Source of the DNA: Terriglobia bacterium
GTDB taxonomy: Bacteria > Acidobacteriota > Terriglobia > JAIQFV01
Direction of reading: 5' to 3'
Assembly: GCA_028716525.1 (NCBI GenBank)
Contig: JAQUPQ010000018.1
Location: forward strand, 1 to 64,000
DNA: 64,000 nucleotides
The position numbers and the translations under genes were made by a program. This document shows, in pieces, positions 1 through 64,000 of this stretch; within the stretch, counting starts at the first letter, position 1; each line of letters begins with the position of its first letter. The notes under the pieces are model-generated. The model was not told where the DNA came from. It worked only from the letters and a program-made list of their open reading frames with translations, and made no database searches.

Positions 1-250
1 TGTACGCGCGGATCGAATCCAATTGAAGGCGGGAGATGATGCGGCCATGGTCAGTTGGTTTAGAGTGAATCGACTGCCGCCTTTGGCGTTCGATCATGCG
101 GCCATATTGAAACGTGCTCTCGCTTGTCTTCGCCGCCGCATGGGCAGTTCTTCGAAATAATTTTCGGCTATGGGGGTAATCGGTCAGAGACTCAAGAAGC
201 GCGGCTTGAGGATTGGGCTTGAGTTGTTCAGCGGGAGTTGGGCTTCAAAA

Positions 251-1870
251 TCAGCGATGTGCGGAAGGAGATTGCGCGCATCGAAAGCCGATGTCTTCAG
301 CCGGGGAGTTGGGGTCGCGATAGCCGCGGAACCCGTTTCTTGAAAAAACCCATTGGGTTTCAAAAGAGCCCCCGCGGACAACTTTGGAGCGTTGCCCATA
401 ATCGACTTCAGGATAATCGTTGTCAGGATAAGCCTGGTACCAATCCGCAATCCACTCCGAGACGTTTCCTCCCAGACCCTGCACGCCAAATGCACTGACA
501 TCTCCGGAATCGGCCGTGACGGCCACGGCGTCGCCACGATTACTTTCGGACGTGTCGGTCAACCGAGCCTCAAACTTATTGCCCCAGGGAAAATTCAAAC
601 CCGATGGCCCACGGCCGCTGAATTCCCATTCCGCCTCTGAGGGGAGACGTTTTTCCACAAAAGCGCAGTAGGCGGCCGCGTCGAACCAGGAAACCCCGGT
701 GACGGGATAATCGACTCGATCCTCCGGCGCAACTCCGTTGTTCCAGTTGCGCGGGGGTGTGCGATGTGTGGCTTCGACAAACCGTTGGTACTGGCCATTC
801 GTGACCTCGTATTTGTCGATATAGAATTCATTGACGTGCACCATGTGTTCGGGCATTTCATTTCGGAACTTGGCGGTCTTCCGTCCCTCGCCCATCATGA
901 ATTCGGCAGCCGGAACCAAAACCATGGGCGTCACCCCGAGACTGCCGCTCAATCGCCCTGATGCCCGCGGCTTCGGAGCGGAAGGGGTTTCGCGGGGAAC
1001 AATTGCGGCCGAGCGGGAAGTAGTGCGGGGCGGGGTTACGGGTGCTTCGCGCTCCTCCGCTTCCATCACCGGAGGCGGAACCATGTCTTTCCATACCATG
1101 GTCGACATGACCATGCGAGGGGGCACCCTTCGCGGAAGGATGTTCAGGAAAATGGCGTGATCAAAATCCTGTCGTGCCGCCAGGTAAAGGTGTTGGCATT
1201 GTGGGTCATCGGGATCCAAGGTTAAGGCCTTGGCCGCATATTCTTTGGCCAAGTAATACTCCCTTCGATTCGACGCCGAAGCCGCTGCGGCCTTGTAATA
1301 GTCAATTTGCGCTTTGAGGAGGTTTTTCTCAGAGAGGGTATTCTCAATTTCCAACAGCCGGGTCTTGGCCAACGGATCGTTGGGAACCAATGCCAAGACT
1401 TGCTCATAGGCGGCCTTGGCTTCTTCCAGTTTGCCGCTTTGATACAACAAAGTGGCCCGCTCCATGATGGCGAGAGCTTCGGAGGCGCGCTCCGGGGAAG
1501 GCAGCGGTTGAGGGCTGGCGGGTTCCTTCGGCGGTGGGGCGGATACCTCTTTGATTTCAATCTCTGCGGAGTACGAAGTTTTCAGTTCGCCGGTCATCTT
1601 TTCGATGTGAGCTGTGGAATCGACGGGAGTGACATCGATGATGGTAAGCGTGGCCGGAACAATGGTGCGTGTTGTTGCGCCCAACTTGATTTGATAAACC
1701 ACCGAGCCGTGATCCCCCACGGAAACTCCGGATTCCAGCCCGCAGCTTAAAACAACCTGGTCTTTTTCAATGGCGGTGATGGGGCACTTGATCTTCTTTG
1801 CCAGCAAGGGGGCTTGGGGGCACAAGATCAGAATGAAGAAGATTGCCTTAGTCTTTAACTTCATACTCAT
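251..1870 (-). CDS. Exported TPR protein with C-terminal SUMF1/FGE-type domain
   Basis: The 539-residue product opens with a hydrophobic signal peptide ending near LLAKK. A small beta-rich region with a GVSVGDHGSVV segment follows, then TPR-like repeats at about residues 125-235 and a Pro/Arg-rich linker. Residues about 310-535 form a formylglycine-generating-enzyme fold (LVPAAEFMMG, YEVTNGQYQRFVE, PVTGVSWFDAAAYC, LPSEAEWE, VVRGGSF, GFRCA). The block after VVRGGSF reads FSRNGFRGYR and lacks the Cys that FGE enzymes use in catalysis, so I infer a binding or structural role. It overlaps the upstream PEGA gene by 23 bp, so the two are probably co-transcribed and both envelope-located. Confidence 0.85.
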   Translation of the reverse strand: MSMKLKTKAIFFILILCPQAPLLAKKIKCPITAIEKDQVVLSCGLESGVSVGDHGSVVYQIKLGATTRTIVPATLTIIDVTPVDSTAHIEKMTGELKTSYSAEIEIKEVSAPPPKEPASPQPLPSPERASEALAIMERATLLYQSGKLEEAKAAYEQVLALVPNDPLAKTRLLEIENTLSEKNLLKAQIDYYKAAAASASNRREYYLAKEYAAKALTLDPDDPQCQHLYLAARQDFDHAIFLNILPRRVPPRMVMSTMVWKDMVPPPVMEAEEREAPVTPPRTTSRSAAIVPRETPSAPKPRASGRLSGSLGVTPMVLVPAAEFMMGEGRKTAKFRNEMPEHMVHVNEFYIDKYEVTNGQYQRFVEATHRTPPRNWNNGVAPEDRVDYPVTGVSWFDAAAYCAFVEKRLPSEAEWEFSGRGPSGLNFPWGNKFEARLTDTSESNRGDAVAVTADSGDVSAFGVQGLGGNVSEWIADWYQAYPDNDYPEVDYGQRSKVVRGGSFETQWVFSRNGFRGYRDPNSPAEDIGFRCAQSPSAHR

Positions 1871-2621
1871 CTTTATTCAGCGTAATGGTTTTTTCGCCGG
1901 GCTCTTCCAGGGGTCTTCGTGCCTTCGATTTGGGAGCGTCCGCCAGGAACCCCGCTCGCAGCAGTTCTTCCCGGTGTTCCAACTCCGCCAAAAACGCGGC
2001 ATCGCCGGTGGCTTTGGAAGATTCGATGGGAAGTGGTCCGCTGGGTTCCAGATGATCTGCCGCTCCGGCCTCCAATGAATCCTGCATCTGAGCCGGCCGC
2101 AGAATCCCAAATTGGGTTTTCAAAAAGAAGAAAGTAATAATCAAGGCGCAAATCGCAATGACGGCTACGGACACGTACAGAATATTGCGGTGATCGCCGG
2201 TGGCGGGCTCTTTTGCCGCCACGGGAGCCGCCGCAGGAATGGGCTGTGAGCGCGGGGTACTCGATGAAACCGCAGGCGATTGTGAAGGTTTTCGGCCGGG
2301 CTGCGGACGTGCCTCACGCGGAGGCGGAACTTCTCGGCGAATCGCCGCCAATTCGAAGAACGCTTCGGAGGTATGGTTGGGGAGAATCTCGATGGTCCGG
2401 CTCTCGGAACTAAAGCCTGATTTCTTGATCGTGATCATGAAACGCCCATCGGGGAGCTGATCGATGTGCAAGCGGCCGCGTGCATCCGCATTGCCGATCA
2501 ATGTCCCGTCGAGGTAGACCTGTGCATGGGGAGCATTGGAGCGGATTTCGAGTTTGCCTTCGGCGATTAGACTTCCGCTCCAGAGGCAAAGAACGGAAAT
2601 AAGGAAAGCTAGATGTCTCAA
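1848..2621 (-). CDS. PEGA-domain membrane protein
   Basis: The 257-residue protein has an N-terminal signal peptide (LAFLISVLCLWSGSLIAEG). A PEGA domain follows at about residues 22-90 (LEIRSNAPHAQVYLDGTLIG, DGRFMITIKKSGF). Next come a Pro-rich linker, one membrane helix at about residues 145-168 (YVSVAVIAICALIITFFFL), and a polar C-terminal tail. PEGA domains are surface or periplasmic beta modules often tied to sorting or kinase-linked proteins. It is the first gene of a two-gene operon with the SUMF1-fold protein. The 262-bp gap upstream separates it from the divergent polysaccharide locus. Confidence 0.85.
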   Translation of the reverse strand: MRHLAFLISVLCLWSGSLIAEGKLEIRSNAPHAQVYLDGTLIGNADARGRLHIDQLPDGRFMITIKKSGFSSESRTIEILPNHTSEAFFELAAIRREVPPPREARPQPGRKPSQSPAVSSSTPRSQPIPAAAPVAAKEPATGDHRNILYVSVAVIAICALIITFFFLKTQFGILRPAQMQDSLEAGAADHLEPSGPLPIESSKATGDAAFLAELEHREELLRAGFLADAPKSKARRPLEEPGEKTITLNKDEYEVKD

Positions 2622-2883
2622 GGTTTGTGCGTTCAGAAGCGCAACTTCCGTTAGTGCTTATATCATAGACACTCCCGGCCATAAAGGAGTTTGTTGAAAA
2701 GCCTTCGAGTGCGTGGATTTATCGAATGAAAGTGTGTAGAATGCCCATCCATTGGAGATCTCAGAGGCTCAAGAACAGATTACACGGGGTTGACTTCACT
2801 GCGGATAACTTTAAGCATTCTTAATCAACTTAACTTTGGAGATTGCCCCCGGGCGGTTTTGACGTTCAGGAGGCGAAATTGAA

Positions 2884-3987
2884 ATGATGAAAGACGTGGC
2901 TAAGGAATTTAAGGGCCGCACGGTGTTCGTAACCGGAGCCGACGGGTTTATTGGCTCGCATTTGACGGAAAAACTGGTGGAGTATGGAGCCGACGTGAGG
3001 GTGTTTGTTCGCGCCACCTCCAGCGATGAGTTGCGAAACATCCATCATCTCCGCGATAAAGTTCGGGTCTACCGCGGCAACCTCATCGATAAGCATTCCG
3101 TCGACCTGGCCGTTCGAGATTTGAAAGAGGGTCACGAAACCATCATTTTTCATTTGGCGGCTCAGGCGCATGTGGGCGAGAGCTGGGAGCGGCCGTACGA
3201 TACCATGTATTCCAATGTGGTCGGCACATTGAACTTGCTGCAATCCGTCATCGATAACGACATCAAGATTTTCAAGTTCGATACGGCCGGGACATCCGAG
3301 GAGTATGGAAACATCAAGGAAGACGTCCGGCACCATCACGATTTCGACGAGAACGGGAGCGTCATTCTGCACGAGCGCTCGCCCATCAATCCCAAGAGCG
3401 TTTATGCCACCTCCAAGCTGGCCTCTGATTTTTTGACCATGAATTTTTACGATGCCTATCGTTTGCCGGCCGTCACCACGCGAATGTTCAACAATTATGG
3501 GCCGCGGCAGAATCCCCGTTACGTGACCGGAACCATCATCAGTCAGGCCCTCAAGCGCGACACCATTGAGCTGGGATATGTCAAAGCCAAACGTGATTTT
3601 TGTTTCGTGGAGGACGGCATTCACGGGCACATGCATGTGGCGCTCTATGGGCATCCCGGCGAGGTTTACACCTATGGGCAGGGCGAGAACATCTCGATCC
3701 AGGACTGGTTTCAATTGATTTTGAAAATCGGTGAGCGCGAAGGCTTTTGGAAGAAGAAACCGCTTCAGATTGCGGAACAGCGCTTTCGACCCGGCACGAG
3801 TGACGTGGAGGAATTGCTTGTGGGTTATAAGAAAATCAACCAACTCAGCGGATGGGAACCCAAATTTTCCTGGGAGGAAGGAATTCTCCGGACCATCCGT
3901 TGGTATGCCGAGAACATGCACAAATGGATCGGCCGCGTCGATTGGGTGCAGCCCGAGCGGGTGACCGATAAGGCCACCCTGGTTTGA
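2884..3987 (+). CDS. NAD-dependent epimerase/dehydratase (GDP-mannose 4,6-dehydratase-like)
   Basis: This extended short-chain dehydrogenase has the Rossmann motif GADGFIGSH at residues 18-26, HLAAQAHVGES, and the YxxxK pair Y174/K178 (VYATSK). RMFNNYGPRQ and a conserved FCFVEDGIHGH segment are also present. The acidic residue expected near the active site is supplied by TAGTSEEYG. A strong ribosome site (CAGGAGG) sits just before ATG 2884; ATG 2887 is equally possible. It probably makes a 4-keto-6-deoxy sugar nucleotide or epimerises one. The following fucose-synthase-like gene favours GDP-mannose as substrate, but the sequence alone does not settle this. First gene of the polysaccharide locus. 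Confidence 0.85.
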   Translation: MMKDVAKEFKGRTVFVTGADGFIGSHLTEKLVEYGADVRVFVRATSSDELRNIHHLRDKVRVYRGNLIDKHSVDLAVRDLKEGHETIIFHLAAQAHVGESWERPYDTMYSNVVGTLNLLQSVIDNDIKIFKFDTAGTSEEYGNIKEDVRHHHDFDENGSVILHERSPINPKSVYATSKLASDFLTMNFYDAYRLPAVTTRMFNNYGPRQNPRYVTGTIISQALKRDTIELGYVKAKRDFCFVEDGIHGHMHVALYGHPGEVYTYGQGENISIQDWFQLILKIGEREGFWKKKPLQIAEQRFRPGTSDVEELLVGYKKINQLSGWEPKFSWEEGILRTIRWYAENMHKWIGRVDWVQPERVTDKATLV

Positions 3988-4096
3988 GCCGGGCATGCGG
4001 CCCAAGCGAAATCGTTGCGGCGCCGCTGCGGATAAACAGGTTTGCTTCCTCGGTGGATGTTTTCAATCACTTCTTTCCATAAAAGGTATTAGTTGA

Positions 4097-5056
<960 letters not shown>

Positions 5057-5060
5057 GTCC

Positions 5061-6521
5061 GTGTCCTCCAGTCCCACCACCCGGCAAACTCAACTGCAAG
5101 CTTATTTCGATGCCTTGGCCCCCCAGCGAAACCGCTGGAAGCGGCGCAACGCCTATTATTATCGCGAGCTGGAACGATTCTTCATCTTTGCAGTGCCTCC
5201 CGGCAGCCGGGTGTTGGAAATCGGCTGCGGCACGGGCGACTTGTTGAATGCAGTGGCTCCTGCCTACGGGGTGGGGATCGATTTCAGCCCGGCCATGATC
5301 GAAATAGCGAGAAAGAAGCACCCCCATCTGAAATTTTGCGTGATGGACGGTCAGGGTTTTGAGCTCGATGAAACCTTTGATTTCATCATCCTGTCGGATC
5401 TCATCGGAGATCTGGAGGACGTGTTGGAAGTTTTCCGAAGATTACATCGGGTATGTTCGGCCGAGACCCGCATTGTCATCAGCTATTACAACTATTTGTG
5501 GGAACCGCTTCTCAAGTTCGGCGAGAAGCTGCACCTCAAAACCCGCCAGGGCCTGCAGAACTGGCTGCCCATGGCGGTGGTCCGAAATCTGCTCTACCTG
5601 AGCGGATTCGATACCGTAAAGCACGGGACCCGCCTCCTGTTTCCCAAATACATTCCGATCGTGTCGGTCTTTCTGAATCGCCTGGTGGCGCCTCTGCCCG
5701 TGATGCGCCAACTCTGTCTCGTGGAATATCTGGTGGCGCGTCCGGATCCGACCAGCGAGGAAGTGCGATCTCCTCGCGGACGGGCGGCGACGAATGAACT
5801 GTCGTGCAGCGTTGTAATCCCGTGTCGAAATGAAGTGGGGAACATTCAAGAAGCGGTGGAACGAACGCCGTCCATGGGGTCGCACACCCAATTGATTTTT
5901 GTCGACGGCAGTTCCACCGATGGAACCGTTGAGAAGATTCAGGAAATGATGAAGCGGTATGAAGCTCAGAAAGACATCAAACTGATTCTGCAGGGCAACG
6001 GCGTCGGGAAAGGCGATGCCGTCCGCAAAGGCTTCGCCGCCGCCACGGGCGATGTGCTGATGATCCTCGACGCCGATCTCACGGTGCAACCCGAAGACCT
6101 GCCCAAGTTTTTCGACGCCATTGTTTCCGGGAAGGGAGAATTCATCAATGGGTCGCGTCTGGTTTATCCCATGGAAAAACAGGCGATGCGGCTGTTGAAT
6201 CTGATCGGCAACAAGTTCTTCAGCTTGCAGTTTTCGGGTATTCTCGGACAACGCATCCGCGACACCTTGTGTGGAACCAAGGTTTTGACGAAACGCAATT
6301 ACGAACGCATCGCCGCCCAGCGAAGTTTCTTCGGCGACTTTGATCCCTTCGGCGATTTTGACCTGCTGTTCGGGGCCGCCAAACTGAATTTGAAAATCGT
6401 GGAAGTGCCGGTTCGGTATCATGACCGCACCTATGGTGAAACCAAGATCAGCCGCTTCCGTCACGGTTGGCTCCTGCTGAAAATGGCGGCAATGGCTTTT
6501 TTAAAATTTAAATTGAATTAG
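5061..6521 (+). CDS. Fused SAM methyltransferase-family 2 glycosyltransferase
   Basis: I place the start at GTG 5061, 4 bp after the previous stop, because upstream in-frame codons lie inside fcl and code for unrelated sequence. The 486-residue product has a class I methyltransferase domain with the SAM loop VLEIGCGTGD at about residues 51-60. A dolichol-phosphate-mannose-synthase-like GT2 domain runs from about residue 248: SVVIPCRNE, FVDGSSTDGT, the metal-binding LILDADL near 335, and FGDFDPFGDFDL. No strong membrane helices follow the GT2 domain. Probable role: transfer and methylation of a sugar on a surface glycan or its lipid carrier. Confidence 0.85.
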   Translation: MSSSPTTRQTQLQAYFDALAPQRNRWKRRNAYYYRELERFFIFAVPPGSRVLEIGCGTGDLLNAVAPAYGVGIDFSPAMIEIARKKHPHLKFCVMDGQGFELDETFDFIILSDLIGDLEDVLEVFRRLHRVCSAETRIVISYYNYLWEPLLKFGEKLHLKTRQGLQNWLPMAVVRNLLYLSGFDTVKHGTRLLFPKYIPIVSVFLNRLVAPLPVMRQLCLVEYLVARPDPTSEEVRSPRGRAATNELSCSVVIPCRNEVGNIQEAVERTPSMGSHTQLIFVDGSSTDGTVEKIQEMMKRYEAQKDIKLILQGNGVGKGDAVRKGFAAATGDVLMILDADLTVQPEDLPKFFDAIVSGKGEFINGSRLVYPMEKQAMRLLNLIGNKFFSLQFSGILGQRIRDTLCGTKVLTKRNYERIAAQRSFFGDFDPFGDFDLLFGAAKLNLKIVEVPVRYHDRTYGETKISRFRHGWLLLKMAAMAFLKFKLN

Positions 6522-6589
6522 AAATGGGGCGAGCCCTTGATTCGCCCGGTCGACCTCGATCCCCGAAGAGCGGAATTTAATTAAAAGTT

Positions 6590-7351
6590 ATGATCCCAAA
6601 ACTCCGCCCGGCACCCTCTCAGGAGTTTCTAGAGACGCAGGCCCGTTATTTTGAGGAAGCGGACTCCCTGAAATACAGCCACCAGACCCGTCACCCCTAT
6701 ATTATGAAGTCCGAGCGTGCCTTGCTGGATCCCATCCAGTTGCAGGAAGGCCAGAAGTTTTTGGAGGTAGGCTGCGGTGAGGGTGGAAATTTATTTTTTC
6801 TGAGGTCGTCGAAGGCCGAGTTATTTGGCATTGATTTGTTTCCCGGGAAGCTATGGTTTGCGGAGCGCGAACTGCCGTCCTGCAAGTTTGTGTGCTGCGG
6901 TGTGGAGCTCCTTCCTTTTCGGGACGGCACGTTTGATGTGGTGCTGTGTCGGGACGTGTTGCATCACCTGCCCGATCGCGAAAAGGCTTTGCGGGAGCTG
7001 CTGCGCGTCTGTCGACCCGGTGGTCAAATCGTGATCATCGAACCCAACGGAAAGAATCCGGTCATTCAGATTCAAATCTGGTTGCTCAAGGCGGAACGCG
7101 GCATTCGCCGGAATTCGCCGGAGTCTATGGAGAATTTACTTTTTCACGCCTTCGGATCAAAGCCGGTGATGAGAATGCGCCAGCCTTTGCCCGTGTTCCG
7201 AATGGTCTTGCATTACCGGTTTGGGATTCCCCGGGTGGGATATTGGAAGTTCGTCCAAAAGGGATTCGATTTTCTCAATGTGATCTTTGAGAAGATTGTG
7301 CCGACGAGAAGATGGGCCTTTCTGGTTTTCGAACATCGAAAGAGCGCCTAG
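6590..7351 (+). CDS. Class I SAM-dependent methyltransferase (type 11)
   Basis: The 253-residue protein has motif I FLEVGCGEGG at about residues 57-66, followed by FGIDLFPGKL. LLPFRDGTFDVVLCRDVLHHL and LRVCRPGGQIVIIEPNG complete a Methyltransf_11 fold. The substrate is not visible. Its place inside the polysaccharide locus, downstream of another methyltransferase, suggests a sugar or lipid-carrier target. No close homology to the methyltransferase half of the preceding fusion is apparent beyond the shared fold. Confidence 0.8.
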   Translation: MIPKLRPAPSQEFLETQARYFEEADSLKYSHQTRHPYIMKSERALLDPIQLQEGQKFLEVGCGEGGNLFFLRSSKAELFGIDLFPGKLWFAERELPSCKFVCCGVELLPFRDGTFDVVLCRDVLHHLPDREKALRELLRVCRPGGQIVIIEPNGKNPVIQIQIWLLKAERGIRRNSPESMENLLFHAFGSKPVMRMRQPLPVFRMVLHYRFGIPRVGYWKFVQKGFDFLNVIFEKIVPTRRWAFLVFEHRKSA

Positions 7352-7560
7352 GTCATCGGCTCGGAGCGACGAGGCATTGATTTTCAGCTCCGAAGTTTCA
7401 GGTCGGGGAACGCTTTTCTCACCTTCCTTATTCAGAAAAGTAATGCGAAAATGGTGTTGCGTCGGGCATTTTTCTGCCGGGTGATGGAGTGGAAAAATCC
7501 GACGATTTCATGACGGCTTGGAGAGCCGGGGGAATGGGGACAAAGACGAGTACGATCGCG

Positions 7561-8688
7561 ATGAAGGTGCCTTCGGTGGATCTCCGGGCGCAGTACGCCG
7601 ACATTCGCGAGGAAATTCAGGCTGCCCTACAAGAGGTTCTCGAATCCCAACAGTTCATATTCGGGCCGAAAGTGGAGCAGTTCGAGCAGGAGATGGCCCG
7701 CTACTGCGGAACGCAATACGGCGTGGGTGTGGCCTCGGGTACGGATGCCTTGTTGCTCAGCCTGAAGGCGGTCGGTGTCGGACCCGGCGATGAAGTCATT
7801 ACTTCGCCTTTCAGCTTCTTTGCCACGGCCGGTGCCATTCACAACCTCGGTGCGGTTCCTGTCTTTGTAGACATTCAGCCGGATACCTTCAATCTGAATC
7901 CCGAGCTGATTGAAGCGAAAAGGACCGCTCGAACCAAAGCGCTCCTCCCGGTGCATCTGTTTGGACAATGTGCCGACATGAAACCGGTGTTGGACATTGC
8001 CCGGCACCATGGATTGCCGGTGATTGAAGATGCCGCGCAGTCCATCGGAGCGGAGTACTGCCTGGATGGATTGTGGCATAAGGCCGGGTCCCTGGGCGAC
8101 CTGGGTTGCATCAGCTTCTTTCCTTCAAAAAATCTGGGAGCATTCGGTGACGGGGGGTTGGTGGTTACCGGGCGCCAGGAATTGGACGATCAAGTGCGAC
8201 TGCTGCGGTTTCATGGGGGCCGCACTAAGTATGTTCATGAGCGCGTCGGCTACAATAGCCGTCTGGATGCCCTTCAAGCTGCGGTGTTGAGTGTCAAGTT
8301 GAAGCATTTGGATCGCTGGGTGGAGGCGCGGCGCGCCCACGCGGCGACTTACGACCGATTGTTGGGAGCAAGCGCATGGGATTCCGCGGTGGTGCCGCCA
8401 CTCATTCGGGATTACGCCAAGTCTGTCTTTAATCAATATGTCATCCGGTGCCACCGCCGGGACGCCCTGAAAGAATTTTTGGAGGAGCGGGGAATTTCTA
8501 CTGCAGTCTACTATCCGGTTCCCCTGCACCTCCAACCCTGCTTCAACGATCTGGGCTACAAGGCGGGAGACCTTCCTGTCGCTGAAAAGGCCTGCCGGGA
8601 GGTTTTGGCGTTGCCGATCTATCCCGAGCTGACCGAAGAGATGCAGAATTACGTAGTAACGCAAATACGAGATTTTTATCGCAAGTGA
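7561..8688 (+). CDS. DegT/DnrJ/EryC1/StrS sugar aminotransferase
   Basis: This PLP-dependent aminotransferase has GVASGTDALLLSL for cofactor phosphate binding, VIEDAAQSIGA, and FFPSKNLGAFGDGG, where K190 is the expected PLP lysine. The family aminates keto-sugar nucleotides such as dTDP-3-keto or UDP-4-keto sugars. I chose ATG 7561 because MKVPSVDL is the usual N terminus; GTG 7489 and ATG 7534 (preceded by GGGGGA) are alternatives. It indicates an amino sugar in the surface polymer. The preceding 209 bp has no clear gene. Confidence 0.88.
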   Translation: MKVPSVDLRAQYADIREEIQAALQEVLESQQFIFGPKVEQFEQEMARYCGTQYGVGVASGTDALLLSLKAVGVGPGDEVITSPFSFFATAGAIHNLGAVPVFVDIQPDTFNLNPELIEAKRTARTKALLPVHLFGQCADMKPVLDIARHHGLPVIEDAAQSIGAEYCLDGLWHKAGSLGDLGCISFFPSKNLGAFGDGGLVVTGRQELDDQVRLLRFHGGRTKYVHERVGYNSRLDALQAAVLSVKLKHLDRWVEARRAHAATYDRLLGASAWDSAVVPPLIRDYAKSVFNQYVIRCHRRDALKEFLEERGISTAVYYPVPLHLQPCFNDLGYKAGDLPVAEKACREVLALPIYPELTEEMQNYVVTQIRDFYRK

Positions 8689-8750
8689 TTTTGGGATGGC
8701 CTCCTCAAAGAGGCTTCGGGATTATCGAAGGGCGAGGTCGGTTTGACGCA

Positions 8751-9272
8751 ATGACGAGTCTTTCTGAGGATTTGGCCTGGTACGCCATATGGACTGCCAG
8801 CCGGCACGAAAAAGTCGCCAATGCAGAACTTTCAAAGAAGGGTTTGGAGACTTTTCTGCCGCTGGTCAAAGTCCTCAGCCAGTGGAAAGATCGGCGCAAA
8901 ATTATTGAAAAACCGCTTTTCGCCGGATATTTTTTTGTTCACACGGGTTTGGAGAAACGGCTCATGATTTTGAAAACCACAGGCGTGGCCCAGATCGTGG
9001 GTATCAACAATCGCCCCGCATCCATTCCCGATCAGGAAATAGAGAACATCCGCATTTTGATGCGATCGGATTTGAAAACCAATCCTCATCCCTTTTTGAA
9101 GATCGGACAGCGCGTTCGGGTGCGGACCGGCGCTCTTCAGGGTTGCGAGGGCATCCTGATTCGAAAAAAGAATATTTCAACTTTGGTTTTGTCGATTCAG
9201 TTGTTGCAACAGTCGGTGGCGGTTGAGATTGACGCCCTCAACGTCGAACCCGTGCTGGGCGGCTCGCGATAG
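8751..9272 (+). CDS. NusG-like transcription antitermination protein (UpxY/RfaH-type paralogue)
   Basis: The 173-residue protein begins MTSLSEDLAWYAIWTASRHE, a NusG N-terminal (NGN) domain with the W-Y-A-x-x-T/S signature. It ends with a KOW-type domain (KIGQRVRVRTGALQGCEG). Specialised NusG paralogues of this size sit in polysaccharide loci and help RNA polymerase read through long operons. I prefer ATG 8751 on domain grounds; GTG 8685, overlapping the previous stop, would add 22 unconserved residues. I found no JUMPstart/ops element upstream. Its position in mid-cluster rather than first is unusual. Confidence 0.85.
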   Translation: MTSLSEDLAWYAIWTASRHEKVANAELSKKGLETFLPLVKVLSQWKDRRKIIEKPLFAGYFFVHTGLEKRLMILKTTGVAQIVGINNRPASIPDQEIENIRILMRSDLKTNPHPFLKIGQRVRVRTGALQGCEGILIRKKNISTLVLSIQLLQQSVAVEIDALNVEPVLGGSR

Positions 9273-9376
9273 GGTCACTCGTGAAAAGTTCGGGGGTTCA
9301 GGGCTATCGATATGAAGTCTGGTCGCGTCGCGAACAAGAACCCGGATAAAGTTCACCTTGGGGAAATCAAGCAACT

Positions 9377-10309
9377 ATGAAAGTGTTGATTATCGGCGCT
9401 AACGGGCAACTGGGGAGCGAACTGGTCACGGCCTTTGAAAGGGATGTGGTGGTGGCCTTGGCGCACAAAGATTTGGATATCACTGACCACGAGGCGAGCG
9501 CGCGTTTGTTCGAGCGGGCCCGCCCGGATGTGGTGATCAATACCAGCGCCTATCATCAGGTCGATTTGTGCGAGACGACGGCCGGGAGGGCCTTTGAAGT
9601 GAATGCTTTTGCGGTGCGTCATCTGGCCCAACTCTGTCGACAGCACGACGCCCTCTTTCTTCACACCTCGACAGATTATGTCTTCGATGGCTCCAAAGGC
9701 CGCCCGTACCTCGAGGAAGATGCGCCCAATCCCCAAAGCGTCTACGCCACGGCAAAATTGGCGGGCGAATATTTTGTGCGTCACGAGTGTCCTCGGCATT
9801 GGGTGGTGCGCACGTGCGGTTTGTTCGGCGATGCCGGCCGGAGCAGCAAGGGCTACAACTTTGTGGATCTCATGTTGCGGCTGCAGAAGGAGCAAAAGCC
9901 CATTCGCGTGGTCAATGATCAGGTGCTCGCACCCACGCGGGCCCGCGAAGCGGCCCGCAAAATGTACGAGTTGATTCAATACGAACGCCGACATCGGAGC
10001 GGCGAAAACTTGGGGTTGGAATCTCACGAACTTTACGGTATTGTTCATATTACGGCCAAGGGCGAATGCTCCTGGTTTGAATTCGCCCGGACCGTTTTTG
10101 AAGAAATGGGTCTCACCGCCAACTTGAGCCCCACTACTTCAGAGAAGTTCGGAGCCGCCGCCAAGCGACCAAGCTACTCGGTTCTGGCACACGGGAAGCT
10201 GGCGCAATTGAAGATGGATGACATGGAAGATTGGCGGGACGGATTGCGGATTTACCTGGCCGAGAAACGAGCTGCAGCTCCTCATCCCGGACCGGTATTG
10301 GCGTCTTAG
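9377..10309 (+). CDS. rfbD: dTDP-4-dehydrorhamnose reductase (RmlD family)
   Basis: The 310-residue protein shows MKVLIIGANGQLGSEL (NADPH loop G7xxGxxG13). PDVVINTSAYHQVDLCE, HTSTDYVFDG and the catalytic pair Y123/K127 (VYATAK) follow. RmlD reduces dTDP-4-keto-L-rhamnose to dTDP-L-rhamnose, the last step of the pathway. RmlA, B and C are not in this window, so they must be elsewhere if the pathway is complete. Last gene of the first sugar locus. Confidence 0.88.
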   Translation: MKVLIIGANGQLGSELVTAFERDVVVALAHKDLDITDHEASARLFERARPDVVINTSAYHQVDLCETTAGRAFEVNAFAVRHLAQLCRQHDALFLHTSTDYVFDGSKGRPYLEEDAPNPQSVYATAKLAGEYFVRHECPRHWVVRTCGLFGDAGRSSKGYNFVDLMLRLQKEQKPIRVVNDQVLAPTRAREAARKMYELIQYERRHRSGENLGLESHELYGIVHITAKGECSWFEFARTVFEEMGLTANLSPTTSEKFGAAAKRPSYSVLAHGKLAQLKMDDMEDWRDGLRIYLAEKRAAAPHPGPVLAS

Positions 10310-10781
10310 CACCTGTGCGCAGAAGATGCCTGTTTCCAAGAATCACGAATCCGCCGTCCTGATGCTCTGATTAGCTGTGTCCTGAACGACCGGTGGAGTT
10401 GTGAAAGACCGGGCTGCAATCGCGCTTTTGAGCCCGTTTTGTGCAGTCTGTACAATCGGTTCGATCTCCGCTGTTTGCCGTGCGAAAGGACAGTCTTTAA
10501 CTGGGAAAGACTGAGCCACCTGTACCGGAGACGAAGCGCCAAGGTACGAGCGTTCACCTCAGAGGGTGTGCGCCCCGGCCTCCTTCATCTGTTTTGAATC
10601 AATTCCGGCAGGGATCATTTTCTTTTCGTGCGGGCCTCTTCGACCCTCGTTTTTGTGAAGATCAGATCACGAGGTTTCGAAAGAGGTTGAGGGTGTGCCG
10701 TCGTTAAATATTCATTGACACTGTCTAGGTGCAGGTGTAACAGATTCTTCAAGGTTGTTGTGGTTGAAAGAGAGGGGGCTT
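10310..10781. other. Intergenic region with hairpin
   Basis: No gene is convincing here. One perfect 8-bp stem (CAGTCTTT at 10491-10498 with AAAGACTG at 10506-10513) lies in mid-gap without a following T run. The end of the gap carries the candidate promoter of the Rrf2 gene. Confidence 0.5.
10715..10743 (+). promoter_or_regulatory. Candidate promoter/operator of the Rrf2-family gene
   Basis: A consensus -35 box TTGACA (10715-10720) is followed after 17 bp by a weak -10 (TAACAG). An imperfect dyad with arms ACACTG and CAGGTGT covers the spacer, where a self-regulating Rrf2 protein could bind. The overlap with the promoter is seen in sequence; autoregulation is inference. Confidence 0.4.
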
Positions 10782-11219
10782 ATGTTTCAGTTAACACGTG
10801 CGTGTGATTACGCATTCCGCGTGGTGACGCGTCTCGCGGAGTTTCCGGGTGGACAGATAGTCCGTCTTCCGGCGCTTTCATATTCAGAAAAAGTTCCGCC
10901 GCATTTTTTATCCAAGATTTTGCAGCAATTAACGCGTTCGGGTTATATCAAATCTCACCGCGGGGCCGCGGGTGGCTACTCGCTCGAGGCCAACCCTGAG
11001 GAGCTGACTCTGTTGGATGTCGTCGAGGCTATCGAGGGTCAGCTCATGCTGAACCAGTGTTTGTCACCCACCGAAGGATGCGAGCGTTTGGGGTGGTGTG
11101 CCATCCATGAGGTTTGCCGGGACGCGCGCGACCGGGTTCTGGAAGTGTTTCGAGGCACCACCATTGCTGCCGTGGTGGCCAAGAACAAGGCCAACCGGGC
11201 AGCGGTGACGGCCGCTTGA
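10782..11219 (+). CDS. Rrf2-family transcriptional regulator with Fe-S-type cysteines
   Basis: ATG 10782 is preceded by GAGAGGGGG and gives the canonical Rrf2 start MFQLTRACDYAFRVV. The 145-residue protein has the winged-helix segment VPPHFLSKILQQLTRSGYIKS, then RGAAGGYSL. A Cys cluster C93-x6-C100-x5-C106-x5-C112 resembles the [2Fe-2S] or [4Fe-4S] ligand sets of IscR and NsrR. Such proteins sense iron-sulfur status, NO or redox state. A NicO metal transporter follows 187 bp downstream and may be a target, though no shared operator was found. Confidence 0.85.
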   Translation: MFQLTRACDYAFRVVTRLAEFPGGQIVRLPALSYSEKVPPHFLSKILQQLTRSGYIKSHRGAAGGYSLEANPEELTLLDVVEAIEGQLMLNQCLSPTEGCERLGWCAIHEVCRDARDRVLEVFRGTTIAAVVAKNKANRAAVTAA

Positions 11220-11406
11220 GGGTCTTGGGATTTTGAGTCAGACAAAGATGTCTTGAATCGGATGCTTCCAGGCGAGCCGGTCAAAGCAGACTTTTCGTGT
11301 CGCTGATGTCGATGCTGCCCCTCTGGGTGTGTCGGCGCTTGAGTGAACCCCAATGCGCCGGCGAATTTGAGCGGGACGGATTACGCTGTGCCCTTGGAGA
11401 TCCCGA

Positions 11407-12120
11407 ATGAACTCCGCAATCTCTCTGGCCGTCGGATTGGGATTCGTCCTGGGCTTGAAACATGCCTTGGATGCGGATCACCTCATTGCCGTCTCAACAA
11501 TCGTCAGTGAGCACAAGACCATTTGGAGGTCTGCCCTGGTCGGTGTTCTCTGGGGAATAGGGCACACTCTTTCACTGCTTGTAGTGGGTGTGTTCGTGTT
11601 GGTCTTGAGATTGTCCATATCTCCTCGCATGGCCTTATCCATGGAGTTTTCCGTGGCGCTCATGCTGATTCTTTTGGGGGCCAACGTGTTGTGGAAGTAC
11701 CGCCGCGGCGAACATTTGCATGTGCATTCACACGGGCAGAACAGTCCCTTGCATCTCCATTTTCACTCTCATGTTGATGCGTCGGAATCATCCCGCTCCC
11801 ATCACTCCGTGAGGATGCCGAAGCGGCCGCTTTGGGTGGGAATGGTGCACGGTTTGGCCGGCAGTGCAGCGCTGACGTTACTGGTGTTGACCACTCTGCC
11901 CACGGCTCTTTCCGGATTGATTTATATCCTGGTGTTCGGGTTGGGTTCCATCGGGGGAATGTTGCTCATGAGCACCGCCATCAGTTTGCCGTTTGTTTTG
12001 ACCGCCCAGCGGTTCGACCGCTTCAATCATCACATTCGATTTGCCGCCGGCACACTGAGCGCCTTGTTCGGAGGATTCCTCGCCTACCAAATTGCGTTCG
12101 TCGAGCGATTGTTTCGATAG
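11407..12120 (+). CDS. NicO/UreH-type nickel or cobalt transporter
   Basis: The 237-residue membrane protein has the NiCoT-type signature GLKHALDADHL (H19, D24, H25; HX4DH) in the first helix. About six hydrophobic segments and a His-rich cytoplasmic loop at about residues 100-125 (HLHVHSHG, LHLHFHSHVD) are typical of Ni/Co permeases of the NicO and UreH groups. No urease or hydrogenase genes are nearby, so which metalloenzyme it supplies cannot be told. The 187-bp leader shows no riboswitch I can name. Confidence 0.82.
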   Translation: MNSAISLAVGLGFVLGLKHALDADHLIAVSTIVSEHKTIWRSALVGVLWGIGHTLSLLVVGVFVLVLRLSISPRMALSMEFSVALMLILLGANVLWKYRRGEHLHVHSHGQNSPLHLHFHSHVDASESSRSHHSVRMPKRPLWVGMVHGLAGSAALTLLVLTTLPTALSGLIYILVFGLGSIGGMLLMSTAISLPFVLTAQRFDRFNHHIRFAAGTLSALFGGFLAYQIAFVERLFR

Positions 12121-12267
12121 ACCCGCCGGTTTAAGAATTCTCCTTCCACACAAAATCCGTACCTCCATCCGTGATCGGCAAGGATGCCGGCATGAGAAAT
12201 GCGGGCTGCGTCGCTGTCCGGGAAATCTGATATACTTTGTTCGCTTAACCCGAAAAACCGAAGTTCG

Positions 12268-12388
12268 TTTCGCGCGAAGACGCCAAGAAGGACCAAGAAA
12301 AAAAACTTATACGGCACTAAACAAGCTCATTCCTGGAATTACCAATCGGATCTGACTGGCTTTGCGTGTTTTGCGTCTTGGCGCGAAA
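12268..12388. repeat. Long inverted repeat with GCGCCAAGACGC-type arms
   Basis: Arms at 12268-12295 and 12361-12388 are imperfect reverse complements (TTTCGCGCGAAGACGCCAAG against TTTCGCGCCAAGACGCAAAA). They enclose about 65 bp of AT-rich sequence. This type of dispersed intergenic repeat occurs in many bacterial genomes. It forms the leader of the M24 peptidase gene and could fold in its mRNA. Confidence 0.6.
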
Positions 12389-12453
12389 TTTCAATTTCAC
12401 AATTCAGGTTTAACGCGAACTTTCATTTTCAATTGGGGCGGAGGAGCCGGTCC

Positions 12454-13650
12454 ATGGCTATCGACATCGCGGGGATTCAGGCAGCGCTTAAGGACCTTAA
12501 AATTGACGGATGGTTGTTGTATGACTTTCACGGGGGCAATCCCATCGCCCGCAAGGTGGTGGGATGGCGCGAGGGCATCTTGCTGACGCGCCGCTGGTGG
12601 TATTGGATTCCCCAATCAGGCGAGCCCACGCGTCTGCACAGCGTCATTGAACCCACTCATCTGGATTTTATTCCGGGCAAGAAGATTCTTTACCTCAGTT
12701 GGCGCGACATGACGGAACACTTGCGGGAGATGATGTCGGGCGCTACGACGGTGGCCATGGAGTACTCGCCCAACTGCGCCATTCCTTATCTTTCACGGGT
12801 CGACGCGGGAACCGTCGAACTGGTTCGATCGCTTGGCAAGAAGATCGTCAGCTCCAAGGATCTGGTTCAATTTTTCGAATCGCGTTGGACGGATGAGCAG
12901 GTCGCCATGCACCATGAGGCGGAACGCAAACTTATGGCGCTCAAAGACGGAGCTTACGCCGAAATCGGCGCCCGTTTGCGCCGCGGCCAACGCACCAATG
13001 AATTCGAGATTCAGCAATGGATGTGGGAACGGTTTGAAACCGAGAACCTGACGTCTTACGACGCCCCCATTGTGGCCGTCAATCAAAACAGCGGTAATCC
13101 CCACTATGGTCCCACTGCAGAGCAACATAAGGAGATACACAAGGGCGATTTTGTGCTCATTGACTACTGGGCCAAGCTCAAACAGCCCGATGCCGTTTAT
13201 GCCGATTACACTTGGACGGGATTCTGCGGGCCCCATCCCAGCGACCGCCATCGCGAGATATTCGATATCGTGATCGCGGCCCGCGATGCCGCGGTGGATT
13301 ATCTGAAACAACGCTCGGCAAAAAAAGAGACGCCCTTTGGGTGGGAAGTTGACGACGTTTCACGTGGTGTGATCGATAAAAAAGGTTATGGCAAGTATTT
13401 CATTCACCGCACCGGCCATAACATCGGGCTGGAAGTGCACGGCAATGGCGCGCACATCGACAATTTTGAGACTCAAGACGACCGCCAGTTGATTCCACGG
13501 ACCTGTTTCTCCATTGAGCCCGGGATTTATCTGCCCAACGAATTTGGTGTGCGCAGCGAAATCGACGTCTACATGGGGCCCGATTTCGACATCCACGTCA
13601 CCGGCGTTCCGATTCAGAAGGAACTGCTGCTGGTGGATGTGGGGGAGTGA
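12454..13650 (+). CDS. M24 family Xaa-Pro aminopeptidase/dipeptidase
   Basis: ATG 12454 is preceded by GGCGGAGGAG; longer in-frame starts would run into the upstream repeat. The 398-residue protein has a creatinase-like N-terminal domain and a pita-bread C-terminal domain. The metal ligands are visible: D in LIDYW, D in ADYTWTG, H in HRTGHNIGLEVHG, E in SIEPGIYLP and E in RSEID. It should remove an N-terminal residue preceding proline, or split X-Pro dipeptides, in the cytoplasm. Its neighbours include a peptide transporter and a DPP IV. Confidence 0.88.
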   Translation: MAIDIAGIQAALKDLKIDGWLLYDFHGGNPIARKVVGWREGILLTRRWWYWIPQSGEPTRLHSVIEPTHLDFIPGKKILYLSWRDMTEHLREMMSGATTVAMEYSPNCAIPYLSRVDAGTVELVRSLGKKIVSSKDLVQFFESRWTDEQVAMHHEAERKLMALKDGAYAEIGARLRRGQRTNEFEIQQWMWERFETENLTSYDAPIVAVNQNSGNPHYGPTAEQHKEIHKGDFVLIDYWAKLKQPDAVYADYTWTGFCGPHPSDRHREIFDIVIAARDAAVDYLKQRSAKKETPFGWEVDDVSRGVIDKKGYGKYFIHRTGHNIGLEVHGNGAHIDNFETQDDRQLIPRTCFSIEPGIYLPNEFGVRSEIDVYMGPDFDIHVTGVPIQKELLLVDVGE

Positions 13651-13655
13651 GAAAC

Positions 13656-13822
13656 GGGTGTCAGGTACCAGGTTTGAGGTGTGAGATAAAGCGCAGGGGA
13701 AGTGAATTCCAGTTCTAATTACGAATTAAGAATTAGGAATTTGTTTGACTCGAAATTTTGGTTTTTCTTTCTCGCCCCTCACACCTGCTACCTGAACCCT
13801 GACACCCGACACCTGATACCTG
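13656..13822. repeat. Inverted GGTGTCAGGTACC-type repeat
   Basis: Arms at 13656-13685 and 13778-13807 are imperfect reverse complements built from GTGTCAGGT and ACCTGACACC units. An extra CACCTGATACCTG unit follows to 13822. The 90-bp core is AT-rich. It fills the gap between the M24 gene and the next small gene and looks like a mobile or REP-derived intergenic repeat. Confidence 0.6.
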
Positions 13823-13832
13823 TTTTACCACC

Positions 13833-14186
13833 ATGAGCTCCGAGATCATCTCTCCATTCCCGATCGATTGGACGCCGCAGCTCATCCGCCGCGAGCCCTC
13901 GGACTTTGAACTGGTCCTGCGCGATGAGGTGCGCGAGCTTTACGCCGCCATTCCTGAGGTCCGCTTCGTCGTCGTAGAGCAGGGCGGCGACCGCCTGTCG
14001 CACTGCGATGTGTGGGTGTATTTTGAAATGAAGGGCTGGGATGATGAGCTGTTGGAGGAGATTATCTATCGCGAGTTTGTCCTACCATCCCTGGGACGAG
14101 ATCCACTCACCCAGTATCAATTCCATTACACGTGCTTCCCACCGCTGCATAATTTTACGTCACCGCAAAATTCTCTCACCTCTTGA
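13833..14186 (+). CDS. Conserved-looking hypothetical protein
   Basis: A 117-residue soluble protein with an acidic, nuclease-substrate-domain-like pattern (IPEVRFVVVEQGGDRLSHCD, VYFEMKGWDDELLEEIIYRE). I do not recognise a family. Codon use and the balanced charge pattern support a real gene. The start lies just after the inverted repeat, with no obvious ribosome site. The C-terminal NFTSPQNSLTS may run past the original stop. Confidence 0.5.
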   Translation: MSSEIISPFPIDWTPQLIRREPSDFELVLRDEVRELYAAIPEVRFVVVEQGGDRLSHCDVWVYFEMKGWDDELLEEIIYREFVLPSLGRDPLTQYQFHYTCFPPLHNFTSPQNSLTS

Positions 14187-14239
14187 GAGACATAGAATAT
14201 AGCGTCGTTTGACAAGGAGCATCGCAGCCACGCTGTGTT

Positions 14240-14378
14240 GGGTAGACCCGGCGAGCGCTTTACTCGCCGGGGAATTAGGCGTGGTGGCAAAGCTGTCCGA
14301 TCGGTCCCAGATTCAATGAAGACCGATCAATCGGTGAATCTACGTCCCCGCCGAAGAACGCGTTCGGCGGGTCTACCC
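14240..14378. repeat. Palindromic GGGTAGACCC...GGGTCTACCC element
   Basis: Perfect 10-bp terminal inverted repeats (14240-14249, 14369-14378) enclose two further hairpins: CCCGGCGAG/CTCGCCGGG (14247-14271) and CCGCCGAA/TTCGGCGG near the right end. An 8-bp dyad around GACCGATC lies in the middle. Size and structure suggest a non-autonomous palindromic element. The rest of the 14187-14585 gap holds further short GC palindromes and no convincing gene. Confidence 0.65.
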
Positions 14379-14585
14379 GAGCCTGCTAGTGACGTGCCGC
14401 ATCGTGAGGTTGTTGGTACATGCCGATTTGGAGTGCGGTGGCAATCCCGCAAAGCGGGAGCGACACCGCTTTGGATTTGCGCTCTCGAACGAGACCATGA
14501 AAAGAAAAGACGCTGTGGCAAAAAAGGGAATTAACTCAATCCATAGCTCCGCCACAGGCGGAGCACTCCAAGATTTCTTTGCGCC

Positions 14586-15935
14586 CTATGAAGCCACGTT
14601 TTCGCTCTCGGCTGGGCGAATCACCTTGTTGTAAATCAACATCAGAGCTGCCGTCAGGAAGCCGATCGCGGAAATGATCCACCACATGCGCTGCGGTTGA
14701 TGCACCACGTCACCGAAGTGATGTGCCAGGCGACCGCCGGTCGCTCCGCCAATCAGAAAACCGATCCCGATGGGCAGGAACGCATAGCCCATGTAAGTTC
14801 CTTGCTGACCTTTCGGCGCCAGGCGTGACACGTACTCGTAGTAGCGCGGCGATTGTATCATCTCACCCAGGGCGAGAATGACGAGCGCGATGATAACCAT
14901 CGGCGCCGCGGCATCGATGGTGGTGTGAATGTTGACCCAGCTTAAAACCTTTTCAGTTCCCGCGGCGAGTGTGTGCGACCTCGGATGCAACGCCAGCGCC
15001 ACCCAGGAGAGCGAAGAAACCACGATGCCGAGAATGATGGCCGGGACGGCTTTGATTTTTCGAGTCGCATAGGTGACGATAATCTGAAGCGCCATCACGG
15101 CGCCGGCATCGGTGGCAATCCACAGATCCACGTTCCCGTTGGGACTGATGTAGCGGCGGATGAACAACGGCAGCGCAATAAACTCCTGCCAGAACACCAC
15201 CCAGAAGCCGGAGAAAATCAACAGGAAAAGCATGAACCGGAAATTGGCGAGCACTTTGAACATGTTTGTGAGTGCGGCGGCGATGCTGGCGGCTTTCTTC
15301 TCGCTTCCCACTTTGGGCTCTTTGAAGAAAAACAGCGTCGCAAAGAACATCAGCAAAACACTGAGCGCCGAAACGCGAAACACGTTCTCGATCCCGATGG
15401 AGCGGCGGATGGTGAACGCCACAATCGGACCCAGCATGCCGCCCACGTTGACCAGGGTGTAATAAATGGAATAGCCGAGCGATCGGACATTTTCAGAGGC
15501 GGCCAGCCCGGTAGTTCCGACGACGCACGGCTTGACCACGGAGGGTCCCATGGCCGGCACCATGAGAACGATCAGGACCACCCAGTACAACGGCAGGCTG
15601 TTGCGAATGGGTGCCATCCACGGAGAGGCCAGCGAGCCCATCAGAAAATATCCAAATGCTAAAATCATATAAGCCGAAGCCAAGGCTCGCCGAAACCCGA
15701 AGCGATCGGCCAGAGTCCCTCCGAGGATCGGCAGGAACCAGACGACAAAACCGAAATAGCCGATCAAATCACCCGTCTGCTGCTGCGAAAAATGCAGTTG
15801 CTCGCTTAGAAAAATAGCCAGCACCGCTTGCTGGCCGTAATAGGCCAGGCGCTCGAACAGTTCCGAAATGTTGGCCACCCAGAACGAGGATTGAAATCCC
15901 GTTTTCACTTCCTGGAGTCGTTCAGTGAATCCCAC
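14586..15935 (-). CDS. POT/PTR2-type peptide MFS transporter
   Basis: The 449-residue membrane protein has about 12 helices and the POT-family ExxER motif (E25, E28, R29 in ISELFERLAYYG), which couples protons to peptide uptake. GTLADRFGFRRAL matches the MFS loop 2-3 signature. Proton-coupled POT carriers import di- and tripeptides. The gene is divergent from the DPP IV gene across a 175-bp gap, which suggests that released dipeptides are imported by this carrier. Substrate is inferred; some bacterial POT-like proteins carry other solutes. Confidence 0.82.
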   Translation of the reverse strand: MGFTERLQEVKTGFQSSFWVANISELFERLAYYGQQAVLAIFLSEQLHFSQQQTGDLIGYFGFVVWFLPILGGTLADRFGFRRALASAYMILAFGYFLMGSLASPWMAPIRNSLPLYWVVLIVLMVPAMGPSVVKPCVVGTTGLAASENVRSLGYSIYYTLVNVGGMLGPIVAFTIRRSIGIENVFRVSALSVLLMFFATLFFFKEPKVGSEKKAASIAAALTNMFKVLANFRFMLFLLIFSGFWVVFWQEFIALPLFIRRYISPNGNVDLWIATDAGAVMALQIIVTYATRKIKAVPAIILGIVVSSLSWVALALHPRSHTLAAGTEKVLSWVNIHTTIDAAAPMVIIALVILALGEMIQSPRYYEYVSRLAPKGQQGTYMGYAFLPIGIGFLIGGATGGRLAHHFGDVVHQPQRMWWIISAIGFLTAALMLIYNKVIRPAESENVAS

Positions 15936-16110
15936 AGGAGTTTCCTTTCGAATGGATTTGAAGTGTTGATCAGCGTCGGTCTGATGCCCAGAGGAAAAAT
16001 CTTTGAATCCCAGCGGGCCTGGGCTATGCTTGAGGCCTGCACTCGAACGTTGGGATTATAAACGCTCTGTCAATTCCAGAACCGAATTAATCCATCCTTG
16101 GGGAGGTCGA

Positions 16111-18354
16111 ATGTCCATGGTGCGCCGGGGTCTCAGATTTTTACTTTTGATAGTCTTACTCGGGACGTGTTCTTTTCTGCAAGCCCAGCAGAAACTGCTT
16201 ACCCTCGATGAGATTTACAGTCCGGATGCAACCCAGCGCGTCAATTTCAGCGGCAACCCGCCGCGCGTTGTGCGCTGGTTGAGCGACGATGCTCATTATG
16301 TGATTGTGAAACTCCCGCCCAATGCCATGCCGGGCGGAGGCCGCGAAATGCGCGGTCAATGGATCGTGGTCAACGCCGTCAGTGGAGAAGAGCACCCCTT
16401 CTTTGATGCTTCAAAAATGGAAGCCGCTTTTGCCAAGTTGCCGGGTTTTTCTGAGGAGCAGGCGCGCGCGGTCGCGCATCGCGGGAATTACGAATTGAAT
16501 AAGGACGCCACGGCGGCCCTCATCAACTTTGACAACGATCTTTTCTATTATCGATTTGGGAGCGACGAAGCGGTTCGTCTGACCCGCGGCCCCGAACTCG
16601 AAGAAGGAGAAGAGTTCTCACCCGACGGAAGACTGGTCGCCTTTGTACGTAATTACAATTTGTTTGTGGTCGACATCGCCACCCAGAGCGAGCGTGCCTT
16701 GACCACCGAGGGGAATGAAAATCTTCTCTTCGGCCGACTGGATTGGGTCTATCAGGAAGAAGTGTACGGCCGGGGAAATTATGGAGCCTACTGGTGGAGC
16801 CCCGATTCCAAGTCCATCGTCTTTTTGCGCCTCGATGAATCGAAGGTGAAACATTTTCCCGTGGTCGATCACATTCCTTACGATCAAGTTCTGGAAGACA
16901 CGCGCTATCCCATTGCCGGTGCCCCCAATCCCGAAGCGGAGTTGGGAGTCATTAATGTATCAGGCGGGCCCGTCCGCTGGATCGACAATTTCAAATACCA
17001 CGGCGGAGAATTTCTCATCGCTCGGGTCGGATGGACGCCGGACAGCAAGAAGATTGTGTATGAAATTCAAGATCGCGAACAAACCTGGCTGGATCTGAAT
17101 ACCGCCGTGCCGCGTGATGGTGCATCCACCACCTTGCTGCGTGAGACGTCCAAGGCTTGGGTCAATGTGGTGGATTTGCCGACCTGGCTAAAGGACGGAT
17201 CGTTTCTTTGGGAAAGCGAACGAACGGGTTGGAAGCACCTGTATCATTATGCCGCGGATGGAAAATTAATCGCGCCGGTCACTTCGGGGTCATGGGAAAT
17301 CCGCCGATTGTTGGGTGTCGACGAAGCCGGCGGTTATGCTTATTTCACTTCCGATCAATATCAGGAAATCGGCAATCAGGCCTTTCGCGTGAAACTTGAC
17401 GGCAGCGGTTTGGAACGCCTCACTTCCGGAGATGGAACTCACAATCCCAACTTCAATCCCAAATTTACGATGTACGTAGATACCTGGAGCGACGCCAACA
17501 CTCCGTCCAAAATGAAGGTCTACAAAACGGGTGGCGATGTGATTCGAGTGGCGTATGAAAACGACGTGCCGAAGTTAAAAGAATACAAGCTCAGCCGCTG
17601 GGAGTTTTTCAAGGTTAAGACGCGCGACGGATTCGAGATGGAAGCGCAAATGTTAAAACCGCCGGACTTCGATTCCGCCAAGAAATATCCCGTCATGAGT
17701 TATACCTACTCCGGCCCGCACAATGCCAGTGTACATGACGCCTGGGGCGGACCCACGGGCATGTGGTATCAAATGCTGGCGGAAAAAGGCTACATCATCT
17801 GGATTTGCGATAATCGCAGCGCCAGCGGTAAGGGCGCACAATCGGTGTGGCCGATTTACAAGAACTTCGGCGAATTGGAACTGCGCGATCTCGAAGACGG
17901 CGTGGCCTGGCTGAAGAAACAACCTTACGTCGATGGCAGCCGGATGGGCCTTTGGGGATGGTCGTTCGGCGGATTCATGACTTCTTATACCTTGACCCAT
18001 TCGACCAGTTTCAAAATCGGGATTGCCGGCGGCACCGTCACCGACTGGCGCGATTACGATTCCATTTATACCGAGCGCTACATGCGCATGCCGCAGAATA
18101 ATCCGGAGGGATACAAGACCACCGCGCCACGAGCGGCCGCCAAGAATCTCTATGGAAAATTGCTGCTGATTCATGGTGCCATCGACGACAACGTCCACAT
18201 GGCGAACACCATTCAGTTTATCTATGACCTTGAGAAAGCCGGAAAGCAATTTGATTTGATGATCTATCCCAAATCCCGCCACGGCGTAGTCGATCCGGTG
18301 CTGGTGCGGCATCTGCGGGAATTGATGACGGATTTCATCCTGAAGAATTTGTAA
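16111..18354 (+). CDS. Secreted dipeptidyl peptidase IV (S9B prolyl oligopeptidase family)
   Basis: ATG 16111 follows GGGGAGG; the 747-residue precursor has a signal peptide (FLLLIVLLGTCSFLQAQ). The beta-propeller holds DWVYQEEVYGRG, whose paired Glu bind the substrate N terminus. The catalytic domain has S618 in GWSFGG, D692 in HGAIDDNVH and H724 in KSRHGV, plus the S9B signature YDSIYTERYM. It should cleave X-Pro or X-Ala dipeptides from peptide N termini in the periplasm or outside the cell. Together with the neighbouring POT carrier and M24 peptidase it would form a peptide-use route. Confidence 0.92.
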   Translation: MSMVRRGLRFLLLIVLLGTCSFLQAQQKLLTLDEIYSPDATQRVNFSGNPPRVVRWLSDDAHYVIVKLPPNAMPGGGREMRGQWIVVNAVSGEEHPFFDASKMEAAFAKLPGFSEEQARAVAHRGNYELNKDATAALINFDNDLFYYRFGSDEAVRLTRGPELEEGEEFSPDGRLVAFVRNYNLFVVDIATQSERALTTEGNENLLFGRLDWVYQEEVYGRGNYGAYWWSPDSKSIVFLRLDESKVKHFPVVDHIPYDQVLEDTRYPIAGAPNPEAELGVINVSGGPVRWIDNFKYHGGEFLIARVGWTPDSKKIVYEIQDREQTWLDLNTAVPRDGASTTLLRETSKAWVNVVDLPTWLKDGSFLWESERTGWKHLYHYAADGKLIAPVTSGSWEIRRLLGVDEAGGYAYFTSDQYQEIGNQAFRVKLDGSGLERLTSGDGTHNPNFNPKFTMYVDTWSDANTPSKMKVYKTGGDVIRVAYENDVPKLKEYKLSRWEFFKVKTRDGFEMEAQMLKPPDFDSAKKYPVMSYTYSGPHNASVHDAWGGPTGMWYQMLAEKGYIIWICDNRSASGKGAQSVWPIYKNFGELELRDLEDGVAWLKKQPYVDGSRMGLWGWSFGGFMTSYTLTHSTSFKIGIAGGTVTDWRDYDSIYTERYMRMPQNNPEGYKTTAPRAAAKNLYGKLLLIHGAIDDNVHMANTIQFIYDLEKAGKQFDLMIYPKSRHGVVDPVLVRHLRELMTDFILKNL

Positions 18355-18479
18355 ACCCAAGGGCCGTTCACCGCCGAGGCGCAGAGGACGCGGAGGTATC
18401 GCGGAGATAGCATTTGCTTTTAGATCGGGATCTCAAGGGCGGTAGCCCGGTGGTAACGATGTTGGTTTTTTTGACAGAT

Positions 18480-18620
18480 GATTGCCGGGCTGCGATGAGG
18501 TTTTCGGATCTGCTTGAGTCCCGAAGGGACGACGTTGAGTAGCCCGGGGCGTCAGCCCCGGGAATACATCCGACATAACCATCAAGCCCCGGAGGGGCGG
18601 CAGAGGCCGCTTCTGCTCTC
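18480..18620. repeat. Cluster of REP-like GC palindromes
   Basis: The 347-bp gap before the next gene contains GTCCCGAAGGGAC, a perfect CCCGGGGC/GCCCCGGG stem (18543-18562) and a CCCCGGAGGGGC palindrome. These resemble the TAGCCC...GGGG REP family seen again at 20940-20960 and 35046-35138. No gene is seen here. Confidence 0.6.
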
Positions 18621-18701
18621 GTGATATTTTGTTTACATTTTTAGATGAATATAGATTCTCCGGGAGTCGCTCCAACTTGATCGAAGGGAAGGACGCTGTT
18701 C

Positions 18702-19838
18702 ATGAAAGTTCTTGTCACCGGCGGCGCCGGATTTATCGGGTCGCACACCACAGATCTGCTGGTTGAGCGCGGCTACGATGTCACCATCCTCGACAACCTC
18801 GATCCCCAGGTCCACGGAAGCAATGCCAAGGTTCCGCCTTGGACACAAGCGCTGATCCATCAAAAGAAAATCCGTTTTCTGCGGGGTGATGTTCGCGACC
18901 GCGGACTGATGACGCCGCTGGTCGATGAGGTCGACGCCGTCATCCACCTGGCCGCGGCCGTCGGTGTAGGTCAATCGATGTACCAACCCCACTATTACAT
19001 CGACGTCAACCTCTCGGGCACGGCCTTGCTGCTTGATCTCCTGGCCAATGAAAAACATCACGTCCAAAAATTGATCGTGGCTTCCTCCATGTCGATTTAC
19101 GGCGAGGGTTCCTATCAGTGTGCCCGCTGCGGAAAAATCCAGGCCGGGGTTTCCCGAAGTCTCGACCAACTCAAAGGGCGGGATTGGGAACCGAAATGTC
19201 CGCGCTGTTCGAACTCCTTGGAAGCCATTCCCACGGACGAGAGCAAGGTCATCGAATCCAGTTCCATCTACGCCATCAGCAAACGGGTCCAGGAAGAGAT
19301 GGTCCTGATGATGGGGAAGACCTATTCCATTCCTTCGTTTGCGTTGCGATATTTCAACGTGTACGGCCCGCGGCAGTCGCTCTCCAATCCTTACACCGGA
19401 GTGGCCGCGATCTTTCTTTCGCGAATTCTGAACGGTAACCGCCCGATGATTTTTGAAGATGGAAACCAAAGCCGCGATTTCATTCATGTGCGCGATATCG
19501 CACGCGCCAACCTGGCGTGTTTGGAATCGAAGCAATCGGGCCAGTATGCCTTGAATGTCGGTTGCGGGCATCGCATTAGCGTCAACCAGATTGCTGAAAT
19601 TCTGATCCGAAAATTGGATCCTAAACTATCCTCCGAGGTGGTCTTTAAATTTCGCGAAGGCGATATTCGGCACTGTTACTCCGACCCTTCGGCCATTGCC
19701 CGACTGCTCGGCTACAAGCCGGAGATGAATTTCGAAAGCGGGCTGGACGATCTGATCGATTGGTGCCGGGCCGAACAGGCTTCTGACAAGGTGGGGCAAT
19801 CTTACGATGAATTGGCAGCGCGAGGGCTGGTGCGGTGA
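18702..19838 (+). CDS. NAD-dependent epimerase with zinc-ribbon insertion (dTDP-L-rhamnose 4-epimerase-like)
   Basis: The 378-residue extended SDR starts MKVLVTGGAGFIGSH and has Y190/K194 (SIYAISK) and RYFNVYGPRQ. Between the SSMSIYG strand and the active site lies an insertion with four cysteines, C140-xx-C143 and C166-xx-C169, a likely zinc ribbon. I know this insertion from the Tle/WbiB group, which interconverts dTDP-rhamnose and dTDP-6-deoxytalose. The first locus supplies an RmlD, so a rhamnose-derived substrate is plausible. It overlaps the next gene by 4 bp. Confidence 0.82.
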   Translation: MKVLVTGGAGFIGSHTTDLLVERGYDVTILDNLDPQVHGSNAKVPPWTQALIHQKKIRFLRGDVRDRGLMTPLVDEVDAVIHLAAAVGVGQSMYQPHYYIDVNLSGTALLLDLLANEKHHVQKLIVASSMSIYGEGSYQCARCGKIQAGVSRSLDQLKGRDWEPKCPRCSNSLEAIPTDESKVIESSSIYAISKRVQEEMVLMMGKTYSIPSFALRYFNVYGPRQSLSNPYTGVAAIFLSRILNGNRPMIFEDGNQSRDFIHVRDIARANLACLESKQSGQYALNVGCGHRISVNQIAEILIRKLDPKLSSEVVFKFREGDIRHCYSDPSAIARLLGYKPEMNFESGLDDLIDWCRAEQASDKVGQSYDELAARGLVR

Positions 19839-20917
19839 AAGTACTGGTGTGGGTTCCTTATCCCCACGACGTGGCTCCGGGACAACGGTTTCGAATCGAA
19901 CAGTGGATGCCGCTGCTCGAACAGCAAGGATTTCAATTTACTTTATCTCCGTTTTTGACCCCCGAGATTAATGCTGTTCTGTACCAACCGGGCAAGACCT
20001 GGGAGAAAGTTCGACTCTTGACATCGGCTCTGGCGCGTCGCCTCCGCGAGGCCAGACACTTGCAGGGCTTCGATGCCATGTTCATGAGCCGCGAGGCCTC
20101 CATCCTCGGCCCGGCATTGGCTGAACGACTCCTGCCTCACGACACCGTGCCGCTGGTTTACGATTTCGACGATGCCATCTTTCATCGTTACGTCAGCCCT
20201 TCGAATCGCTATCTCAGTTACCTCAAGTTTCCTTCCAAGACTTCGACGATTTGTCGCTTGGCACGAGAGGTGGTCGTCGGCAATGATTATTTGCGACAGT
20301 ACGCGTTGCAGTTCAATTCTCATGTGACCATCATTCCAACGACCATCGACCCTGATCTGTATCGCCCCTCCTCGCGTCTCAAGCCGGCGGGCGATAAATT
20401 GATTATCGGTTGGACCGGCAGCTACAGCACCATTCAGTATTTGTCGATTATTGCCCCCGTGTTGCGACGACTGCGGCAACGATTTGATTTTCGGTTTCGC
20501 GTTATCGGAGTTCCGAAGTTTGAAATGGATGGAGTCGACGTGGAAGCTTTACCCTGGCGATCCGCGACGGAAGTGGACGATCTTCAACCCATTGACATTG
20601 GAATCATGCCGCTGCCCGAAGAGCGTTGGGCGAAAGGGAAGTGTGCTTTGAAGGCGCTTCAGTTCATGGCACTGGAAATTCCGACGGTTATTTCGCCGGT
20701 GGGTGTGAATCGCGACGTCATTCACGATGGAGAAAACGGTTTCCTAGCAACGGCTGATGACGATTGGGTCGAAAAGCTAAGCCGCTTGATGGGAGATGCA
20801 GAGCTCCGCCGCCGTTTAGGTCGTGCCGGCCGCGCCACGGTCGACGCAAGCTACTCCGCTAGAGTCCAAGCCCCCCGCCTTGCCGAAGTGTTCAAACGAG
20901 CCTGCCAAAAACAGTGA
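19835..20917 (+). CDS. GT-B fold glycosyltransferase (GT4-like)
   Basis: Begins with GTG 19835 in a GTGA overlap with the epimerase stop. The 360-residue protein has the GT-B pattern: MKVLVWVPYPHDVAPGQRFR at the N terminus, YDFDDAIF, IIGWTGSYSTIQYL at the start of the second Rossmann domain, and KALQFMALEIPTVISPVGVN and DGENGFLA near the nucleotide-sugar site. The donor is probably the sugar made by the coupled epimerase. Its stop overlaps a strong 9-bp hairpin. Confidence 0.85.
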   Translation: MKVLVWVPYPHDVAPGQRFRIEQWMPLLEQQGFQFTLSPFLTPEINAVLYQPGKTWEKVRLLTSALARRLREARHLQGFDAMFMSREASILGPALAERLLPHDTVPLVYDFDDAIFHRYVSPSNRYLSYLKFPSKTSTICRLAREVVVGNDYLRQYALQFNSHVTIIPTTIDPDLYRPSSRLKPAGDKLIIGWTGSYSTIQYLSIIAPVLRRLRQRFDFRFRVIGVPKFEMDGVDVEALPWRSATEVDDLQPIDIGIMPLPEERWAKGKCALKALQFMALEIPTVISPVGVNRDVIHDGENGFLATADDDWVEKLSRLMGDAELRRRLGRAGRATVDASYSARVQAPRLAEVFKRACQKQ

Positions 20918-21003
20918 GTCCCGCAGGGCGGGACTCAAGATCTTTAGCCCGGCACGTTAGTGCCGGGGAAGGCGCGCAATGATTAACCAGTCCCGCCCAG
21001 CGG
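20916..21003. repeat. REP-like hairpins after the glycosyltransferase gene
   Basis: A perfect GAGTCCCGC/GCGGGACTC stem (20916-20924, 20928-20936) starts inside the stop codon. It is followed by CCCGGCAC/GTGCCGGG (about 20947-20967) and GTCCCGC/GCGGGAC (about 20989-21005). None is followed by a T run, so they look like repeats rather than a classical terminator, though the first could end transcription. Confidence 0.55.
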
Positions 21004-21030
21004 GACGAAAGATTTTCTTGATTCGAAGCC

Positions 21031-21167
21031 GGGTAGCTCGCCCGCATTTTATCAGGGCGAGGCTTTTCGGTGAGGCGTGAAGACACCTGCGGATTTGGTG
21101 AATTCTTTGCATCTGCCCACAATAGCCGCTGCCTGCGTCCCCCGCGGGGGACTTGGCATCGCTACCC
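21031..21167. repeat. GGGTAGC...GCTACCC palindromic element, copy 1
   Basis: The element starts GGGTAGCTCGCCCGC and ends GGCATCGCTACCC, giving 7-bp terminal inverted repeats. A CCCCCGCGGGGG palindrome sits near the right end. A second full copy is at 25763-25933 and a right-half fragment at 27388-27430, which shows dispersal. The rest of the 20918-21398 gap holds only the inverted repeat described at 21276-21353. Confidence 0.7.
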
Positions 21168-21275
21168 AGCCGCTGAACATGCTAGTCACCATGGCCGGGT
21201 TTGCCGAATTTGTTTTTCGTGGCTCCCTTGATGTAAGCTGCTGAGGTCGAACGAATTGTTTGTTTAAAAATCTAT

Positions 21276-21353
21276 TTTAATCGGCTGAATTAGGCCACGG
21301 CAAGCGCGGGGTCCGCATCGGACGCCCTTAAGACCTAATACAGCTTAATCCTT
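21276..21353. repeat. Imperfect inverted repeat upstream of first DUF4386 gene
   Basis: GCTGAATTAGGCC (21284-21296) pairs with GACCTAATACAGC (21332-21344) at 11 of 13 positions, and the stem continues outwards with two unpaired bases. The 26-bp right arm (21328-21353) recurs with one mismatch at 23721-23746, in front of the second DUF4386 gene. It may be a transferred cassette boundary or leader. Confidence 0.5.
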
Positions 21354-21398
21354 AATGGGACGGCCCCAGTGGTACAAACATGAGCGTGGAGGTCTGAC

Positions 21399-22118
21399 AT
21401 GATGGAACGAATAGACACGTCGCCGCGGTTTAGGGCCAGACTTGCCGGTGTGTTTTATCTGCTCACCTTCGTAACCGGAGGGCTCGCCATCTTCGCTCGC
21501 CACGGGCTTGTAGTAGATGAGAACGCCCCAGCAACAGCAACCAACATCCTGGCGCACGAGTTCCTATTTCGGCTAGGCACCGCAGGCGACATTCTCGTGG
21601 TCGCGTGGTATGTCGCTGTGACGGCTCTCTTCTATGGCTTGTTCAAGCCGGTCAGCAAAAGCGGGTCTCTGGTTGCAGCATGTTTCGGCCTCATGGGATG
21701 CGCTGTTCTGGGTTTTACCTGTCTCTTTCAGTTGGCTCCCTTTGTCGTCTTGCAAGGTGCGCAGTACTCCAGCGTCTTCAGGGTGGAGCAGCTGCAAGCG
21801 CTTGCGTACATGTCTCTCGAATTGTATGGCCAGACCTACAGCATAGCCGTAGTGTTTTTCGGGTTCTATTGCCTTCTGATTGGCGGACTCATACTCAAGT
21901 CTACTTTCCTGCCTCGAATTCTGGGCGCGCTGATGGTGCTCGCCGGTTTAGGTTGGCTGACCTTTCTGTCGACGCCGCTGGCGAAATCTTTATCCCCCTA
22001 CATTCTGGCCCCCGGCATCGTCGGGGAAGGATCGCTGACCGTGTGGCTCCTCATCAAAGGCGTGGATGATTCAAAGTGGAAGGAGGAAGCCAAGTCTTGC
22101 GAGGTTGTCGGTGGTTGA
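21399..22118 (+). CDS. DUF4386 membrane protein, paralogue 1
   Basis: The 239-residue product has about six hydrophobic segments. DUF4386 marks are visible: RLAGVFYLLTFVTGG, ATATNILAHEFLFRLG, VEQLQALAYMSLELYG, STFLPRILGALMVLAGLGWL and a C-terminal VWLLIKGV. The family's function is unknown. Paralogues at 23777 and 29286 share the same order of segments but differ widely in sequence. ATG ATG at the start leaves a 3-bp uncertainty. The stop is followed directly by a truncated gene fragment. Confidence 0.75.
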   Translation: MMERIDTSPRFRARLAGVFYLLTFVTGGLAIFARHGLVVDENAPATATNILAHEFLFRLGTAGDILVVAWYVAVTALFYGLFKPVSKSGSLVAACFGLMGCAVLGFTCLFQLAPFVVLQGAQYSSVFRVEQLQALAYMSLELYGQTYSIAVVFFGFYCLLIGGLILKSTFLPRILGALMVLAGLGWLTFLSTPLAKSLSPYILAPGIVGEGSLTVWLLIKGVDDSKWKEEAKSCEVVGG

Positions 22119-22124
22119 TAAAGG

Positions 22125-22344
22125 TGCATCGAGGCGGGCGACGTCAAGGCAATCGAAGCCGCGCAGAAGACGAGCGCAAGACAGATCGATGCCTCACTGC
22201 CCGGAAAGCCATTTGACCAATGGTTGCGCGAGGCGGTGGGTCCAGAGGCAAAGATCATGTGGAAAATCAACGACTGTGGCGAACAAACCGGCAATCCTGT
22301 GTTGGATAAGGGGCGGGACTTTCCTATTTGTGTGGAAGAATTTT
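22125..22344 (+). pseudogene. Gene fragment truncated at both ends
   Basis: An open frame encodes CIEAGDVKAIEAAQKTSARQ and later KIMWKINDCGEQTGNPVLDK and GRDFPICVEEF. No start codon lies between the DUF4386 stop and this frame, and the coding pattern ends exactly where palindromic element A begins. I do not recognise the family. It is best read as a remnant of a gene cut by rearrangement. Confidence 0.55.
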
Positions 22345-22496
22345 ATGGGGTCAGATCGGGACAACCGGACAATTGCGGATTTGCTGGTGCGGACAATCTG
22401 GCAAAGTTGATATTTCTTTGGTTGCGCTTGGAAGGGATGGCGGCCGATCATTCTCCACCAATTTTCAATTGTCCAAATGTCCCGATCTGACCCCAT
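22344..22496. mobile_element. Palindromic TIR element, copy A
   Basis: Perfect 19-bp terminal inverted repeats ATGGGGTCAGATCGGGACA (22345-22363) and its complement (22478-22496). The stem continues with GGACAATTG after three variable bases. It is preceded by TTTTAT and has no visible target-site duplication. The interior is about 80% or more identical to copies C and D. There is no transposase, so it is non-autonomous. It separates a 3'-truncated gene fragment from the ankyrin gene. Confidence 0.8.
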
Positions 22497-22794
22497 CTGC
22501 GAAGACGCAGCGTTTGATCATCTCCATTACCTCGTCAAGAAGGGCGACGTTCCTGGTGTGCGCACTTGGCTGCGCGGGGGCGGTGACCCGAACCTCCTGA
22601 ATAGGTTCGGTTGGTCGCTTCTGATGCTCGCGGCGCTGCACGGTCGAACGGGCATCGCTCTGGCCCTAATCGAGTCCGGCGCTGACCCGCATCTCAAGAA
22701 CCGCTTCGGCGACACAGCTGTCCGCCTCGCCGCTGACAAGGGCTTCCGTCGGACGGTTGAGGTCATCGAACGCGCGGCTGGTAAAGGACAGTGA
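22477..22794 (+). CDS. Small ankyrin-repeat protein with element-derived N terminus
   Basis: The 105-residue frame has two to three ankyrin repeats: DHLHYLVKKGDVPGVRTWLR, GGDPNLLNRFGWSLLMLAAL, HGRTGIALALIESGADPHLK and NRFGDTAVRLAADKGF. Its first codons (MSRSDPI) lie inside the right terminal repeat of element A, so the native start was probably lost and replaced. Expression therefore is uncertain. Ankyrin proteins bind other proteins; no partner is evident. Confidence 0.6.
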   Translation: MSRSDPICEDAAFDHLHYLVKKGDVPGVRTWLRGGGDPNLLNRFGWSLLMLAALHGRTGIALALIESGADPHLKNRFGDTAVRLAADKGFRRTVEVIERAAGKGQ

Positions 22795-22925
22795 CAACCA
22801 CCTATTTTTCTGTGGACTCTCCCGGAAATTTCTGCAACTTTGCTTTCGGGGAAGCGTATAGGGACTACCGCCGGGACACTGGGTTCCCGGGGGAATAGAT
22901 TAGCCTTGGAGGTGGAAGATCAAGA

Positions 22926-23504
22926 ATGAGAACTCGAAAACTTGCGCTGGGTGTCATCGTGCTCATTGTTTGTGTTGGGGGTGTGCTTGTTCTGAATTCA
23001 CTCAGACCTAAGTATGTTGGCCAAGCGCACACGGAAGCGATGATCAACGGAAAGAAAGTCTCCATTGTTTACGGGCAACCGAGCGTGGAGGGCCCGGCGA
23101 TTGGCGGACGCGATCCACTTTCAATTGCACCAGTCGGGTTCGTATGGAGATTCGGCCGCAACGAGGCCACCCTTATCGAATCGGCCGGTCGGATGGTGGT
23201 GGGTGGAAAAGAATTGGCGGCGGGAAAATACACGTTATGGGCCCGGAGACTGGGCGAAGACCAGTGGGTCATCTCTTTCCATCCGAAAACATGGGAATGG
23301 TACGGCCGTCCGTTATGGGGCGATGTGACGGGGGGCGCTGCAAGGCTACAAGACGGATTCATCGCCGATATGCCGTTAACCACTGAAAAAGTTAGCGATC
23401 GGGCGAAATTCCTGAATATCAAGCTCAGTGAAGACAAGGGCCAAGCCGTGGTCACGATTCACTTCGGCAATATCGTTCAGACGGGAACCTTCACCGTGAA
23501 CTAG
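22926..23504 (+). CDS. DUF2911 family exported protein
   Basis: The 192-residue protein has a single N-terminal hydrophobic segment (LALGVIVLIVCVGGVLVLN), either anchor or signal. DUF2911 marks follow: SIVYGQPSVEGP, GFVWRFGRNEATLIE, ELAAGKYTLWA and WVISFHPKTWEWYG. DUF2911 proteins are secreted or periplasmic beta proteins of unknown function, common in Bacteroidota and Acidobacteriota. Complete by length. Its leader holds a CCGGGA...CCCGGG hairpin. Confidence 0.8.
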   Translation: MRTRKLALGVIVLIVCVGGVLVLNSLRPKYVGQAHTEAMINGKKVSIVYGQPSVEGPAIGGRDPLSIAPVGFVWRFGRNEATLIESAGRMVVGGKELAAGKYTLWARRLGEDQWVISFHPKTWEWYGRPLWGDVTGGAARLQDGFIADMPLTTEKVSDRAKFLNIKLSEDKGQAVVTIHFGNIVQTGTFTVN

Positions 23505-23637
23505 CGCGCCCCTCGCATAGATGACCCTCTCTGTTCTCTTTTGCGAGGCATCTATCGGAGGATGGGCGGGTGGCGCCCCGACATGTCGGGGCGATGGACA
23601 TTGTTTCGGCATGCATTGATCATGTGAGGGCGTCCTT

Positions 23638-23708
23638 CAAACCCCGCAGACATGCCAGATGCGCATGTCTGCGCCACCCCGCCGTCCGCCGGCGGCGGAC
23701 GGGGTTTG
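23638..23708. repeat. Nested palindrome before second DUF4386 gene
   Basis: CAAACCCCG (23638-23646) pairs with CGGGGTTTG (23700-23708) around an inner CAGACATG/CATGTCTG stem and a GTCCGCCGGCGGCGGAC near-palindrome. No gene lies in 23536-23776. The structure resembles the other REP-like elements of this region. Confidence 0.55.
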
Positions 23709-23776
23709 GTTCTCACTCCTTTAAGGCCTAATACAGCTTAATCCTTTGTTGGGCAGCGCTGTTGTGGAGGAGGCAA

Positions 23777-24526
23777 ATGATGGAACGGATCGGAGAAGGG
23801 TCGCCGCACCCCAAAGCGCGGACTATCGGTGTCGTCTTTCTGCTGTACTTCCTGACGGCATCCTTAGCGGGATTCCTGACGAAAGGCCTCGTGGTTCCAG
23901 GCGATGCTGCCGCAACGGCGAACAGCATCCTGGCGCATGAGGCTCTGTATCGGTCAGGGTTTGCTGTCGGCTTCATCGCCAACGTGATCTATATCGTTGT
24001 TACGGCACTGTTCTATAGACTGCTTCGACGCGTGAACTGGAGACTCTCCTTGGTTGCGGCGTTCTGCAGCCTCGTTGGGTGCGCGATTCAGATCTTTGGC
24101 GGCCTCTTGCAGCTCGCCCCGTTTCTCATCCTTAGAGACAGGCAATTGTCAAACGTCTTCACGGTGGAGCAGTTGCAGGCAGCGGCGCTGCTGAGCCTCA
24201 AGCTGTACGCCGAGATGTTCCATATTTCCTTCGTCCTGTTCGCGTTCTTTATGCTCGTGCTCGGCTATCTCATTTTCAGGTCGACGTTCCTCCCTCGAAT
24301 CCTTGGCGTGTTGTGGATGTGTGCCGGTGTGGGTGGGCTAACTTTCCTTTGGCCGCCGCTTGCAACCGTACTATGGTCCTATGTGGTTCTACCGCTCGAC
24401 GGTTTTGCCGAACTCTTGTTGACGCTTTGGCTCCTCGTGAAAGGCGTCAATGTTTCGAGGTGGCAAGAGAAAGGGGAAGAACAAAAGAGGTCAGGCGGCG
24501 ACATTCGACAAATGAAAGACTCTTGA
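23777..24526 (+). CDS. DUF4386 membrane protein, paralogue 2
   Basis: GGAGGAGG at 23766-23773 precedes ATG 23777 and ATG 23780. The product of about 249 residues has the DUF4386 pattern: TIGVVFLLYFLTASLAGF, TANSILAHEALYRSGF, VEQLQAAALLSLKLYAEMF, STFLPRILGVLWMCAGVGGL and a C-terminal LWLLVKGV. About six membrane segments; function unknown. The C-terminal tail is polar and basic. It sits in the direct-repeat-bounded segment. Confidence 0.75.
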   Translation: MMERIGEGSPHPKARTIGVVFLLYFLTASLAGFLTKGLVVPGDAAATANSILAHEALYRSGFAVGFIANVIYIVVTALFYRLLRRVNWRLSLVAAFCSLVGCAIQIFGGLLQLAPFLILRDRQLSNVFTVEQLQAAALLSLKLYAEMFHISFVLFAFFMLVLGYLIFRSTFLPRILGVLWMCAGVGGLTFLWPPLATVLWSYVVLPLDGFAELLLTLWLLVKGVNVSRWQEKGEEQKRSGGDIRQMKDS

Positions 24527-24665
24527 TGAAGAGGGTCACCTATGAAGAGGGGCGGTCCCCCGCGGGGGATCAAGTGCAAAGATGACCCTCTCTGTTGTCT
24601 TCAGGATGTGGCGTCGTAAACTATTCTGGAGACGACCCAATTCAAGTAATCTTGGAAAAATACTT

Positions 24666-25655
24666 ATGAAAGCAATTGTATGCACACGTTACGGCCCACC
24701 GGAAGTGCTTCGACTCACGGAGGTCGAGCGACCCATCCCGCGCCGGAACCAGATCCGCATTCGGATCTTCGCGACGTCCGTGAGCTTCAGCGACATCCTC
24801 GTTCGTGGTATGAACGTGCCCCGCCGGTATCGGATTCCGTTTCGATTGCTGGCGGGTTGGAAGGCGCCGCGCCGGCGCATCCTGGGAATGGTCCTCTCTG
24901 GAGACGTCGAGTCCATCGGCCGGAACGTCACGTCATTCAAGGTAGGCGATCAGATATTCGGCATGAGTCGCTGGAAGGTCGGCGCCTATGCGGAGGAGGT
25001 TTGCTGGTCGGCAAACACTCTCCTGGCGTTCCGGCCGAAAAACCTGAGCGACGAAGAGGCCGCGGCCCTTCCGTACGGTGGCCTGCTGGCGATCCATTGC
25101 CTGCGCAAGGCCAAGATCCAGCCCGGTCAACGCGTGCTGGTCTATGGCGCTTCAGGCGCCATCGGCACCGCGGCTGTCCAGCTCGCCAGGCACTTCGGGG
25201 CTAGCGTGACCGGCGTGTGCAGCACCACGAATCTGAAACTCGTCGAGTCGCTCGGCGCGGAAGCCGTTCTCGACTACACACGAGAGGACTTCACCAGCCG
25301 CGGCGAGCGCTACGACGTCATCTTGGACGCCGTGGGAAAGCGCAAGAGCGCGGCCGCGATGCGGGATGCCGAACGCGCACTGACGACAGGCGGTACCTGC
25401 ATCTCGATCGATGACGACTTTCCGAGGCCGACCCAGCAGGACCTGGATCTGCTGAAGCGGCTGGCCGAGTCGGGAGTGCTGAAGCCGGTCATCGATCGCT
25501 GCTATCCGCTGGAGGAGATCGTCGAGGCTCACCGGTACGTCGAGCTGGGACACAAGAAGGGCAACGTGATTGTGACCGTCGGGCCATCGGCGCACCGCGG
25601 AATGAATTTCCCCAGAAATCGATGCGATTCTGTTTCGCGAGCGCCATCGCTGTGA
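24666..25655 (+). CDS. NAD(P)H quinone oxidoreductase-like (zinc-free MDR family)
   Basis: ATG 24666 gives the typical MDR start MKAIVCTRYGPPEVLRLTEV. The 329-residue protein has the GroES-like fold and the cofactor loop VLVYGASGAIGTAAVQLAR, followed by LGAEAVLDYTREDF. The zinc-ligand Cys/His set of alcohol dehydrogenases is absent, which places it with quinone oxidoreductases. It probably reduces quinones or enones with NADPH. The last 15 residues (RGMNFPRNRC...) look unlike the family and may be readthrough into intergenic sequence. Confidence 0.8.
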   Translation: MKAIVCTRYGPPEVLRLTEVERPIPRRNQIRIRIFATSVSFSDILVRGMNVPRRYRIPFRLLAGWKAPRRRILGMVLSGDVESIGRNVTSFKVGDQIFGMSRWKVGAYAEEVCWSANTLLAFRPKNLSDEEAAALPYGGLLAIHCLRKAKIQPGQRVLVYGASGAIGTAAVQLARHFGASVTGVCSTTNLKLVESLGAEAVLDYTREDFTSRGERYDVILDAVGKRKSAAAMRDAERALTTGGTCISIDDDFPRPTQQDLDLLKRLAESGVLKPVIDRCYPLEEIVEAHRYVELGHKKGNVIVTVGPSAHRGMNFPRNRCDSVSRAPSL

Positions 25656-25762
25656 ACGATGTTCTGAGCATCCTGCGTGAGGAGTTCTGCAATGGTTCGG
25701 AGCTCAAACGGCCGGCCTGGTGCTTTGGTAGCGCCGACGCGTTTGTGAGTCGTCGGCTTTTT

Positions 25763-25933
25763 GGGTAACTCGCCCGCGTTTTTTAGGACGAAGATTTTTT
25801 ATGGCCCGCGGCAGTCCCCTACGAGGAAACGTCGCGCAGGATTTGGCCGCGAGAAGAAATCTAAATGGTCGTTTGCATCTGCCCGCAAAAGCCGCTGCCT
25901 GCGTCCCCCGCGGGGGACTTGGCATCGCTACCC
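25763..25933. repeat. GGGTAAC...GCTACCC palindromic element, copy 2
   Basis: It shares with copy 1 the left end (CTCGCCCGCGTTTT here), the TTTGCATCTGCCC segment and the whole right part GCCGCTGCCTGCGTCCCCCG onwards. The middle is longer by about 35 bp. It occupies most of the 316-bp gap between the quinone reductase and the SnoaL-like gene and carries no frame of interest. Confidence 0.7.
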
Positions 25934-25971
25934 AGCTTTGAGTGTTGGCGGCAGCACCTGCAGGGTTGGAC

Positions 25972-26532
25972 TCACTGACCAGCCGACCAAGGCTCCTTGA
26001 ACAAACCGAGTTGACGGTACAAATCCAGTTCATTAAGGAACACCCATTCTTCCGCGATCTTCCCATCCACGAAGCGCCACACGGTCAACGTCGGGAATTC
26101 ATAGCGCTTTCCCGTTGGAGGAAGTCCATGAAAAACTCCGGTATGCGTTCCTTTGGCAACAACACACACGGCGACTTTGTCTCCTTCGGCAATCATCCAT
26201 TTTTCCGTGATGGTGAGATCAGCGGACAAATCAAACTGCCCTTTGGCATCTCGCATTTCTTCCGATAGATTCTCCGCCGGGTTGTTGTTGTAGTGCTTCA
26301 CAAAGTCCTTGGTGTGTAGTTCTTCAAACCGTTGGAAGTCCCTGTGATTCAGGTATTCGAACGCAGCCCGCGCTACGGCTTTATTCTGCTCCACCAATTT
26401 GCCCCGGGCAGCGGGGCTCGCTATCGGAGGGAAGCACAGTCCCATACAAATGACGACTGCCATAGCTCCTGGTGCGCGATAGCTGCGTCCAAACGATTGC
26501 TTGCTTTTCTCCATGAGTTCTATTTTCTTCAT
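25972..26532 (-). CDS. Exported SnoaL-like/ester cyclase family protein
   Basis: The 186-residue protein has an N-terminal hydrophobic segment (PGAMAVVICMGLCFPPIASP), likely a signal peptide. A SnoaL/NTF2-like cone follows: NKAVARAAFEYLNHRDFQRF, DFVKHY, KWMIAEGDKVAVCVVAKGTH and FPTLTVWRFVDGKIAEEWVF. Such folds bind small hydrophobic ligands or catalyse cyclisation; the substrate is unknown. A MerR-type operator directly upstream implies control by the adjacent regulator. This is one of the two minus-strand genes in the accessory region. Confidence 0.75.
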   Translation of the reverse strand: MKKIELMEKSKQSFGRSYRAPGAMAVVICMGLCFPPIASPAARGKLVEQNKAVARAAFEYLNHRDFQRFEELHTKDFVKHYNNNPAENLSEEMRDAKGQFDLSADLTITEKWMIAEGDKVAVCVVAKGTHTGVFHGLPPTGKRYEFPTLTVWRFVDGKIAEEWVFLNELDLYRQLGLFKEPWSAGQ

Positions 26533-26641
26533 GACGGTCTCCTGAATGAGATACGGGAGGGTCGAGATACAAGCCTCCCCGCATTCGCCCCAATGACCTT
26601 ACCGTGTTCCGCGTCACATGGGAACGTTGAGGGCAGTCTGA

Positions 26642-26666
26642 ACCCTACACTTAGGTATAGGGTCAA
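26642..26666 (-). promoter_or_regulatory. MerR-type operator/promoter for the SnoaL-like gene
   Basis: Read on the minus strand, a -35 box TTGACC (26661-26666) is followed by a 19-20 bp spacer holding the dyad ACCCTATAC-CTAA-GTGTAGGGT, whose arms match at 8 of 9 positions. Overlong spacers with a central dyad are the hallmark of promoters that MerR proteins untwist. The site lies 9 bp past the stop of the MerR gene and points at the SnoaL-like gene. Confidence 0.75.
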
Positions 26667-26674
26667 GCGAAAAA

Positions 26675-27136
26675 TTAGGAGATGGCAATGGGGGTGGGTC
26701 GGGAGGAGTGGCGGCGATCAGACGGAGCTTTCTTCCGTTTTCGAGCGTCAAGCCAAGCGTGAATTTGATGTAATTCCTCTACCAATTCATCACGAATTTG
26801 AATGGCCGAGCGGATTTGTCCGTTCATGGACTGCAGCTTTTTTTCCCCCAGCTTTAACGATTCGCGTAGGCAGTCCAGTGATCCTCGCTGATATGGAGAA
26901 GCCGCGCCCGAATCGCTGGGTAGAACCCACAACTGCAGCACACGCCGGATTTCCACCAGCTTGAAACCAAATCGCTGCATCTTTTTTATTATCGTGACGT
27001 TCTCCAGGTCGTTCTCGCCATAGACGCGATAGCCCGAAGGCGTCCGCCGGGGGGTGCGCATCAGGCGGCGCCGTTCGTAAAAGCGGATCGCCTGCACGCT
27101 CACCCCCGCCCGCTTCGCCAGCTCCCCAATTCTCAT
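26675..27136 (-). CDS. MerR-family transcriptional regulator
   Basis: The 153-residue protein starts MRIGELAKRAGVSVQAIRFY, the MerR winged helix, with ERRRLMRTPRRTPSGYRVYG as wing. A coiled-coil dimer helix follows (about residues 90-130). One Cys (LDCLRESL) is present at about residue 90; the metal-binding Cys set of MerR, ZntR or CueR is not complete, so the signal is probably not a simple metal. It very likely controls the SnoaL-like gene through the operator between them. Confidence 0.88.
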   Translation of the reverse strand: MRIGELAKRAGVSVQAIRFYERRRLMRTPRRTPSGYRVYGENDLENVTIIKKMQRFGFKLVEIRRVLQLWVLPSDSGAASPYQRGSLDCLRESLKLGEKKLQSMNGQIRSAIQIRDELVEELHQIHAWLDARKRKKAPSDRRHSSRPTPIAIS

Positions 27137-27222
27137 ACGCAGAGCATAACACGCGCTCGTAGCCCGTCGCCAGAAAACATGACTGCGATTTTCAAACGTC
27201 GGAGCAAGCGATCGTATTATGT

Positions 27223-27380
27223 TATGGGGTCAGATCGGGACATTTGGACAATTGAAAATTGCCGGGGAAAAATCGATTCCCATCCCTTTCAAGCGCAACC
27301 AAAGAAATATCAACTCTGCCAGATTGTTCGCACCAGCGAATCCGCAATTGTCCGGTTGTCCCGATCTGACCCCCTCAGTA
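27223..27380. mobile_element. Palindromic TIR element, copy B (interior inverted)
   Basis: The outer ends run the same way as in copies C and D (left TTATGGGGTC, right GACCCCCTCAGTA). The interior between the terminal repeats is reversed: the TTTGGACAATTGAAAATTGCC end is on the left and GCAATTGTCCGG on the right. Preceded by GTTAT. It lies between the MerR gene and a fragment of the GGGTAG-type element. Confidence 0.8.
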
Positions 27381-27387
27381 TTCAAAA

Positions 27388-27430
27388 GCCGCTGCCTGCG
27401 TCCGCCGAGGCGGACTTGGCATCGCTACCA
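27388..27430. repeat. Right-half fragment of the GGGTAG...CTACC element
   Basis: GCCGCTGCCTGCGTCC and GGACTTGGCATCGCTACC match the right part of the full copies at 21031 and 25763, with CGCCGAGGCG at the palindrome centre. The left half is missing. It directly follows element B, so one may have inserted near or into the other. The surrounding 27137-27685 gap has no gene apart from these elements and the hairpin at 27611. Confidence 0.65.
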
Positions 27431-27610
27431 AAGCATTGAACATTCGGTTATACCCATGAGTTGAAGGGTGGGCGAAAGGTCAAGAGCCCCTAGACGACTT
27501 GTGAGGGGGCGCCGGCGTGTTATGCGGAAACCCGATAAAACACCGGGGAAGGAATCGGCCGAACATAAAACTTTGAAAAGCTAGCCGTTGCAAAGATCAC
27601 CGGCTGTTGT

Positions 27611-27631
27611 ATTATCTGGAAACCAGATAAT
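27611..27631 (+). promoter_or_regulatory. Perfect hairpin/operator-like dyad before DinB gene
   Basis: ATTATCTGG-AAA-CCAGATAAT is a perfect 9-bp dyad 55 bp upstream of the DinB-family start. It has the size of a dimeric repressor site and lies where a promoter would be expected. No cognate regulator is adjacent. Confidence 0.4.
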
Positions 27632-27685
27632 CAGTAGTTGCGTGGCTACCGTTTTGCAGGGACGAACATAGGGAGAAGAGGAGCG

Positions 27686-28126
27686 ATGCATATCCTGGAG
27701 CACCTGTTTCTGGTCGGCGAATTCCCCGCGCGAGCCCACCTGCTGTCCGGGCTGACGCTCGAGCAAGTCACGCTATGCCCGGACGGCGCGTCGCACTCGA
27801 TCTACGAGGAGCTGTGGCACGTTGTGTCGTATCAGCAGAGTATCATCGAGCCGGGCGAACCGGCCCGCGACGTGTACCCGAGCGCGGCGCCGGAGCACGA
27901 GCACCAATGGTATGACTTGGTGCGAGCGTTCCTGGACGGCGCTCGCGCAGCAGCAGCGATGGGGCAGGCGCCTGAGCGGTTGGCGGTCGAGGTACAGCGG
28001 GGCGTGACAATGGCCGACGAGCTAAACAGTGTGGCGGTACATAACGCATATCACCTTGGGAAGATCGTTGCGTTGCGGCAGCGGATCGGCGCGTGGCCGC
28101 CCCCGGCAGCGTCGGACGGGTCGTAA
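27686..28126 (+). CDS. DinB-family four-helix protein
   Basis: ATG 27686 follows GGGAGAAGAGGAG. The 146-residue protein has the DinB/DfsB fold marks: H in EELWHVVSYQQ, and the pair in NSVAVHNAYHLGKIVALRQR. These three His could bind a divalent metal as in family members that act as thiol-dependent transferases. GC content is higher than in its neighbours, which suggests separate origin. Substrate unknown. Confidence 0.78.
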   Translation: MHILEHLFLVGEFPARAHLLSGLTLEQVTLCPDGASHSIYEELWHVVSYQQSIIEPGEPARDVYPSAAPEHEHQWYDLVRAFLDGARAAAAMGQAPERLAVEVQRGVTMADELNSVAVHNAYHLGKIVALRQRIGAWPPPAASDGS

Positions 28127-28335
28127 CCGCAGGCGCCATGGGACTCCGCTAGGATTCAATTTTGAACTACAACACTGACGGTGGCTGCATAGTACATTAA
28201 TGTTGTGCTCGTGAGCGTGCGGTCTCGCGATAGCGCATGTGGCTCGAAGTCGGACTGGTAATGCATCCGTATCAGCACTTCTGGCCAACATACGCGTTGG
28301 TGAAATACTATTGAACTTCATCGCGCCCAAACGCC

Positions 28336-28434
28336 ACCCAACTCGGCGCTGGATCCGACTTCGACCCAGCGTCTGATAGGTTTACATTCACGCTCCTTGT
28401 GTGGGCCGAAGCGGCTCAGCTGGGGACGTTAGCC
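28336..28434 (+). other. Candidate integron attC recombination site
   Basis: ACCCAAC (28336-28342, RYYYAAC type) and GTTAGCC (28428-28434, close to GTTRRRY) bound 99 bp. Inside, the left arm GCTGGATCCGACTTCGACCC pairs with the complement of the right arm GGGCCGAAGCGGCTCAGC. Two left-arm bases (a G and an A) have no partner and stay extrahelical. Unpaired spacers of 5 and 7 bases separate the arms from the outer boxes, and an AGCGT/ACGCT stem tops the fold. This is the architecture of a folded attC. No integrase is in the window, and the R box departs at one base. Confidence 0.45.
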
Positions 28435-28481
28435 CGCGGGAGAGACGACGCTTCACCCAAAATCACGAATAGGAGACAGAT

Positions 28482-28865
28482 ATGAAGAGAGTCACTGGCA
28501 TCGGCGGTATTTTCTTCAAGGCCAAAGACGCTCCCTCACTGCAGGCTTGGTACAAGCGGCACTTGGGAATCGATGTCCAAGCCTGGGGCGGAGCTGCCTT
28601 CGATTGGACCGACGCCGAGGGCAAGCCGGTTGCCGGCACAACTGCCTGGTTAATCGATTCGCAAGAAAGTAATCACTTTGCTCCGAGCTCTGCTCCCTTC
28701 ATGGTCAACTACCGAGTGGAAGACCTCCACGCTTTGGTCAAGGCCTTGAAGGAAGAAGGCTGCAATGTGCTCGAGAAGATTGACGAATCCGAGTATGGGA
28801 AGTTTGCCTGGGTAATTGATCCAGAGGGAAACAAGGTCGAGCTATGGGAGCCGCCTCAAGGCTAA
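28482..28865 (+). CDS. VOC (glyoxalase/bleomycin-resistance fold) protein
   Basis: ATAGGAGACAGAT precedes ATG 28482. The 127-residue protein has the paired beta-alpha-beta-beta-beta units of the VOC fold: GGIFFKAKDAPSLQAWYKRH, MVNYRVEDLHALVKALKEEG and FAWVIDPEGNKVELWEPP, whose final Glu is a usual metal ligand. Function could be metal-dependent isomerase, dioxygenase or binding protein. Its stop overlaps GGCTAAT, nearly complementary to the GTTAGCC at the upstream attC-like site, as expected if the gene were a cassette. Confidence 0.8.
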   Translation: MKRVTGIGGIFFKAKDAPSLQAWYKRHLGIDVQAWGGAAFDWTDAEGKPVAGTTAWLIDSQESNHFAPSSAPFMVNYRVEDLHALVKALKEEGCNVLEKIDESEYGKFAWVIDPEGNKVELWEPPQG

Positions 28866-28903
28866 TGACCGGGCTGGTTACTCACGGCCGCGAACTGCGT
28901 TAT

Positions 28904-29061
28904 TATGGGGTCAGATCGGGACAACCGGACAATTGCGGATTCGCTGGCGCGGACAACCTGGCAAAGTTGATACTTCTTTGGTTGCGCTTGGAAGGGATGG
29001 GAATCGATTTTTCCCCGGCAATTTTCAATTGTCCAAATGTCCCGATCTGACCCCCTCAGTA
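28904..29061. mobile_element. Palindromic TIR element, copy C
   Basis: The terminal repeat ATGGGGTCAGATCGGGACA starts at 28905 and the right end is GACCCCCTCAGTA (to 29061). Same interior orientation as A and D. Preceded by TATTAT. It lies 38 bp after the VOC stop and joins directly to a 5'-truncated DUF4386 remnant. Confidence 0.8.
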
Positions 29062-29068
29062 CAAAGCG

Positions 29069-29248
29069 ATGGCTGCGGTCGGCGTGATCTCGCCTGCGTG
29101 GTGCGTGGCCTGCACTTTCGTTCTCCTCATTTTTCCCGACTTCCGCAGCGTAGTGAACTGGTGGTACGATTCGCCTATGGGTATCTTCGAAATGGTTCTG
29201 AGTTTTTGGCTTCTGTTTAGGGGGATACGAACACCGCTCATTGAGTAA
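29069..29248 (+). pseudogene. C-terminal remnant of a fourth DUF4386-type gene
   Basis: A 59-codon frame reads MAAVGVISPAWCVACTFVLL and later SPMGIFEMVLSFWLLFRGIR. It resembles the last two membrane segments and the LWLLxKGV tail of the three complete DUF4386 proteins in this region. The N-terminal two thirds are missing, and the boundary lies at palindromic element C. The chance in-frame ATG may not be a native start. Confidence 0.55.
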
Positions 29249-29285
29249 CGGTCCCTGCGTAACCGGAAAACAAGGAGGGAGCGTC

Positions 29286-29984
29286 ATGCACCCAACCGAC
29301 AAGGCAGCAAGAGTCGCAGGAGCGGTTTATTTATCGATGGCAGTCACCGCCCCTTTCAGCTTGATCTATGTTCCCCGCACTTTGATTATGCGCGGTGACG
29401 CCACCGCGACCGCGAACAGCATCCTGACCCACGAGACCCTTTTCCGTCTCGGTATCGTCGCTGAGCTGATCACCTCGGTCATTTTTGTCTTTGTGGTCAT
29501 GGCTCTCTACCGTTTGCTCAGCGGCGTGAACAAGACGCATGCTTCGCTGATGGTAGCGTTGGTTCTGGTCTCCGCCGCGGTCGGGTTTATGAATGTGCTG
29601 AGCAACATCGCCGCCCTTACCCTCTTCCGCGGCGCCGATTTCCTGTCTGTATTCAACAAAGGTCAGCTAGACGCTCTGGGCATGCTGTTCCTCCACGTGC
29701 ATGCCCAGGGACTCGTTATCAACGAAATCTTTTCGGGCTTCTGGCTTTTCCCCTTCGGCGTGCTGGTGATGAGATCGCGCTTCCTGCCCCGTATTTTGGG
29801 CGTCTGGCTGATCGTCAACTGCTTCGCCTATCTGGCCCTTAGCTTTACGGGCGTACTGTTACCGCAATACTACGGTGCGGTCTTTAACATTACTCTCCCC
29901 GCCCTCCTCGGAGAGATAGCGATCACGCTATGGCTTCTGATCAAGGGCGCCAAGGTGCAACCGGTGTTCGCCCCAGCCTCTTGA
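29286..29984 (+). CDS. DUF4386 membrane protein, paralogue 3
   Basis: AAGGAGGGAGCG precedes ATG 29286. The 232-residue protein has six hydrophobic segments and the family marks: VAGAVYLSMAVTAPFSLIY, ATANSILTHETLFRLGIVAE, KGQLDALGMLFLHVHAQG, SRFLPRILGVWLIVNCFAYL and ITLWLLIKGA. The HVHAQG motif aligns with the LELYGQ and LKLYAE segments of paralogues 1 and 2. Function unknown. Confidence 0.78.
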   Translation: MHPTDKAARVAGAVYLSMAVTAPFSLIYVPRTLIMRGDATATANSILTHETLFRLGIVAELITSVIFVFVVMALYRLLSGVNKTHASLMVALVLVSAAVGFMNVLSNIAALTLFRGADFLSVFNKGQLDALGMLFLHVHAQGLVINEIFSGFWLFPFGVLVMRSRFLPRILGVWLIVNCFAYLALSFTGVLLPQYYGAVFNITLPALLGEIAITLWLLIKGAKVQPVFAPAS

Positions 29985-30052
29985 TTGAGTGGTGGTGGCG
30001 CGCGCCCCGCAGCACCCTTGATTTAGTCGTTTGGCAAGGAGGTAATAGGAGT

Positions 30053-30286
30053 ATGAATACAGCGATATTGACCGGCCAGTTTCTCCCCGATCGCCTCGAC
30101 AACATATCGCGGTTACAAGCTCGCACTTTGGCTCTTTGCCCTGGTCGTGGTTATAAAGGTTGCCATGAGCCTGAACTCGATTTTTAACGGTTACATGTTG
30201 GCGAGTGCCGCGGACGGGATTCCACTAGACACATATACGCCAGCCGGCGCACAGGCAGTCGTTTCTCTTTTTGCGGCCTTGAACAT
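30053..30286 (+). pseudogene. Frameshifted, 3'-truncated small membrane protein gene
   Basis: A good ribosome site (AAGGAGGTAATAGGAG) leads ATG 30053, which encodes MNTAILTGQFLPDRLDN. The coding sense then continues in another frame from about 30110: YKLALWLFALVVVIKVAMSL, then NSIFNGYMLASAADGIPLDT, up to SLFAALN. A single-base change near 30108 breaks the frame, and palindromic element D replaces the 3' part. Family not recognised; at least one membrane helix. Confidence 0.6.
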
Positions 30287-30444
30287 TATGGGGTCAGATC
30301 GGGACATTTGGACAATTGCGGATTCACTGGTGCGAACAATCTGGCAAAGTTGATATTTCTTTGGTTGCGCTTGGAGGGGATGGGAATCGATTTTTCCCCA
30401 GCAATTTCCAATTGTCCAAATGTCCCGATCTGACCCCCTCAGTA
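30287..30444. mobile_element. Palindromic TIR element, copy D
   Basis: Starts TATGGGGTC after CAT and ends GACCCCCTCAGTA at 30444. The interior is oriented as in A and C, but the three variable bases of the left arm are TTT, matching its own right arm rather than the ACC of A and C. That fits gene conversion between arms. It cuts off the preceding gene and lies 24 bp before the DoxX-like start. Confidence 0.8.
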
Positions 30445-30467
30445 GGATTGGCACCGGAACACGAGCG

Positions 30468-31250
30468 ATGGGAATCAGAAGCTTGGGCCATGCTTTCTTT
30501 GCGGCGACGATGGTCGCCCTGGGAATCTCGGGCCTGATCCAAGGCGATTTCACTCCGACATGGGCGGGGGTGCCGAAGAGTGTTCCCGCGCGTGAGGTAC
30601 TAGCCTATCTCTCTGCCTTTATTTCTCTGCTATCTGGCATAGGCTTACTCTGGCGGCGCGCAGCCGTCATCGCCGCCCGCTTGCTGCTCAGCTCTTTCTT
30701 GGTTTGGATGCTGCTGTTTCGGGTGTCTCTCATCTTTCGTGCTCCTACGGCCACGGTTACCTGGTGGGCCCTGGGAGACACCGCAGCGATGGCGGCGGCC
30801 TCCTGGGTTTTATACACATGGTTCGCCGGAGATCGGGACCGAAATCACCTCAGTTTCGCCGTCAGCGACAAAGGTTTGCGCATCGCGAGGGTGTTTTACG
30901 GTCTGGCTTTGATCCCCTTCGGCGTCGCGCATTTCACCTATCTTGAAAGAACCGTCTCGATGGTCCCTGGCTGGTTGCCATGGCATGTGGCTTGGGCGTA
31001 CTTCACCGGCTGTGCCTTCATCGCGGCGGGCGTGGCGGTGCTTATCGGCGTGTATGCGCGGCTGGCAGCTACGCTCTCCACGTTGCAGCTGGGCCTGTTC
31101 ACGCTGCTGGTGTGGGTACCGATCATCGTGGCGGGCCCCAACGCTTCCCAATGGACCGAGTTTGTCAGCTCTTGGACGTTGACGGCCGGCGCCTGGATGG
31201 TGGCGGATTCCTACCGCGGCACGCCTTGGCTCGCCGTGGGCAAGCACTAG
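30468..31250 (+). CDS. DoxX-like membrane protein
   Basis: The 260-residue product has about seven hydrophobic segments arranged as two similar halves ([40 protein letters not shown]), a DoxX-like pattern. I chose ATG 30468; an in-frame ATG at 30420 lies inside the terminal repeat of element D and would add element-coded residues. No strong ribosome site is seen for either. DoxX-like proteins are linked to redox or quinone functions, but this member's role is unknown. Confidence 0.7.
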
Positions 31251-31372
31251 CGTCGGCCACGCGCCGCCGATGTTGGATCGCTGTTTGGATTGTCAGGAAA
31301 GTTGGTCACGCCGCAGCTTAGTCCGGTCCGTTAGGCATCCCGCGGATTGGCAATGAATCCTAGGAGCGCATG

Positions 31373-31825
31373 ATGAATCTTCAAACAGAACCCGTTGCTT
31401 GCGCCACAATGCTTATTCGCAGACCTGCCTCAGAGGTTTTTGAGGCATTTATCGATCCCGCCATCACGGGTCGGTTCTGGTTCACTCGGGGGAGCGGCCG
31501 GCTGAAGGAAGGCGAGGCCGTCACCTGGTACTGGGACATGTATGGTGTGTCGGCCCAAGTCACCGTGAAGTCTCTGGAGCAAGATCGCCGAATACTGATC
31601 GAGTGGCCGACTCCGGTTGAATGGAAATTCACTCCGCGGGGGGCCGAGGCCACCTTCGTGACCATCACCGCGTCCGGATTCGTTGGCAGCGGAGATGAAA
31701 AGGTCGCACAGGCGATCGACTCGATGGGCGGCTTCAGCCTGACCCTGGCAGGCTGCAAGGCGTTCTTGGAGCACGGTGTTGAGCTTAACCTTGTCGCCGA
31801 TCACAATCCTGAGATTAAATCATGA
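31373..31825 (+). CDS. SRPBCC/AHSA1 domain protein
   Basis: AGGAG at 31362-31366 serves ATG 31370 or 31373. The product of about 150 residues has the START-like Bet v1 fold pattern: ATMLIRRPASEVFEAFIDPA, FWFTRGSGRL, WYWDMYGVSAQVTVKSL and a long C-terminal helix (GGFSLTLAGCKAFLEHG). It probably binds a hydrophobic small molecule. Its stop overlaps the next gene's start by 4 bp. A GTTAGGC box lies at 31330-31336 in its leader. Confidence 0.78.
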   Translation: MNLQTEPVACATMLIRRPASEVFEAFIDPAITGRFWFTRGSGRLKEGEAVTWYWDMYGVSAQVTVKSLEQDRRILIEWPTPVEWKFTPRGAEATFVTITASGFVGSGDEKVAQAIDSMGGFSLTLAGCKAFLEHGVELNLVADHNPEIKS

Positions 31826-32130
31826 GTTCGACATTACTCAAAGCCCTCACCGCGCTGGTTCCCGCCGGGATTCTCTTCTTTGGCTCGATCGTCTTATTCT
31901 CACGAGAAAAGACCGCTTGGGCTTTCCTGCAGTTTTTGGGAGCGGGAGGCCTTGTGCTCGTTGTCCTCGCTCATGTCTGCGAGGTGCTGCGGCTATTTCC
32001 TTGGATGCAATGGGGGCTTCCACACAGCGCCGGTCACTATGTTGATTTGTGGTGCGCGATTCTTGGTTTCACTCTCTTTCCAATCGGATATTGTTTTCAC
32101 AATCTGTCAAAGCGACACAGGTTAAGATAG
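31822..32130 (+). CDS. Small three-helix membrane protein
   Basis: The 102-residue protein overlaps the SRPBCC stop (ATGA). It has three hydrophobic segments (ALVPAGILFFGSIVLF, GAGGLVLVVLAHVCEVL, LWCAILGFTLFPIGYCF). No family is recognised. Translational coupling suggests that it works with the SRPBCC protein or was transferred with it as one cassette. It marks the right edge of the accessory region. Confidence 0.65.
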   Translation: MSSTLLKALTALVPAGILFFGSIVLFSREKTAWAFLQFLGAGGLVLVVLAHVCEVLRLFPWMQWGLPHSAGHYVDLWCAILGFTLFPIGYCFHNLSKRHRLR

Positions 32131-32226
32131 GTTGCAACGCCGTCATTGATCCAATCTCCGAGAGTGTTTATAACTGGGCTCGAACGGCAACGTTAATCCC
32201 GCCTGTAAATGGATTCTGGAGGCCAC

Positions 32227-32943
32227 ATGGAAGAGATGCTCAAACTCTTGAAGGAATCTTCGCCGATTTTGGTTCTGCTGGCGATCCTCGCTTATTTTGC
32301 CAAGATCTTCATCGAAAAACGCCTGGAGGGGTTTGCGGGAAGGGTTGAAGAAATTGCCAAGACCTCCTTGGACGTGAAGAAGGAATTGCGCAGCGAGGAA
32401 CGCAGCGAATTAGTGGCCCTCCGCGTGGCGGTTGAAAAATGGGAATACTTCTTACAAACAGCTGTGGGCGACTTCGCCATGCTGGACCCTGCCAAGGCGG
32501 AAGTCGCAACGCTGTATAAAAAGGACAAGAAACTGTTTCTAGAGGTTCGCCTGGCAATCGTCCGGGTCGCAACTTATCTTCGGAATAAGGTCCTGGAAGA
32601 CCAGCTGATGGGGGCCATCCTCAAAATCAGGAATGTTTATTACCCGTTGATCAACGAGGCCATTCCCAAGTTAATCGATTTGCAGGCGCAGATCGGATTG
32701 ATCGAGAACAAACTGAAAGCTTTCCAACTCAGCGGCATGAAGGATATGGCGTATGCGCCGACCGAGGAAGATCGCCAGCAGAACCTCAAACTGCAAACCC
32801 TGCTGACCGCAGAAGTCGCCAAATTTTCACAAGCGTTTTTAGGGCAGTATCGAAGCATTGCCGAGCAGATGGTTGCCTTGAAAGAGGACATCAACTTCTA
32901 TGTCTATCGGCCCATCAGCGGAACCGGGATCAACAAAGAATAG
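32227..32943 (+). CDS. Membrane-anchored coiled-coil protein of unknown function
   Basis: GGAGG at 32218-32222 precedes ATG 32227, which I prefer to the in-frame 32209. The 238-residue product has one N-terminal helix (SSPILVLLAILAYFAKIFI) and then mainly long charged helices (LEGFAGRVEEIAKTSLDVKK; LIDLQAQIGLIENKLKAFQL) with a heptad-like pattern. No enzymatic motif is visible. Probably inner-membrane anchored and facing the cytoplasm. Function unknown. Confidence 0.68.
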   Translation: MEEMLKLLKESSPILVLLAILAYFAKIFIEKRLEGFAGRVEEIAKTSLDVKKELRSEERSELVALRVAVEKWEYFLQTAVGDFAMLDPAKAEVATLYKKDKKLFLEVRLAIVRVATYLRNKVLEDQLMGAILKIRNVYYPLINEAIPKLIDLQAQIGLIENKLKAFQLSGMKDMAYAPTEEDRQQNLKLQTLLTAEVAKFSQAFLGQYRSIAEQMVALKEDINFYVYRPISGTGINKE

Positions 32944-33039
32944 GGGCATCGGGTCGGATATCCTGTCGCAAATAGTCCTGACCGTCGATTATTCTAGGCA
33001 GATTCTGCTCATCAGTCATTGAATCAAAGAGGACAGCTG

Positions 33040-33870
33040 ATGAAATTACCCGTTTCACTGCGCGCTGTTGTTTACGGAATTCTTGTCGGGCTCATTGCCG
33101 CCAACGTGTGGCCGCTTTTGCTCCGGACGTTGGGTATTGGGCTTGGAGCGGCTGCCGAAGCGGTGTTCTTGGGGCTTTATATCTGGTGGGCCAGTGGGGG
33201 CGGACCTCCTGAGAATGGTCGTACCAGGCGGCGGGCATTCTTCAGAAACACCTCCCTCACGCCGCGGCAATGGCTGTGGGGTTTGGTCGCGGCGCTCTCA
33301 TTCGCGGTAGCTGTTCACTCCGCTATTGTACTCCTGTTCCGTTTCGTCCCTTTTCCAGCAGAGGAGTTCCGACGTGGGTACGATTTTTCCTTCATTCCCA
33401 CACAGGCTTTGAGATGGATGGCGGTGATGGTTTCCGCCGCCTCGGCCGGAATCTGTGAGGAAACCGGATTTCGCGGATACATGCAACAACCTATTGAACA
33501 GCACCATGGCCCCTCGACGGCGATTCTGGTGTCCTCCTTTTTCTTCCTGGCCTTTCATCTTACTAAATCCTGGGCCCTGATCGGGGTGCTTCCTATCGTG
33601 TTCGGTGCGGGCGTTCTGCTGGGTCTTCTTGCATGGTCGTCCGGTTCTCTCATCCCGGGGATCATCGGACACTTTGTGATGGATGTGGGCCTGTTTGCCT
33701 ATTGGTGGACCGGCATAGCAGGCACCTTTGCAGAACTGCCCGTTAAGAAGACGGGTATCGATGGAGCGTTTCTAATTGCGGGGGCAGTTTTTGCGGTGGC
33801 GCTCACTCTTGTGTTTATGTCGGCGCGAAATTTGAAGCGGATGCGAGTGCAGCCGGTGACGGCGATGTGA
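33040..33870 (+). CDS. CPBP-family intramembrane metalloprotease (CAAX-like)
   Basis: AAAGAGGA precedes ATG 33040. The 276-residue protein has about eight hydrophobic segments and all Abi/CPBP motifs: ICEETGFRGYM (EExxxR), FFLAFHLTKSW (FxxxH) and IIGHFVMDV (HxxxD). These residues form the active site of Rce1-type proteases. Bacterial members take part in bacteriocin self-immunity, protein maturation or unknown processing. No bacteriocin genes are adjacent. Confidence 0.85.
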   Translation: MKLPVSLRAVVYGILVGLIAANVWPLLLRTLGIGLGAAAEAVFLGLYIWWASGGGPPENGRTRRRAFFRNTSLTPRQWLWGLVAALSFAVAVHSAIVLLFRFVPFPAEEFRRGYDFSFIPTQALRWMAVMVSAASAGICEETGFRGYMQQPIEQHHGPSTAILVSSFFFLAFHLTKSWALIGVLPIVFGAGVLLGLLAWSSGSLIPGIIGHFVMDVGLFAYWWTGIAGTFAELPVKKTGIDGAFLIAGAVFAVALTLVFMSARNLKRMRVQPVTAM

Positions 33871-33975
33871 TGCCGCTCTTGGTGGGTCGGTCTGCAATTC
33901 TCCCAGAATACTTCGTTAATTAATCGCATGCTCTTTTCTTGGTATTCACAGCGTTTTTCAGTTGGGTATTTTCGA

Positions 33976-34004
33976 TTGATTTGGAGTCTCTTGAATTTTA
34001 TACT
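33976..34004 (+). promoter_or_regulatory. Sigma-70-type promoter
   Basis: TTGATT (33976-33981), a 17-bp spacer and TATACT (33999-34004) make a near-consensus promoter about 170 bp upstream of the next gene. The rest of the 33871-34177 gap shows no gene. A leader of about 165 nt would result. Confidence 0.6.
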
Positions 34005-34177
34005 CCCGAATGGATCTTCCTCGAAGAAAAACAATCCATGCGGGCACGGGATTTCCTCGTGAACAGGGAAGCCGAGGGGAGCCTAAGGTATTTTGAGCCT
34101 CGAAAGAAGTGAAAGGCGAGCGAAGACTATCCATGAGGATCTGACAAAGCCGACATGTGGAAAGAGAGGTGTTTTAA

Positions 34178-34822
34178 ATGAAGGTCGGAATTTTGGGATC
34201 GGGTGATGTCGCGAAAACGTTGGCGGGTGGCTTTCTACGGCACGGGCATGAGGTCATGCTGGGGACGCGCGATGCAAGTAAGCTCGCGGATTGGGCGACC
34301 CAGAATCCCAAGGCCAGCATCGGAAGTTTTTCGACGGCGGCGGGTTTTGGAGAGCTGGTGGTTTTAGCCGTCAAGGGTACCGTGGTGGGCGAAGTGCTCC
34401 GTGCCGCGGGTCGCGAAAATCTTGCGGGGAAGCCCGTCATCGATGCCACCAATCCCATTGCCGACGCTCCGCCGACCCATGGCGTGCTGAAGTTTTTTAC
34501 TAATCACGAGGAGTCACTGATGGAGCGATTGCAGCGGGAATTTGCGGAGGCACACTTCGTCAAAGCATTCAATTCCGTCGGGTACGCCTGCATGATCAAT
34601 CCTCAGTTCAAGGACGGCAAACCCACCATGTTTATTTGCGGGAATAACGAGGCGGCAAAAAAGACGGTGACCCAAATCATCGATCAGTTCGGCTGGGAGA
34701 CCGCAGACATGGGGAAAGCCGAGGCAGCCCGTGCCCTTGAGCCGCTGTGCATTCTTTGGTGCATTCCGGCATTCCTGCGAAATGACTTCACGCATGCATT
34801 CAAGCTTCTGACCAAGTCGTAG
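34178..34822 (+). CDS. F420-dependent NADP reductase-like NAD(P)-binding protein
   Basis: The 214-residue protein begins MKVGILGSGDVAKTLAGGFL, a Rossmann loop, followed by GHEVMLGTRD. VVLAVKGT, VIDATNPI and FVKAFNSVGYACM match the NADP_oxidoreductase/F420-reductase fold. The cofactor may be F420 or a flavin-free substrate; F420 biosynthesis genes are not in the window, so a general NADPH-dependent reductase is safer. Expressed from a likely promoter at 33976. No operon partner. Confidence 0.8.
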   Translation: MKVGILGSGDVAKTLAGGFLRHGHEVMLGTRDASKLADWATQNPKASIGSFSTAAGFGELVVLAVKGTVVGEVLRAAGRENLAGKPVIDATNPIADAPPTHGVLKFFTNHEESLMERLQREFAEAHFVKAFNSVGYACMINPQFKDGKPTMFICGNNEAAKKTVTQIIDQFGWETADMGKAEAARALEPLCILWCIPAFLRNDFTHAFKLLTKS

Positions 34823-35045
34823 GCATCTATCCGCGATCCCGATTCAAATGGTAATGTCTGCGGATTCCGGAGGGGAGAAAGACTTCTGTGGGAAGAAATG
34901 GTTTCAATTTCCGATGTCACGTAGCACCAACAATTCCACTTCTGATGCACCTTCACGCCAGCGATCCAAGCGCGTTCTATCGCGTGTCGCCGTCGCGCAC
35001 CCATGAATGAAGACTCCAAAAAAGAATGGAGCGTGATCGTAGGAC

Positions 35046-35138
35046 ATCCCTGAAAGGGATGCCTTCAATAGCCCAGGGTTGCGCTCCTTGCAACCCTGGG
35101 TCAGAGATTGAATTTTCTGACGAACCCTGAGAGGGTTC
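35046..35138. repeat. REP-like palindrome cluster
   Basis: ATCCCTGAAAGGGAT, a perfect 11-bp stem CCCAGGGTTGC/GCAACCCTGGG (35072-35100) and GAACCCTGAGAGGGTTC (35122-35138) follow each other. They are of the same general type as the AGCCC...GGG palindromes at 18480 and 20940. The 34823-35182 gap contains nothing else I can support. Confidence 0.6.
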
Positions 35139-35182
35139 CCTAAGCGTATTGCATTTTCGGAGCAAAGACAGGAGGACGATGG

Positions 35183-35491
35183 ATGTCAAACCCAAAACCG
35201 CCTGAAGGAAAATTTCGCATCTTCATCGACGACAACGCGCATTACATGGATGAAGATGAACGTCGTTCCGGGGGAAGTTACGACGATTGCGAAAGCGCGG
35301 TCGCCGCTTGCAAGCAGATCGTAAACCGGTCCTTGGAGGAACACTTTCAGGCGGGCATGACGGCGGAGCAGCTGCTCAGTCAATACAAATCGTTTGGTGA
35401 GGACCCCTGGATTTCTTCCTCCGACGAAGGCTGTAAATTCTCGGCGTGGGACTATGCCGAGCAGCGGTCCAAAGAGATGTGTAAGCACTGA
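35183..35491 (+). CDS. Small conserved hypothetical protein
   Basis: AGGAGGACG precedes ATG 35183. The 102-residue acidic soluble protein reads FRIFIDDNAHYMDEDERR, YDDCESAVAACKQIVNRSLE and later FGEDPWISSS and SAWDYAEQRSKEMC. I recall similar short proteins in many bacteria without assigned function. No signal peptide or membrane segment; single gene. Confidence 0.7.
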   Translation: MSNPKPPEGKFRIFIDDNAHYMDEDERRSGGSYDDCESAVAACKQIVNRSLEEHFQAGMTAEQLLSQYKSFGEDPWISSSDEGCKFSAWDYAEQRSKEMCKH

Positions 35492-35745
35492 GGACAGACC
35501 GAGGGGAATGCGGCCGCTCCTCGAGCACCCCATCTTCAGCCGTTCGCTTTTCTGCCGCCCTCCAAAAACTATCCCGCAGGCATCCTGCCAAGGTAGAATG
35601 ATATAGGCGCGAATGAGGGCGTGGGCGCCTATTCGACGCCCGAGCACAATTTACATGTTTTTGCAGTTGCGACGAGGGCGAATGAGTATCCTTTTTCGCG
35701 CAGGGGTGACTTGGTTCCGAGTTAAACCTATTGTTGGAATGTGAG

Positions 35746-37488
35746 ATGAAGATTCAGCTCTCGCCAAAACGCAAGATGATCATGATCTGGACGGTGGCCA
35801 TTATTCTGCCCATCGTCGTTTTGATCGTGTTCGAGTACATCTCACTTTCCAATATTAAGAGCACTCATGCCATCAATGCGGTCATTCAGCGCGATTTTAT
35901 GCAGACGTTGCAGGTCGTGGAGCGCCGGTCGACTGAAAAACTGCGTGTGTACGCCAAAGCCCTGGACGATTCCTTTTCGTCGACGGATCTGACAACGGCT
36001 TCGACGGCGCAAGTGGAAACCCAGGTGGACCAAGCCTTGCGGAATTTCAATTTTGCGGACGCCGTATTTTATTACGACAACCTCCGCGGGGTGGTGGTCA
36101 ACGACCGGATATCGCTGGAATCACGCACTCAATGCGAGTCCCTCACCCTCAAGAGGCGTCTGTTGGAGGATCTCTTCAAGACGGAACAATTTCACGACAG
36201 CGTGGCGATGCTGAAGACCGACGCGGCGCGGGGGGAATTCCGGGCCATCTCCATTGCCATGCGCCACAATGAGAACGAAGAGGCGCAAATCTTTGTCTAT
36301 TTCGCGCTGCCCCCATTCCAGGATCGGCGCGTCCAAATCGCGGGCTATCTGCTGGACAATAATTTTCTGGCCAAACAATTCTTTCCCCAGGTCTTCCGGG
36401 AAATGGAAACGGAACCCAGTTCCGGGGAGCGGCGCGACCTCCGATCGACCATCATCGCGATTCATTACATGAACCAGCCCGAAAATGTCATTGCCAGTTC
36501 CCAGCCCATCGATTCCTACAACTTTGAGGTCGGACGGATCATGGGCTACGGCCCTTGGCGGTTCTTCGTCAGCGAGATCAAACCCAAGGGAGAAACCATC
36601 GAAGGGATTGCCAACCATTATATCCGTTGGAATTTTCTGCTGGTGACGTTCATTGTAATTGTGTTGATTGTCGGAATGCTGTTGACGCTGGGCAATATGG
36701 CCCGGGAGATTCAGTTGGCCCAATTGAAATCCGATTTTGTCTCGAATGTCTCTCACGAGTTGAAAACACCATTGGCGTTAATCCGTCTGTTTGCGGAAAC
36801 GCTGGAGCTGAACCGCATTAAGTCGACCGACCGGCAGAAGGATTATTTTTTGATCATCCGCAAGGAAAGCGAACGTCTGACGCAGTTGATCAACAACATC
36901 CTCGATTTTTCGCGCATCGAAGCCGGGAAGAAGGAATATAAATTCGAAGAGGAGGATCTGGCGGGCATTGTCACCGAAACCATCGAGTCCTACCGCTATA
37001 ATTTGGAACAGTTGGGCTTCGCGTTGAAGGTGGAGGTCGACGACTCGCTGCCGCCGTTGCGGCTTGATCGCGACGCCATTTCACAGGCCATCTTGAATTT
37101 GCTCAACAATGCCCAGAAGTATTCCCAGGATGACAAGAATATTGCCGTGGCCGTTACGCGCAACGCCCACGAGGCTTTGATTGTCATTGAAGATCATGGA
37201 ATCGGAATTGCGAAGGCCGACCAGAAGAAAATTTTTGAGAAGTTTTATCGCGCCTCCAACAGCCTCATTCAAGACACCAAAGGGAGCGGTTTGGGTTTAT
37301 CGCTGGTCGAACACATCATCAAGGCGCATGGCGGTACGATTGAATTGGAGAGCCGGGTCGGCGTGGGCAGCAAGTTTACCATTCACCTGCCGTTGCCGAC
37401 GGAGGCTGCGGAATCTTATGCTTCGGAACATCCATCCGGGGCGGAATCATCGGATACCCCATCGGACCATGAGGAGAGTGTGGCATGA
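35746..37488 (+). CDS. Membrane sensor histidine kinase
   Basis: I start at ATG 35746 rather than TTG 35731. The 580-residue protein has a first membrane helix (MIWTVAIILPIVVLIVFEYI), a periplasmic sensor of about 250 residues and a second helix near residues 295-320 (FLLVTFIVIVLIVGMLLTLG). The HisKA box has H337 in NVSHELKTPLALI. The ATPase domain has N in LNLLNNAQKYS, DHGIGIA and GSGLGLSLV. No HAMP domain is evident. Overlaps the response regulator gene by 4 bp. The signal is unknown. Confidence 0.92.
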   Translation: MKIQLSPKRKMIMIWTVAIILPIVVLIVFEYISLSNIKSTHAINAVIQRDFMQTLQVVERRSTEKLRVYAKALDDSFSSTDLTTASTAQVETQVDQALRNFNFADAVFYYDNLRGVVVNDRISLESRTQCESLTLKRRLLEDLFKTEQFHDSVAMLKTDAARGEFRAISIAMRHNENEEAQIFVYFALPPFQDRRVQIAGYLLDNNFLAKQFFPQVFREMETEPSSGERRDLRSTIIAIHYMNQPENVIASSQPIDSYNFEVGRIMGYGPWRFFVSEIKPKGETIEGIANHYIRWNFLLVTFIVIVLIVGMLLTLGNMAREIQLAQLKSDFVSNVSHELKTPLALIRLFAETLELNRIKSTDRQKDYFLIIRKESERLTQLINNILDFSRIEAGKKEYKFEEEDLAGIVTETIESYRYNLEQLGFALKVEVDDSLPPLRLDRDAISQAILNLLNNAQKYSQDDKNIAVAVTRNAHEALIVIEDHGIGIAKADQKKIFEKFYRASNSLIQDTKGSGLGLSLVEHIIKAHGGTIELESRVGVGSKFTIHLPLPTEAAESYASEHPSGAESSDTPSDHEESVA

Positions 37489-38171
37489 ACAAACCGAAAG
37501 TGTTGATTGTGGAAGATGAGCCCAACATGGTGATGGGCCTGACGGATAATTTTGAAATCGAGGGCTATGAAGTCGTATCCGCCCCGGACGGGGAGACCGG
37601 CCTGGCCAAGGCTCTCAGCGAAAAACCCTCGTTGATCCTTCTGGACATCATGATGCCCAAGAAGAGCGGGTTGGACGTATGTCGCGAGCTTCGGGCCAAA
37701 GGTTTTGCAGCGCCCATCATCATGTTGACGGCGCGCGGCCAGGAAGTCGACAAGGTGGTGGGCTTGGAAGTGGGCGCAGATGATTATGTGACCAAGCCCT
37801 TCAGCATCCGCGAGCTGCTGGCCCGCGTCAAGGCCGTCTTGCGGCGCGTGGAAGGTCGCGGCCGGGGAATTCAACAGTATTCCTTCGGAGGCATCGATCT
37901 GGATTTCGAAAAACATCGGGCCACACGGAACCGCCGCCCCATGGATTTATCAACCAAAGAATTTGAGCTGCTTAAGTATTTCGTGCAACACCGGGGAGAA
38001 ACGGTGACCCGCGACCGCCTTTTGGATGAGGTTTGGGGATACGACCAATTTCCAAATACCCGAACGGTGGACAATCACGTGGCTAAAGTCCGACAAAAAA
38101 TTGAAGAAGTGCCGTCCGATCCCAAGTACATCATCACCATCCACGGGGTGGGATACAAGTTTCTGGGATAG
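37485..38171 (+). CDS. OmpR/PhoB-type response regulator
   Basis: The 228-residue protein has a receiver domain with phospho-acceptor D54 (LILLDIMMPKKSG) and the conserved K in DDYVTKPFSIREL. A C-terminal winged helix follows (DLSTKEFELLKYFVQHRGET; TVDNHVAKVRQKIE). Encoded with the upstream kinase in an ATGA overlap, so the two form a two-component system. Target genes are not shown by the sequence. Confidence 0.93.
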   Translation: MNKPKVLIVEDEPNMVMGLTDNFEIEGYEVVSAPDGETGLAKALSEKPSLILLDIMMPKKSGLDVCRELRAKGFAAPIIMLTARGQEVDKVVGLEVGADDYVTKPFSIRELLARVKAVLRRVEGRGRGIQQYSFGGIDLDFEKHRATRNRRPMDLSTKEFELLKYFVQHRGETVTRDRLLDEVWGYDQFPNTRTVDNHVAKVRQKIEEVPSDPKYIITIHGVGYKFLG

Positions 38172-38662
38172 CTTCCTTTTTCTCCGCCCTGAAAATCCTT
38201 AAGCCTGCCGGTCGAAGATTATTCCGGCCTGCGTTGGTCTCACCATCGAACCTCCCCCATCCAAATCAGAACACTTTTCTTTGATGTTGTCTCATCCTCG
38301 AACAGCCCCACACGAAATTGGGACAGCTTATCCGCAATGGGATACGAGAATTTGCAACGAAAGACAGCCGGAGGGAGAACTTTTGATTTGGGATTTCGTC
38401 TAAAGGAATGGACAGAAGATTTCAGCGAGTGGGGTTAAACCGATAAGCGTCCTTTATGGTTTGGCGGCCAGGGGACGTTTATCCGGGAGAATGACCGGCT
38501 TTGAGAATCCGGCCGCTTCTTGTTTAACCCCGCAAAATTCTAGAGAACATGGGCAGGGTTCACAAGGGAAAATCACGGACCAGCCAACCTGCGGGAACTG
38601 GAGCGCTGACATCTTCTTGACGCCCATTACAAACCAACCTTCCAAAATGAAAGGGGATCCAC
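38172..38662. other. Intergenic region with imperfect hairpin
   Basis: No convincing gene. GATAAGCGTCC (38442-38452) pairs with GGACGTTTATC (38473-38483) with one G-T pair around a 20-base loop, 180 bp before the next start. It could be a leader structure or protein site; I cannot match it to a known riboswitch. Confidence 0.4.
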
Positions 38663-39019
38663 ATGAAGAATCAATATTTGAAACTCCTGGTGTTGGGAAT
38701 TCTTGCCTTGGTGATGGCCAGTGTTCCTGCCTTTGCCAAGAACTCGATATCCATCGCCCTTTCCCAAGCCACTGTCGTCAACGGGACTTCGGTCGCCGCA
38801 GGGGATTATACGGTCAAGTGGGAACAACACAGCCCGGAGGCCACTGTGACTTTGGTGCGCGGAAATGATGTGGTCGCTTCCTCCCCGGCCAAAGTGGTCG
38901 AGAGAGATACCAAATATGCGGCTACTGCGGTGGTGACCGACACGCATGCGGATGGAACCAAAACGCTTCTGAAGATCGAGATTGGAGGAACCCGACAGGC
39001 GTTGGTATTCGGTGAGTGA
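38663..39019 (+). CDS. Small secreted beta protein
   Basis: The 118-residue precursor has a clear signal peptide (LLVLGILALVMASVPAFAK). The mature protein reads IALSQATVVNGTSVAAGDYT, VKWEQHSPEATVTLVRGNDV and KIEIGGTRQALVFGE, a beta-rich pattern. I recognise it as a type of small secreted protein common in Acidobacteriota, with no known function. Preceded by AAAGGGGATCC and followed by a strong terminator, so it is a single, possibly well expressed unit. Confidence 0.78.
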   Translation: MKNQYLKLLVLGILALVMASVPAFAKNSISIALSQATVVNGTSVAAGDYTVKWEQHSPEATVTLVRGNDVVASSPAKVVERDTKYAATAVVTDTHADGTKTLLKIEIGGTRQALVFGE

Positions 39020-39027
39020 ACCCCAAG

Positions 39028-39087
39028 AAAGGGGGAACCGGAGGTATCCAACCCACTGAAAGGCCTCCGCTCCCCCTTTCGATTTTT
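39028..39087 (+). terminator. Rho-independent terminator
   Basis: AAAGGGGGA...CCGGAGG (39028-39044) pairs with CCTCCGCTCCCCCTTT (39064-39079) through 9 + 6 bp. A T run at 39083-39087 follows. It lies 8 bp after the stop of the small secreted protein gene. The following 280 bp before 39368 contain no supported gene. Confidence 0.75.
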
Positions 39088-39367
39088 CAAGTTGGATTCC
39101 CCGCAAAGAAAGCTGAGAAGGCGCAGAGAGCGCCCAGGATTGAGGATTCTCCCCCCCCGCATCCTCGGTGCATACTTCGCGACCTGGGCGCTTAAACAGC
39201 CCTTGGAACTTCTCGTGAATCCGAAAGTGAGACACTGCAAAATTTGAGGTTGGGTGTGGTAGGAAACGCTGAGTTTGATATAATTGCCGATATCAATCTC
39301 CCGGCTATCTGGAATACCCTTCGAGAGCTGTGCGAAGGGTTGCGATCAGAAGGGAAGTTGAGAGACC

Positions 39368-39709
39368 ATGGGCGCAAAGAAAATATTCACTTATGAAGAA
39401 GCCAAAGTCCTCATCCCCACTGTGCGCCGGATAACCCAGACCGCCTTTGAACAGGCCGATCATGTCGCTCAACAACTGCAAACCCCCAACCTGGAAGACG
39501 ATCAACGGTCGGAACTCGAAGGTGAATATGAAACGATCGTCACCGGCTGGGCGGAGCAAATCTTCAATTTGGGTTGTGAGATTAAGGGTTTATGGTTGGT
39601 TGATTTTGACAACGGCAAGGGGTACTACTGTTGGAAGTATCCGGAACAGGGTCTGAGTTTTTTTCATTCCTATGAGGAGGGATTTGGCGGCCGCATGAGA
39701 ATCAATTAA
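39368..39709 (+). CDS. DUF2203 family protein
   Basis: The 113-residue soluble protein starts MGAKKIFTYEEAKVLIPTVR and has a long helix, then GCEIKGLWLVDFDN, CWKYPEQG and a closing EEGFGGRMRI, the DUF2203 pattern. The family is widespread and uncharacterised. Single gene, convergent with the GT39 gene. Complete by length. Confidence 0.8.
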   Translation: MGAKKIFTYEEAKVLIPTVRRITQTAFEQADHVAQQLQTPNLEDDQRSELEGEYETIVTGWAEQIFNLGCEIKGLWLVDFDNGKGYYCWKYPEQGLSFFHSYEEGFGGRMRIN

Positions 39710-39752
39710 GCGGACGCGACGGACCTCCCCGCGAAATTCCCGCAGAATTCAT

Positions 39753-41351
39753 CTAGTCCAGCCAGTTCCACACACGAATTTCAGGCGTCTCAAGGAGAAG
39801 GACAGCCCTTTTGCTGGGGAGATGCCAATTAATCCTTTCTTCTACGAGAAAGGCATCCTTTCCCAGGTGCACTATGTGAATATCTTCGGGGGAGAGAAGC
39901 GGTTGTGGTGATTGCGGCAGATAGAAATCCAGGCCGTACTGCAGGCTTCGATCAATGGAATCGGAGTACACCACGGGTGTCCGGGAACGTTCGAGGATGC
40001 GTTGAGCAACCGGCCTTGCCGAAAGCGGAGGTCCCACGTACGGCAGTGTTTTGTGGGAGGTGATGACCGCGAAGATTGCGATTAAGACCAAATGGGAGAT
40101 ACCCAATACACGAGATTGCTCTTTTGAAAAGGTGATCCAAATCGAGAAGGGTACGCTGAGCAGGAGCACAATCCCCAACGGGGCTGTCAGGGCATCGGAA
40201 GGCAAATCAAACATGCGGCAGATTTCGTGCCGCGAGAAAAACACCCCCAGCAACAGCACAGGCTCCAGGAAATAAGAAGATAATTTCGCCCAGCGAGGGA
40301 TGAATCCCAACGGGCTTTCCTTTTCCAAGGCCTGCCCCAGCAACAAAGCAATCGGGGGCAAAACCGGCAGGAGATATCCGGGAAGCTTGGAGCGAGCAAT
40401 GGTAAAAAACAGAAAAGGAACGACGATCCACAGATACAGGAAAAGCGGGCCGGGATGAGTTCTCCAGGTGCGGCCTTTCAAATAGGCTCGCGTCGGTGAG
40501 ACCAGCAGCAGGAGAAACGGTGTCCAGGGGATGGTGCTGATCAGGATGACGGGAACGTAAAACCACAAAGGTTCGGAATGCTGGAAGGTGTTTGTGGCGA
40601 AGCGGGCCAGATTGTGTTGAAGCAGGAAAGTATCAAGAAACGACCAACCGTTTCGCCAGGCGCAGATGACATACCAGGGGCCGCCCACCAGAGCCAAAAC
40701 AACAATTCCATAAGTCAGTTTGAGCTTGGGGATAATTTTTCGTCCGGAGGTCATCCCGCCATACACAAACACAATGAGAAACGCCAACACCAGGCCGACC
40801 GGTCCTTTCGCCAGAACCGATAATCCCAATGCTCCGTAGGCGAGAAGAATTCTTCCCCGGAAGGGGCCTGTCCTCTCCTCTTGAAGCAATGAGAGAAAAG
40901 CCACCATCGAGATCGTGAATGTTGAAGTGAACAGCATGTCGGTGGAGGCGCCGTGTGAAAAACCCAGGATGCCCACGGTGGTGGCCACAATAACAGCGCT
41001 GCGCCAGCGGTTCTCAAAAGAGGACTTGGATCGCGGAACAAGAAGAACAGCCAGGATCATCAACAGTGCCGCCACCGACGAAGGCAGTCGCGCGGCCGTC
41101 TCGCGAATTCCCAACAGTGAATAGAAGCCGGCGGCGCACCAATAGTAGAGGATGGGTTTCTCAAACCATGGTTTTCCGAGCAGATGCGGGGTGACAAAAT
41201 CACCGGTGTGGATCATTTCCTTCGCAACTTCGGCATATCGGGGTTCGTCGGGCCCGACCAGCCCAATGGCATCGAGTCGATAGAAGAACAGAAAGAATGA
41301 AGCCATCAGAAGAATCGAGAATAGAAATATTTTGGTCGGGCGTTCCTGCAT
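39753..41351 (-). CDS. GT39/ArnT-like membrane glycosyltransferase
   Basis: The 532-residue protein has about 11-12 hydrophobic segments. The first periplasmic loop carries GPDEPRYAEVAKEM, the acidic motif of PMT/ArnT enzymes that use polyprenyl-phosphate sugars. A soluble-looking C-terminal part of about 130 residues follows (RSRTPVVYSDSIDRSLQYGL). It likely transfers a lipid-linked sugar to lipid A, another lipid or protein outside the inner membrane. Nearby acyltransferase and lpxB genes make lipid A modification plausible but not proven. Confidence 0.85.
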   Translation of the reverse strand: MQERPTKIFLFSILLMASFFLFFYRLDAIGLVGPDEPRYAEVAKEMIHTGDFVTPHLLGKPWFEKPILYYWCAAGFYSLLGIRETAARLPSSVAALLMILAVLLVPRSKSSFENRWRSAVIVATTVGILGFSHGASTDMLFTSTFTISMVAFLSLLQEERTGPFRGRILLAYGALGLSVLAKGPVGLVLAFLIVFVYGGMTSGRKIIPKLKLTYGIVVLALVGGPWYVICAWRNGWSFLDTFLLQHNLARFATNTFQHSEPLWFYVPVILISTIPWTPFLLLLVSPTRAYLKGRTWRTHPGPLFLYLWIVVPFLFFTIARSKLPGYLLPVLPPIALLLGQALEKESPLGFIPRWAKLSSYFLEPVLLLGVFFSRHEICRMFDLPSDALTAPLGIVLLLSVPFSIWITFSKEQSRVLGISHLVLIAIFAVITSHKTLPYVGPPLSARPVAQRILERSRTPVVYSDSIDRSLQYGLDFYLPQSPQPLLSPEDIHIVHLGKDAFLVEERINWHLPSKRAVLLLETPEIRVWNWLD

Positions 41352-41488
41352 GAAGAAATCCGGTATGTGATTTTGAATTCGCCTGAAGCCACGGTGTCAA
41401 GGCGGGCAAAGAATGATATTATAACTCGCGCCCCGGCGCCATATCGATTCCCTAGGCTCGCGTCAGCGCGAGGAGTTTTCCTCACCCT

Positions 41489-42427
41489 GTGAATCGACGC
41501 AAAACATCATCGAGGACAATCCTTTTGCGCCCCAAGTTGGAGTATTACAGTGCGGCTGTGCTGTTGAAGTCGTTGACGTTCTTGCCGCGTTCTTTGGCCA
41601 AAATCTTTGCTTATGGGATGGCTGTCTTCGGATATCTTCTGGCCGGGCGGCTCCGTCGCGTGGCGTATTTGAACCTCCAGATGGCCATGCCGCATACCAG
41701 CGCCCGCGAGCGGCGACGGATTGTTCTCGGGGTTTTTATGAATCTGGCTCGCCTCTTGGTGGAGTTCAGCCAATTTCCAAAAATCACCCGGGAAAACATC
41801 AGGGATTATGTCCACCTGGAGGGATTCGAGAACTACGCCAAGGCTCAGGCGGCAGGGAAAGGTGTCGTGTTCATCACGGGACACTTTGGAGCCTGGGAAC
41901 TGGCGCCCTTTGCCTCGGCCTTGTTGGGATTTCCTCTTATGTTTGTTGTGAGGCCCATAGACAATTCTCGCGTCGATCAATTGGTGATGAGCTACCGGTT
42001 GCGGAGCGGAAATGTGGGCGTGGAGAAGAAGGATGCCATGATCAGTCTTGCCCGGAGGCTTCATGAAAACGGCATCGTGGGAATATTAATCGACCAAAAC
42101 GCCTCCCGAGAGGAGGGCGTGTTTGTGGACTTTCTCGGCATTCCCGCATCAACGACGACGGGAGTCGCTCGTCTGGCCATGAGGATGGGTTCGGCCGTGT
42201 TGCCGGGATTCCTGGTTTGGGACCGCAAACTGGGGAAACATCGCTTGTGCGTGGGAACGCCGATACCCATGGATAACACCGGAAACCGAGAGGCCGATAT
42301 CGAAATCAATACGCGCAGGATCAATCAGGTGCTCGAGGAGCGAGTTCGCCAGCATCCGGATCAATGGTTGTGGGTACACCGTCGGTGGAAGACGCGCCCC
42401 GTCGGCGACCCGGAATTGTATCCCTGA
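41489..42427 (+). CDS. LpxL/HtrB-family lipid A biosynthesis acyltransferase
   Basis: GTG 41489 follows GCGAGGAG. The 312-residue protein has the LPLAT catalytic motif HFGAWE (HX4E) in VVFITGHFGAWELAP, then GILIDQNASREEGVFVDFLG and a C-terminal HPDQWLWVHRRWKTRP, all typical of LpxL/LpxM enzymes. It adds a secondary acyl chain to Kdo-lipid A or a precursor at the inner membrane. The lpxB gene starts 35 bp past its stop. Confidence 0.88.
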   Translation: MNRRKTSSRTILLRPKLEYYSAAVLLKSLTFLPRSLAKIFAYGMAVFGYLLAGRLRRVAYLNLQMAMPHTSARERRRIVLGVFMNLARLLVEFSQFPKITRENIRDYVHLEGFENYAKAQAAGKGVVFITGHFGAWELAPFASALLGFPLMFVVRPIDNSRVDQLVMSYRLRSGNVGVEKKDAMISLARRLHENGIVGILIDQNASREEGVFVDFLGIPASTTTGVARLAMRMGSAVLPGFLVWDRKLGKHRLCVGTPIPMDNTGNREADIEINTRRINQVLEERVRQHPDQWLWVHRRWKTRPVGDPELYP

Positions 42428-42462
42428 CCTCTCCGATCGGCCACCAGGCGGTCAAACCTTCC

Positions 42463-43632
42463 ATGAATAAAGAGCCAAGAATTTTGATTGTCGCGGGTGA
42501 AGCTTCGGGCGATTTATATGCGGGCCATTTGGTCGAGCAAATCCGCCGAAAAGCAGGCGTGAACATCACTTTCCTGGGGTGTGCGGGGCATGAGATGCGT
42601 CGGGCGGGAGTCGAGCCGATCGTTCGTGTCGAGGAGGTCTCGGTCCATGGGTTTTTGGAGGTTCTTTCACACCTTGCCATCCTGCGCAAGGCATTCCACC
42701 AGTTGGTTGCTGCGGCTAATCAATTGAAACCGGATCTCGCGATCCTCGTGGATTTCCCGGATTTCAACATGCGCTTGGCGCGACGCTTGAAGAAATTAGG
42801 CGTCAAAATAGTTTATTTCATCAGCCCGCAATTTTGGGCGTGGCGGAAGGGCCGCATCAATGTATTGAAGGGTTTGATCGAAGAAATGATTTGCATTTTG
42901 CCTTTCGAGGAAGCGAGCTACCGGCAAGCGGGTGTCCCGGCAGAGTTCGTCGGTCATCCCTTGGTGGAGCTGCTGGATCGAGAAGATTCCGAAGAGCATC
43001 CCGCGGATGCCGGCTGGTTTGCGGGATCGGGTCCGAAAGTTGCCATTCTTCCCGGAAGCCGCAAGAACGAGATTCGTCACAATCTTCCTGTATTGCTGGA
43101 TTCAATCGTCCGGATTCAAGAGCGCCGTCCGGAGGTGCAGTTTGCCCTGGCTGTTTCCGCCAACGTGGGAGTGAATTACGTACAAAAGAGATTGGACCAA
43201 TGGAGAATGTCGGCGTCAAAGCCCCCTCGGATGATTTTGGAGGAGGGCCAAACGCGTTCCTTGTTGAAGCGCTGCGATGCTGCGGTGGTGTCTTCAGGGA
43301 CGGCCACTTTGGAGGCGGCTTTGCTGGGGTGTCCTTTTATCTGTGTTTACCGGGTGGCGCCCCTCAGTTGGTGGGTGGGGCAGAAGCTCGTTGACGTTCC
43401 TTATTATTGTCTTGTAAATTTGGTTTTAAATCGTCCCGTGGTGAAAGAGCTGTTTCAAAGGGATTTTTCACCGGCGGTGGTTGAACGGGAGGTTTATCGA
43501 TTGCTGGATGATGCGCCGGGAAGCGAGGCCATGCGCTCGGAGTTCACCGGCCTGCGCCGTGTGCTCGCGTCCAGGGGGTCACCCTTGGAGCGTTCTGCAG
43601 AAATTGTTATTCGACACTTGGAAACTAATTGA
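42463..43632 (+). CDS. lpxB: Lipid-A-disaccharide synthase
   Basis: I start at ATG 42463, which gives the usual MNKEPRILIVAGEASGDLYA; an in-frame ATG at 42364 would overlap the previous gene and add unrelated residues. The 389-residue protein has LGCAGHEMRRAG, LVDFPDFNMRLA, FISPQFWAWRKGR and GSRKNEI. LpxB (GT19) joins UDP-2,3-diacylglucosamine and lipid X to form the lipid A disaccharide. It shows that the organism makes lipopolysaccharide. Other lpx genes are not in the window. Confidence 0.93.
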   Translation: MNKEPRILIVAGEASGDLYAGHLVEQIRRKAGVNITFLGCAGHEMRRAGVEPIVRVEEVSVHGFLEVLSHLAILRKAFHQLVAAANQLKPDLAILVDFPDFNMRLARRLKKLGVKIVYFISPQFWAWRKGRINVLKGLIEEMICILPFEEASYRQAGVPAEFVGHPLVELLDREDSEEHPADAGWFAGSGPKVAILPGSRKNEIRHNLPVLLDSIVRIQERRPEVQFALAVSANVGVNYVQKRLDQWRMSASKPPRMILEEGQTRSLLKRCDAAVVSSGTATLEAALLGCPFICVYRVAPLSWWVGQKLVDVPYYCLVNLVLNRPVVKELFQRDFSPAVVEREVYRLLDDAPGSEAMRSEFTGLRRVLASRGSPLERSAEIVIRHLETN

Positions 43633-43695
43633 ACCAAAAGTGAATCCAACGGAACTGGCTCACTAACGACCCAGGGAAAAATTAAGGACCTATAC

Positions 43696-45693
43696 ATGGC
43701 TCTCATGCGATTTAAAAATCGGCAATGGCTGTTTGTGTTCGCCGCAGTGATGCTCCTGCCCGTGACGGCATGGGCTAAAGATCCCGAAGACACTCGCGGC
43801 CGGATCGACGTCAAGAACTATGTGGTGGATGCCAAGTTTGATGCCGCCTCTCACCAACTGGAAGCGAAGGTCAAAATGCAAGTGGTGGCGCGGGAGTCCG
43901 CGATCTCGGACCTCGATTTGAATTTCAATGGCAACCTGACCCCGACCCGTGTGGTAGATTCGCGAAACCGCACGCTGCGTTACAGCCAGGACGTGGATGC
44001 TTCCAAATTGCGCGTCGAATTGACCAATCCATTGGATAAGTCTCAGGAGGAATCCATCACGATTGAATACCACGGAGTTTTGGAACGTGCCGATCGCAGC
44101 CCGGTTGAGGATGTCCTGTTGGCCAAGGTCGGAGACTCTTCCGGCTATTTCCTGGCGCGATCCTATTGGCTTCCGATGAATGGTTACAACTTCAACCGCG
44201 CCTCCATCCAACTGAACATGACCGTGCCCAGCGGCTTGACCGCGGTCTCGCAAGGGAGATTGCGCGGCGTGGACAAAGGATCAGCGGAGGACGTCTACCA
44301 CTGGCAGACCGATGCTCAGGATTTTCCTCTCACCGTAGCGGTTGGAAAATATGTCGAAACGAAGGTGCCGACAGAATCCATTCCGGTCGTGATGTATTTG
44401 AATGCCTCGGAGGCCGGTTTGGCCAAGTCCTATGGCGAAATGGCCGGCAAGATCATTGATTTCTACACCCGCAAATTCTCGCTATTTCCGTTCGCGGGTT
44501 TGACGATTGCGGAAATTGATGACACCACCTTGGGGGGATATGCGGCCCCGGGCTTGGTTCTGTTGTCCCATCGCGGACTGACGGCCAAGGTGAATTACCG
44601 ATTGTTGGCTCACGAGATTGCCCAGCAATGGTGGGGCCTGAGGATGAGCCCCAAGTTCAAGAGCGACGACTGGTTGAGAGAAGGATTTGCGGCTTATTCC
44701 GCGGCCCTGTTTATTGAGGATTATGCCGGTACGGGCGCTTATGAGGATGAGATGAAGGACATCGGCGTCCGCGCGCTGACTCACGAAGACGCGGGGTCAA
44801 TCTCCAATGCTTCCCGATTGACCGAAGAGACCAATGAATACCGGTCCGTCGTGGAATACAAGGGCGCCTTTGTGCTTCATATGCTCCGCTCCGTGGTTGG
44901 AGATGACAAGTTCTTCAAAATTATCCAAACGGTTGCTACTAAATATGCCTATCAGCCCGTGACGACAGCCGATTTCAAATCGGTCGCCGAGCAAGTCACC
45001 GCCCAGGATTTGACGTACTTTTTTGCGGAGTGGGTCCTTTCGACCGGGGCCCCCGATTTTCGATTGAAATACACGGTGTATCGAACTCAGAAAGGTTTCC
45101 GGGTCCAAGGGCACGTCGAACAGGACATGGACACTCTACGAATGCCGGTGGAAGTCAAAGTGGAAACCCAAGGGAAACCGGAAAGCAAGACAGTGGAAGT
45201 CATCGGGACGAGCTCGGATTTTGAAATCAGCACTTTCGGTCAACCCGTTCGCATCGAATTGGATCCCAACCATCGTCTATTGCGTTATGACGACAAAATC
45301 AAGATCCTGGTGGCCATTCAACGCGGCAAGGATTTGTTTGATCAAGGCGAGTATGTGGAGGCCATTGAGGCTTACCGCAAAGCATTGGACTTGGACAAGC
45401 ACAATTCACTCGCCCAGTATCGCATCGCCGAGGCGTTCTTCGCCCAGCACAATTACAATTCGGCGGCCAACGCCTATCGTGAAGCGCTCAACGGGGATTT
45501 GGAACCGAAATGGATCGAAGTCTTCTGCCACTTGCAGCTCGGGAAGGTTTACGATGCTTTGGGTCAGCGTGAACGCGCCTTGGCCGAGTATCGCCGTGCC
45601 ATCGACTCCAACGACAACACCCAAGGGGCCGTCGACGAGGCCAGAAAATATCAGGCTTCTCCTTACAAAGAGCCCAAGACCGATTTTCGTTAG
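43696..45693 (+). CDS. M1 aminopeptidase-like exported protein with altered zinc site and TPRs
   Basis: The 665-residue precursor has a signal peptide (LFVFAAVMLLPVTAWAK) and a gluzincin-type domain. The expected HExxH-x18-E reads H306-E307-I-A-Q-Q310-W with E329 in WLREGF: the second zinc His is replaced by Gln. The GAMEN exopeptidase loop is also absent (LGGYAAPG). Residues about 540-650 hold three TPR-like repeats (DLFDQGEYVEAIEAYRKALD). Likely a non-catalytic relative or an enzyme with a changed metal site, in the periplasm. No frameshift is present, so it seems maintained. Confidence 0.82.
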   Translation: MALMRFKNRQWLFVFAAVMLLPVTAWAKDPEDTRGRIDVKNYVVDAKFDAASHQLEAKVKMQVVARESAISDLDLNFNGNLTPTRVVDSRNRTLRYSQDVDASKLRVELTNPLDKSQEESITIEYHGVLERADRSPVEDVLLAKVGDSSGYFLARSYWLPMNGYNFNRASIQLNMTVPSGLTAVSQGRLRGVDKGSAEDVYHWQTDAQDFPLTVAVGKYVETKVPTESIPVVMYLNASEAGLAKSYGEMAGKIIDFYTRKFSLFPFAGLTIAEIDDTTLGGYAAPGLVLLSHRGLTAKVNYRLLAHEIAQQWWGLRMSPKFKSDDWLREGFAAYSAALFIEDYAGTGAYEDEMKDIGVRALTHEDAGSISNASRLTEETNEYRSVVEYKGAFVLHMLRSVVGDDKFFKIIQTVATKYAYQPVTTADFKSVAEQVTAQDLTYFFAEWVLSTGAPDFRLKYTVYRTQKGFRVQGHVEQDMDTLRMPVEVKVETQGKPESKTVEVIGTSSDFEISTFGQPVRIELDPNHRLLRYDDKIKILVAIQRGKDLFDQGEYVEAIEAYRKALDLDKHNSLAQYRIAEAFFAQHNYNSAANAYREALNGDLEPKWIEVFCHLQLGKVYDALGQRERALAEYRRAIDSNDNTQGAVDEARKYQASPYKEPKTDFR

Positions 45694-45714
45694 AGGTTGG
45701 GGGGAGCAGGATTC

Positions 45715-46266
45715 CTAATCTTTACTGAAGACAAACGCCGTGAACGCCAAAATTCTGGTTCCCGGCTCCTTCCAAGCCGTCTCCTGCAATCCCGCCTTCA
45801 GGCATGTCTGTTCCAGGAAGCGCTCCCGGTTGAAATGATGTTCCGTCGCGACCTGCGGTAGGAGCAATCCCTGTTGACCGCCTCGGGCGACCATCAATCC
45901 GTGTTTTCCCACCTCGATTTCTTCTACGTTTTGAATTTCAAAGAAGGGGGACAATACGGATATTTCGATCTCAGTATCCGGAAGTTCTCTTGAGGAAAGG
46001 GGAGCAAAGCGCGGGTCGCGTGTGGCCGCCGCCACGGCGCAATCCATGATCGTTTCGTACAGCGGCTTGAACGGCAGAGTGTAACCGATGCATCCGCGAA
46101 GGCGCCCGCGCTGAGTTAAGGTCACAAAGGCCCCATGGGGTTCTTGGAGGGGTCCGGGGGGCACATCTTGAGGAGACGGGGGCGGGCTGCCGCTCAAAGA
46201 ACGATCAATGCTTTGGCGCGCCAAAGACAGCAGGAAGGACTGCTCAGTCTTGTTTAGCTGCCACAT
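45715..46266 (-). CDS. amrA: AMMECR1-domain protein (AmmeMemoRadiSam system protein A)
   Basis: The 183-residue protein has the AMMECR1 signature LRGCIGYTLPFKPLYETIMD, AAATRDPRFAPLSSRELPDT, EIEISVLSPF and GLLLPQVATEHHFNRERFLE. The family often occurs with Memo and radical-SAM partners in the AmmeMemoRadiSam system, whose role is not settled. Those partners are not adjacent here. It overlaps the upstream pgsA by 23 bp, so the two are co-transcribed. Confidence 0.85.
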   Translation of the reverse strand: MWQLNKTEQSFLLSLARQSIDRSLSGSPPPSPQDVPPGPLQEPHGAFVTLTQRGRLRGCIGYTLPFKPLYETIMDCAVAAATRDPRFAPLSSRELPDTEIEISVLSPFFEIQNVEEIEVGKHGLMVARGGQQGLLLPQVATEHHFNRERFLEQTCLKAGLQETAWKEPGTRILAFTAFVFSKD

Positions 46267-46942
46267 CGCGTCTCATCCTTCGGCGAAGAAGAATTGACCG
46301 GCGACGGCGCTGTCGCTCTTTGATGCTGTCGTCCACCTTCCCCCAAAACCGGCGGAAATATTGGACGGCCGAGAGTACGGCAAAAAATCCAACCAGATAG
46401 AGCGTAATCTTACCCAAAAGCTCAAAATGCAGGAAGCGGTTCATCAAGCGCAGAAACTCAAACGACGGATAACTCGTGGCGAGAACGTTGTAGTTACTGG
46501 CAATGATGATCAGCGTGATGGCAATGACCTGCATGATCATTTTGATCTTCCCGAATTGTGAGGCGTCGATCGTGAATCCCTCGGCGGAGGCGATGCTTCT
46601 CAAACCCGACACCACAAACTCGCGCCCGATGATCAACACCACCATCCAGGCGGGCACCCAGGGCACAGTCTTGACCAGCGAAATCAGCGCCGCCGAGATC
46701 AGCAGCTTGTCCGCGATGGGATCCAGGAGAATGCCCAGCGTGGTCACCTGCCCCCGTTTTCGCGCAAAGTAACCATCCAGGGAATCGGTAATGGCTGCGG
46801 CCAAAAACAAGGTCACCGCGATGAACATATGATACTTGGCATAAACTGCGGGGAAGATCGGTGAGCGGCTGGACAACAGCACCACCACTAACACGGGGAC
46901 TAGAAAGATCCGCGAAAGCGTCAATGCATTGGGAAGATTCAT
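46244..46942 (-). CDS. pgsA: CDP-diacylglycerol-glycerol-3-phosphate 3-phosphatidyltransferase
   Basis: The 232-residue membrane protein has the CDP-alcohol phosphotransferase motif spread over DSLDGYFARKRGQ and LGILLDPIADKLL. It starts with MNLPNALTLSRIFLVPVLVV, typical of PgsA. Several helices and a basic C-terminal tail (KERQRRRRSILLRRRMRR), somewhat longer than usual, follow. It makes phosphatidylglycerophosphate, the precursor of phosphatidylglycerol and cardiolipin. Confidence 0.92.
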   Translation of the reverse strand: MNLPNALTLSRIFLVPVLVVVLLSSRSPIFPAVYAKYHMFIAVTLFLAAAITDSLDGYFARKRGQVTTLGILLDPIADKLLISAALISLVKTVPWVPAWMVVLIIGREFVVSGLRSIASAEGFTIDASQFGKIKMIMQVIAITLIIIASNYNVLATSYPSFEFLRLMNRFLHFELLGKITLYLVGFFAVLSAVQYFRRFWGKVDDSIKERQRRRRSILLRRRMRRDVAAKQD

Positions 46943-47131
46943 GCTCGTCGGGCGGCAAAAAAACCGTGCGTTCGATTATGTGCGATTCGGAGTCGAGCCA
47001 GCGCAAGGAAATCGCCAAACTATAGCCTACCGCCGCAAAGAGTGTCAACCAAGGCCGTGGAAGGAGAACGAATTCATGTTCAAGGCTTTCTCGTGGGGTT
47101 GAAGAGTTTCAGGAGTTGAAGTTGGGGAGGG

Positions 47132-49342
47132 TTAATCCAAAGGTTCAAAAACAAACCACGATTCCACGCGGCTCTGGCGCAACGTGATTCCAAGGCCCCG
47201 GTCGAAATCCACCAGGCTTTCGCGCGAACCCGGCAGAACGATGCGCACCGAAGATTGGGTGCGGGACGCCAGTGTTTTTGCCTCCAGCCCTGGAGAAAGC
47301 CGATTGGCGGAATCCGTCTGCCGGTACGTGCCGGTGGTTTGAATGAAGTCGATGGTGTCTTCGGAGCCGGATACGATGAGGCCGGGCTTGTCAAAGAGCA
47401 ACACCGAAAAGTCGAAATCCAGGGGGGTACGCAATTTCCAGATCGCGGTGGCGGGGCCGAGCTTGCGTGTCAGTGTTGAGATGCGGCTCCCGAGTTGAAG
47501 ATCCGCCAGCTGCGGAAGTTTTTCCTGGCTGTCATCCTCACGGCGCGGCCAGGGGCGATTGAGTTTGTTGTACGCCATGCGCAACCAGCCATCGCGGTCA
47601 CCGGACGAAAGATCGGCATAACGTTGGTACTCCATCCGGGCTGCCGTGACATTGTTTTTCAACTCCTGAACACGGGCTTGGTTGAAATGGGGATCGGCAA
47701 AATGCGCATCGATCTGTGCGGCCTGCCGGAAAAACTCGGAGGCTTTATCCAACTGGGATTGTTTGGCCGCAATGACGCCGAGATTATTCAAAGCTCGAGC
47801 TCTCTCCGCAGGCGTGGGCTTCAGGTTCAACACCCGTTGCAATTGCTTCCGGGCCCCTTCTTCATCGCCTTTGTCATCCAAGGCGCCCGCTAGATTAATT
47901 CCGACCGCCACGTACTGCGGGTCGCGCGCCATGGCCTGCTGATACTCGGCGATGGCTTTATCGAGATACAGCAAGAAGAGGTTATCCTTGGGCAATTCTT
48001 CTCGAATCGGCTCGATGGCTCGCGCCACGGGATCCAGAATGACGGATTTCTTGAATCCCCAGTTTTCCGGAGAATATTCCAGCGCGAACTTGTGGTAGGC
48101 CAAACCCAGATTGTTGTAGGCCTCCCGGCTCGGGAACAATTTGGATACCTGCTCGAACACCGCCACGGAGCGGCTGTATTGCTCGGTATTAAAGAAAGAA
48201 ATGCCGGCGCGGAATAAATCAATGCTCTGTTCGATGGAATTCAACTCCGAAGCGGCTTCTCCCAATCGCGCCTGGACCTCGGGATGCGAAGCATCCGAGG
48301 CCTTGGGAACCTGCTGGATTTGTTGGAAGAGGTCCCGGGCGGCATCGGCCCGAAAGCCGGCGACCGAGGCCAGAAAGACTCCCAACCGATCAGCTTGAAG
48401 TTCAATCTGTTGCTGCTGCCGCGGCAAAAGCGGGGTGGCCTGCGAATTACTGGAAAACGAGAGAATGCATTGTGCCGGATGCTCCAGGTGAGCCACCTCG
48501 TGTGCCAGCAGGAATGCCAGTTCATCGCGGTCTTGGGCCAGCGCCAAATAGCGTGTGGAAATCGTCAACTCGCCCTTCGGAGAAATCTCGGCAATGTATT
48601 GGTCTGAAGGCACCACGTTCAGTTGAATCGGCCGCCCTCGTGTCCCATCGGCCACACGCAGAATCTCCGCCAGAATTTCCTGAGCGTTCTTCACGGCGGC
48701 AGGGTCGACTTGGGGCGTCGTCGGGGAAACAGGGGCGGGAGTTCCAGTCTTGTTCCCGGCGATTTCATTGGGAGGAACCGATCTTGGGATTCGATGGTAA
48801 ATGGCGATGCCGGCCAGAAGCAGAATCACAACCGCGGCAGCCGCTCCCACCCATTGCGGCCGCAGTCCGGAACCACTCATCCATCCGAAAACACGATCCA
48901 TCAAGCCGATAGGGGCTTGACCCGGATTCCGCGCTATCTCAGCCTCACCAATGGCGCGAGCCTTGGAAAGGATAAAGGCCGGGACTTCGATGTCCGCTTG
49001 CTCAAACTCTGAAATCTCGGATTCTAAATGAAGGATGGAATTTCGACAGGAGGCACAACCCGGCAGGTGAGATTCAAACGCGCTGCGTTCCGGGGTATCC
49101 ATTCGGTCATCGAGATACGCCAGACGCACTTCATCATCAAATTTCTGTACGCATTGCTCCGAGGCCTTGTGCAGTTCATTGTAAATCGGCAGTGAAGCAG
49201 AACGTGTGGTGGCCCAAACTACCTTGATGGTGTCTTGGCAGGAAGTGCAGGAGCTCAGATGTTCCCACTCCGCGTCTGAGAGAAGACTGGAATTCTCTCC
49301 CAGCAGCCACTCTCTAATTCTTCCTTTGTCCAAGCAATTCAT
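47132..49342 (-). CDS. Zinc-finger anti-sigma-like protein fused to M48 protease and TPRs
   Basis: I start at ATG 49342 (MNCLDKGRIREWLL); GTG 49387 is an alternative. The 736-residue protein has two zf-HC2-type fingers, H28xxxC32xxC35 and H92xxxC96xxC99, then one membrane helix (about 162-180, AAAAVVILLLAGIAIY). An M48-like metalloprotease domain follows with H281-E282-VA-H285 and the third ligand in IELQADRLGVF. Five or more TPRs (about 370-620) and a C-terminal beta region complete it. zf-HC2 domains bind sigma factors, and the sigma gene lies 122 bp upstream. I infer a membrane anti-sigma factor with its own periplasmic protease. Such a fusion is unusual. Confidence 0.85.
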   Translation of the reverse strand: MNCLDKGRIREWLLGENSSLLSDAEWEHLSSCTSCQDTIKVVWATTRSASLPIYNELHKASEQCVQKFDDEVRLAYLDDRMDTPERSAFESHLPGCASCRNSILHLESEISEFEQADIEVPAFILSKARAIGEAEIARNPGQAPIGLMDRVFGWMSGSGLRPQWVGAAAAVVILLLAGIAIYHRIPRSVPPNEIAGNKTGTPAPVSPTTPQVDPAAVKNAQEILAEILRVADGTRGRPIQLNVVPSDQYIAEISPKGELTISTRYLALAQDRDELAFLLAHEVAHLEHPAQCILSFSSNSQATPLLPRQQQQIELQADRLGVFLASVAGFRADAARDLFQQIQQVPKASDASHPEVQARLGEAASELNSIEQSIDLFRAGISFFNTEQYSRSVAVFEQVSKLFPSREAYNNLGLAYHKFALEYSPENWGFKKSVILDPVARAIEPIREELPKDNLFLLYLDKAIAEYQQAMARDPQYVAVGINLAGALDDKGDEEGARKQLQRVLNLKPTPAERARALNNLGVIAAKQSQLDKASEFFRQAAQIDAHFADPHFNQARVQELKNNVTAARMEYQRYADLSSGDRDGWLRMAYNKLNRPWPRREDDSQEKLPQLADLQLGSRISTLTRKLGPATAIWKLRTPLDFDFSVLLFDKPGLIVSGSEDTIDFIQTTGTYRQTDSANRLSPGLEAKTLASRTQSSVRIVLPGSRESLVDFDRGLGITLRQSRVESWFVFEPLD

Positions 49343-49464
49343 ATACTTAGCTCGTCCGTCAAAAGGGCCCGTTGAAGCCGCTCCCACGACACGATCTTTA
49401 TCAACAAACAGCGTTTGCTGCCTGTTGCATCCCCATTAGACGGAAAGATTCTTTCATTTTTGAA

Positions 49465-50346
49465 CTACTCTCCGAAGCTATCCTTAAGAATTTGCACATC
49501 AAATCCTTGACGCCGCAATTCCTCTCCAAGCCGGTCTTTAATTTGGTTCAAAAGGGTGTAAACCTTCTCGGAGGGACGAATCTTCATTTTGAGTGCGATT
49601 TCTTTTGCTGAAAGGCCTTTGTCGAATCGCAACACAAAGAGCCGGCGCTCTTCAAAGGGAAGGGCCTCGACCAAACGGCTGAAGGCCGTGGTCAACCGTT
49701 GAAAATTTTCCTCGCGCTCCAGGCGGTTAAGAAGATTTTCCGGGTTGAGGGAGGAGTCCGGGAATTCCGGCATCAAATCTCCATCCGGCAACGTAGAGAC
49801 GGTTTGAACATTGGCCGGGTAGTCGGCCAGGACCCGGCGTTCTCTGATCTTCTGGATTCGACCGCGCATCTTGATGCTGAGCGAGTCGTGGACTTGATCC
49901 ATGGCCGCATCAATGGCGGCGTCGGTGGCTTTCTCACCGTAGGCAGATTTCATCCTGAGGGCCGCTTCTTCGAAGGAAAGATTTTCCCAAAATCGCATCT
50001 TGAACAAGCTTTGGGCAAATTCCGGGAGGCGCTTGATGCGCTCCGGCAAAGTTCTTCTTCCGAACTTGCTGCGGGTAAAATCCGACTTGAGATTTCCCAG
50101 CAAGGTGACCAGGTAGGAACTGAGCTTGCACCGAAATTTGAAGGACTTGAGCTTCTTGAAATTGTTTGCGGCCAGGGCTTCATACACGAACAAATTGAAA
50201 TCCGAGGCCATGTCGACATCATGAAACGACTTCACCGCATAGGAGTAAATGAGGCGGGCATAAGTGTCCAGAAAGATACTCCACCCCTTGTGGGGGTCTT
50301 CTTGGAGCATTTCAATGAGACGTTTGTCGTCGATTTGACTGGCCAT
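49465..50346 (-). CDS. ECF-like sigma-70 factor with duplicated region-4-like segment
   Basis: The 293-residue protein has a region 2-like N terminus (TYARLIYSYAVKSFHDVDMA; CKLSSYLVTLLGNLKSDFTR). A canonical region 4 lies at about residues 229-275 (LPFEERRLFVLRF, then LSAKEIALKMK). A second, similar segment at residues 107-133 (LPEFAQSLFKMRF, LSFEEAALRMK) matches it at 13 of 27 positions without gaps. ECF factors are normally about 170-200 residues. It probably forms a signalling pair with the zinc-finger/M48 protein. The 244 bp upstream hold no gene and may carry its own promoter. Confidence 0.85.
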   Translation of the reverse strand: MASQIDDKRLIEMLQEDPHKGWSIFLDTYARLIYSYAVKSFHDVDMASDFNLFVYEALAANNFKKLKSFKFRCKLSSYLVTLLGNLKSDFTRSKFGRRTLPERIKRLPEFAQSLFKMRFWENLSFEEAALRMKSAYGEKATDAAIDAAMDQVHDSLSIKMRGRIQKIRERRVLADYPANVQTVSTLPDGDLMPEFPDSSLNPENLLNRLEREENFQRLTTAFSRLVEALPFEERRLFVLRFDKGLSAKEIALKMKIRPSEKVYTLLNQIKDRLGEELRRQGFDVQILKDSFGE

Positions 50347-50590
50347 GATGTCGGGCGGCTGCCTGAAACGAGCCGTATTTTATAATGGATGTCGGGGGGT
50401 GACAACTGAACGGCTGCCGCGATCGTCATGCCGCACGAGTTCTTCTTTCACACTCAGGGTTGAACGTTGTGATCTAGGGAAAGAATCGAAGCTCCGCTGG
50501 AAGGATATTTTCGGTGGGGCTTCGTTCAAAATGCGTCACCATTAAACAGCGAGACCGCGACATCCCGGCGTTTTTGAATGAATTCCGAAC

Positions 50591-51262
50591 TCATTTTTTT
50601 AAAATGGGCTTATAGCCCAGCGCAACAAGTTTTCCTTTGGCCTGGTCAGCCGCGGCCAAATCGGTGAAGGGCCCGACCTGTACACGAAACAGCTTATCGC
50701 CGCTGGAATCGGCGGGCGGCGAAACCAAAAAAGCGTGGAACCCGGCGTCTTTCAATTTGCGAACCAGCGCTTCCGCGTCCACCGATTTCGACAGAGCGGC
50801 GACTTGGAAGAGAAGGGTTGCGGTTGCCGGTGATGTCTTGCTGGCCGGGTTCGAGGGAGCTGCCGCCGGGGCATTGGTGGAACTTGCGGGTGCCTTCGGT
50901 TTTTCCGTTTTCAATCCCTGTCCCGGCGCCGTGGTTTCGGAGGACGTGGAAGTCGCTTTTCCTTCCACCGCTTGATAGAAACTCAGTTCTTTGCCGATAG
51001 CTTCCTGAGCGGCCTTTCCGGAGGAGGGTTCTTCAGTGGAGGAAGACCTTTTGGCGGCGGTCTTCGTGCTTGTCGCGGCGGCATCAGGAGCCGGAGACTT
51101 GGCGTTCTCAACACGGAGTCCGATATCACGCTGTTCTCTTCCAATCAGAAATCCCAGCGCGAAGAAGACGGCGCACAAAATAACCGCGCCAAAGAAGATA
51201 AACACGAGTTGGCGGTTTTCCAGCACAATCTCATAGTCCCCCGACGTTCGTTTTGTGGTCAT
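50591..51262 (-). CDS. SPOR-domain membrane protein
   Basis: The 223-residue protein has a short cytoplasmic start, one membrane helix (LVFIFFGAVILCAVFFALGF), an Ala/Ser/Pro/Thr-rich periplasmic linker of about 90 residues and a C-terminal SPOR domain (LFQVAALSKSVDAEALVRKL; FRVQVGPFTDLAAADQAKGK). SPOR domains bind denuded peptidoglycan glycans at division sites. It follows the slipin gene by 26 bp, so it is probably in the same transcript. Confidence 0.88.
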   Translation of the reverse strand: MTTKRTSGDYEIVLENRQLVFIFFGAVILCAVFFALGFLIGREQRDIGLRVENAKSPAPDAAATSTKTAAKRSSSTEEPSSGKAAQEAIGKELSFYQAVEGKATSTSSETTAPGQGLKTEKPKAPASSTNAPAAAPSNPASKTSPATATLLFQVAALSKSVDAEALVRKLKDAGFHAFLVSPPADSSGDKLFRVQVGPFTDLAAADQAKGKLVALGYKPILKK

Positions 51263-51288
51263 GTCCCTCGCTCCGTCCCCGTGATGAC

Positions 51289-52053
51289 TTAAGATTTCTT
51301 TAGCGCCGCGGTCCAGGTGCTGATGAGATCAATCGGCAGCGGAAAGACAATGGTCGTGTTTTTTTCCACGCCGATTTCGGTCAAGGTCTGCAGATAGCGC
51401 AACTGCATGGCAGTGGGTTGAGCCGAAAGAACCTGGGCCGCTTCCATCAATTTATGCGAAGCCTGCAATTCGCCTTCGGCATGGATGATCTTGGCCCGCT
51501 TTTCGCGCTCTGCTTCCGCCTGTTTGGCGATGGCGCGCTGCATTTCCTGCGGCAGGTCTACCTGCTTGACTTCCACGAGAGCCACCTTGATGCCCCATGG
51601 ACCCGTGTGCTGATCGATGATCGCTTGCAGGCGTTCGTTCAACTTCTCGCGCTGCGAGAGCAGGTCGTCCAGGTCCACCTCGCCCAACACGGAACGCAGT
51701 GTGGTTTGAGCCAATTGGGATGTCGCAAAATAATAATCTCTCACCTGCACGATGGCCTGGCGCGGCTCGATGACACGGAAATACACCACCGCGTTGACCT
51801 TCACAGCCACGTTGTCCCGAGTGATGACATCCTGGGGTGGGACTTCATGCGTTTCCAGCCGCAGCGACACGCGAACCATACGGTCAATGGGCTTGAACAC
51901 GAAAATAATTCCCGGACCTTTAGCTTGTTCCAACAAGCGGCCCAATCGAAAAATCACGCCGCGTTCGTATTCCGCCAGGATCTTGATGCAACTGAGCAGG
52001 TACAGGATCACGATAATGACTGCAATCATCCAGAACTGGAAGTCTCCTTGCAT
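51289..52053 (-). CDS. Slipin (stomatin/SPFH family) membrane protein
   Basis: The 254-residue protein has an N-terminal membrane segment ([17 protein letters not shown]) and the SPFH core: [60 protein letters not shown] and [21 protein letters not shown] coiled-coil region follows. Slipins form ring-like membrane assemblies and are typically encoded with NfeD proteins, as here (143 bp upstream). They are thought to regulate membrane proteases or microdomains. Confidence 0.9.
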
Positions 52054-52196
52054 GTTTCCTCCTTAAGATGTCGGTTTGCAGGCCCCATTGTGCATTTAGA
52101 ATGAATCGAACGCAACCCTTCTTACTTCGGCCCCCACGTTGTCTTGATCCTAAATCGGATTGTGGTTGTGGGTTAGGATCACCACGGAATCGATCT

Positions 52197-53558
52197 TCAA
52201 GTTTTCTTCTTGATTTTCAACTTTAAGCCTTCCACATCGGTCACAATCACGGTGCTGCCTTTTTCAATGGGCTCGGACGAGGCCGCGTTCCAATATTCGC
52301 CGCCAATGTGCACCTTGCCGTCAGCTCCGATGTCGGTCACGGCCGTTCCTTCAGTGCCGATCATTCCTTGAATTCCCGTGGACGCTTTTCTCTTTTTCGC
52401 AATCAACACCAGCCGCAGGAGAAAGACCGTGATGATGGCCAAGGGCAGAAAAACTGAAATAGCCGTGGCCTTGCGGATCTCCATTTCAGGAATGGGCGCA
52501 TCGACAAGAATGATCGACCCGATGATTCCCGAGAGAATCCCGCCAATGGCCAGAATTCCGTGACTGGCGATCTTGGCTTCCAAAACGAACAGGACAATGG
52601 CCAGGATAATCAGAACCACACCGGCGTAATTGATCGGCAACAAATGGAATGCGAACAAAGCCAGCACCAAGGATATGGCCCCGCCCACACCGGCAAAAAT
52701 CCAGCCCGGATGACTGAATTCCACATACAAGCCCAGCAGTCCGAGCGCGCCGAGGATCAATGCAATGTTCGGATCGATGATGCGATCCAGGAAGCGTTGC
52801 CGAAAACTCATGGGGATTTCCTCCACGGGTTGACCGCGAAGATGGAGGAGGGTTTGAGAACCGTCAAAGCGCCGAACCGTTTTTCCGTCGAAGCGCTCGA
52901 AAATTTCTTCCCGGGAACGGCATACGGCATCGATGAGATGGGCGGCCAAGGCTTCGGAATCCGACCAGGATTTCGCCTCGACGACACCTTTTTCAGCCAT
53001 GACGATATCGCGGCCTCGTTTTTCGGCCAGGCCTCGAATGTAGGCGGCACTGTCCTCTTCAATCTTTTTCTTCATGGTGTCTTCCAGAGGAATGGATCCG
53101 CCGGAGATCGGGTTCATGGCCACCGGATGAGCCGCGCCGGTATTGGTTCCGGGAGCCATCACCGCCACATCCGCCGACAACAAAATGAAAAATCCTGCGG
53201 ATGCAGCCCGGGCGCCGCTCGGACTTACGTAAATGATGACGGGGACGCGCGATGCCACGATCTCTTCCACAATCTGCCGCATGGAACTCTCCAGCCCCCC
53301 GGGTGTGGAGAGGTTCAGGAGGATCGCCTGGGCCTTTATCCGATTGGCGTGATCGATGGCGCGAGTGATGTATTCGGCGGTGATCGGATGAATGATTTCA
53401 TCATCCAGAGTGATTTCCACAATCTGCGCCCGCAATGGCACGCTGGGGAGAGCCCATAAGAGCAGCAGAGGAAAGATCAGAAGAAGAAACGAGTGCTGAC
53501 ACACACGTCCCTTGGTTTTAAAACACCGAGCGCGCCGGGTGGTGAGATTTGGTTTCAA
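52197..53558 (-). CDS. nfeD: Long NfeD protein with ClpP-class serine protease domain
   Basis: The 453-residue precursor has an N-terminal signal helix and a SppA/ClpP-like domain: LLNLSTPGGLESSMRQI, YVSPSGARAASAG with the probable catalytic Ser, and a probable Lys in VVEAKSWSDSEAL. Four or five membrane helices and a C-terminal OB-fold NfeD domain (GMIGTEGTAVTDIGADGKVH) follow. Long NfeD (1510-type) proteases cleave the C terminus of partner slipins. The slipin gene directly downstream fits this. Confidence 0.9.
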   Translation of the reverse strand: MKPNLTTRRARCFKTKGRVCQHSFLLLIFPLLLLWALPSVPLRAQIVEITLDDEIIHPITAEYITRAIDHANRIKAQAILLNLSTPGGLESSMRQIVEEIVASRVPVIIYVSPSGARAASAGFFILLSADVAVMAPGTNTGAAHPVAMNPISGGSIPLEDTMKKKIEEDSAAYIRGLAEKRGRDIVMAEKGVVEAKSWSDSEALAAHLIDAVCRSREEIFERFDGKTVRRFDGSQTLLHLRGQPVEEIPMSFRQRFLDRIIDPNIALILGALGLLGLYVEFSHPGWIFAGVGGAISLVLALFAFHLLPINYAGVVLIILAIVLFVLEAKIASHGILAIGGILSGIIGSIILVDAPIPEMEIRKATAISVFLPLAIITVFLLRLVLIAKKRKASTGIQGMIGTEGTAVTDIGADGKVHIGGEYWNAASSEPIEKGSTVIVTDVEGLKLKIKKKT

Positions 53559-53574
53559 TTTAAACCTGCTATGG

Positions 53575-55209
53575 TCATTTCTTCATGGTGGATGAATTTT
53601 GACGCAAGACGGCTTGCATTTCAATGGCTCCGGTATGGCGGGGGTCCAGAGCCAGCGCAGCCGCTATTTCCTGTTCAGCTTCAGCTTTGCGGTCAAGAGT
53701 GAAGTAGATGTGCGCCAGAGCTACATGCGCATCCGCGGAAGGACGGTTTTGGAGCGCCGCCTTAAGCTCCCGCACGGCCTGGTCAAAGTCTCCTTGCCGT
53801 TCGTAAACCCGTCCCAAATAGACCCGGGCTTCACTCAAACCCGGATTAAGCTCCAAGGCATGCCGGAATTCTGTGATGGCGTCGTCGTTGTCAAACTCTT
53901 CAAAAAAGCGTTTTCCCCGATTGAGATGTTCCGTCACATGCGCCGCGAGAGGCATTTGTCTGTACTTCTGTTCGTTGAGGTCGTCGAGAGCAGCCTTCAA
54001 TTCGCGAAAGGAGGCAGCGTCATAATTGAGCTTGATACGTTCCATGGGGGGAAGGGAAGAGGCAGTCCAGGAGGCCGTTTTGGGATTCAAGCGCGCGGCC
54101 TGGTGCAGATAGCGGGCGCTTTCTTCATTCTGATTAGCCGACTGCAAGCAGCGAGCCAGCAGGTAAGAAGCTTCGGCGTCGCCGGGATTAAGAACCAGCG
54201 CCTCACGAAAATATTTGGCGGCCGTCGCGCCATCGTGAGATTGCCAATAGTAGAACCCCAAATTGAAATAAAAGTCGGGTTCTCCGGGATCGCCGGAAAT
54301 GGCTTTTTGGAAGTAATCGACCACCGCTTTGGAGCTCCCCGTATGGCTCAATGCAATGGCCAGATTATTGAAAACCTCGTTGAGGGGAATTTCGGTCGAA
54401 AGCATGGTGAAGGCGGCGGCCGCTTTGTCATACTGCTTCAAAAAATAATTATCAAGCCCCAGGAAAAAGGTCGCTTCGTAGTAATGCGGATCGGTGCGCC
54501 CAATGCGTCGCAGCCAGAGCTGCGAAGTGGAATAATCTTTGTCCTGAAAGTAGATCTTTCCAATTTGAAAAATGGCCTTGGAGTAGGTGGGAAGGATGCG
54601 CTCGGCCTTCAGATAGTACTGCAGCTGGGCTTGCCGATCCAAAGCGCGTCGTCCCCGGACGTAGTTTTCAAAAGCGCTGAGCGGGACAGCCGGAAGGCGT
54701 TTGACAAAATCGTCCTGGCTGTAAGGAAAACTGCGATCGAAATGGGTCAGAACGCGCCACGCCAGATGGCTTTGGATTTTTTTCAGGTCCTCGAGCTTCC
54801 CTTTTTCCGTAAAGGACGCCTCCAATTTGGATTGCTCCACATCGATCACCTGTAGGCTGGCCGACAACACCTGATTCTCATAATAGAAGTCTCCCACCAC
54901 GATATAGCTGGCGTCGAGTTCTTCGCCCACTTTAATTTCCGTGGCCAGGCTGAAGTCGCCGCTGAAAGGCAATCCCATCAGGTCGTAGGCATTGTTCCGT
55001 TGCTCCATGCCGATGGGCTGAAGGAGGGATGCGGCGAATTGATCGTTCAGGGTTTCCACGAAACTTTCCCCCATCCATTCCATGCCGGGATTCTTGGTGT
55101 TGTTTTCAAAAGGAAACACCACGACGGATTTGGCCCCCCAAACCAGGAGGGGCAAAAACATCAAAGCGAGCGCGAGCGGGATGAAGAATCTTAAAAGTGG
55201 CCGGTTCAA
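53575..55209 (-). CDS. Exported TolB-N/FlgO-like and TPR protein
   Basis: The 544-residue precursor has a signal peptide (FFIPLALALMFLPLLVWGAK). A small domain like those of TolB-N, CsgG or FlgO proteins follows (VVVFPFENNTKNPGMEWMGE; VGEELDASYIVVGDFYYENQ). About eight TPRs span the rest, including YFREALVLNPGDAEASYLLA and EFRHALELNPGLSEARVYLG. It is a periplasmic scaffold candidate. The NfeD gene starts 16 bp after its stop, so this gene probably leads the TPR-NfeD-slipin-SPOR transcript. Confidence 0.82.
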   Translation of the reverse strand: MNRPLLRFFIPLALALMFLPLLVWGAKSVVVFPFENNTKNPGMEWMGESFVETLNDQFAASLLQPIGMEQRNNAYDLMGLPFSGDFSLATEIKVGEELDASYIVVGDFYYENQVLSASLQVIDVEQSKLEASFTEKGKLEDLKKIQSHLAWRVLTHFDRSFPYSQDDFVKRLPAVPLSAFENYVRGRRALDRQAQLQYYLKAERILPTYSKAIFQIGKIYFQDKDYSTSQLWLRRIGRTDPHYYEATFFLGLDNYFLKQYDKAAAAFTMLSTEIPLNEVFNNLAIALSHTGSSKAVVDYFQKAISGDPGEPDFYFNLGFYYWQSHDGATAAKYFREALVLNPGDAEASYLLARCLQSANQNEESARYLHQAARLNPKTASWTASSLPPMERIKLNYDAASFRELKAALDDLNEQKYRQMPLAAHVTEHLNRGKRFFEEFDNDDAITEFRHALELNPGLSEARVYLGRVYERQGDFDQAVRELKAALQNRPSADAHVALAHIYFTLDRKAEAEQEIAAALALDPRHTGAIEMQAVLRQNSSTMKK

Positions 55210-55381
55210 TCAAAATTCCTTGAAGTGACTCATTGTACACGTCATTATAACATAGCGATCGGGCCCTCACCGGCGAATGAGCCGGGTCTTTTCTTTGACA
55301 ATCTTGCCGTCTGGTATTATTAATGAGTTTCCCGGTTCAGAACTGACGCGGTCAGACGAACCACGAGAAAAAGGAGTTGCG

Positions 55382-55978
55382 ATGCCGAGTCGCGAAGAGG
55401 CATGGGGTTTGTTGTGCGAGTACACGCAGTCTGAAAGCCTGCGCAAGCACGCTTTGGCCGTGGAAGCGGTCATGAAGGCCTATGCCAGGAAACACGCGGC
55501 CGACGAAAACCTCTGGGGTCTGGCCGGTCTGCTGCATGATTTTGATTATGAGCGCTATCCCACGGCGCCCGATCATCCCGTCAAGGGGTCGGAAATCCTG
55601 CGCGAACACGGCTACTCCGAAGAGCTGCGTCGAGCCATCTTGGGACACGCCGACTACACCGGTGTTCCTCGCGATACCCTGCTCGCCAGGGTTCTTTTTG
55701 CCTGCGATGAATTAACCGGCTTTGTGACGGCTGTCGCCTTGGTGAAACCCCACAAATCCATCTTTGAGGTGGAACCCAAATCCGTGATGAAGAAGCTCAA
55801 AGATAAAGCCTTTGCGCGTAGCGTGAACCGCAACGATGTGTATAACGGCGCCACGGAGTTGGGTGTAGATTTGGGGGAACACATTCAGTTTGTGATTGAA
55901 GCGCTGAAGCCGGTATCCAAGGAGATTGGTTTGGAAGGGGTTCAGCCTTCAGCCGCTCAACCGTCAGCAGCGACTTGA
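55382..55978 (+). CDS. HD-domain phosphohydrolase
   Basis: AAAAAGGAGTTGCG precedes ATG 55382. The 198-residue protein has the HD metal-site pattern: H in LRKHALAVEAVM, HD in LAGLLHDFDYERYP, H in ILGHADYTG and D in LFACDELTGF. Similar small HD proteins act as phosphohydrolases on nucleotides or unknown substrates. The last residues (VQPSAAQPSAAT) are low complexity. Single gene before fmdB. Confidence 0.85.
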   Translation: MPSREEAWGLLCEYTQSESLRKHALAVEAVMKAYARKHAADENLWGLAGLLHDFDYERYPTAPDHPVKGSEILREHGYSEELRRAILGHADYTGVPRDTLLARVLFACDELTGFVTAVALVKPHKSIFEVEPKSVMKKLKDKAFARSVNRNDVYNGATELGVDLGEHIQFVIEALKPVSKEIGLEGVQPSAAQPSAAT

Positions 55979-56073
55979 AGATCGGGTTATTCCGTGGGAA
56001 TCTATGAAATGTGAACGAGAAGCGCTTTATTGAGAATTCAGCAGGATGGAGAAATTGAACGAGGTGAGTCGCA

Positions 56074-56397
56074 GTGCCGATTTATGAATATGAATGTGCC
56101 AAATGTGGGCACCGTTTTGAAAAACTGCAGCGGCTTTCCGATCCCAAGCCGGATCGGTGCCCCCAGTGCGGGGCGAAGAAAATCTCCCGGCTCATATCGC
56201 ATTCCGCGATTCAATTCAAAGGGACGGGTTGGTATGTGACCGATTACGCCAAGCGAAACTCGGCGCCCCCTTCGTCCGGGACAAAGTCCGGCGACAACGG
56301 CGGCGACCAATCGAAGAGCAGCACATCCTCAGACACGTCTGCCACAGCCGCTCCGGCCAAGAAAGAGTCTCCAAAAGAATCCACAAAAAAAGAGTGA
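56074..56397 (+). CDS. FmdB-type zinc ribbon protein
   Basis: GTG 56074, with AACGAGGTGAG upstream, starts MPIYEYECAKCGHRFEKLQR. The zinc ribbon has C8-xx-C11 and RCPQCGAKK. IQFKGTGWYVTDYAK is the standard FmdB continuation. A Ser/Thr/Lys-rich tail closes the 107-residue protein. FmdB proteins are small putative regulators or zinc carriers of unknown precise role. Convergent with the NUDIX gene. Confidence 0.87.
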   Translation: MPIYEYECAKCGHRFEKLQRLSDPKPDRCPQCGAKKISRLISHSAIQFKGTGWYVTDYAKRNSAPPSSGTKSGDNGGDQSKSSTSSDTSATAAPAKKESPKESTKKE

Positions 56398-56400
56398 TGT

Positions 56401-56835
56401 TCAGGACGTCTGTTTTCGCATCCTGAAAGCGCGCCGGATAACACGGCGAGCGACCGGCGTTAAACCATAGCGGGATAGTTGAGCGCGGGGAACAAAGCGC
56501 GCCTCCCGGACGTCGGAGGCGGCTCTCAGTGTGCCCCGGATGTTCGTTCCCAGAAAATCAGCAATGATGTAGTGATACTGAACGCGTTTTCCGGCCCGCT
56601 GAATGCGGTCGAACAATTCGATGAGGGGCCCCACCGTGATGCGGAGGCCGGTCTCCTCCAGGATTTCCCGCTGGGCGGCTTCAGCCAACGTTTCGCCGAC
56701 CTCCACCACGCCGCCTGGGATTGTCCATTTCCCCTGCATGGGGGGATGGCCGCGTCGAATGAGGAGGACCGAATCGCCTCGCCACAGGACAGCACCTACA
56801 CCCATAATGGGTCGAGTCGGAAATTTGCGCTTCAT
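56401..56835 (-). CDS. NUDIX hydrolase
   Basis: ATG 56835 overlaps the stop of the upstream yjbQ-type gene (ATGA). The 144-residue protein has the NUDIX box [22 protein letters not shown] (G-x5-E-x7-REUxEExGU), preceded by IPGG. The start [17 protein letters not shown] is family-like. A basic tail ([13 protein letters not shown]) follows. It likely hydrolyses an ADP-ribose or nucleoside diphosphate derivative; the substrate cannot be read. Longer in-frame starts lie inside yjbQ. Confidence 0.87.
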
Positions 56836-57245
56836 TCCCCCCACACCTTGACAAGCACGCGTTTGCGGCGCTGCCCATCGAACTCCGCGTAATAAATTTG
56901 CTCCCAGGGGCCGAAGTCCATTCGACCCGCCGTAACCGGCACGAGGACCTGATGGCCAATCAAGAGATTTTTCAAATGGGCATCGCCGTTGGTTTCTCCG
57001 GTCCGATGATGACGATAATCGCTCCGGAAGGGCGCCAGCTTCTCCAACCATTCCTCTATGTCCTGAATGAGACCGTCCTCGGCATCATTGACGTAGACAC
57101 CGGCCGTAATGTGCATCGCTGAAATCAGGATCAAACCCTCTTTGATCTTTGACTTCTGCAAAACGGATCCGACTTCATCCGTGATGTTGATGAATTCGCG
57201 TTTCTTTTTGGTATTGAACCAAAGGTAATCTGTGTAGAATTGCAT
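56832..57245 (-). CDS. yjbQ: YjbQ/UPF0047 family protein
   Basis: I start at ATG 57245 ([20 protein letters not shown]), preceded by GCGAGG; ATG 57260 is possible. The 137-residue protein has the UPF0047 pattern: [20 protein letters not shown], LHxH-like [39 protein letters not shown] and [10 protein letters not shown]. Members rescue thiamine-phosphate synthase loss weakly and are called secondary ThiE-type enzymes. Coupled with the NUDIX gene. Confidence 0.88.
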
Positions 57246-57396
57246 CGCAAAACCTCGCATCAGGACGGCCTGAAGCCCACTGAAAAATAATGGGAACCGC
57301 TGACGACGCCGCGAGTCTGCCGTCCGGCCATCGAGGCCCGCATTATAACCGACTTGATCTGTGTGGTTGAATCATTCGAGGCAGGGTTTTATCTGA

Positions 57397-59883
57397 ATGA
57401 CCGCTCCTTCTGAATGGGTTGAGCTTCATCTTCCGGTGCCGTTTCGGCAGACCTTCACTTATCGCGTGCCCCCGCAATTACGTGACCGCATACAGATGGG
57501 AGTACGGGTTGTGGCGCCTTTTCAGAAGCGCCGATTAGTGGGTTTGGTGGCCGCCCTCCCGGAAAAGCCCCCCTCCGGGGAAAACATCAAATTTAAAGAC
57601 ATCATTGAAGTCTTGGATGACACGCCCATTCTCTCACCGGCGCTGGAAGAGCTTTGCGCCTGGGTCTCGGATTATTATTTTGCGCCGCGCGGTGAAGTGC
57701 TGAGAGCCGCTTGTCCTCCAACCCTGACATCGGCCACACGCCGCTTCGTGTCGCTGACCTCCAAAGGTTTCATGCAGCTGAAAATGCAGGCGCCCGAAGA
57801 AACGGCCGACTTGTTCGATTCGGCCCGCCAGGAATCATTGAAGCGGACGATCCGCCGCCTCTTGGAAAAAGGGGAGCTGGAATACTACCGCTTCAGGAAA
57901 AGAATTCACGACGCGGCCTCGGATGAGATCCTCATGGAGATGCGGCGCGCCGGCGAGGTGGTCTTGCGCACCGAAACCTCGAGACGGAGGCTCGGTGAAA
58001 AGAAAGCGCTGTTTGTCCGAAGGACCGTGGAAGGAGCGGCGGCGCTGACTTCGCCGCAGGGTACGAAACTTCAAAAGAGAATCCTGGATTTTCTGGGCAC
58101 CGCCGAATCTTCAGTGCGCCTGAGCGAATTGACGGCTCAGTTAAAAGTGAGCCCGGCTACGGTCCGCACCCTGGAACGGCATGGATGGGCGGCGTTGGAG
58201 CCGGAGTCGGTGGGACGCGTTCCGATTGAGCGGAGCGAGACGCCCTCCGCCCTGGCAGGTTTGGATCTGACGGTGGAGCAACAGCGGGCGCTTCGAGTCA
58301 TCGGTGCGGCCATCCCTCAGCAAAAGTTTGCCACCTTCTTGTTACATGGCGTCACGGCGAGTGGAAAAACGGAAGTCTATCTTCGGGCCATCGAACAGGT
58401 GATTCAGGAGGGTGGAACAGCACTGCTCCTGGTGCCTGAAATCGCCTTGACACCGGCGGCTGCCCGGGCTTTCGCCTCCCGCTTTGGAAACCGCATCGCG
58501 ATTTTGCACAGCGCCTTATCCGATGGAGAACGCCACGACGAATGGTGGCGGATTCGAAACGGGGAAGCGCGCGTTGTGGTGGGTACACGATCGGCGGTGT
58601 TTGCCCCGTTGGAAGCGTTGCGGCTCGTGGTGGTCGACGAGGAACATGACGGCTCTTACAAACAGCAGGAATCCCCGCGCTACCACGCCCGCGATGTGGC
58701 CGTTGTTCGTGCAAAAATGTCGAATGCCGTCGTCTTGTTGGGGTCGGCTACGCCGGCGATGGAAAGTTTTTACAATGCCCAGCGCGGGAAATATCAAATC
58801 ATTTCCATGCGCCGGCGGGTGGAATCGCGCGCCCTGGCCGAGGTTTCAGTAGTCGACCTGCGCCAGGAATTTGCCGACACCGGAAAGACCCGGGCTCTTT
58901 CGCGCGCCTTGACGACGGCCGTCGAATCGCGCCTGGCGGTCAACGAACAGGTGCTGGTGCTTCTGAATCGGCGGGGCTTTTCCTCGTTTGTGGTCTGTCG
59001 CACCTGTGGCTCCACCCGCCAATGCCCTAATTGTTCCATCACCATGACCTATCACAAGCGGCGCCACCTGCTTTTGTGCCACTACTGCGCCGCGCAGGCG
59101 CCGGTTCCGCGCGTATGCTGGCAATGCGGCAGCGAACATCTGTATTTTATGGGTGAGGGCACGGAGCAGATTGAAGAGAAATTGCGGGCAGCTTTCCCCA
59201 TGGCGCGATTGGCGCGGTTGGATCGCGACACGGTGCAGCGGCGCGGCAGCCACCACGTCATCTTGCGCGACTTTCGTGACGGGGTCACGGACATCCTTGT
59301 GGGCACCCAGATGATCGCCAAAGGTCACGATTTTCCCCGCGTGACATTGGTGGGCGTGTTGAACGCCGACGGCGCATTGGGCTTTCCGGATTTTCGCTCC
59401 GCCGAAAGAACCTTCCAGCTACTTACTCAAGTGGCCGGCCGCGCAGGTCGCGGCCATTCACCCGGCCAGGTTATTCTGCAAGCTTACCATCCGGAACATT
59501 ACGCCATCCGGTATGCTGCGCAGCAGGATTTCATCGGCTTCTACAACAAGGAAATCCATTTTCGCCAAGTCATGAGGTATCCGCCGTTCGCTCAACTCGC
59601 GTTGGTGGGGATTCGACATCCGGATTTTGAGACGGCCCGGAAGCTGGCGCTGTCCCTGGGTGAAGAGTTGCGGAAGGAGAAATTGCCGGACGTTCGGGTG
59701 CTCGGCCCGGCGTTGGCGCCCCTGGCCCGGCTCAAGGAAGAGTATCGCTGGCAATTGTTGTTGAAATCCGTTCGTCGTGCCGCGCTCAAGACCGCCATCC
59801 AAAAGTGCGTGGATTACTGCGAAACCCACAGCATCTCCGAACCCAACGTGTACATCGACGTGGATCCCACCAGCCTGATGTGA
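57397..59883 (+). CDS. priA: Primosomal replication restart helicase PriA
   Basis: The 828-residue superfamily 2 helicase has the PriA 3'-DNA-binding domain at its N terminus (LPVPFRQTFTYRVP). Walker A is LLHGVTASGKTEVY and Walker B VVDEEHDGSYKQ. The zinc-binding Cys pairs are in CRTCGSTRQCPNC and CHYCAAQ...CWQCGS. The helicase C motif LVGTQMIAKGHDFP and QVAGRAGRG complete it. It is about 95 residues longer than the E. coli enzyme, mostly between the N-terminal domain and the helicase core. It reloads the replicative helicase at stalled forks. Confidence 0.95.
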   Translation: MTAPSEWVELHLPVPFRQTFTYRVPPQLRDRIQMGVRVVAPFQKRRLVGLVAALPEKPPSGENIKFKDIIEVLDDTPILSPALEELCAWVSDYYFAPRGEVLRAACPPTLTSATRRFVSLTSKGFMQLKMQAPEETADLFDSARQESLKRTIRRLLEKGELEYYRFRKRIHDAASDEILMEMRRAGEVVLRTETSRRRLGEKKALFVRRTVEGAAALTSPQGTKLQKRILDFLGTAESSVRLSELTAQLKVSPATVRTLERHGWAALEPESVGRVPIERSETPSALAGLDLTVEQQRALRVIGAAIPQQKFATFLLHGVTASGKTEVYLRAIEQVIQEGGTALLLVPEIALTPAAARAFASRFGNRIAILHSALSDGERHDEWWRIRNGEARVVVGTRSAVFAPLEALRLVVVDEEHDGSYKQQESPRYHARDVAVVRAKMSNAVVLLGSATPAMESFYNAQRGKYQIISMRRRVESRALAEVSVVDLRQEFADTGKTRALSRALTTAVESRLAVNEQVLVLLNRRGFSSFVVCRTCGSTRQCPNCSITMTYHKRRHLLLCHYCAAQAPVPRVCWQCGSEHLYFMGEGTEQIEEKLRAAFPMARLARLDRDTVQRRGSHHVILRDFRDGVTDILVGTQMIAKGHDFPRVTLVGVLNADGALGFPDFRSAERTFQLLTQVAGRAGRGHSPGQVILQAYHPEHYAIRYAAQQDFIGFYNKEIHFRQVMRYPPFAQLALVGIRHPDFETARKLALSLGEELRKEKLPDVRVLGPALAPLARLKEEYRWQLLLKSVRRAALKTAIQKCVDYCETHSISEPNVYIDVDPTSLM

Positions 59884-59933
59884 TCCGTTTCCCGGCCGGG
59901 CACGGCATGAATCGGAAAACCGAACGAAATCAT

Positions 59934-61256
59934 TTATTGCGGTTGAACTTGTGGGGGATAGAATTTCGCCTCAAACACGGAATTGCCGCCTGCCCGTTTG
60001 GCCTCATACATGGCGCGGTCGGCCTCCTCAACCAGATCACGATCCAGAGAGTGTGAATGACCTTCCACCAGACCGATGGAAATGGTCACCTGATCCTGGA
60101 ACTCCGATTCCACATTGGCGCGAATTCGTTCGACCGTGTTCCTGGCATTTTCCATGGACGTTTCCGGGAGCAGGACCGCGAACTCATCGCCTCCGTACCG
60201 GAATGCGAAATCGATGGCGCGGACCGAGGACAGGACCACGGAGCCGAGGCTCCGCAAAATAGCGTCGCCCTTCAAATGCCCGAATTGGTCGTTGAATTGT
60301 TTGAAACGGTCGATGTCAAACAGGCTGAGCGAAAATATGGAATTGCGGCGATGGGCGCGTTCAAGTTCGCGGTGCAAGACCTCATAAAAGTATCGCTGAT
60401 TGTACAGGCCGGTGAGATCATCGGTGATAGAAAGGAGCTGAAGTTTCTCCCGCAGCAACGCCCGTTGAGTAATATCGGTGGCCACGAGGATGAGTCCCGT
60501 CAGGGAAGGAGAGCCGGATTCCATCCACCGCATAACCACATGCATCCAGATGATTTCTCCGCGATGATTTTGCAGGGGCATTTCTTCGCGCCACACGTCG
60601 CGCCGCTTCTGACTCAAGAACTCCCGTGCAACCTTGACCAATTCGGGATCGTTCAACCAGGCGTCAATCGTCTGACCGAGCCCCTGTTCGGCAGGAAGGG
60701 CCCATAACTTCTCAGCGCCGCGGTTGAAAGTCTTCACTCGACCTTCGCGATTGGTCGTGACAATGGCCACATCTTCGGCGCTTTGAAGCACCAACTCCAG
60801 GTAGTGCTTGGATTGCTGGATTTCTTCCTGCAGCTTGACCGACAAGGTGGCCTGCTCGCGACGTTTCTGCTCGAAAACGCTGCGTTCGAGGGCATGCATC
60901 AAGATCATCTTGAAGTGTTCGGGCTCGAAGGGTTTGACCACGAAGTCATAGGCCCCATGTCGTAATGCCCGCACGGCCGACTCTACGGTTGCCTCACCGG
61001 TCAACACCACAATGGGTGCCCGGAGGTTGCGCAGCCGGGCAAAATCAATCAAATCGAATCCGGTGATGCCGGGCATCACCAAATCCGCGACAATGAGCTC
61101 AAAATTTTCAATCAGAAGAAGTTTTTGGGCGTCGTATCCGGAATGAACCACCCGGGGTGTCAATCCCAAGGATTTCACGATGGGTTCAAGGCTTTGGGCC
61201 AATCGGACATCGTCGTCTACGATAAGAATTTTGTGCTGGGGTTCTTGTTCAAGCAT
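59934..61256 (-). CDS. Response regulator with PAS and GGDEF (diguanylate cyclase) domains
   Basis: I start at ATG 61256 (MLEQEPQHKILIVDDD); upstream codons code for unrelated residues. The 440-residue protein has a receiver domain with the phospho-Asp in LIVADLVMPGITG, then a coiled coil and a PAS domain (LVLQSAEDVAIVTTNREGRV). The GGDEF domain has an intact RYGGDEFAVLLPE and an I-site RxxD (RAID) five residues upstream. It should make cyclic di-GMP in response to phosphorylation, with product inhibition. No EAL domain; the kinase is elsewhere. Confidence 0.92.
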   Translation of the reverse strand: MLEQEPQHKILIVDDDVRLAQSLEPIVKSLGLTPRVVHSGYDAQKLLLIENFELIVADLVMPGITGFDLIDFARLRNLRAPIVVLTGEATVESAVRALRHGAYDFVVKPFEPEHFKMILMHALERSVFEQKRREQATLSVKLQEEIQQSKHYLELVLQSAEDVAIVTTNREGRVKTFNRGAEKLWALPAEQGLGQTIDAWLNDPELVKVAREFLSQKRRDVWREEMPLQNHRGEIIWMHVVMRWMESGSPSLTGLILVATDITQRALLREKLQLLSITDDLTGLYNQRYFYEVLHRELERAHRRNSIFSLSLFDIDRFKQFNDQFGHLKGDAILRSLGSVVLSSVRAIDFAFRYGGDEFAVLLPETSMENARNTVERIRANVESEFQDQVTISIGLVEGHSHSLDRDLVEEADRAMYEAKRAGGNSVFEAKFYPPQVQPQ

Positions 61257-61386
61257 GATCGATATATGTTTGGCCGGAGGATGTGGCCGGCGTACGAACC
61301 GCTCCCGGGAACTCTCGATAACAGCGCTAGGGATCCGCCAGAATTTTAATGATACACCACGCGGAGACTCGTGGTCTCGATTTGGC

Positions 61387-61881
61387 TTAAGAGGCTTTGA
61401 TTGAAGGTTGGGAAGCATGCTGAACGGAGTACGCCCAGCTCATGTGCTCCTTCAAAATGCAACGATCCATCACCACAATCAGGCCGCTGGCGCGGGCGAG
61501 TGCCGCCGCCTCCTGATGGTAAACGCCCTCCTGCATCCAAACGATTTTGGCGGATATTCGAATGGCGCTGTCGACGATCGGCGGCACCGCTTCCGGACGC
61601 CGAAATATGTCGACGATATCCACGGGAACTTGGATATCTTCCAACCGCGCCAGGGCTCTCTCTCCCAGCACCTGGGTTTCATTCGGATTCACCGGGATGA
61701 TCCGGTATCCCATAGACTGCATGTAGCGGGAGACGCCATAACTGGGCCGCGAAGGGTTCGATGACAATCCCACCACGGCAATGGTCTTGGACTCGGCAAA
61801 GATTTTGTTGTAGAGGGCCATTTCCATGGCGTTCAGCTGACCTCGATACAGGGAAGAGGGCTCACAAAATGAGGCACTCAT
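61387..61881 (-). CDS. CoA-binding domain protein (YccU-like)
   Basis: The 164-residue protein has the CoA-binding Rossmann-like pattern KTIAVVGLSSNPSRPSYGVS, GYRIIPVNPNE, VDIVDIFRRPEAVPPIVDSA and KIVWMQEGVYHQEAAALARA, with VVMDRCILKEH at the end. It is a single-domain relative of succinyl-CoA synthetase alpha. Function unknown. The real start may be the internal Met at MEMALYNKIF (about residue 19). Confidence 0.87.
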   Translation of the reverse strand: MSASFCEPSSLYRGQLNAMEMALYNKIFAESKTIAVVGLSSNPSRPSYGVSRYMQSMGYRIIPVNPNETQVLGERALARLEDIQVPVDIVDIFRRPEAVPPIVDSAIRISAKIVWMQEGVYHQEAAALARASGLIVVMDRCILKEHMSWAYSVQHASQPSIKAS

Positions 61882-61949
61882 CGTATCACGTGAAACGCCA
61901 CGAAGGCCAATTCAAAGTGGTGGGGAATCTGTCCCTGAACGGGGTCGGT

Positions 61950-62714
61950 TTAATGCCGTGAATGAGGGCGTCGGTGACTTGGGGGAGCAGCCAAAGGTCC
62001 CTCCCTCAACTTCTTGAAGCGAGCCACTTCTTGAGGCGTCAAAGTGCGATACTCACCCAGGCCAAGCTTCTTGTCTTCCAGGAATCCAATTCGAACGCGC
62101 TTCAATTTTTCGACCGGATGGCCCGCCTGCTCAAACATTCTCCGGATTTGCTGATTGCGTCCCTCCACGAGCGTGACCTGATACCAGGCATTGGGGGCAT
62201 CGCGCTGGAGTTCGATCTTGGCGCGCGCCGTACGCCGCCCTTCCAGAACCACTCCCGCGCGCAGTCGCTCCAAGGCCGCGGGCGCAAGCCGCCCTTTGAC
62301 TTTGACGTGGTAAGTCTTGGGGCAACGAGAGCCGCCTTTCATGATGATTTGCGCGAATTCACCGTCGTTAGTCAGCAGAAGAAGACCTTCGGAGTGGTAA
62401 TCCAACCGGCCCACCGGGTACACACGGGCTTTGAGATGGGGCAGAAGATCCACCACCCGGCGGCGATTCTCGGGGTCGAACAGCGTGCACACAACCCCTT
62501 TGGGTTTGTTGAGCAGGATATACACCTTGGGTTGAGGGCCTGAAAGACGCCGGCCGTTCACTTGGATGTGGTCGTGGTCGGGATCGGCTTTCGATCCCAA
62601 GCGCGTGATGATCTCGCCGTTTACGGACACGCATCCGGTTTGAATCAGGGATTCCGCGGCGCGGCGTGAACAAATTCCCGCTTCGGCCAGTATTTTTTGT
62701 AGACGTTGTTCCAT
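61950..62714 (-). CDS. rluB: 23S rRNA pseudouridine synthase, RluB/RsuA family
   Basis: The 254-residue protein has an N-terminal S4 RNA-binding domain (RLQKILAEAGICSRRAAESL). The catalytic GRLDYHSEGLLLLTNDGEFA carries the active Asp. VTLVEGRNQQIRRMFEQAGH is the usual C-terminal motif. It converts a uridine of the large (or, if RsuA-like, small) subunit rRNA to pseudouridine. Placement 9 bp after scpB matches a common scpA-scpB-rluB gene order. Confidence 0.92.
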   Translation of the reverse strand: MEQRLQKILAEAGICSRRAAESLIQTGCVSVNGEIITRLGSKADPDHDHIQVNGRRLSGPQPKVYILLNKPKGVVCTLFDPENRRRVVDLLPHLKARVYPVGRLDYHSEGLLLLTNDGEFAQIIMKGGSRCPKTYHVKVKGRLAPAALERLRAGVVLEGRRTARAKIELQRDAPNAWYQVTLVEGRNQQIRRMFEQAGHPVEKLKRVRIGFLEDKKLGLGEYRTLTPQEVARFKKLREGPLAAPPSHRRPHSRH

Positions 62715-62723
62715 GGAGTGGCG

Positions 62724-63407
62724 CTACTGCGGGACGACGTCGTCGCCGGCCTCTTCTATGATTTGAAGGGATTCCGAAGACGGATCGCCCACCGGCAGCA
62801 AAGGCTGAGAGGGGGCCGCGGCGGAAGCTCCATCCATTCCCGGAGAAACCAGAGGTTCGCCGGGGGTCGACCCATATCGGGCAATTTCCTCGAATTCCTT
62901 CAAGGTGGGCAACTCGGAAAGATCTTTAAGACCGAAGTGAACCAAAAATTCCTTGGTGGTTTTATACAGGATAGGTCTTCCGATGACGTTCTTTCGGCCG
63001 GCCGTCGTAATCAGTTTCTTTTCCAAGAGCGTGTGAATAACGCTGGAGGCGTTGACGCCGCGAATGGCTTGGATTTCCGGCAGTGTGGCGGGTTGTTTGT
63101 AGGCGATGCAGGCCAAGGTTTCGAGGGCCGATAGCGACAAGCGCGTCGGCGGGCGCTGCGTCTTGGCAAAACGCTTCAGAATGTCGTGATGTTCGGGTTT
63201 CGTGGACATCTTCAACCCGTTTGCCACTTCACGGATTTGAATGCCGTGAGAATCGTGCTGGTATTCGCTTTGAAGCTGTTCCAACACCGCCGAGATTCTC
63301 TCGACAGGCTCTTCGGGAAAGACCTCCCGCAAGGTCTTCAGCTGGACAGGGTCGTCCGCAATATAAATGATTGCCTCAAGGGCAGATTTCAATTCTTGTT
63401 CGGTCAT
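62724..63407 (-). CDS. scpB: Segregation and condensation protein B
   Basis: The 227-residue protein has the ScpB double winged helix: LKSALEAIIYIADDPVQLKT, LSALETLACIAYKQPATLPE, IRGVNASSVIHTLLEKKLI and ILYKTTKEFLVHFGLKDLSE. ScpB dimers bind the ScpA kleisin and the SMC ATPase to compact and separate chromosomes. A low-complexity acidic tail follows. It lies 74 bp after scpA on the same strand. Confidence 0.94.
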   Translation of the reverse strand: MTEQELKSALEAIIYIADDPVQLKTLREVFPEEPVERISAVLEQLQSEYQHDSHGIQIREVANGLKMSTKPEHHDILKRFAKTQRPPTRLSLSALETLACIAYKQPATLPEIQAIRGVNASSVIHTLLEKKLITTAGRKNVIGRPILYKTTKEFLVHFGLKDLSELPTLKEFEEIARYGSTPGEPLVSPGMDGASAAAPSQPLLPVGDPSSESLQIIEEAGDDVVPQ

Positions 63408-63481
63408 CGTCTTATTCTATCCGATCCGGCGTTCCTCTCAATGTTATTTGTGTTTCTGTTCGTCCGATGTCCTCGCCCTAT

Positions 63482-64000
63482 TTATTGGATTGTGGGCGGC
63501 GGTTCATCGGGACGCTCCATGAATGAAGCGCTCATGGTGGCCACGGCATTCTCAAAATTGTCTTGTTTCCGGGCAAAGATGGGTCCAAAGGTCTCTTTCT
63601 GCAAAAGATGGATGGCCTTAAGTCGAACCAGCTCCAACAACGCCAGAAAGGTCACGATCAAGGCGCGTCGCGTGGTGTACGATTCGAAGATTTGCGTCAG
63701 CAAAATAGGCTGGCTGGAGCGCTCAAAGAGCAGTCGCAGATGCTCGATCATCTGGCCGATGGTCATCTCGTCGTGGACGATTTCCATCGGCGTCCGCAGC
63801 TTGACCCGTTCCAGAATGGCGCTGAAGGTGACGACCAAATCGTAGAGTGTGACGGCGACTTCCTGTTCGCTGGATTCGTCGATCCAATTCGAGAGTTCCT
63901 GCCTGGTGAAGACGGCGTTCTCAATCATGGCTTTCTGTTGGAGCATTTGAGCGGCATTTTTGAATTTTTCGTGTTCCAGCAGTTGCTGCACCAGCTCCTC
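63482..64000 (-). CDS. scpA: Segregation and condensation protein A (5' part outside window)
   Basis: The frame runs to the window edge, so the N terminus is missing. The visible C-terminal 172 or so residues include VTLYDLVVTFSAILERVKLR and ESYTTRRALIVTFLALLELV, typical of the ScpA kleisin, which bridges SMC heads. The last part ends in a short flexible tail (SFMERPDEPPPTIQ). Followed by scpB and rluB. Confidence 0.9.
   Translation of the reverse strand, partial: EELVQQLLEHEKFKNAAQMLQQKAMIENAVFTRQELSNWIDESSEQEVAVTLYDLVVTFSAILERVKLRTPMEIVHDEMTIGQMIEHLRLLFERSSQPILLTQIFESYTTRRALIVTFLALLELVRLKAIHLLQKETFGPIFARKQDNFENAVATMSASFMERPDEPPPTIQ

Follow-up and report, generated by a model that had tools for sequence, protein, structure and literature searches.

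The window analysed here is a stretch of 64,000 nucleotides from a Terriglobia bacterium, and it raises the question of why four palindromic elements of about 155 bp should lie where genes end abruptly in an accessory region. An earlier note on this DNA had proposed that recombination between the copies deletes and joins genes, which would make the element a shuffler of single-gene cassettes. The four hairpin-type copies described there (A to D, Table 1) are real, their eight terminal repeats forming four pairs at the reported places against a mean of 0.02 in shuffles of the window. All four cores are 148 bp long and agree with each other, without gaps, at 132-142 of 148 positions (89-96%, with B taken as its reverse complement). 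The 19-bp terminal inverted repeats said to be shared by all copies hold for copy A only, in which the ATGGGGTCAGATCGGGACA pair is perfect; the second base of the right end deviates in B, C, and D, leaving a perfect 17 bp within a repeat of 29-31 bp at approximately 90%. At its foot, the element has TTAT ahead of GGGG on the left side, and its right side ends in CTCAGTA or ATCTGCG; the right tail CTCAGTA is common to B, C, and D and absent from A. As single-stranded DNA, copy C folds with z = -5.9 relative to shuffles. The longest exact runs between same-orientation copies were 21-40 bp (36-40 bp is also quoted for the shared runs), the longest run between C and inverted B was 63 bp, and a mosaic comparison among the copies, made by eye, found few informative sites. 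Neither Rfam at the four copies nor the solved structures searched yielded a match.

Table 1. Elements, genes, and gene fragments of the junction region, with positions counted from the first nucleotide of the window.
Feature	Position	Strand	Remarks
Gene fragment left of A	22122..22343	+	No N-terminus, no C-terminus; intact homologues ~150-190 aa
Miniature TIRYT copy A	22343..22496	+	TTAT tail 22343-22346, core 22347-22494, without CTCAGTA right tail
Ankyrin-repeat gene right of A	22498..22794	+	Probably 5'-truncated; frame continuous with an ATG within A
attC 3'-half-like motif CAGCTTA...GTTGGGC	23734..23754	+	Before a DUF4386 gene
Copy B	27222..27380	-	Core 27226-27373 is the inverted interior; left TTAT and right CTCAGTA not inverted
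VOC gene and 3' flank	28482..28899	+	95% nucleotide identity to G001:C50 and G002:C100; match ends 3 bp before the tail of C
Copy C	28903..29061	+	TTAT tail, core 28907-29054, CTCAGTA tail
Y1 transposase gene 3'-end remnant in copy C	28938..29001	-	A, B, and D carry this arm too; from DNA alignment
DUF4386 3' fragment cut at C	29062..29248	+	Last 62 of ~235 residues kept
DUF4386 gene of the C-D interval, intact	29286..29984	+	84% protein identity to G109
Membrane-protein gene 5' fragment cut at D	30054..30285	+	Frameshifted; about the first half of ~155 residues kept
Copy D	30286..30444	+	TTAT tail, core 30290-30437, CTCAGTA tail
DoxX-like gene, intact	30468..31250	+	G308 homology starts where D ends on the right
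attC 3'-half-like motif CAGCTTA...GTTAGGC	31314..31336	+	After the DoxX-like gene

For the identity of the elements, our sequence comparisons indicate that the copies are non-autonomous miniature derivatives of TIRYT elements, which carry Y1/HUH tyrosine transposases and GGGGWSAS inverted repeats; they are a new family of such miniatures, the element type itself being ordinary and already known. The passages on TIRYT in PMC3733652 give GGGGWSAS inverted repeats, an acidobacterial group, and TIR dimers, and the account of Y1 subclass 2.1 in PMC6006769 gives a C-terminal HTH; the mobility of TIRYT is proposed in the relevant parts of both papers and not demonstrated there. In agreement with GGGGWSAS, each of the four copies has GGGGTCAG at its two ends. 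The same ends, with at most 2 mismatches, are found next to Y1 genes in the two genomes of the same family as the source, G001 and G002, lying on both sides of the gene at G002:C91:22700-23938, G002:C95:1606-2802, and G002:C29 and on one side at the other loci. The reading frames of these partners carry NHWH or NHYH (HUH) and YVHLNP (Y-x-x-x-NP), and their proteins match PF01797 above its cut-off. One of two proteins also gave a weak match to the Bac_DnaA_C HTH (E = 5e-4, 20.5 bits against a cut-off of 31.5 bits), and matches to the REP-associated transposase model NF047646 were partial and, at 53, 51, and 39 bits, below its cut-off of 80.

An origin of the miniatures by internal deletion is indicated by the left arm, which is homologous to the 3' ends of transposase genes. 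When this arm was aligned as DNA with the 3' ends of G001 and G002 elements, five of six gave z values of 4.3-5.6, and the right arm in the same alignment found no clear match. At the protein level the match to the transposase end was strongest in the two diverged copies that lie outside this cluster, on contigs C40 and C10; the reverse frame of the C40 copy scored 75 against the transposase C-terminus, compared with at most 38 in 300 shuffles, with RFQARLEEGLQLARLFAPANSQLSKCP on its reverse strand aligned with the transposase end RFEARLKKDPQLRELLALANSQLSKVP. Internal deletion of a TIRYT, as these alignments show, left both ends together with the last ~25 transposase codons. A TIRYT carried by the lineage presumably mobilised the miniatures in the form of single-stranded hairpins. 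No Y1 gene with matching ends was found among the ten Y1 loci of the genome itself, and its own Y1 genes were rejected as the source because the inverted repeats of all ten loci differ from GGGGTCAGATC. The case connects, at the sequence level, a family of miniatures with the transposase gene from which it descends.

The family is narrowly distributed. Six full copies were found in the 4.2 Mb of the genome, four of them within the 8-kb cluster, which does not bear out the high copy number around accessory genes that had been claimed; the remaining two (C40:27614 and C10:104037) are diverged (77-79%) and neither lies at a visible gene break. A class-wide search of 399 genomes returned full-length matches in the source genome only, and outside it the convincing matches were confined to G001 and G002 and to the ends of the element; three short matches elsewhere were judged to be due to chance. 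In the favoured explanation, four young copies gathered in one accessory region, in which genes are turned over by other means too, probable integron cassettes among them.

Intact relatives of the genes truncated at A, C, and D were located by a class-wide protein search and show that genes are cut short at these three copies; wherever the comparison could be made, the missing halves do not sit across the element in relatives. Between C and D, window positions 29065-30279 align without a break with G109:C42, from another family, over 1,233 bp at 80% nucleotide identity. G109 has complete versions of the DUF4386 gene truncated at C and of the gene truncated at D, and these enclose an intact DUF4386 gene, so that the C-D interval is one contiguous operon stretch (~1.2 kb) cut at both ends by C and D; homology to G109 ends on one side where the right tail of C lies and on the other within about 9 bp of the core of D. 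Measured against the intact relatives, C does precede a 5'-cut DUF4386 remnant and D does follow a frameshifted, 3'-cut gene, as the earlier note had read them, and the counterpart halves were not found, a search of the genome having produced paralogues only (on C31 at 52-58%, besides further members of the family). To the left of C, the VOC gene is complete and its 3' flank is cut, meaning that both neighbours of C are cut; past the end of the flank match, G001 runs on with different sequence. To the right of D, G308 has a different gene upstream of the DoxX-like gene (a 5-bp CAGTA match was also observed at this edge and may be chance). Homology stops 0-9 bp from the element at all four of these edges. 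Judged by the alignments, C and D each demonstrably join different loci, with the joins at the element edges, and the expectation that the flanks of a single copy come from different loci was borne out for both.

For copy A, the fragment to its left retains ~70 of ~150 residues and has lost both ends relative to four homologues, and the 5' cut, at 22118-22122, has no element. The ankyrin-repeat gene to its right has a closest homologue with ~85 more N-terminal residues and two others that start near the same point, and by this comparison the gene is probable but not certain to be without its native 5' end. The earlier description of A was accordingly right about a 3'-cut fragment (it is 5'-cut too) and probably right about a missing ankyrin start, and A is likely to be a junction between cut loci. 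Copy B shows no visible gene break. Chimaeric junctions at three of the four copies (A, C, and D) are uncommon and well supported. A flank test of ten further elements, nine from G001 and G002 plus the C40 copy, found none of the ten with both flanks contiguous elsewhere, and several flanks were without any match. The right flank of element m5 is a repeat with a transposase, of DDE type as judged by eye, that has inserted where the element ends, the left flank of m9 is itself a 187-bp fragment, and at m4 homology ends 26 bp short of the element, beside another GGGTCAG-like end. Because several cases are explained by other insertions or are uninformative, the flank test does not generalise the junction claim.

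We consider, with somewhat better than even confidence, that the cut genes are best explained by insertion of TIRYT-derived miniatures into genes followed by loss between copies. Copies would have inserted into genes at A, C, and D, and the DNA between pairs of copies would have been lost, most simply by recombination of near-identical repeats; the outcome would be one element left between two half-loci, the junctions seen at C and D and likely at A. The proposal that recombination between copies deletes and joins genes fits this sequence of events. States from before or after such a recombination were not observed, and a search for a second product found none. Some observations speak against recombination: the same-orientation exact runs of 36-40 bp are short for efficient homologous recombination, each junction requires two insertions and one deletion, the C40 and C10 copies lack a visible break, and the fragment left of A was cut at its 5' end without an element. 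Taken as a whole, the earlier reading holds for the different-locus flanks at C and D and for the missing halves, and is not supported for copy number or for the single-gene cassettes. To call the element a shuffler of single-gene cassettes goes too far: the C-D interval holds one whole gene and two fragments, and the A-B span holds about six genes. A wider role, in which miniature TIRYTs act as exchange points where recombination or transposase action repeatedly joins unrelated half-loci, can carry operon pieces lying between two copies, and drives gene shuffling in this acidobacterial family, seems to us unlikely. Literature searches on repeat-mediated shuffling by such elements yielded nothing on TIRYT.

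The shortness of the shared exact runs (at most 40 bp) weakens inter-copy recombination and also makes misassembly less likely. An assembly chimaera, in which metagenome contigs were joined at the repeats, might be suspected of a genome in 104 contigs, repeats being classic misjoin points; the exact matches, 21-40 bp for copies of like orientation and 63 bp between C and the inverted B, nonetheless fall short of the usual final k-mers, the missing halves lie beside a copy on no other contig, and the frameshift decay points to old pseudogenes, all of which leaves a chimaera very improbable. Ordinary insertion followed by unrelated one-sided deletions or decay in a dispensable accessory region, with the elements as bystanders or breakpoint marks, could draw on the decay that occurs in the region without elements (the frameshift left of D and the 5' cut left of A) and on the C40 and C10 copies at no visible break, but homology that ends so close to the element on both sides of C and both sides of D is unexpected four times over from unrelated deletions, and we regard this account as improbable. 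The composite movement of C, the operon piece, and D as a unit between the VOC gene and the DoxX-like gene, which would place VOC next to DoxX in an ancestor, is suggested by the shared orientation of C and D and by their exactly bounding one contiguous operon piece, as well as by the TIMEs, Tn3-derived miniatures that mobilise DNA between two copies (PMC4133298). The native 3' continuation of VOC in G001 (GCCTCACCAG...) is, however, unlike the right side of D, a comparison in which cassette order may differ; in addition, the TIRYT passages of PMC3733652 and PMC6006769 report no composites, and A is left unexplained, so that movement of this kind is quite unlikely. These junctions are ones where recombination, composite movement, and decay could be told apart.

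It is also conceivable, and in our view doubtful, that integron-driven cassette turnover made most of the mosaic, the elements having inserted into cassette tails or attC sites and then been carried along. G001 and G002 share the 3' flank of VOC as far as an attC-like end (CGCAGCTTA...), beyond which the genes that follow are different. Two canonical attC sites lie downstream of VOC on G001:C50 (2 in 17 kb by a strict scan, compared with ~0.2 per 64 kb in shuffles). The window itself has two attC 3'-half-like motifs beside gene ends, with 0.045 expected, but the strict scan detected no complete attC site in it, no integron integrase motif was found across the ~380 kb examined, and the C-D piece is an operon fragment rather than a cassette. 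Since the VOC gene beside C is near canonical attC sites in the sister genome G001, some cassette-like turnover is probably of other cause, and part of the single-gene mosaic is likely to stem from integron traffic that does not depend on the elements. The elements themselves were rejected as integron attC sites: the RYYYAAC ... GTTRRRY core sites are absent, the ends are GGGGTCAG, and the strict scan gave 0 in the window.

Apart from the junctions, copy B is unusual in that its interior is 93-95% identical to those of C and D only as the reverse complement, and its outer tails TTAT and CTCAGTA are oriented as in C and D despite the turned interior. A second family, of ~80-bp elements with a different interior, lies on contig C22 of the same genome; its copies 1 and 2 agree, and copy 3 is 48% identical as it stands and 90% with the interior turned, its tails CATAAAAA and CTTCATT being unturned. 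Small changes in which the loop of a hairpin is inverted are known, and the flipped interior of B would have arisen by such an inversion inside one copy's hairpin. That a second family likewise has a turned interior while its tails stay put bears on hairpin processing.

Among known systems, IS200/IS605 elements proper were rejected, as class 1 in the description given by PMC6006769 needs Y---Q and the partners carry Y---NP. The REPINs and RAYTs (Bertels and Rainey 2011, PMC3116915) are alike in having a hairpin of inverted short repeats, in non-autonomy, and in their related Y1 transposases, whereas the window elements are without the GTAG/GTGG hairpin foot, have a low copy number, and have ends unrelated to REPs; with no GT[AG]G foot and partners under the NF047646 cut-off, this assignment was discarded. 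The TIMEs (PMC4133298) are comparable as miniature elements with mosaic gene segments, but they belong to the Tn3 family, with 38-bp repeats and target duplications of 5-6 bp, and here the ends are of Y1 type with no evident target duplication. Integron cassettes and attC clusters resemble the locus in combining single genes with palindromic recombination sites, and VOC lies near such sites in G001; the 148-bp elements differ in lacking GTTRRRY/RYYYAAC cores and in being transposase derivatives. The closest likeness is to TIRYT/TIRtrons and TIR dimers (Di Nocera et al. 2013, PMC3733652; subclass 2.1, Quentin et al. 2018, PMC6006769), with which, as far as the TIRYT passages of these papers describe them, the elements share GGGGWSAS, occurrence in Acidobacteria, and inverted dimers, and the partners share a Y1/HUH protein with Y-x-x-x-NP (YVHLNP) and possibly a C-terminal DnaA-like HTH, to which one of two proteins gave a weak match. 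In contrast to those elements, the copies of the window are geneless, keep a 3'-end remnant of the transposase gene, include one with a flipped interior, and form a cluster of four at gene breaks.

At copy A of the element, the ankyrin gene (window 22477-22794) receives an in-frame ATG (MSRSDP...) from the element's right end, and the DoxX-like gene at copy D (window 30420-31250) likewise receives one from that end. The attC-like motifs of the window's accessory region were placed near gene starts and ends, with a further, degenerate motif also present, and in the same-family genome G001 canonical attC sites lay close to the VOC gene; these motifs and sites are possibly the remains of an integron cassette array. 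One copy of a second dispersed palindromic repeat adjoined element copy B, and the Acido-Lenti-1 RNA was flanked by a peptidase gene and an epimerase-like gene.

Coordinates of the additional features
Feature	Location	Positions
Palindromic repeat, GCCGCTGCCTGCGTCC..GG..GGACTTGGCATCGCTACC	window	21106-21170, 25872-25936, 27382-27433
Acido-Lenti-1 RNA (Rfam RF01687, 58 bits)	window, minus strand	18517-18562
attC-like motifs	window	23734-23754, 28417-28434, 31314-31336
Degenerate attC-like motif	window	21331-21360
attC, outside the window	stretches L264; L278	829-889; 14533-14607
Transposase-carrying repeat	stretches L125; L257; L258	from 3114 on; 2310; 2368
TIR dimers, ~80 bp	G000 C22 (L082)	2198-2278, 2929-3009, 3510-3592

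In G001 and a second same-family genome, G002, a repeat with a transposase gene (DDE type, judged by eye) sat directly at a GGGTCAG/TGACCC end three times, a placement that looks as if TIRYT ends were targeted. The TIR dimers on contig C22 of the source genome (G000) form a separate family, the third copy of which has an inverted interior between unturned tails, the same pattern as in window copy B.

Follow-up and report, generated by a model that had tools for sequence, protein, structure and literature searches.

A zf-HC2 anti-sigma-like protein with an M48-TPR module beside an ECF-like sigma gene in Acidobacteriota

The minus strand of the window (the whole stretch of 64,000 nucleotides analysed here, from contig C18 of a 4.2-Mb draft genome) encodes a 736-residue protein composed of two N-terminal zinc fingers, one membrane helix, an M48 peptidase domain, a TPR region, and a C-terminal domain, located directly downstream of an ECF-like sigma gene. 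The host is a soil bacterium of a small Terriglobia family (Acidobacteriota). The domain anatomy was confirmed, and the pairing with the sigma gene and the metal ligands and plug residue of the protease were conserved; the genome contained an M50 gene, and related M48-TPR modules recurred beside or inside zf-HC2 proteins. We infer the binding of the sigma, a signal, cutting of the anti-sigma by proteolysis, and the sequence of these steps. The protein may be a membrane anti-sigma factor with a gated, BepA-like periplasmic M48-TPR module that cuts its own anti-sigma part, in cis or between chains, a reading that we regard as close to an even call, if marginally short of one.

The fusion protein and its locus

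The features of the two genes were as follows.

50377..50405, minus strand: promoter-like block of sigma-70 type, TTGTCA-N17-TAAAAT, upstream of the sigma gene
49465..50346, minus strand: ECF-like sigma factor gene, 293 aa
47132..49342, minus strand: fusion gene, 736 aa (two zf-HC2 fingers, membrane helix, M48, TPR, and C-terminal domain)
49238..49336, minus strand: first zinc finger, C3...H28x3C32x2C35, recognised by motif alone, without a Pfam match
49046..49153, minus strand: second zinc finger, C64...H92x3C96x2C99, Pfam zf-HC2
48797..48853, minus strand: sole membrane helix, residues 164–182, hydropathy 2.38
48707..48796, minus strand: P/T-rich linker, residues 183–212, of varying length among orthologues
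48263..48706, minus strand: M48 peptidase domain, residues 213–360
48488..48502, minus strand: HEVAH zinc-binding motif, residues 281–285
48389..48403, minus strand: ELQAD, with the third zinc ligand E314
48284..48286, minus strand: H353 of an SHP..R motif, aligned with BepA H246 (fourth zinc ligand and active-site plug)
47573..48226, minus strand: TPR region, residues 373–590
47135..47521, minus strand: C-terminal domain, residues 608–736, without a Pfam match

Both frames described in the initial annotation exist, with the fusion frame lying 122 nt downstream of the sigma stop on the same strand. The sigma was composed of a weak region 2 (about residues 25–97), a middle stretch (residues 98–165), and region 4 (about residues 212–276). 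Region 4 matched Sigma70_r4_2 at 43.3 bits (Pfam cut-off 25.7). Region 2 is too divergent in the window protein to give a Pfam match; Pfam matched region 2 in a distant homologue, P0007 (7e-7). The TIGR02937 score was just under the cut-off (41.9 versus 42.9 bits). About 110 residues separated regions 2 and 4, an arrangement other than the ECF layout of two regions and a short linker, and the middle stretch showed a faint likeness to region 4 (E 0.0026, below the cut-off). The promoter-like block was kept in three genomes, as read from the alignment by eye and without a statistic.

In the 736-residue protein, Pfam matched Peptidase_M48 at 38.0 bits (cut-off 20.3), the TPRs, and zf-HC2 at 26.0 bits (cut-off 22.2), the last at residues 75–100 only. 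The first finger was missed by Pfam, yet its residues C3, H28, C32, and C35 were invariant in three orthologues, as were C64, H92, C96, and C99 of the second, in agreement with the two fingers originally proposed. The single helix that had been predicted corresponded to the only strong hydrophobic segment (residues 164–182). The HEVAH motif of an M48-like protease domain was likewise borne out, with H281, E282, H285, and E314 invariant in three orthologues, and the metal site looks intact as judged from the sequence. The TPRs, also placed on this chain by the initial annotation, followed the M48 domain directly and ranked among the best-conserved stretches of the protein in the three orthologues. 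The linker was poorly conserved, and no cleavage site was recognisable in it in the three-orthologue alignment; we infer that residues 183–212 are a candidate site-1 cleavage region.

The initial annotation lacked a domain of about 125 residues at the C-terminus, which gave no Pfam match at E 10. In the structure model it formed two helix-plus-four-strand repeats, and a BamE-like repeat is suspected from the predicted strand order.

A search of 41 genomes (the host and 40 relatives) turned up full-length orthologues of the fusion (52% identity) in G001 and G002 of the same family and in no other, giving three orthologues with that of the window. The two are 749 residues long and begin at the same place, matching the start codon and length of the window protein. 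Two conserved peptides were also used to scan the genome_contigs collection; this approach, which would overlook divergent forms, returned one full-length relative, JAIQFY010000010.1, a contig of G002 from a Terriglobia MAG. Among the matches listed for 299 genomes from the class, the highest score beyond the family was 37 bits and covered a portion of the query (profile positions 75–229), and no further genome combined fingers and protease in one match. The anti-sigma-like architecture stood beside a sigma gene in G001 and G002 as well, within the same gene order in all three genomes: NfeD-like, slipin-like, SPOR-like, sigma, fusion, PgsA-like, AMMECR1-like, and M1-like peptidase (neighbour names assigned by reading frames). 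With 52% full-length identity and a gene order shared by two further genomes, the locus is more than a chance assembly of genes. An assembly or frame artefact was ruled out by the full-length frame in two more genomes and by a second fusion in the genome G322.

Five M50 matches were found in the window genome, one at 215 bits, so the genome can supply a site-2 protease; M50 proteases were present in all three family genomes. Three TPR-CHAT genes were located elsewhere in the genome, and none adjoined the window locus. The possibility that any M48 gene adjoins such a pair was ruled out, since none of the eight other M48 loci of the genome (one of which showed no M48-like frame by motif) had a sigma/zf-HC2-type neighbour within 1.5 kb.

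The periplasmic placement of the protease, as initially predicted, is supported mainly by homologues. The split M48-TPR proteins of four genomes carry an N-terminal signal peptide on their own gene, and the split zf-HC2 proteins and the G322 fusion show positive-inside charge; the fusion protease is therefore predicted to face the periplasm. The charge bias around the helix of the window protein itself was ambiguous, with two K+R before and three after it (within 20 residues).

TPR-proteases in sigma/zf-HC2 loci

The search for zf-HC2 plus M48 architectures and their neighbours proposed in the initial annotation yielded a second fusion and split operons in four genomes. With four M48-TPR segments as a query (A6), 14 of 396 phylum genomes gave matches at E 1e-9, all sampling being within Acidobacteriota. 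Six matched strongly (1.5e-29 or better), namely the window genome, G322, G338, G326, G361, and G453, and in every one of them the M48-TPR sat in a sigma/zf-HC2 locus. The window genome and G322 had the fused form and the other four the split form. The G322 fusion (645 aa, after the sigma) contained zf-HC2, a helix, M48 (HELVH, EELDAD), and TPR. In G338, G326, and G361 the order was TPR-CHAT, sigma, zf-HC2 with a membrane helix (346 aa), and M48-TPR (601 aa, with a signal peptide), the last gene overlapping the preceding one by 4 nt. In G453 the order was sigma, zf-HC2 with a membrane helix (300 aa), and M48-TPR with a signal peptide. The f30 operon additionally held a TPR-CHAT protease. The metal ligands and the third-ligand motif were kept across fused and split relatives. 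A sigma of the related kind was found at none of the nine weaker M48 loci in the stretches fetched, one of which, in G306, lay between caspase and CHAT genes. The combination was rare, occurring in one of 5 genomes in the class of G322, three of 6 in that of G338, and one of 38 in that of G453.

From the sigma side, a query of six sigma sequences (A4) gave matches with E values of 1e-8 or better in 52 of the 297 phylum genomes. The 31 sigma genes compared came from 20 stretches (19 of the 52 genomes), the window, its two orthologous loci, G165, G113, G127, and L150–L153; the last four were chosen for an M48 match, so the pairing there was reached from the protease side. A Hx3Cx2C protein with a predicted membrane helix adjoined the sigma in 24 of 31, starting –58 to +153 nt from the sigma stop; of the remaining seven, one was at a contig end and one was a fragment, which left five others. 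Near the sigma, a CHAT match was found in 15 of 31, an M48-TPR match in 8 of 31, and both in three. In G471, zf-HC2, TPR, and CHAT were united in a single 1152-aa chain, for which Pfam confirmed zf-HC2 and CHAT. Pfam also identified TPR-CHAT neighbours in several other sigma loci and a caspase (Peptidase_C14) in that of G553. These loci suggest that TPR-proteases, CHAT or M48, recur beside sigma/zf-HC2 pairs as exchangeable parts.

The M48-TPR tree, which had few rows and some long branches, grouped the G322 fusion with split forms (100/100), apart from the window family. A single clade of fused forms was rejected (p-AU 7.9e-5), which ruled out the two fusions as one inherited event without later change. 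Fused and split states were thus interchanged, either by fusion on two occasions or by a single fusion with a later fission, and such exchange is a classical sign of a functional link. The sigma tree covered 29 of the 31 genes (all but the L123 fragment and the second of the L132 genes) and placed the window family among sigmas mostly partnered with CHAT, far from those of G322, f30, and the second G453 sigma; a single clade of M48-partnered sigmas was also rejected (p-AU 9.3e-8).

BepA likeness and possible modes of action

When the A8 profile was compared with solved structures, the best match was E. coli BepA (PDB code 6ait, E 7.3e-9). H353 aligned with H246 of BepA (counted back on the 6sar chain), a correspondence at the level of alignment, and this histidine was kept in five of six aligned proteins, with G453 having no histidine at the aligned position. 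In BepA, H246 coordinates zinc, and changing it seems to deregulate the protease (PMC7950410).

An AF2 model of the whole 736-residue protein from three sequences had a mean pLDDT of 40.8 and was set aside. The model of residues 200–736 from 12 sequences (pLDDT 76.7, pTM 0.71) supports the predicted domain order. Its Foldseek and VIA-align matches were mostly unrelated TPR proteins, and the C-terminal domain was barely covered. BepA was ranked tenth by Foldseek (E 1.1e-6) and was absent among the best 50 VIA-align matches. Because the whole-chain Foldseek fit to BepA was poor (TM 0.24, r.m.s.d. 18 Å), the domain arrangement of the fusion may differ from that of BepA.

In the proposed mechanism, the N-terminal fingers would hold the sigma at the membrane at rest, while the histidine plug H353 would close the M48 active site, by analogy with H246 of BepA. 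An envelope signal, sensed via the TPR and C-terminal domains, would open the plug. The M48 domain would then cut the periplasmic linker, either in the same chain or in an adjacent one, after which a resident RseP-type M50 protease would finish the release of the sigma. A gated, tethered, self-cutting protease is favoured because of the BepA-like plug, the M50 gene in the genome, and two precedents: RsgI anti-sigmas self-cleave in the periplasm ahead of RseP (PMC12203970), and the TPR-CHAT protease Csx29 cleaves the sigma inhibitor Csx30 (PMC10028731). Self-cleavage of the fusion is plausible. The split operons make cutting of the anti-sigma by an M48-TPR protein more plausible, in trans as in cis; they would fit equally a protease acting on other envelope proteins, and the TPR-CHAT protease of f30 could itself be the cutter of the anti-sigma. 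If the mechanism is true, sigma-holding fingers and a gated protease would unite sensor, switch, and scissors in one molecule, for which the split operons are natural controls. Brake and protease as neighbouring genes in relatives suggest that the two work jointly, and that the brake may cut itself loose. A narrower version, held more tentatively, is a one-chain device in which a plug-locked, TPR-controlled M48 serves as its own site-1 protease; it would be one case of an Acidobacteriota habit, arrived at more than once, of attaching a TPR-protease (M48 or CHAT, in some cases close to caspase genes) to a zf-HC2 anti-sigma or setting it alongside one.

The strongest alternative, which we consider unlikely, is a coupled sensor and effector that does not cleave itself. 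The protein would carry out BepA-like envelope quality control, client binding would alter the grip of the fingers on the sigma, and in the split operons the protease would simply come under this sigma's control. In favour of this reading, the nearest solved relative, BepA, binds the Bam complex in its TPR cavity (PMC7950410), the TPR part of the window protein is among its best-conserved stretches, and the split M48-TPR is a soluble periplasmic protein, as judged by its signal peptide. However, membrane anti-sigmas are usually freed by proteolysis, TPR-proteases recur at exactly this position of the locus, and a pure effector would not need fusion to an anti-sigma.

It is less probable still that a genuine anti-sigma has its cuts made by other proteases, a DegS-like or CHAT site-1 protease and then RseP, with the M48 domain as a passenger or substrate-binding scaffold. 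The M50 and three TPR-CHAT genes of the window genome, and the frequency of CHAT genes near such sigmas, are consistent with this scheme. A scaffold could lose its metal ligands, whereas these were retained in the window family and in fused and split relatives, and the window locus lacks an adjoining CHAT gene. That the fingers do not bind the adjoining sigma, and that an unrelated zf-HC2/M48 membrane protease lies alongside it by chance, is very improbable: the divergence of sigma region 2 would allow it, but the pair and gene order were kept in three genomes, related pairs recurred in G322, G338, G326, G361, and G453, and the other M48 loci of the genome had no such neighbour.

Comparison with known systems

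The literature searched, which covered few subscription papers, contained no description of an anti-sigma that carries an M48 protease in its own chain. Regulated proteolysis of anti-sigmas normally requires a separate sensor protease. The fusion resembles class I zinc anti-sigma factors (ASDI, e.g., RsiW) in its N-terminal Hx3Cx2C motif, single helix, and adjoining ECF-like sigma, but has two finger motifs and a periplasmic M48-TPR part instead of a short tail or sensor.

BepA/YfgC (PDB codes 6ait and 6sar) shares HExxH and ExxAD, the downstream TPRs, and the aligned plug histidine. In contrast, the fusion is tethered to the inner membrane by its anti-sigma-like N-terminus, without a free signal-peptide form, and has a different TPR insert and an extra C-terminal domain. 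The substrates of BepA are outer-membrane proteins and not an anti-sigma.

RsgI/SEAL anti-sigmas are alike in the proposed scheme, being transmembrane and cut first in the periplasm by their own chain and then by RseP. They differ in serving carbohydrate sensing in firmicutes. The periplasmic part of the fusion consists of M48, TPR, and the C-terminal domain. The self-cut of RsgI is reportedly made by an autoproteolytic domain and not by a metalloprotease.

The sigma, zf-HC2 with membrane helix, and TPR-CHAT loci of Acidobacteriota (G165, G113, G436, G306, and others) have a related sigma, the same kind of membrane partner, and a TPR-protease. There the protease is a caspase-like CHAT, mostly in a separate gene, and the zinc-finger protein has an fn3-like or other periplasmic domain. 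CASP/Craspase (Csx29, Csx30, and CASP-sigma) also combines an ECF-like sigma with a sigma inhibitor and a TPR-protease, but it uses CHAT instead of M48 in separate proteins activated by RNA with Cas7-11, and is not known to involve a membrane helix. The recurring combination of sigma, zf-HC2, and TPR-protease suggests a chromosomal counterpart of this CRISPR-linked logic.

Promoter-like block and middle stretch of the sigma protein

Window 50377–50405, minus strand: promoter-like block TTGTCA-N17-TA(A/C)AAT, located by alignment with L079 and L080
Window 49850–50055, minus strand: sigma residues about 98–165, between regions 2 and 4

The TTGTCA-N17-TA(A/C)AAT block was kept ~31 nt upstream of the sigma start in three genomes (the window and the fetched stretches L079 and L080), and this conservation suggests that the sigma gene has a promoter of the housekeeping type rather than one of obvious autoregulation. 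The middle stretch of the sigma protein showed a faint likeness to region 4, which was below the cut-off (E 0.0026), and sigmas of this kind may, on that likeness, carry a second region-4-like module.

C-terminal domain of the fusion and the M1-like peptidase

Window 47135–47521, minus strand: C-terminal domain of the fusion, two helix-plus-four-strand repeats in the predicted model
Window 43696–45693, plus strand: M1-like peptidase with TPRs, HEIAQ motif

The C-terminal domain of the fusion had no Pfam match. Among its M48-TPR relatives, both split and orphan forms had stretches resembling it after their TPRs. The HEIAQ motif of the M1-like peptidase corresponded to HEIAH and HEIGH in its two orthologues, so that the second zinc histidine was lost in the window protein, and the enzyme may therefore be inactive in this species.

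CHAT and caspase-like genes at other loci

Further sigma-like genes were located immediately upstream of TPR-CHAT genes at separate loci of the window genome (L179, G000:C9) and of an orthologue's genome (L181, G001:C20), where the TPR-CHAT gene was followed by a gene for a small protein, which may be another anti-sigma. Caspase-like Peptidase_C14 genes were found close to CHAT genes in stretches from two other genomes, being located behind a sigma/zf-HC2 pair in G553 (L128) and adjoining an M48-TPR gene in G306 (L154).

L130:5413–8868 (G471), minus strand: zf-HC2, membrane helix, TPR and CHAT protease in one 1152-aa chain

This G471 chain, encoded directly downstream of a sigma gene, is the CHAT counterpart of the zf-HC2/M48 fusion in the window.
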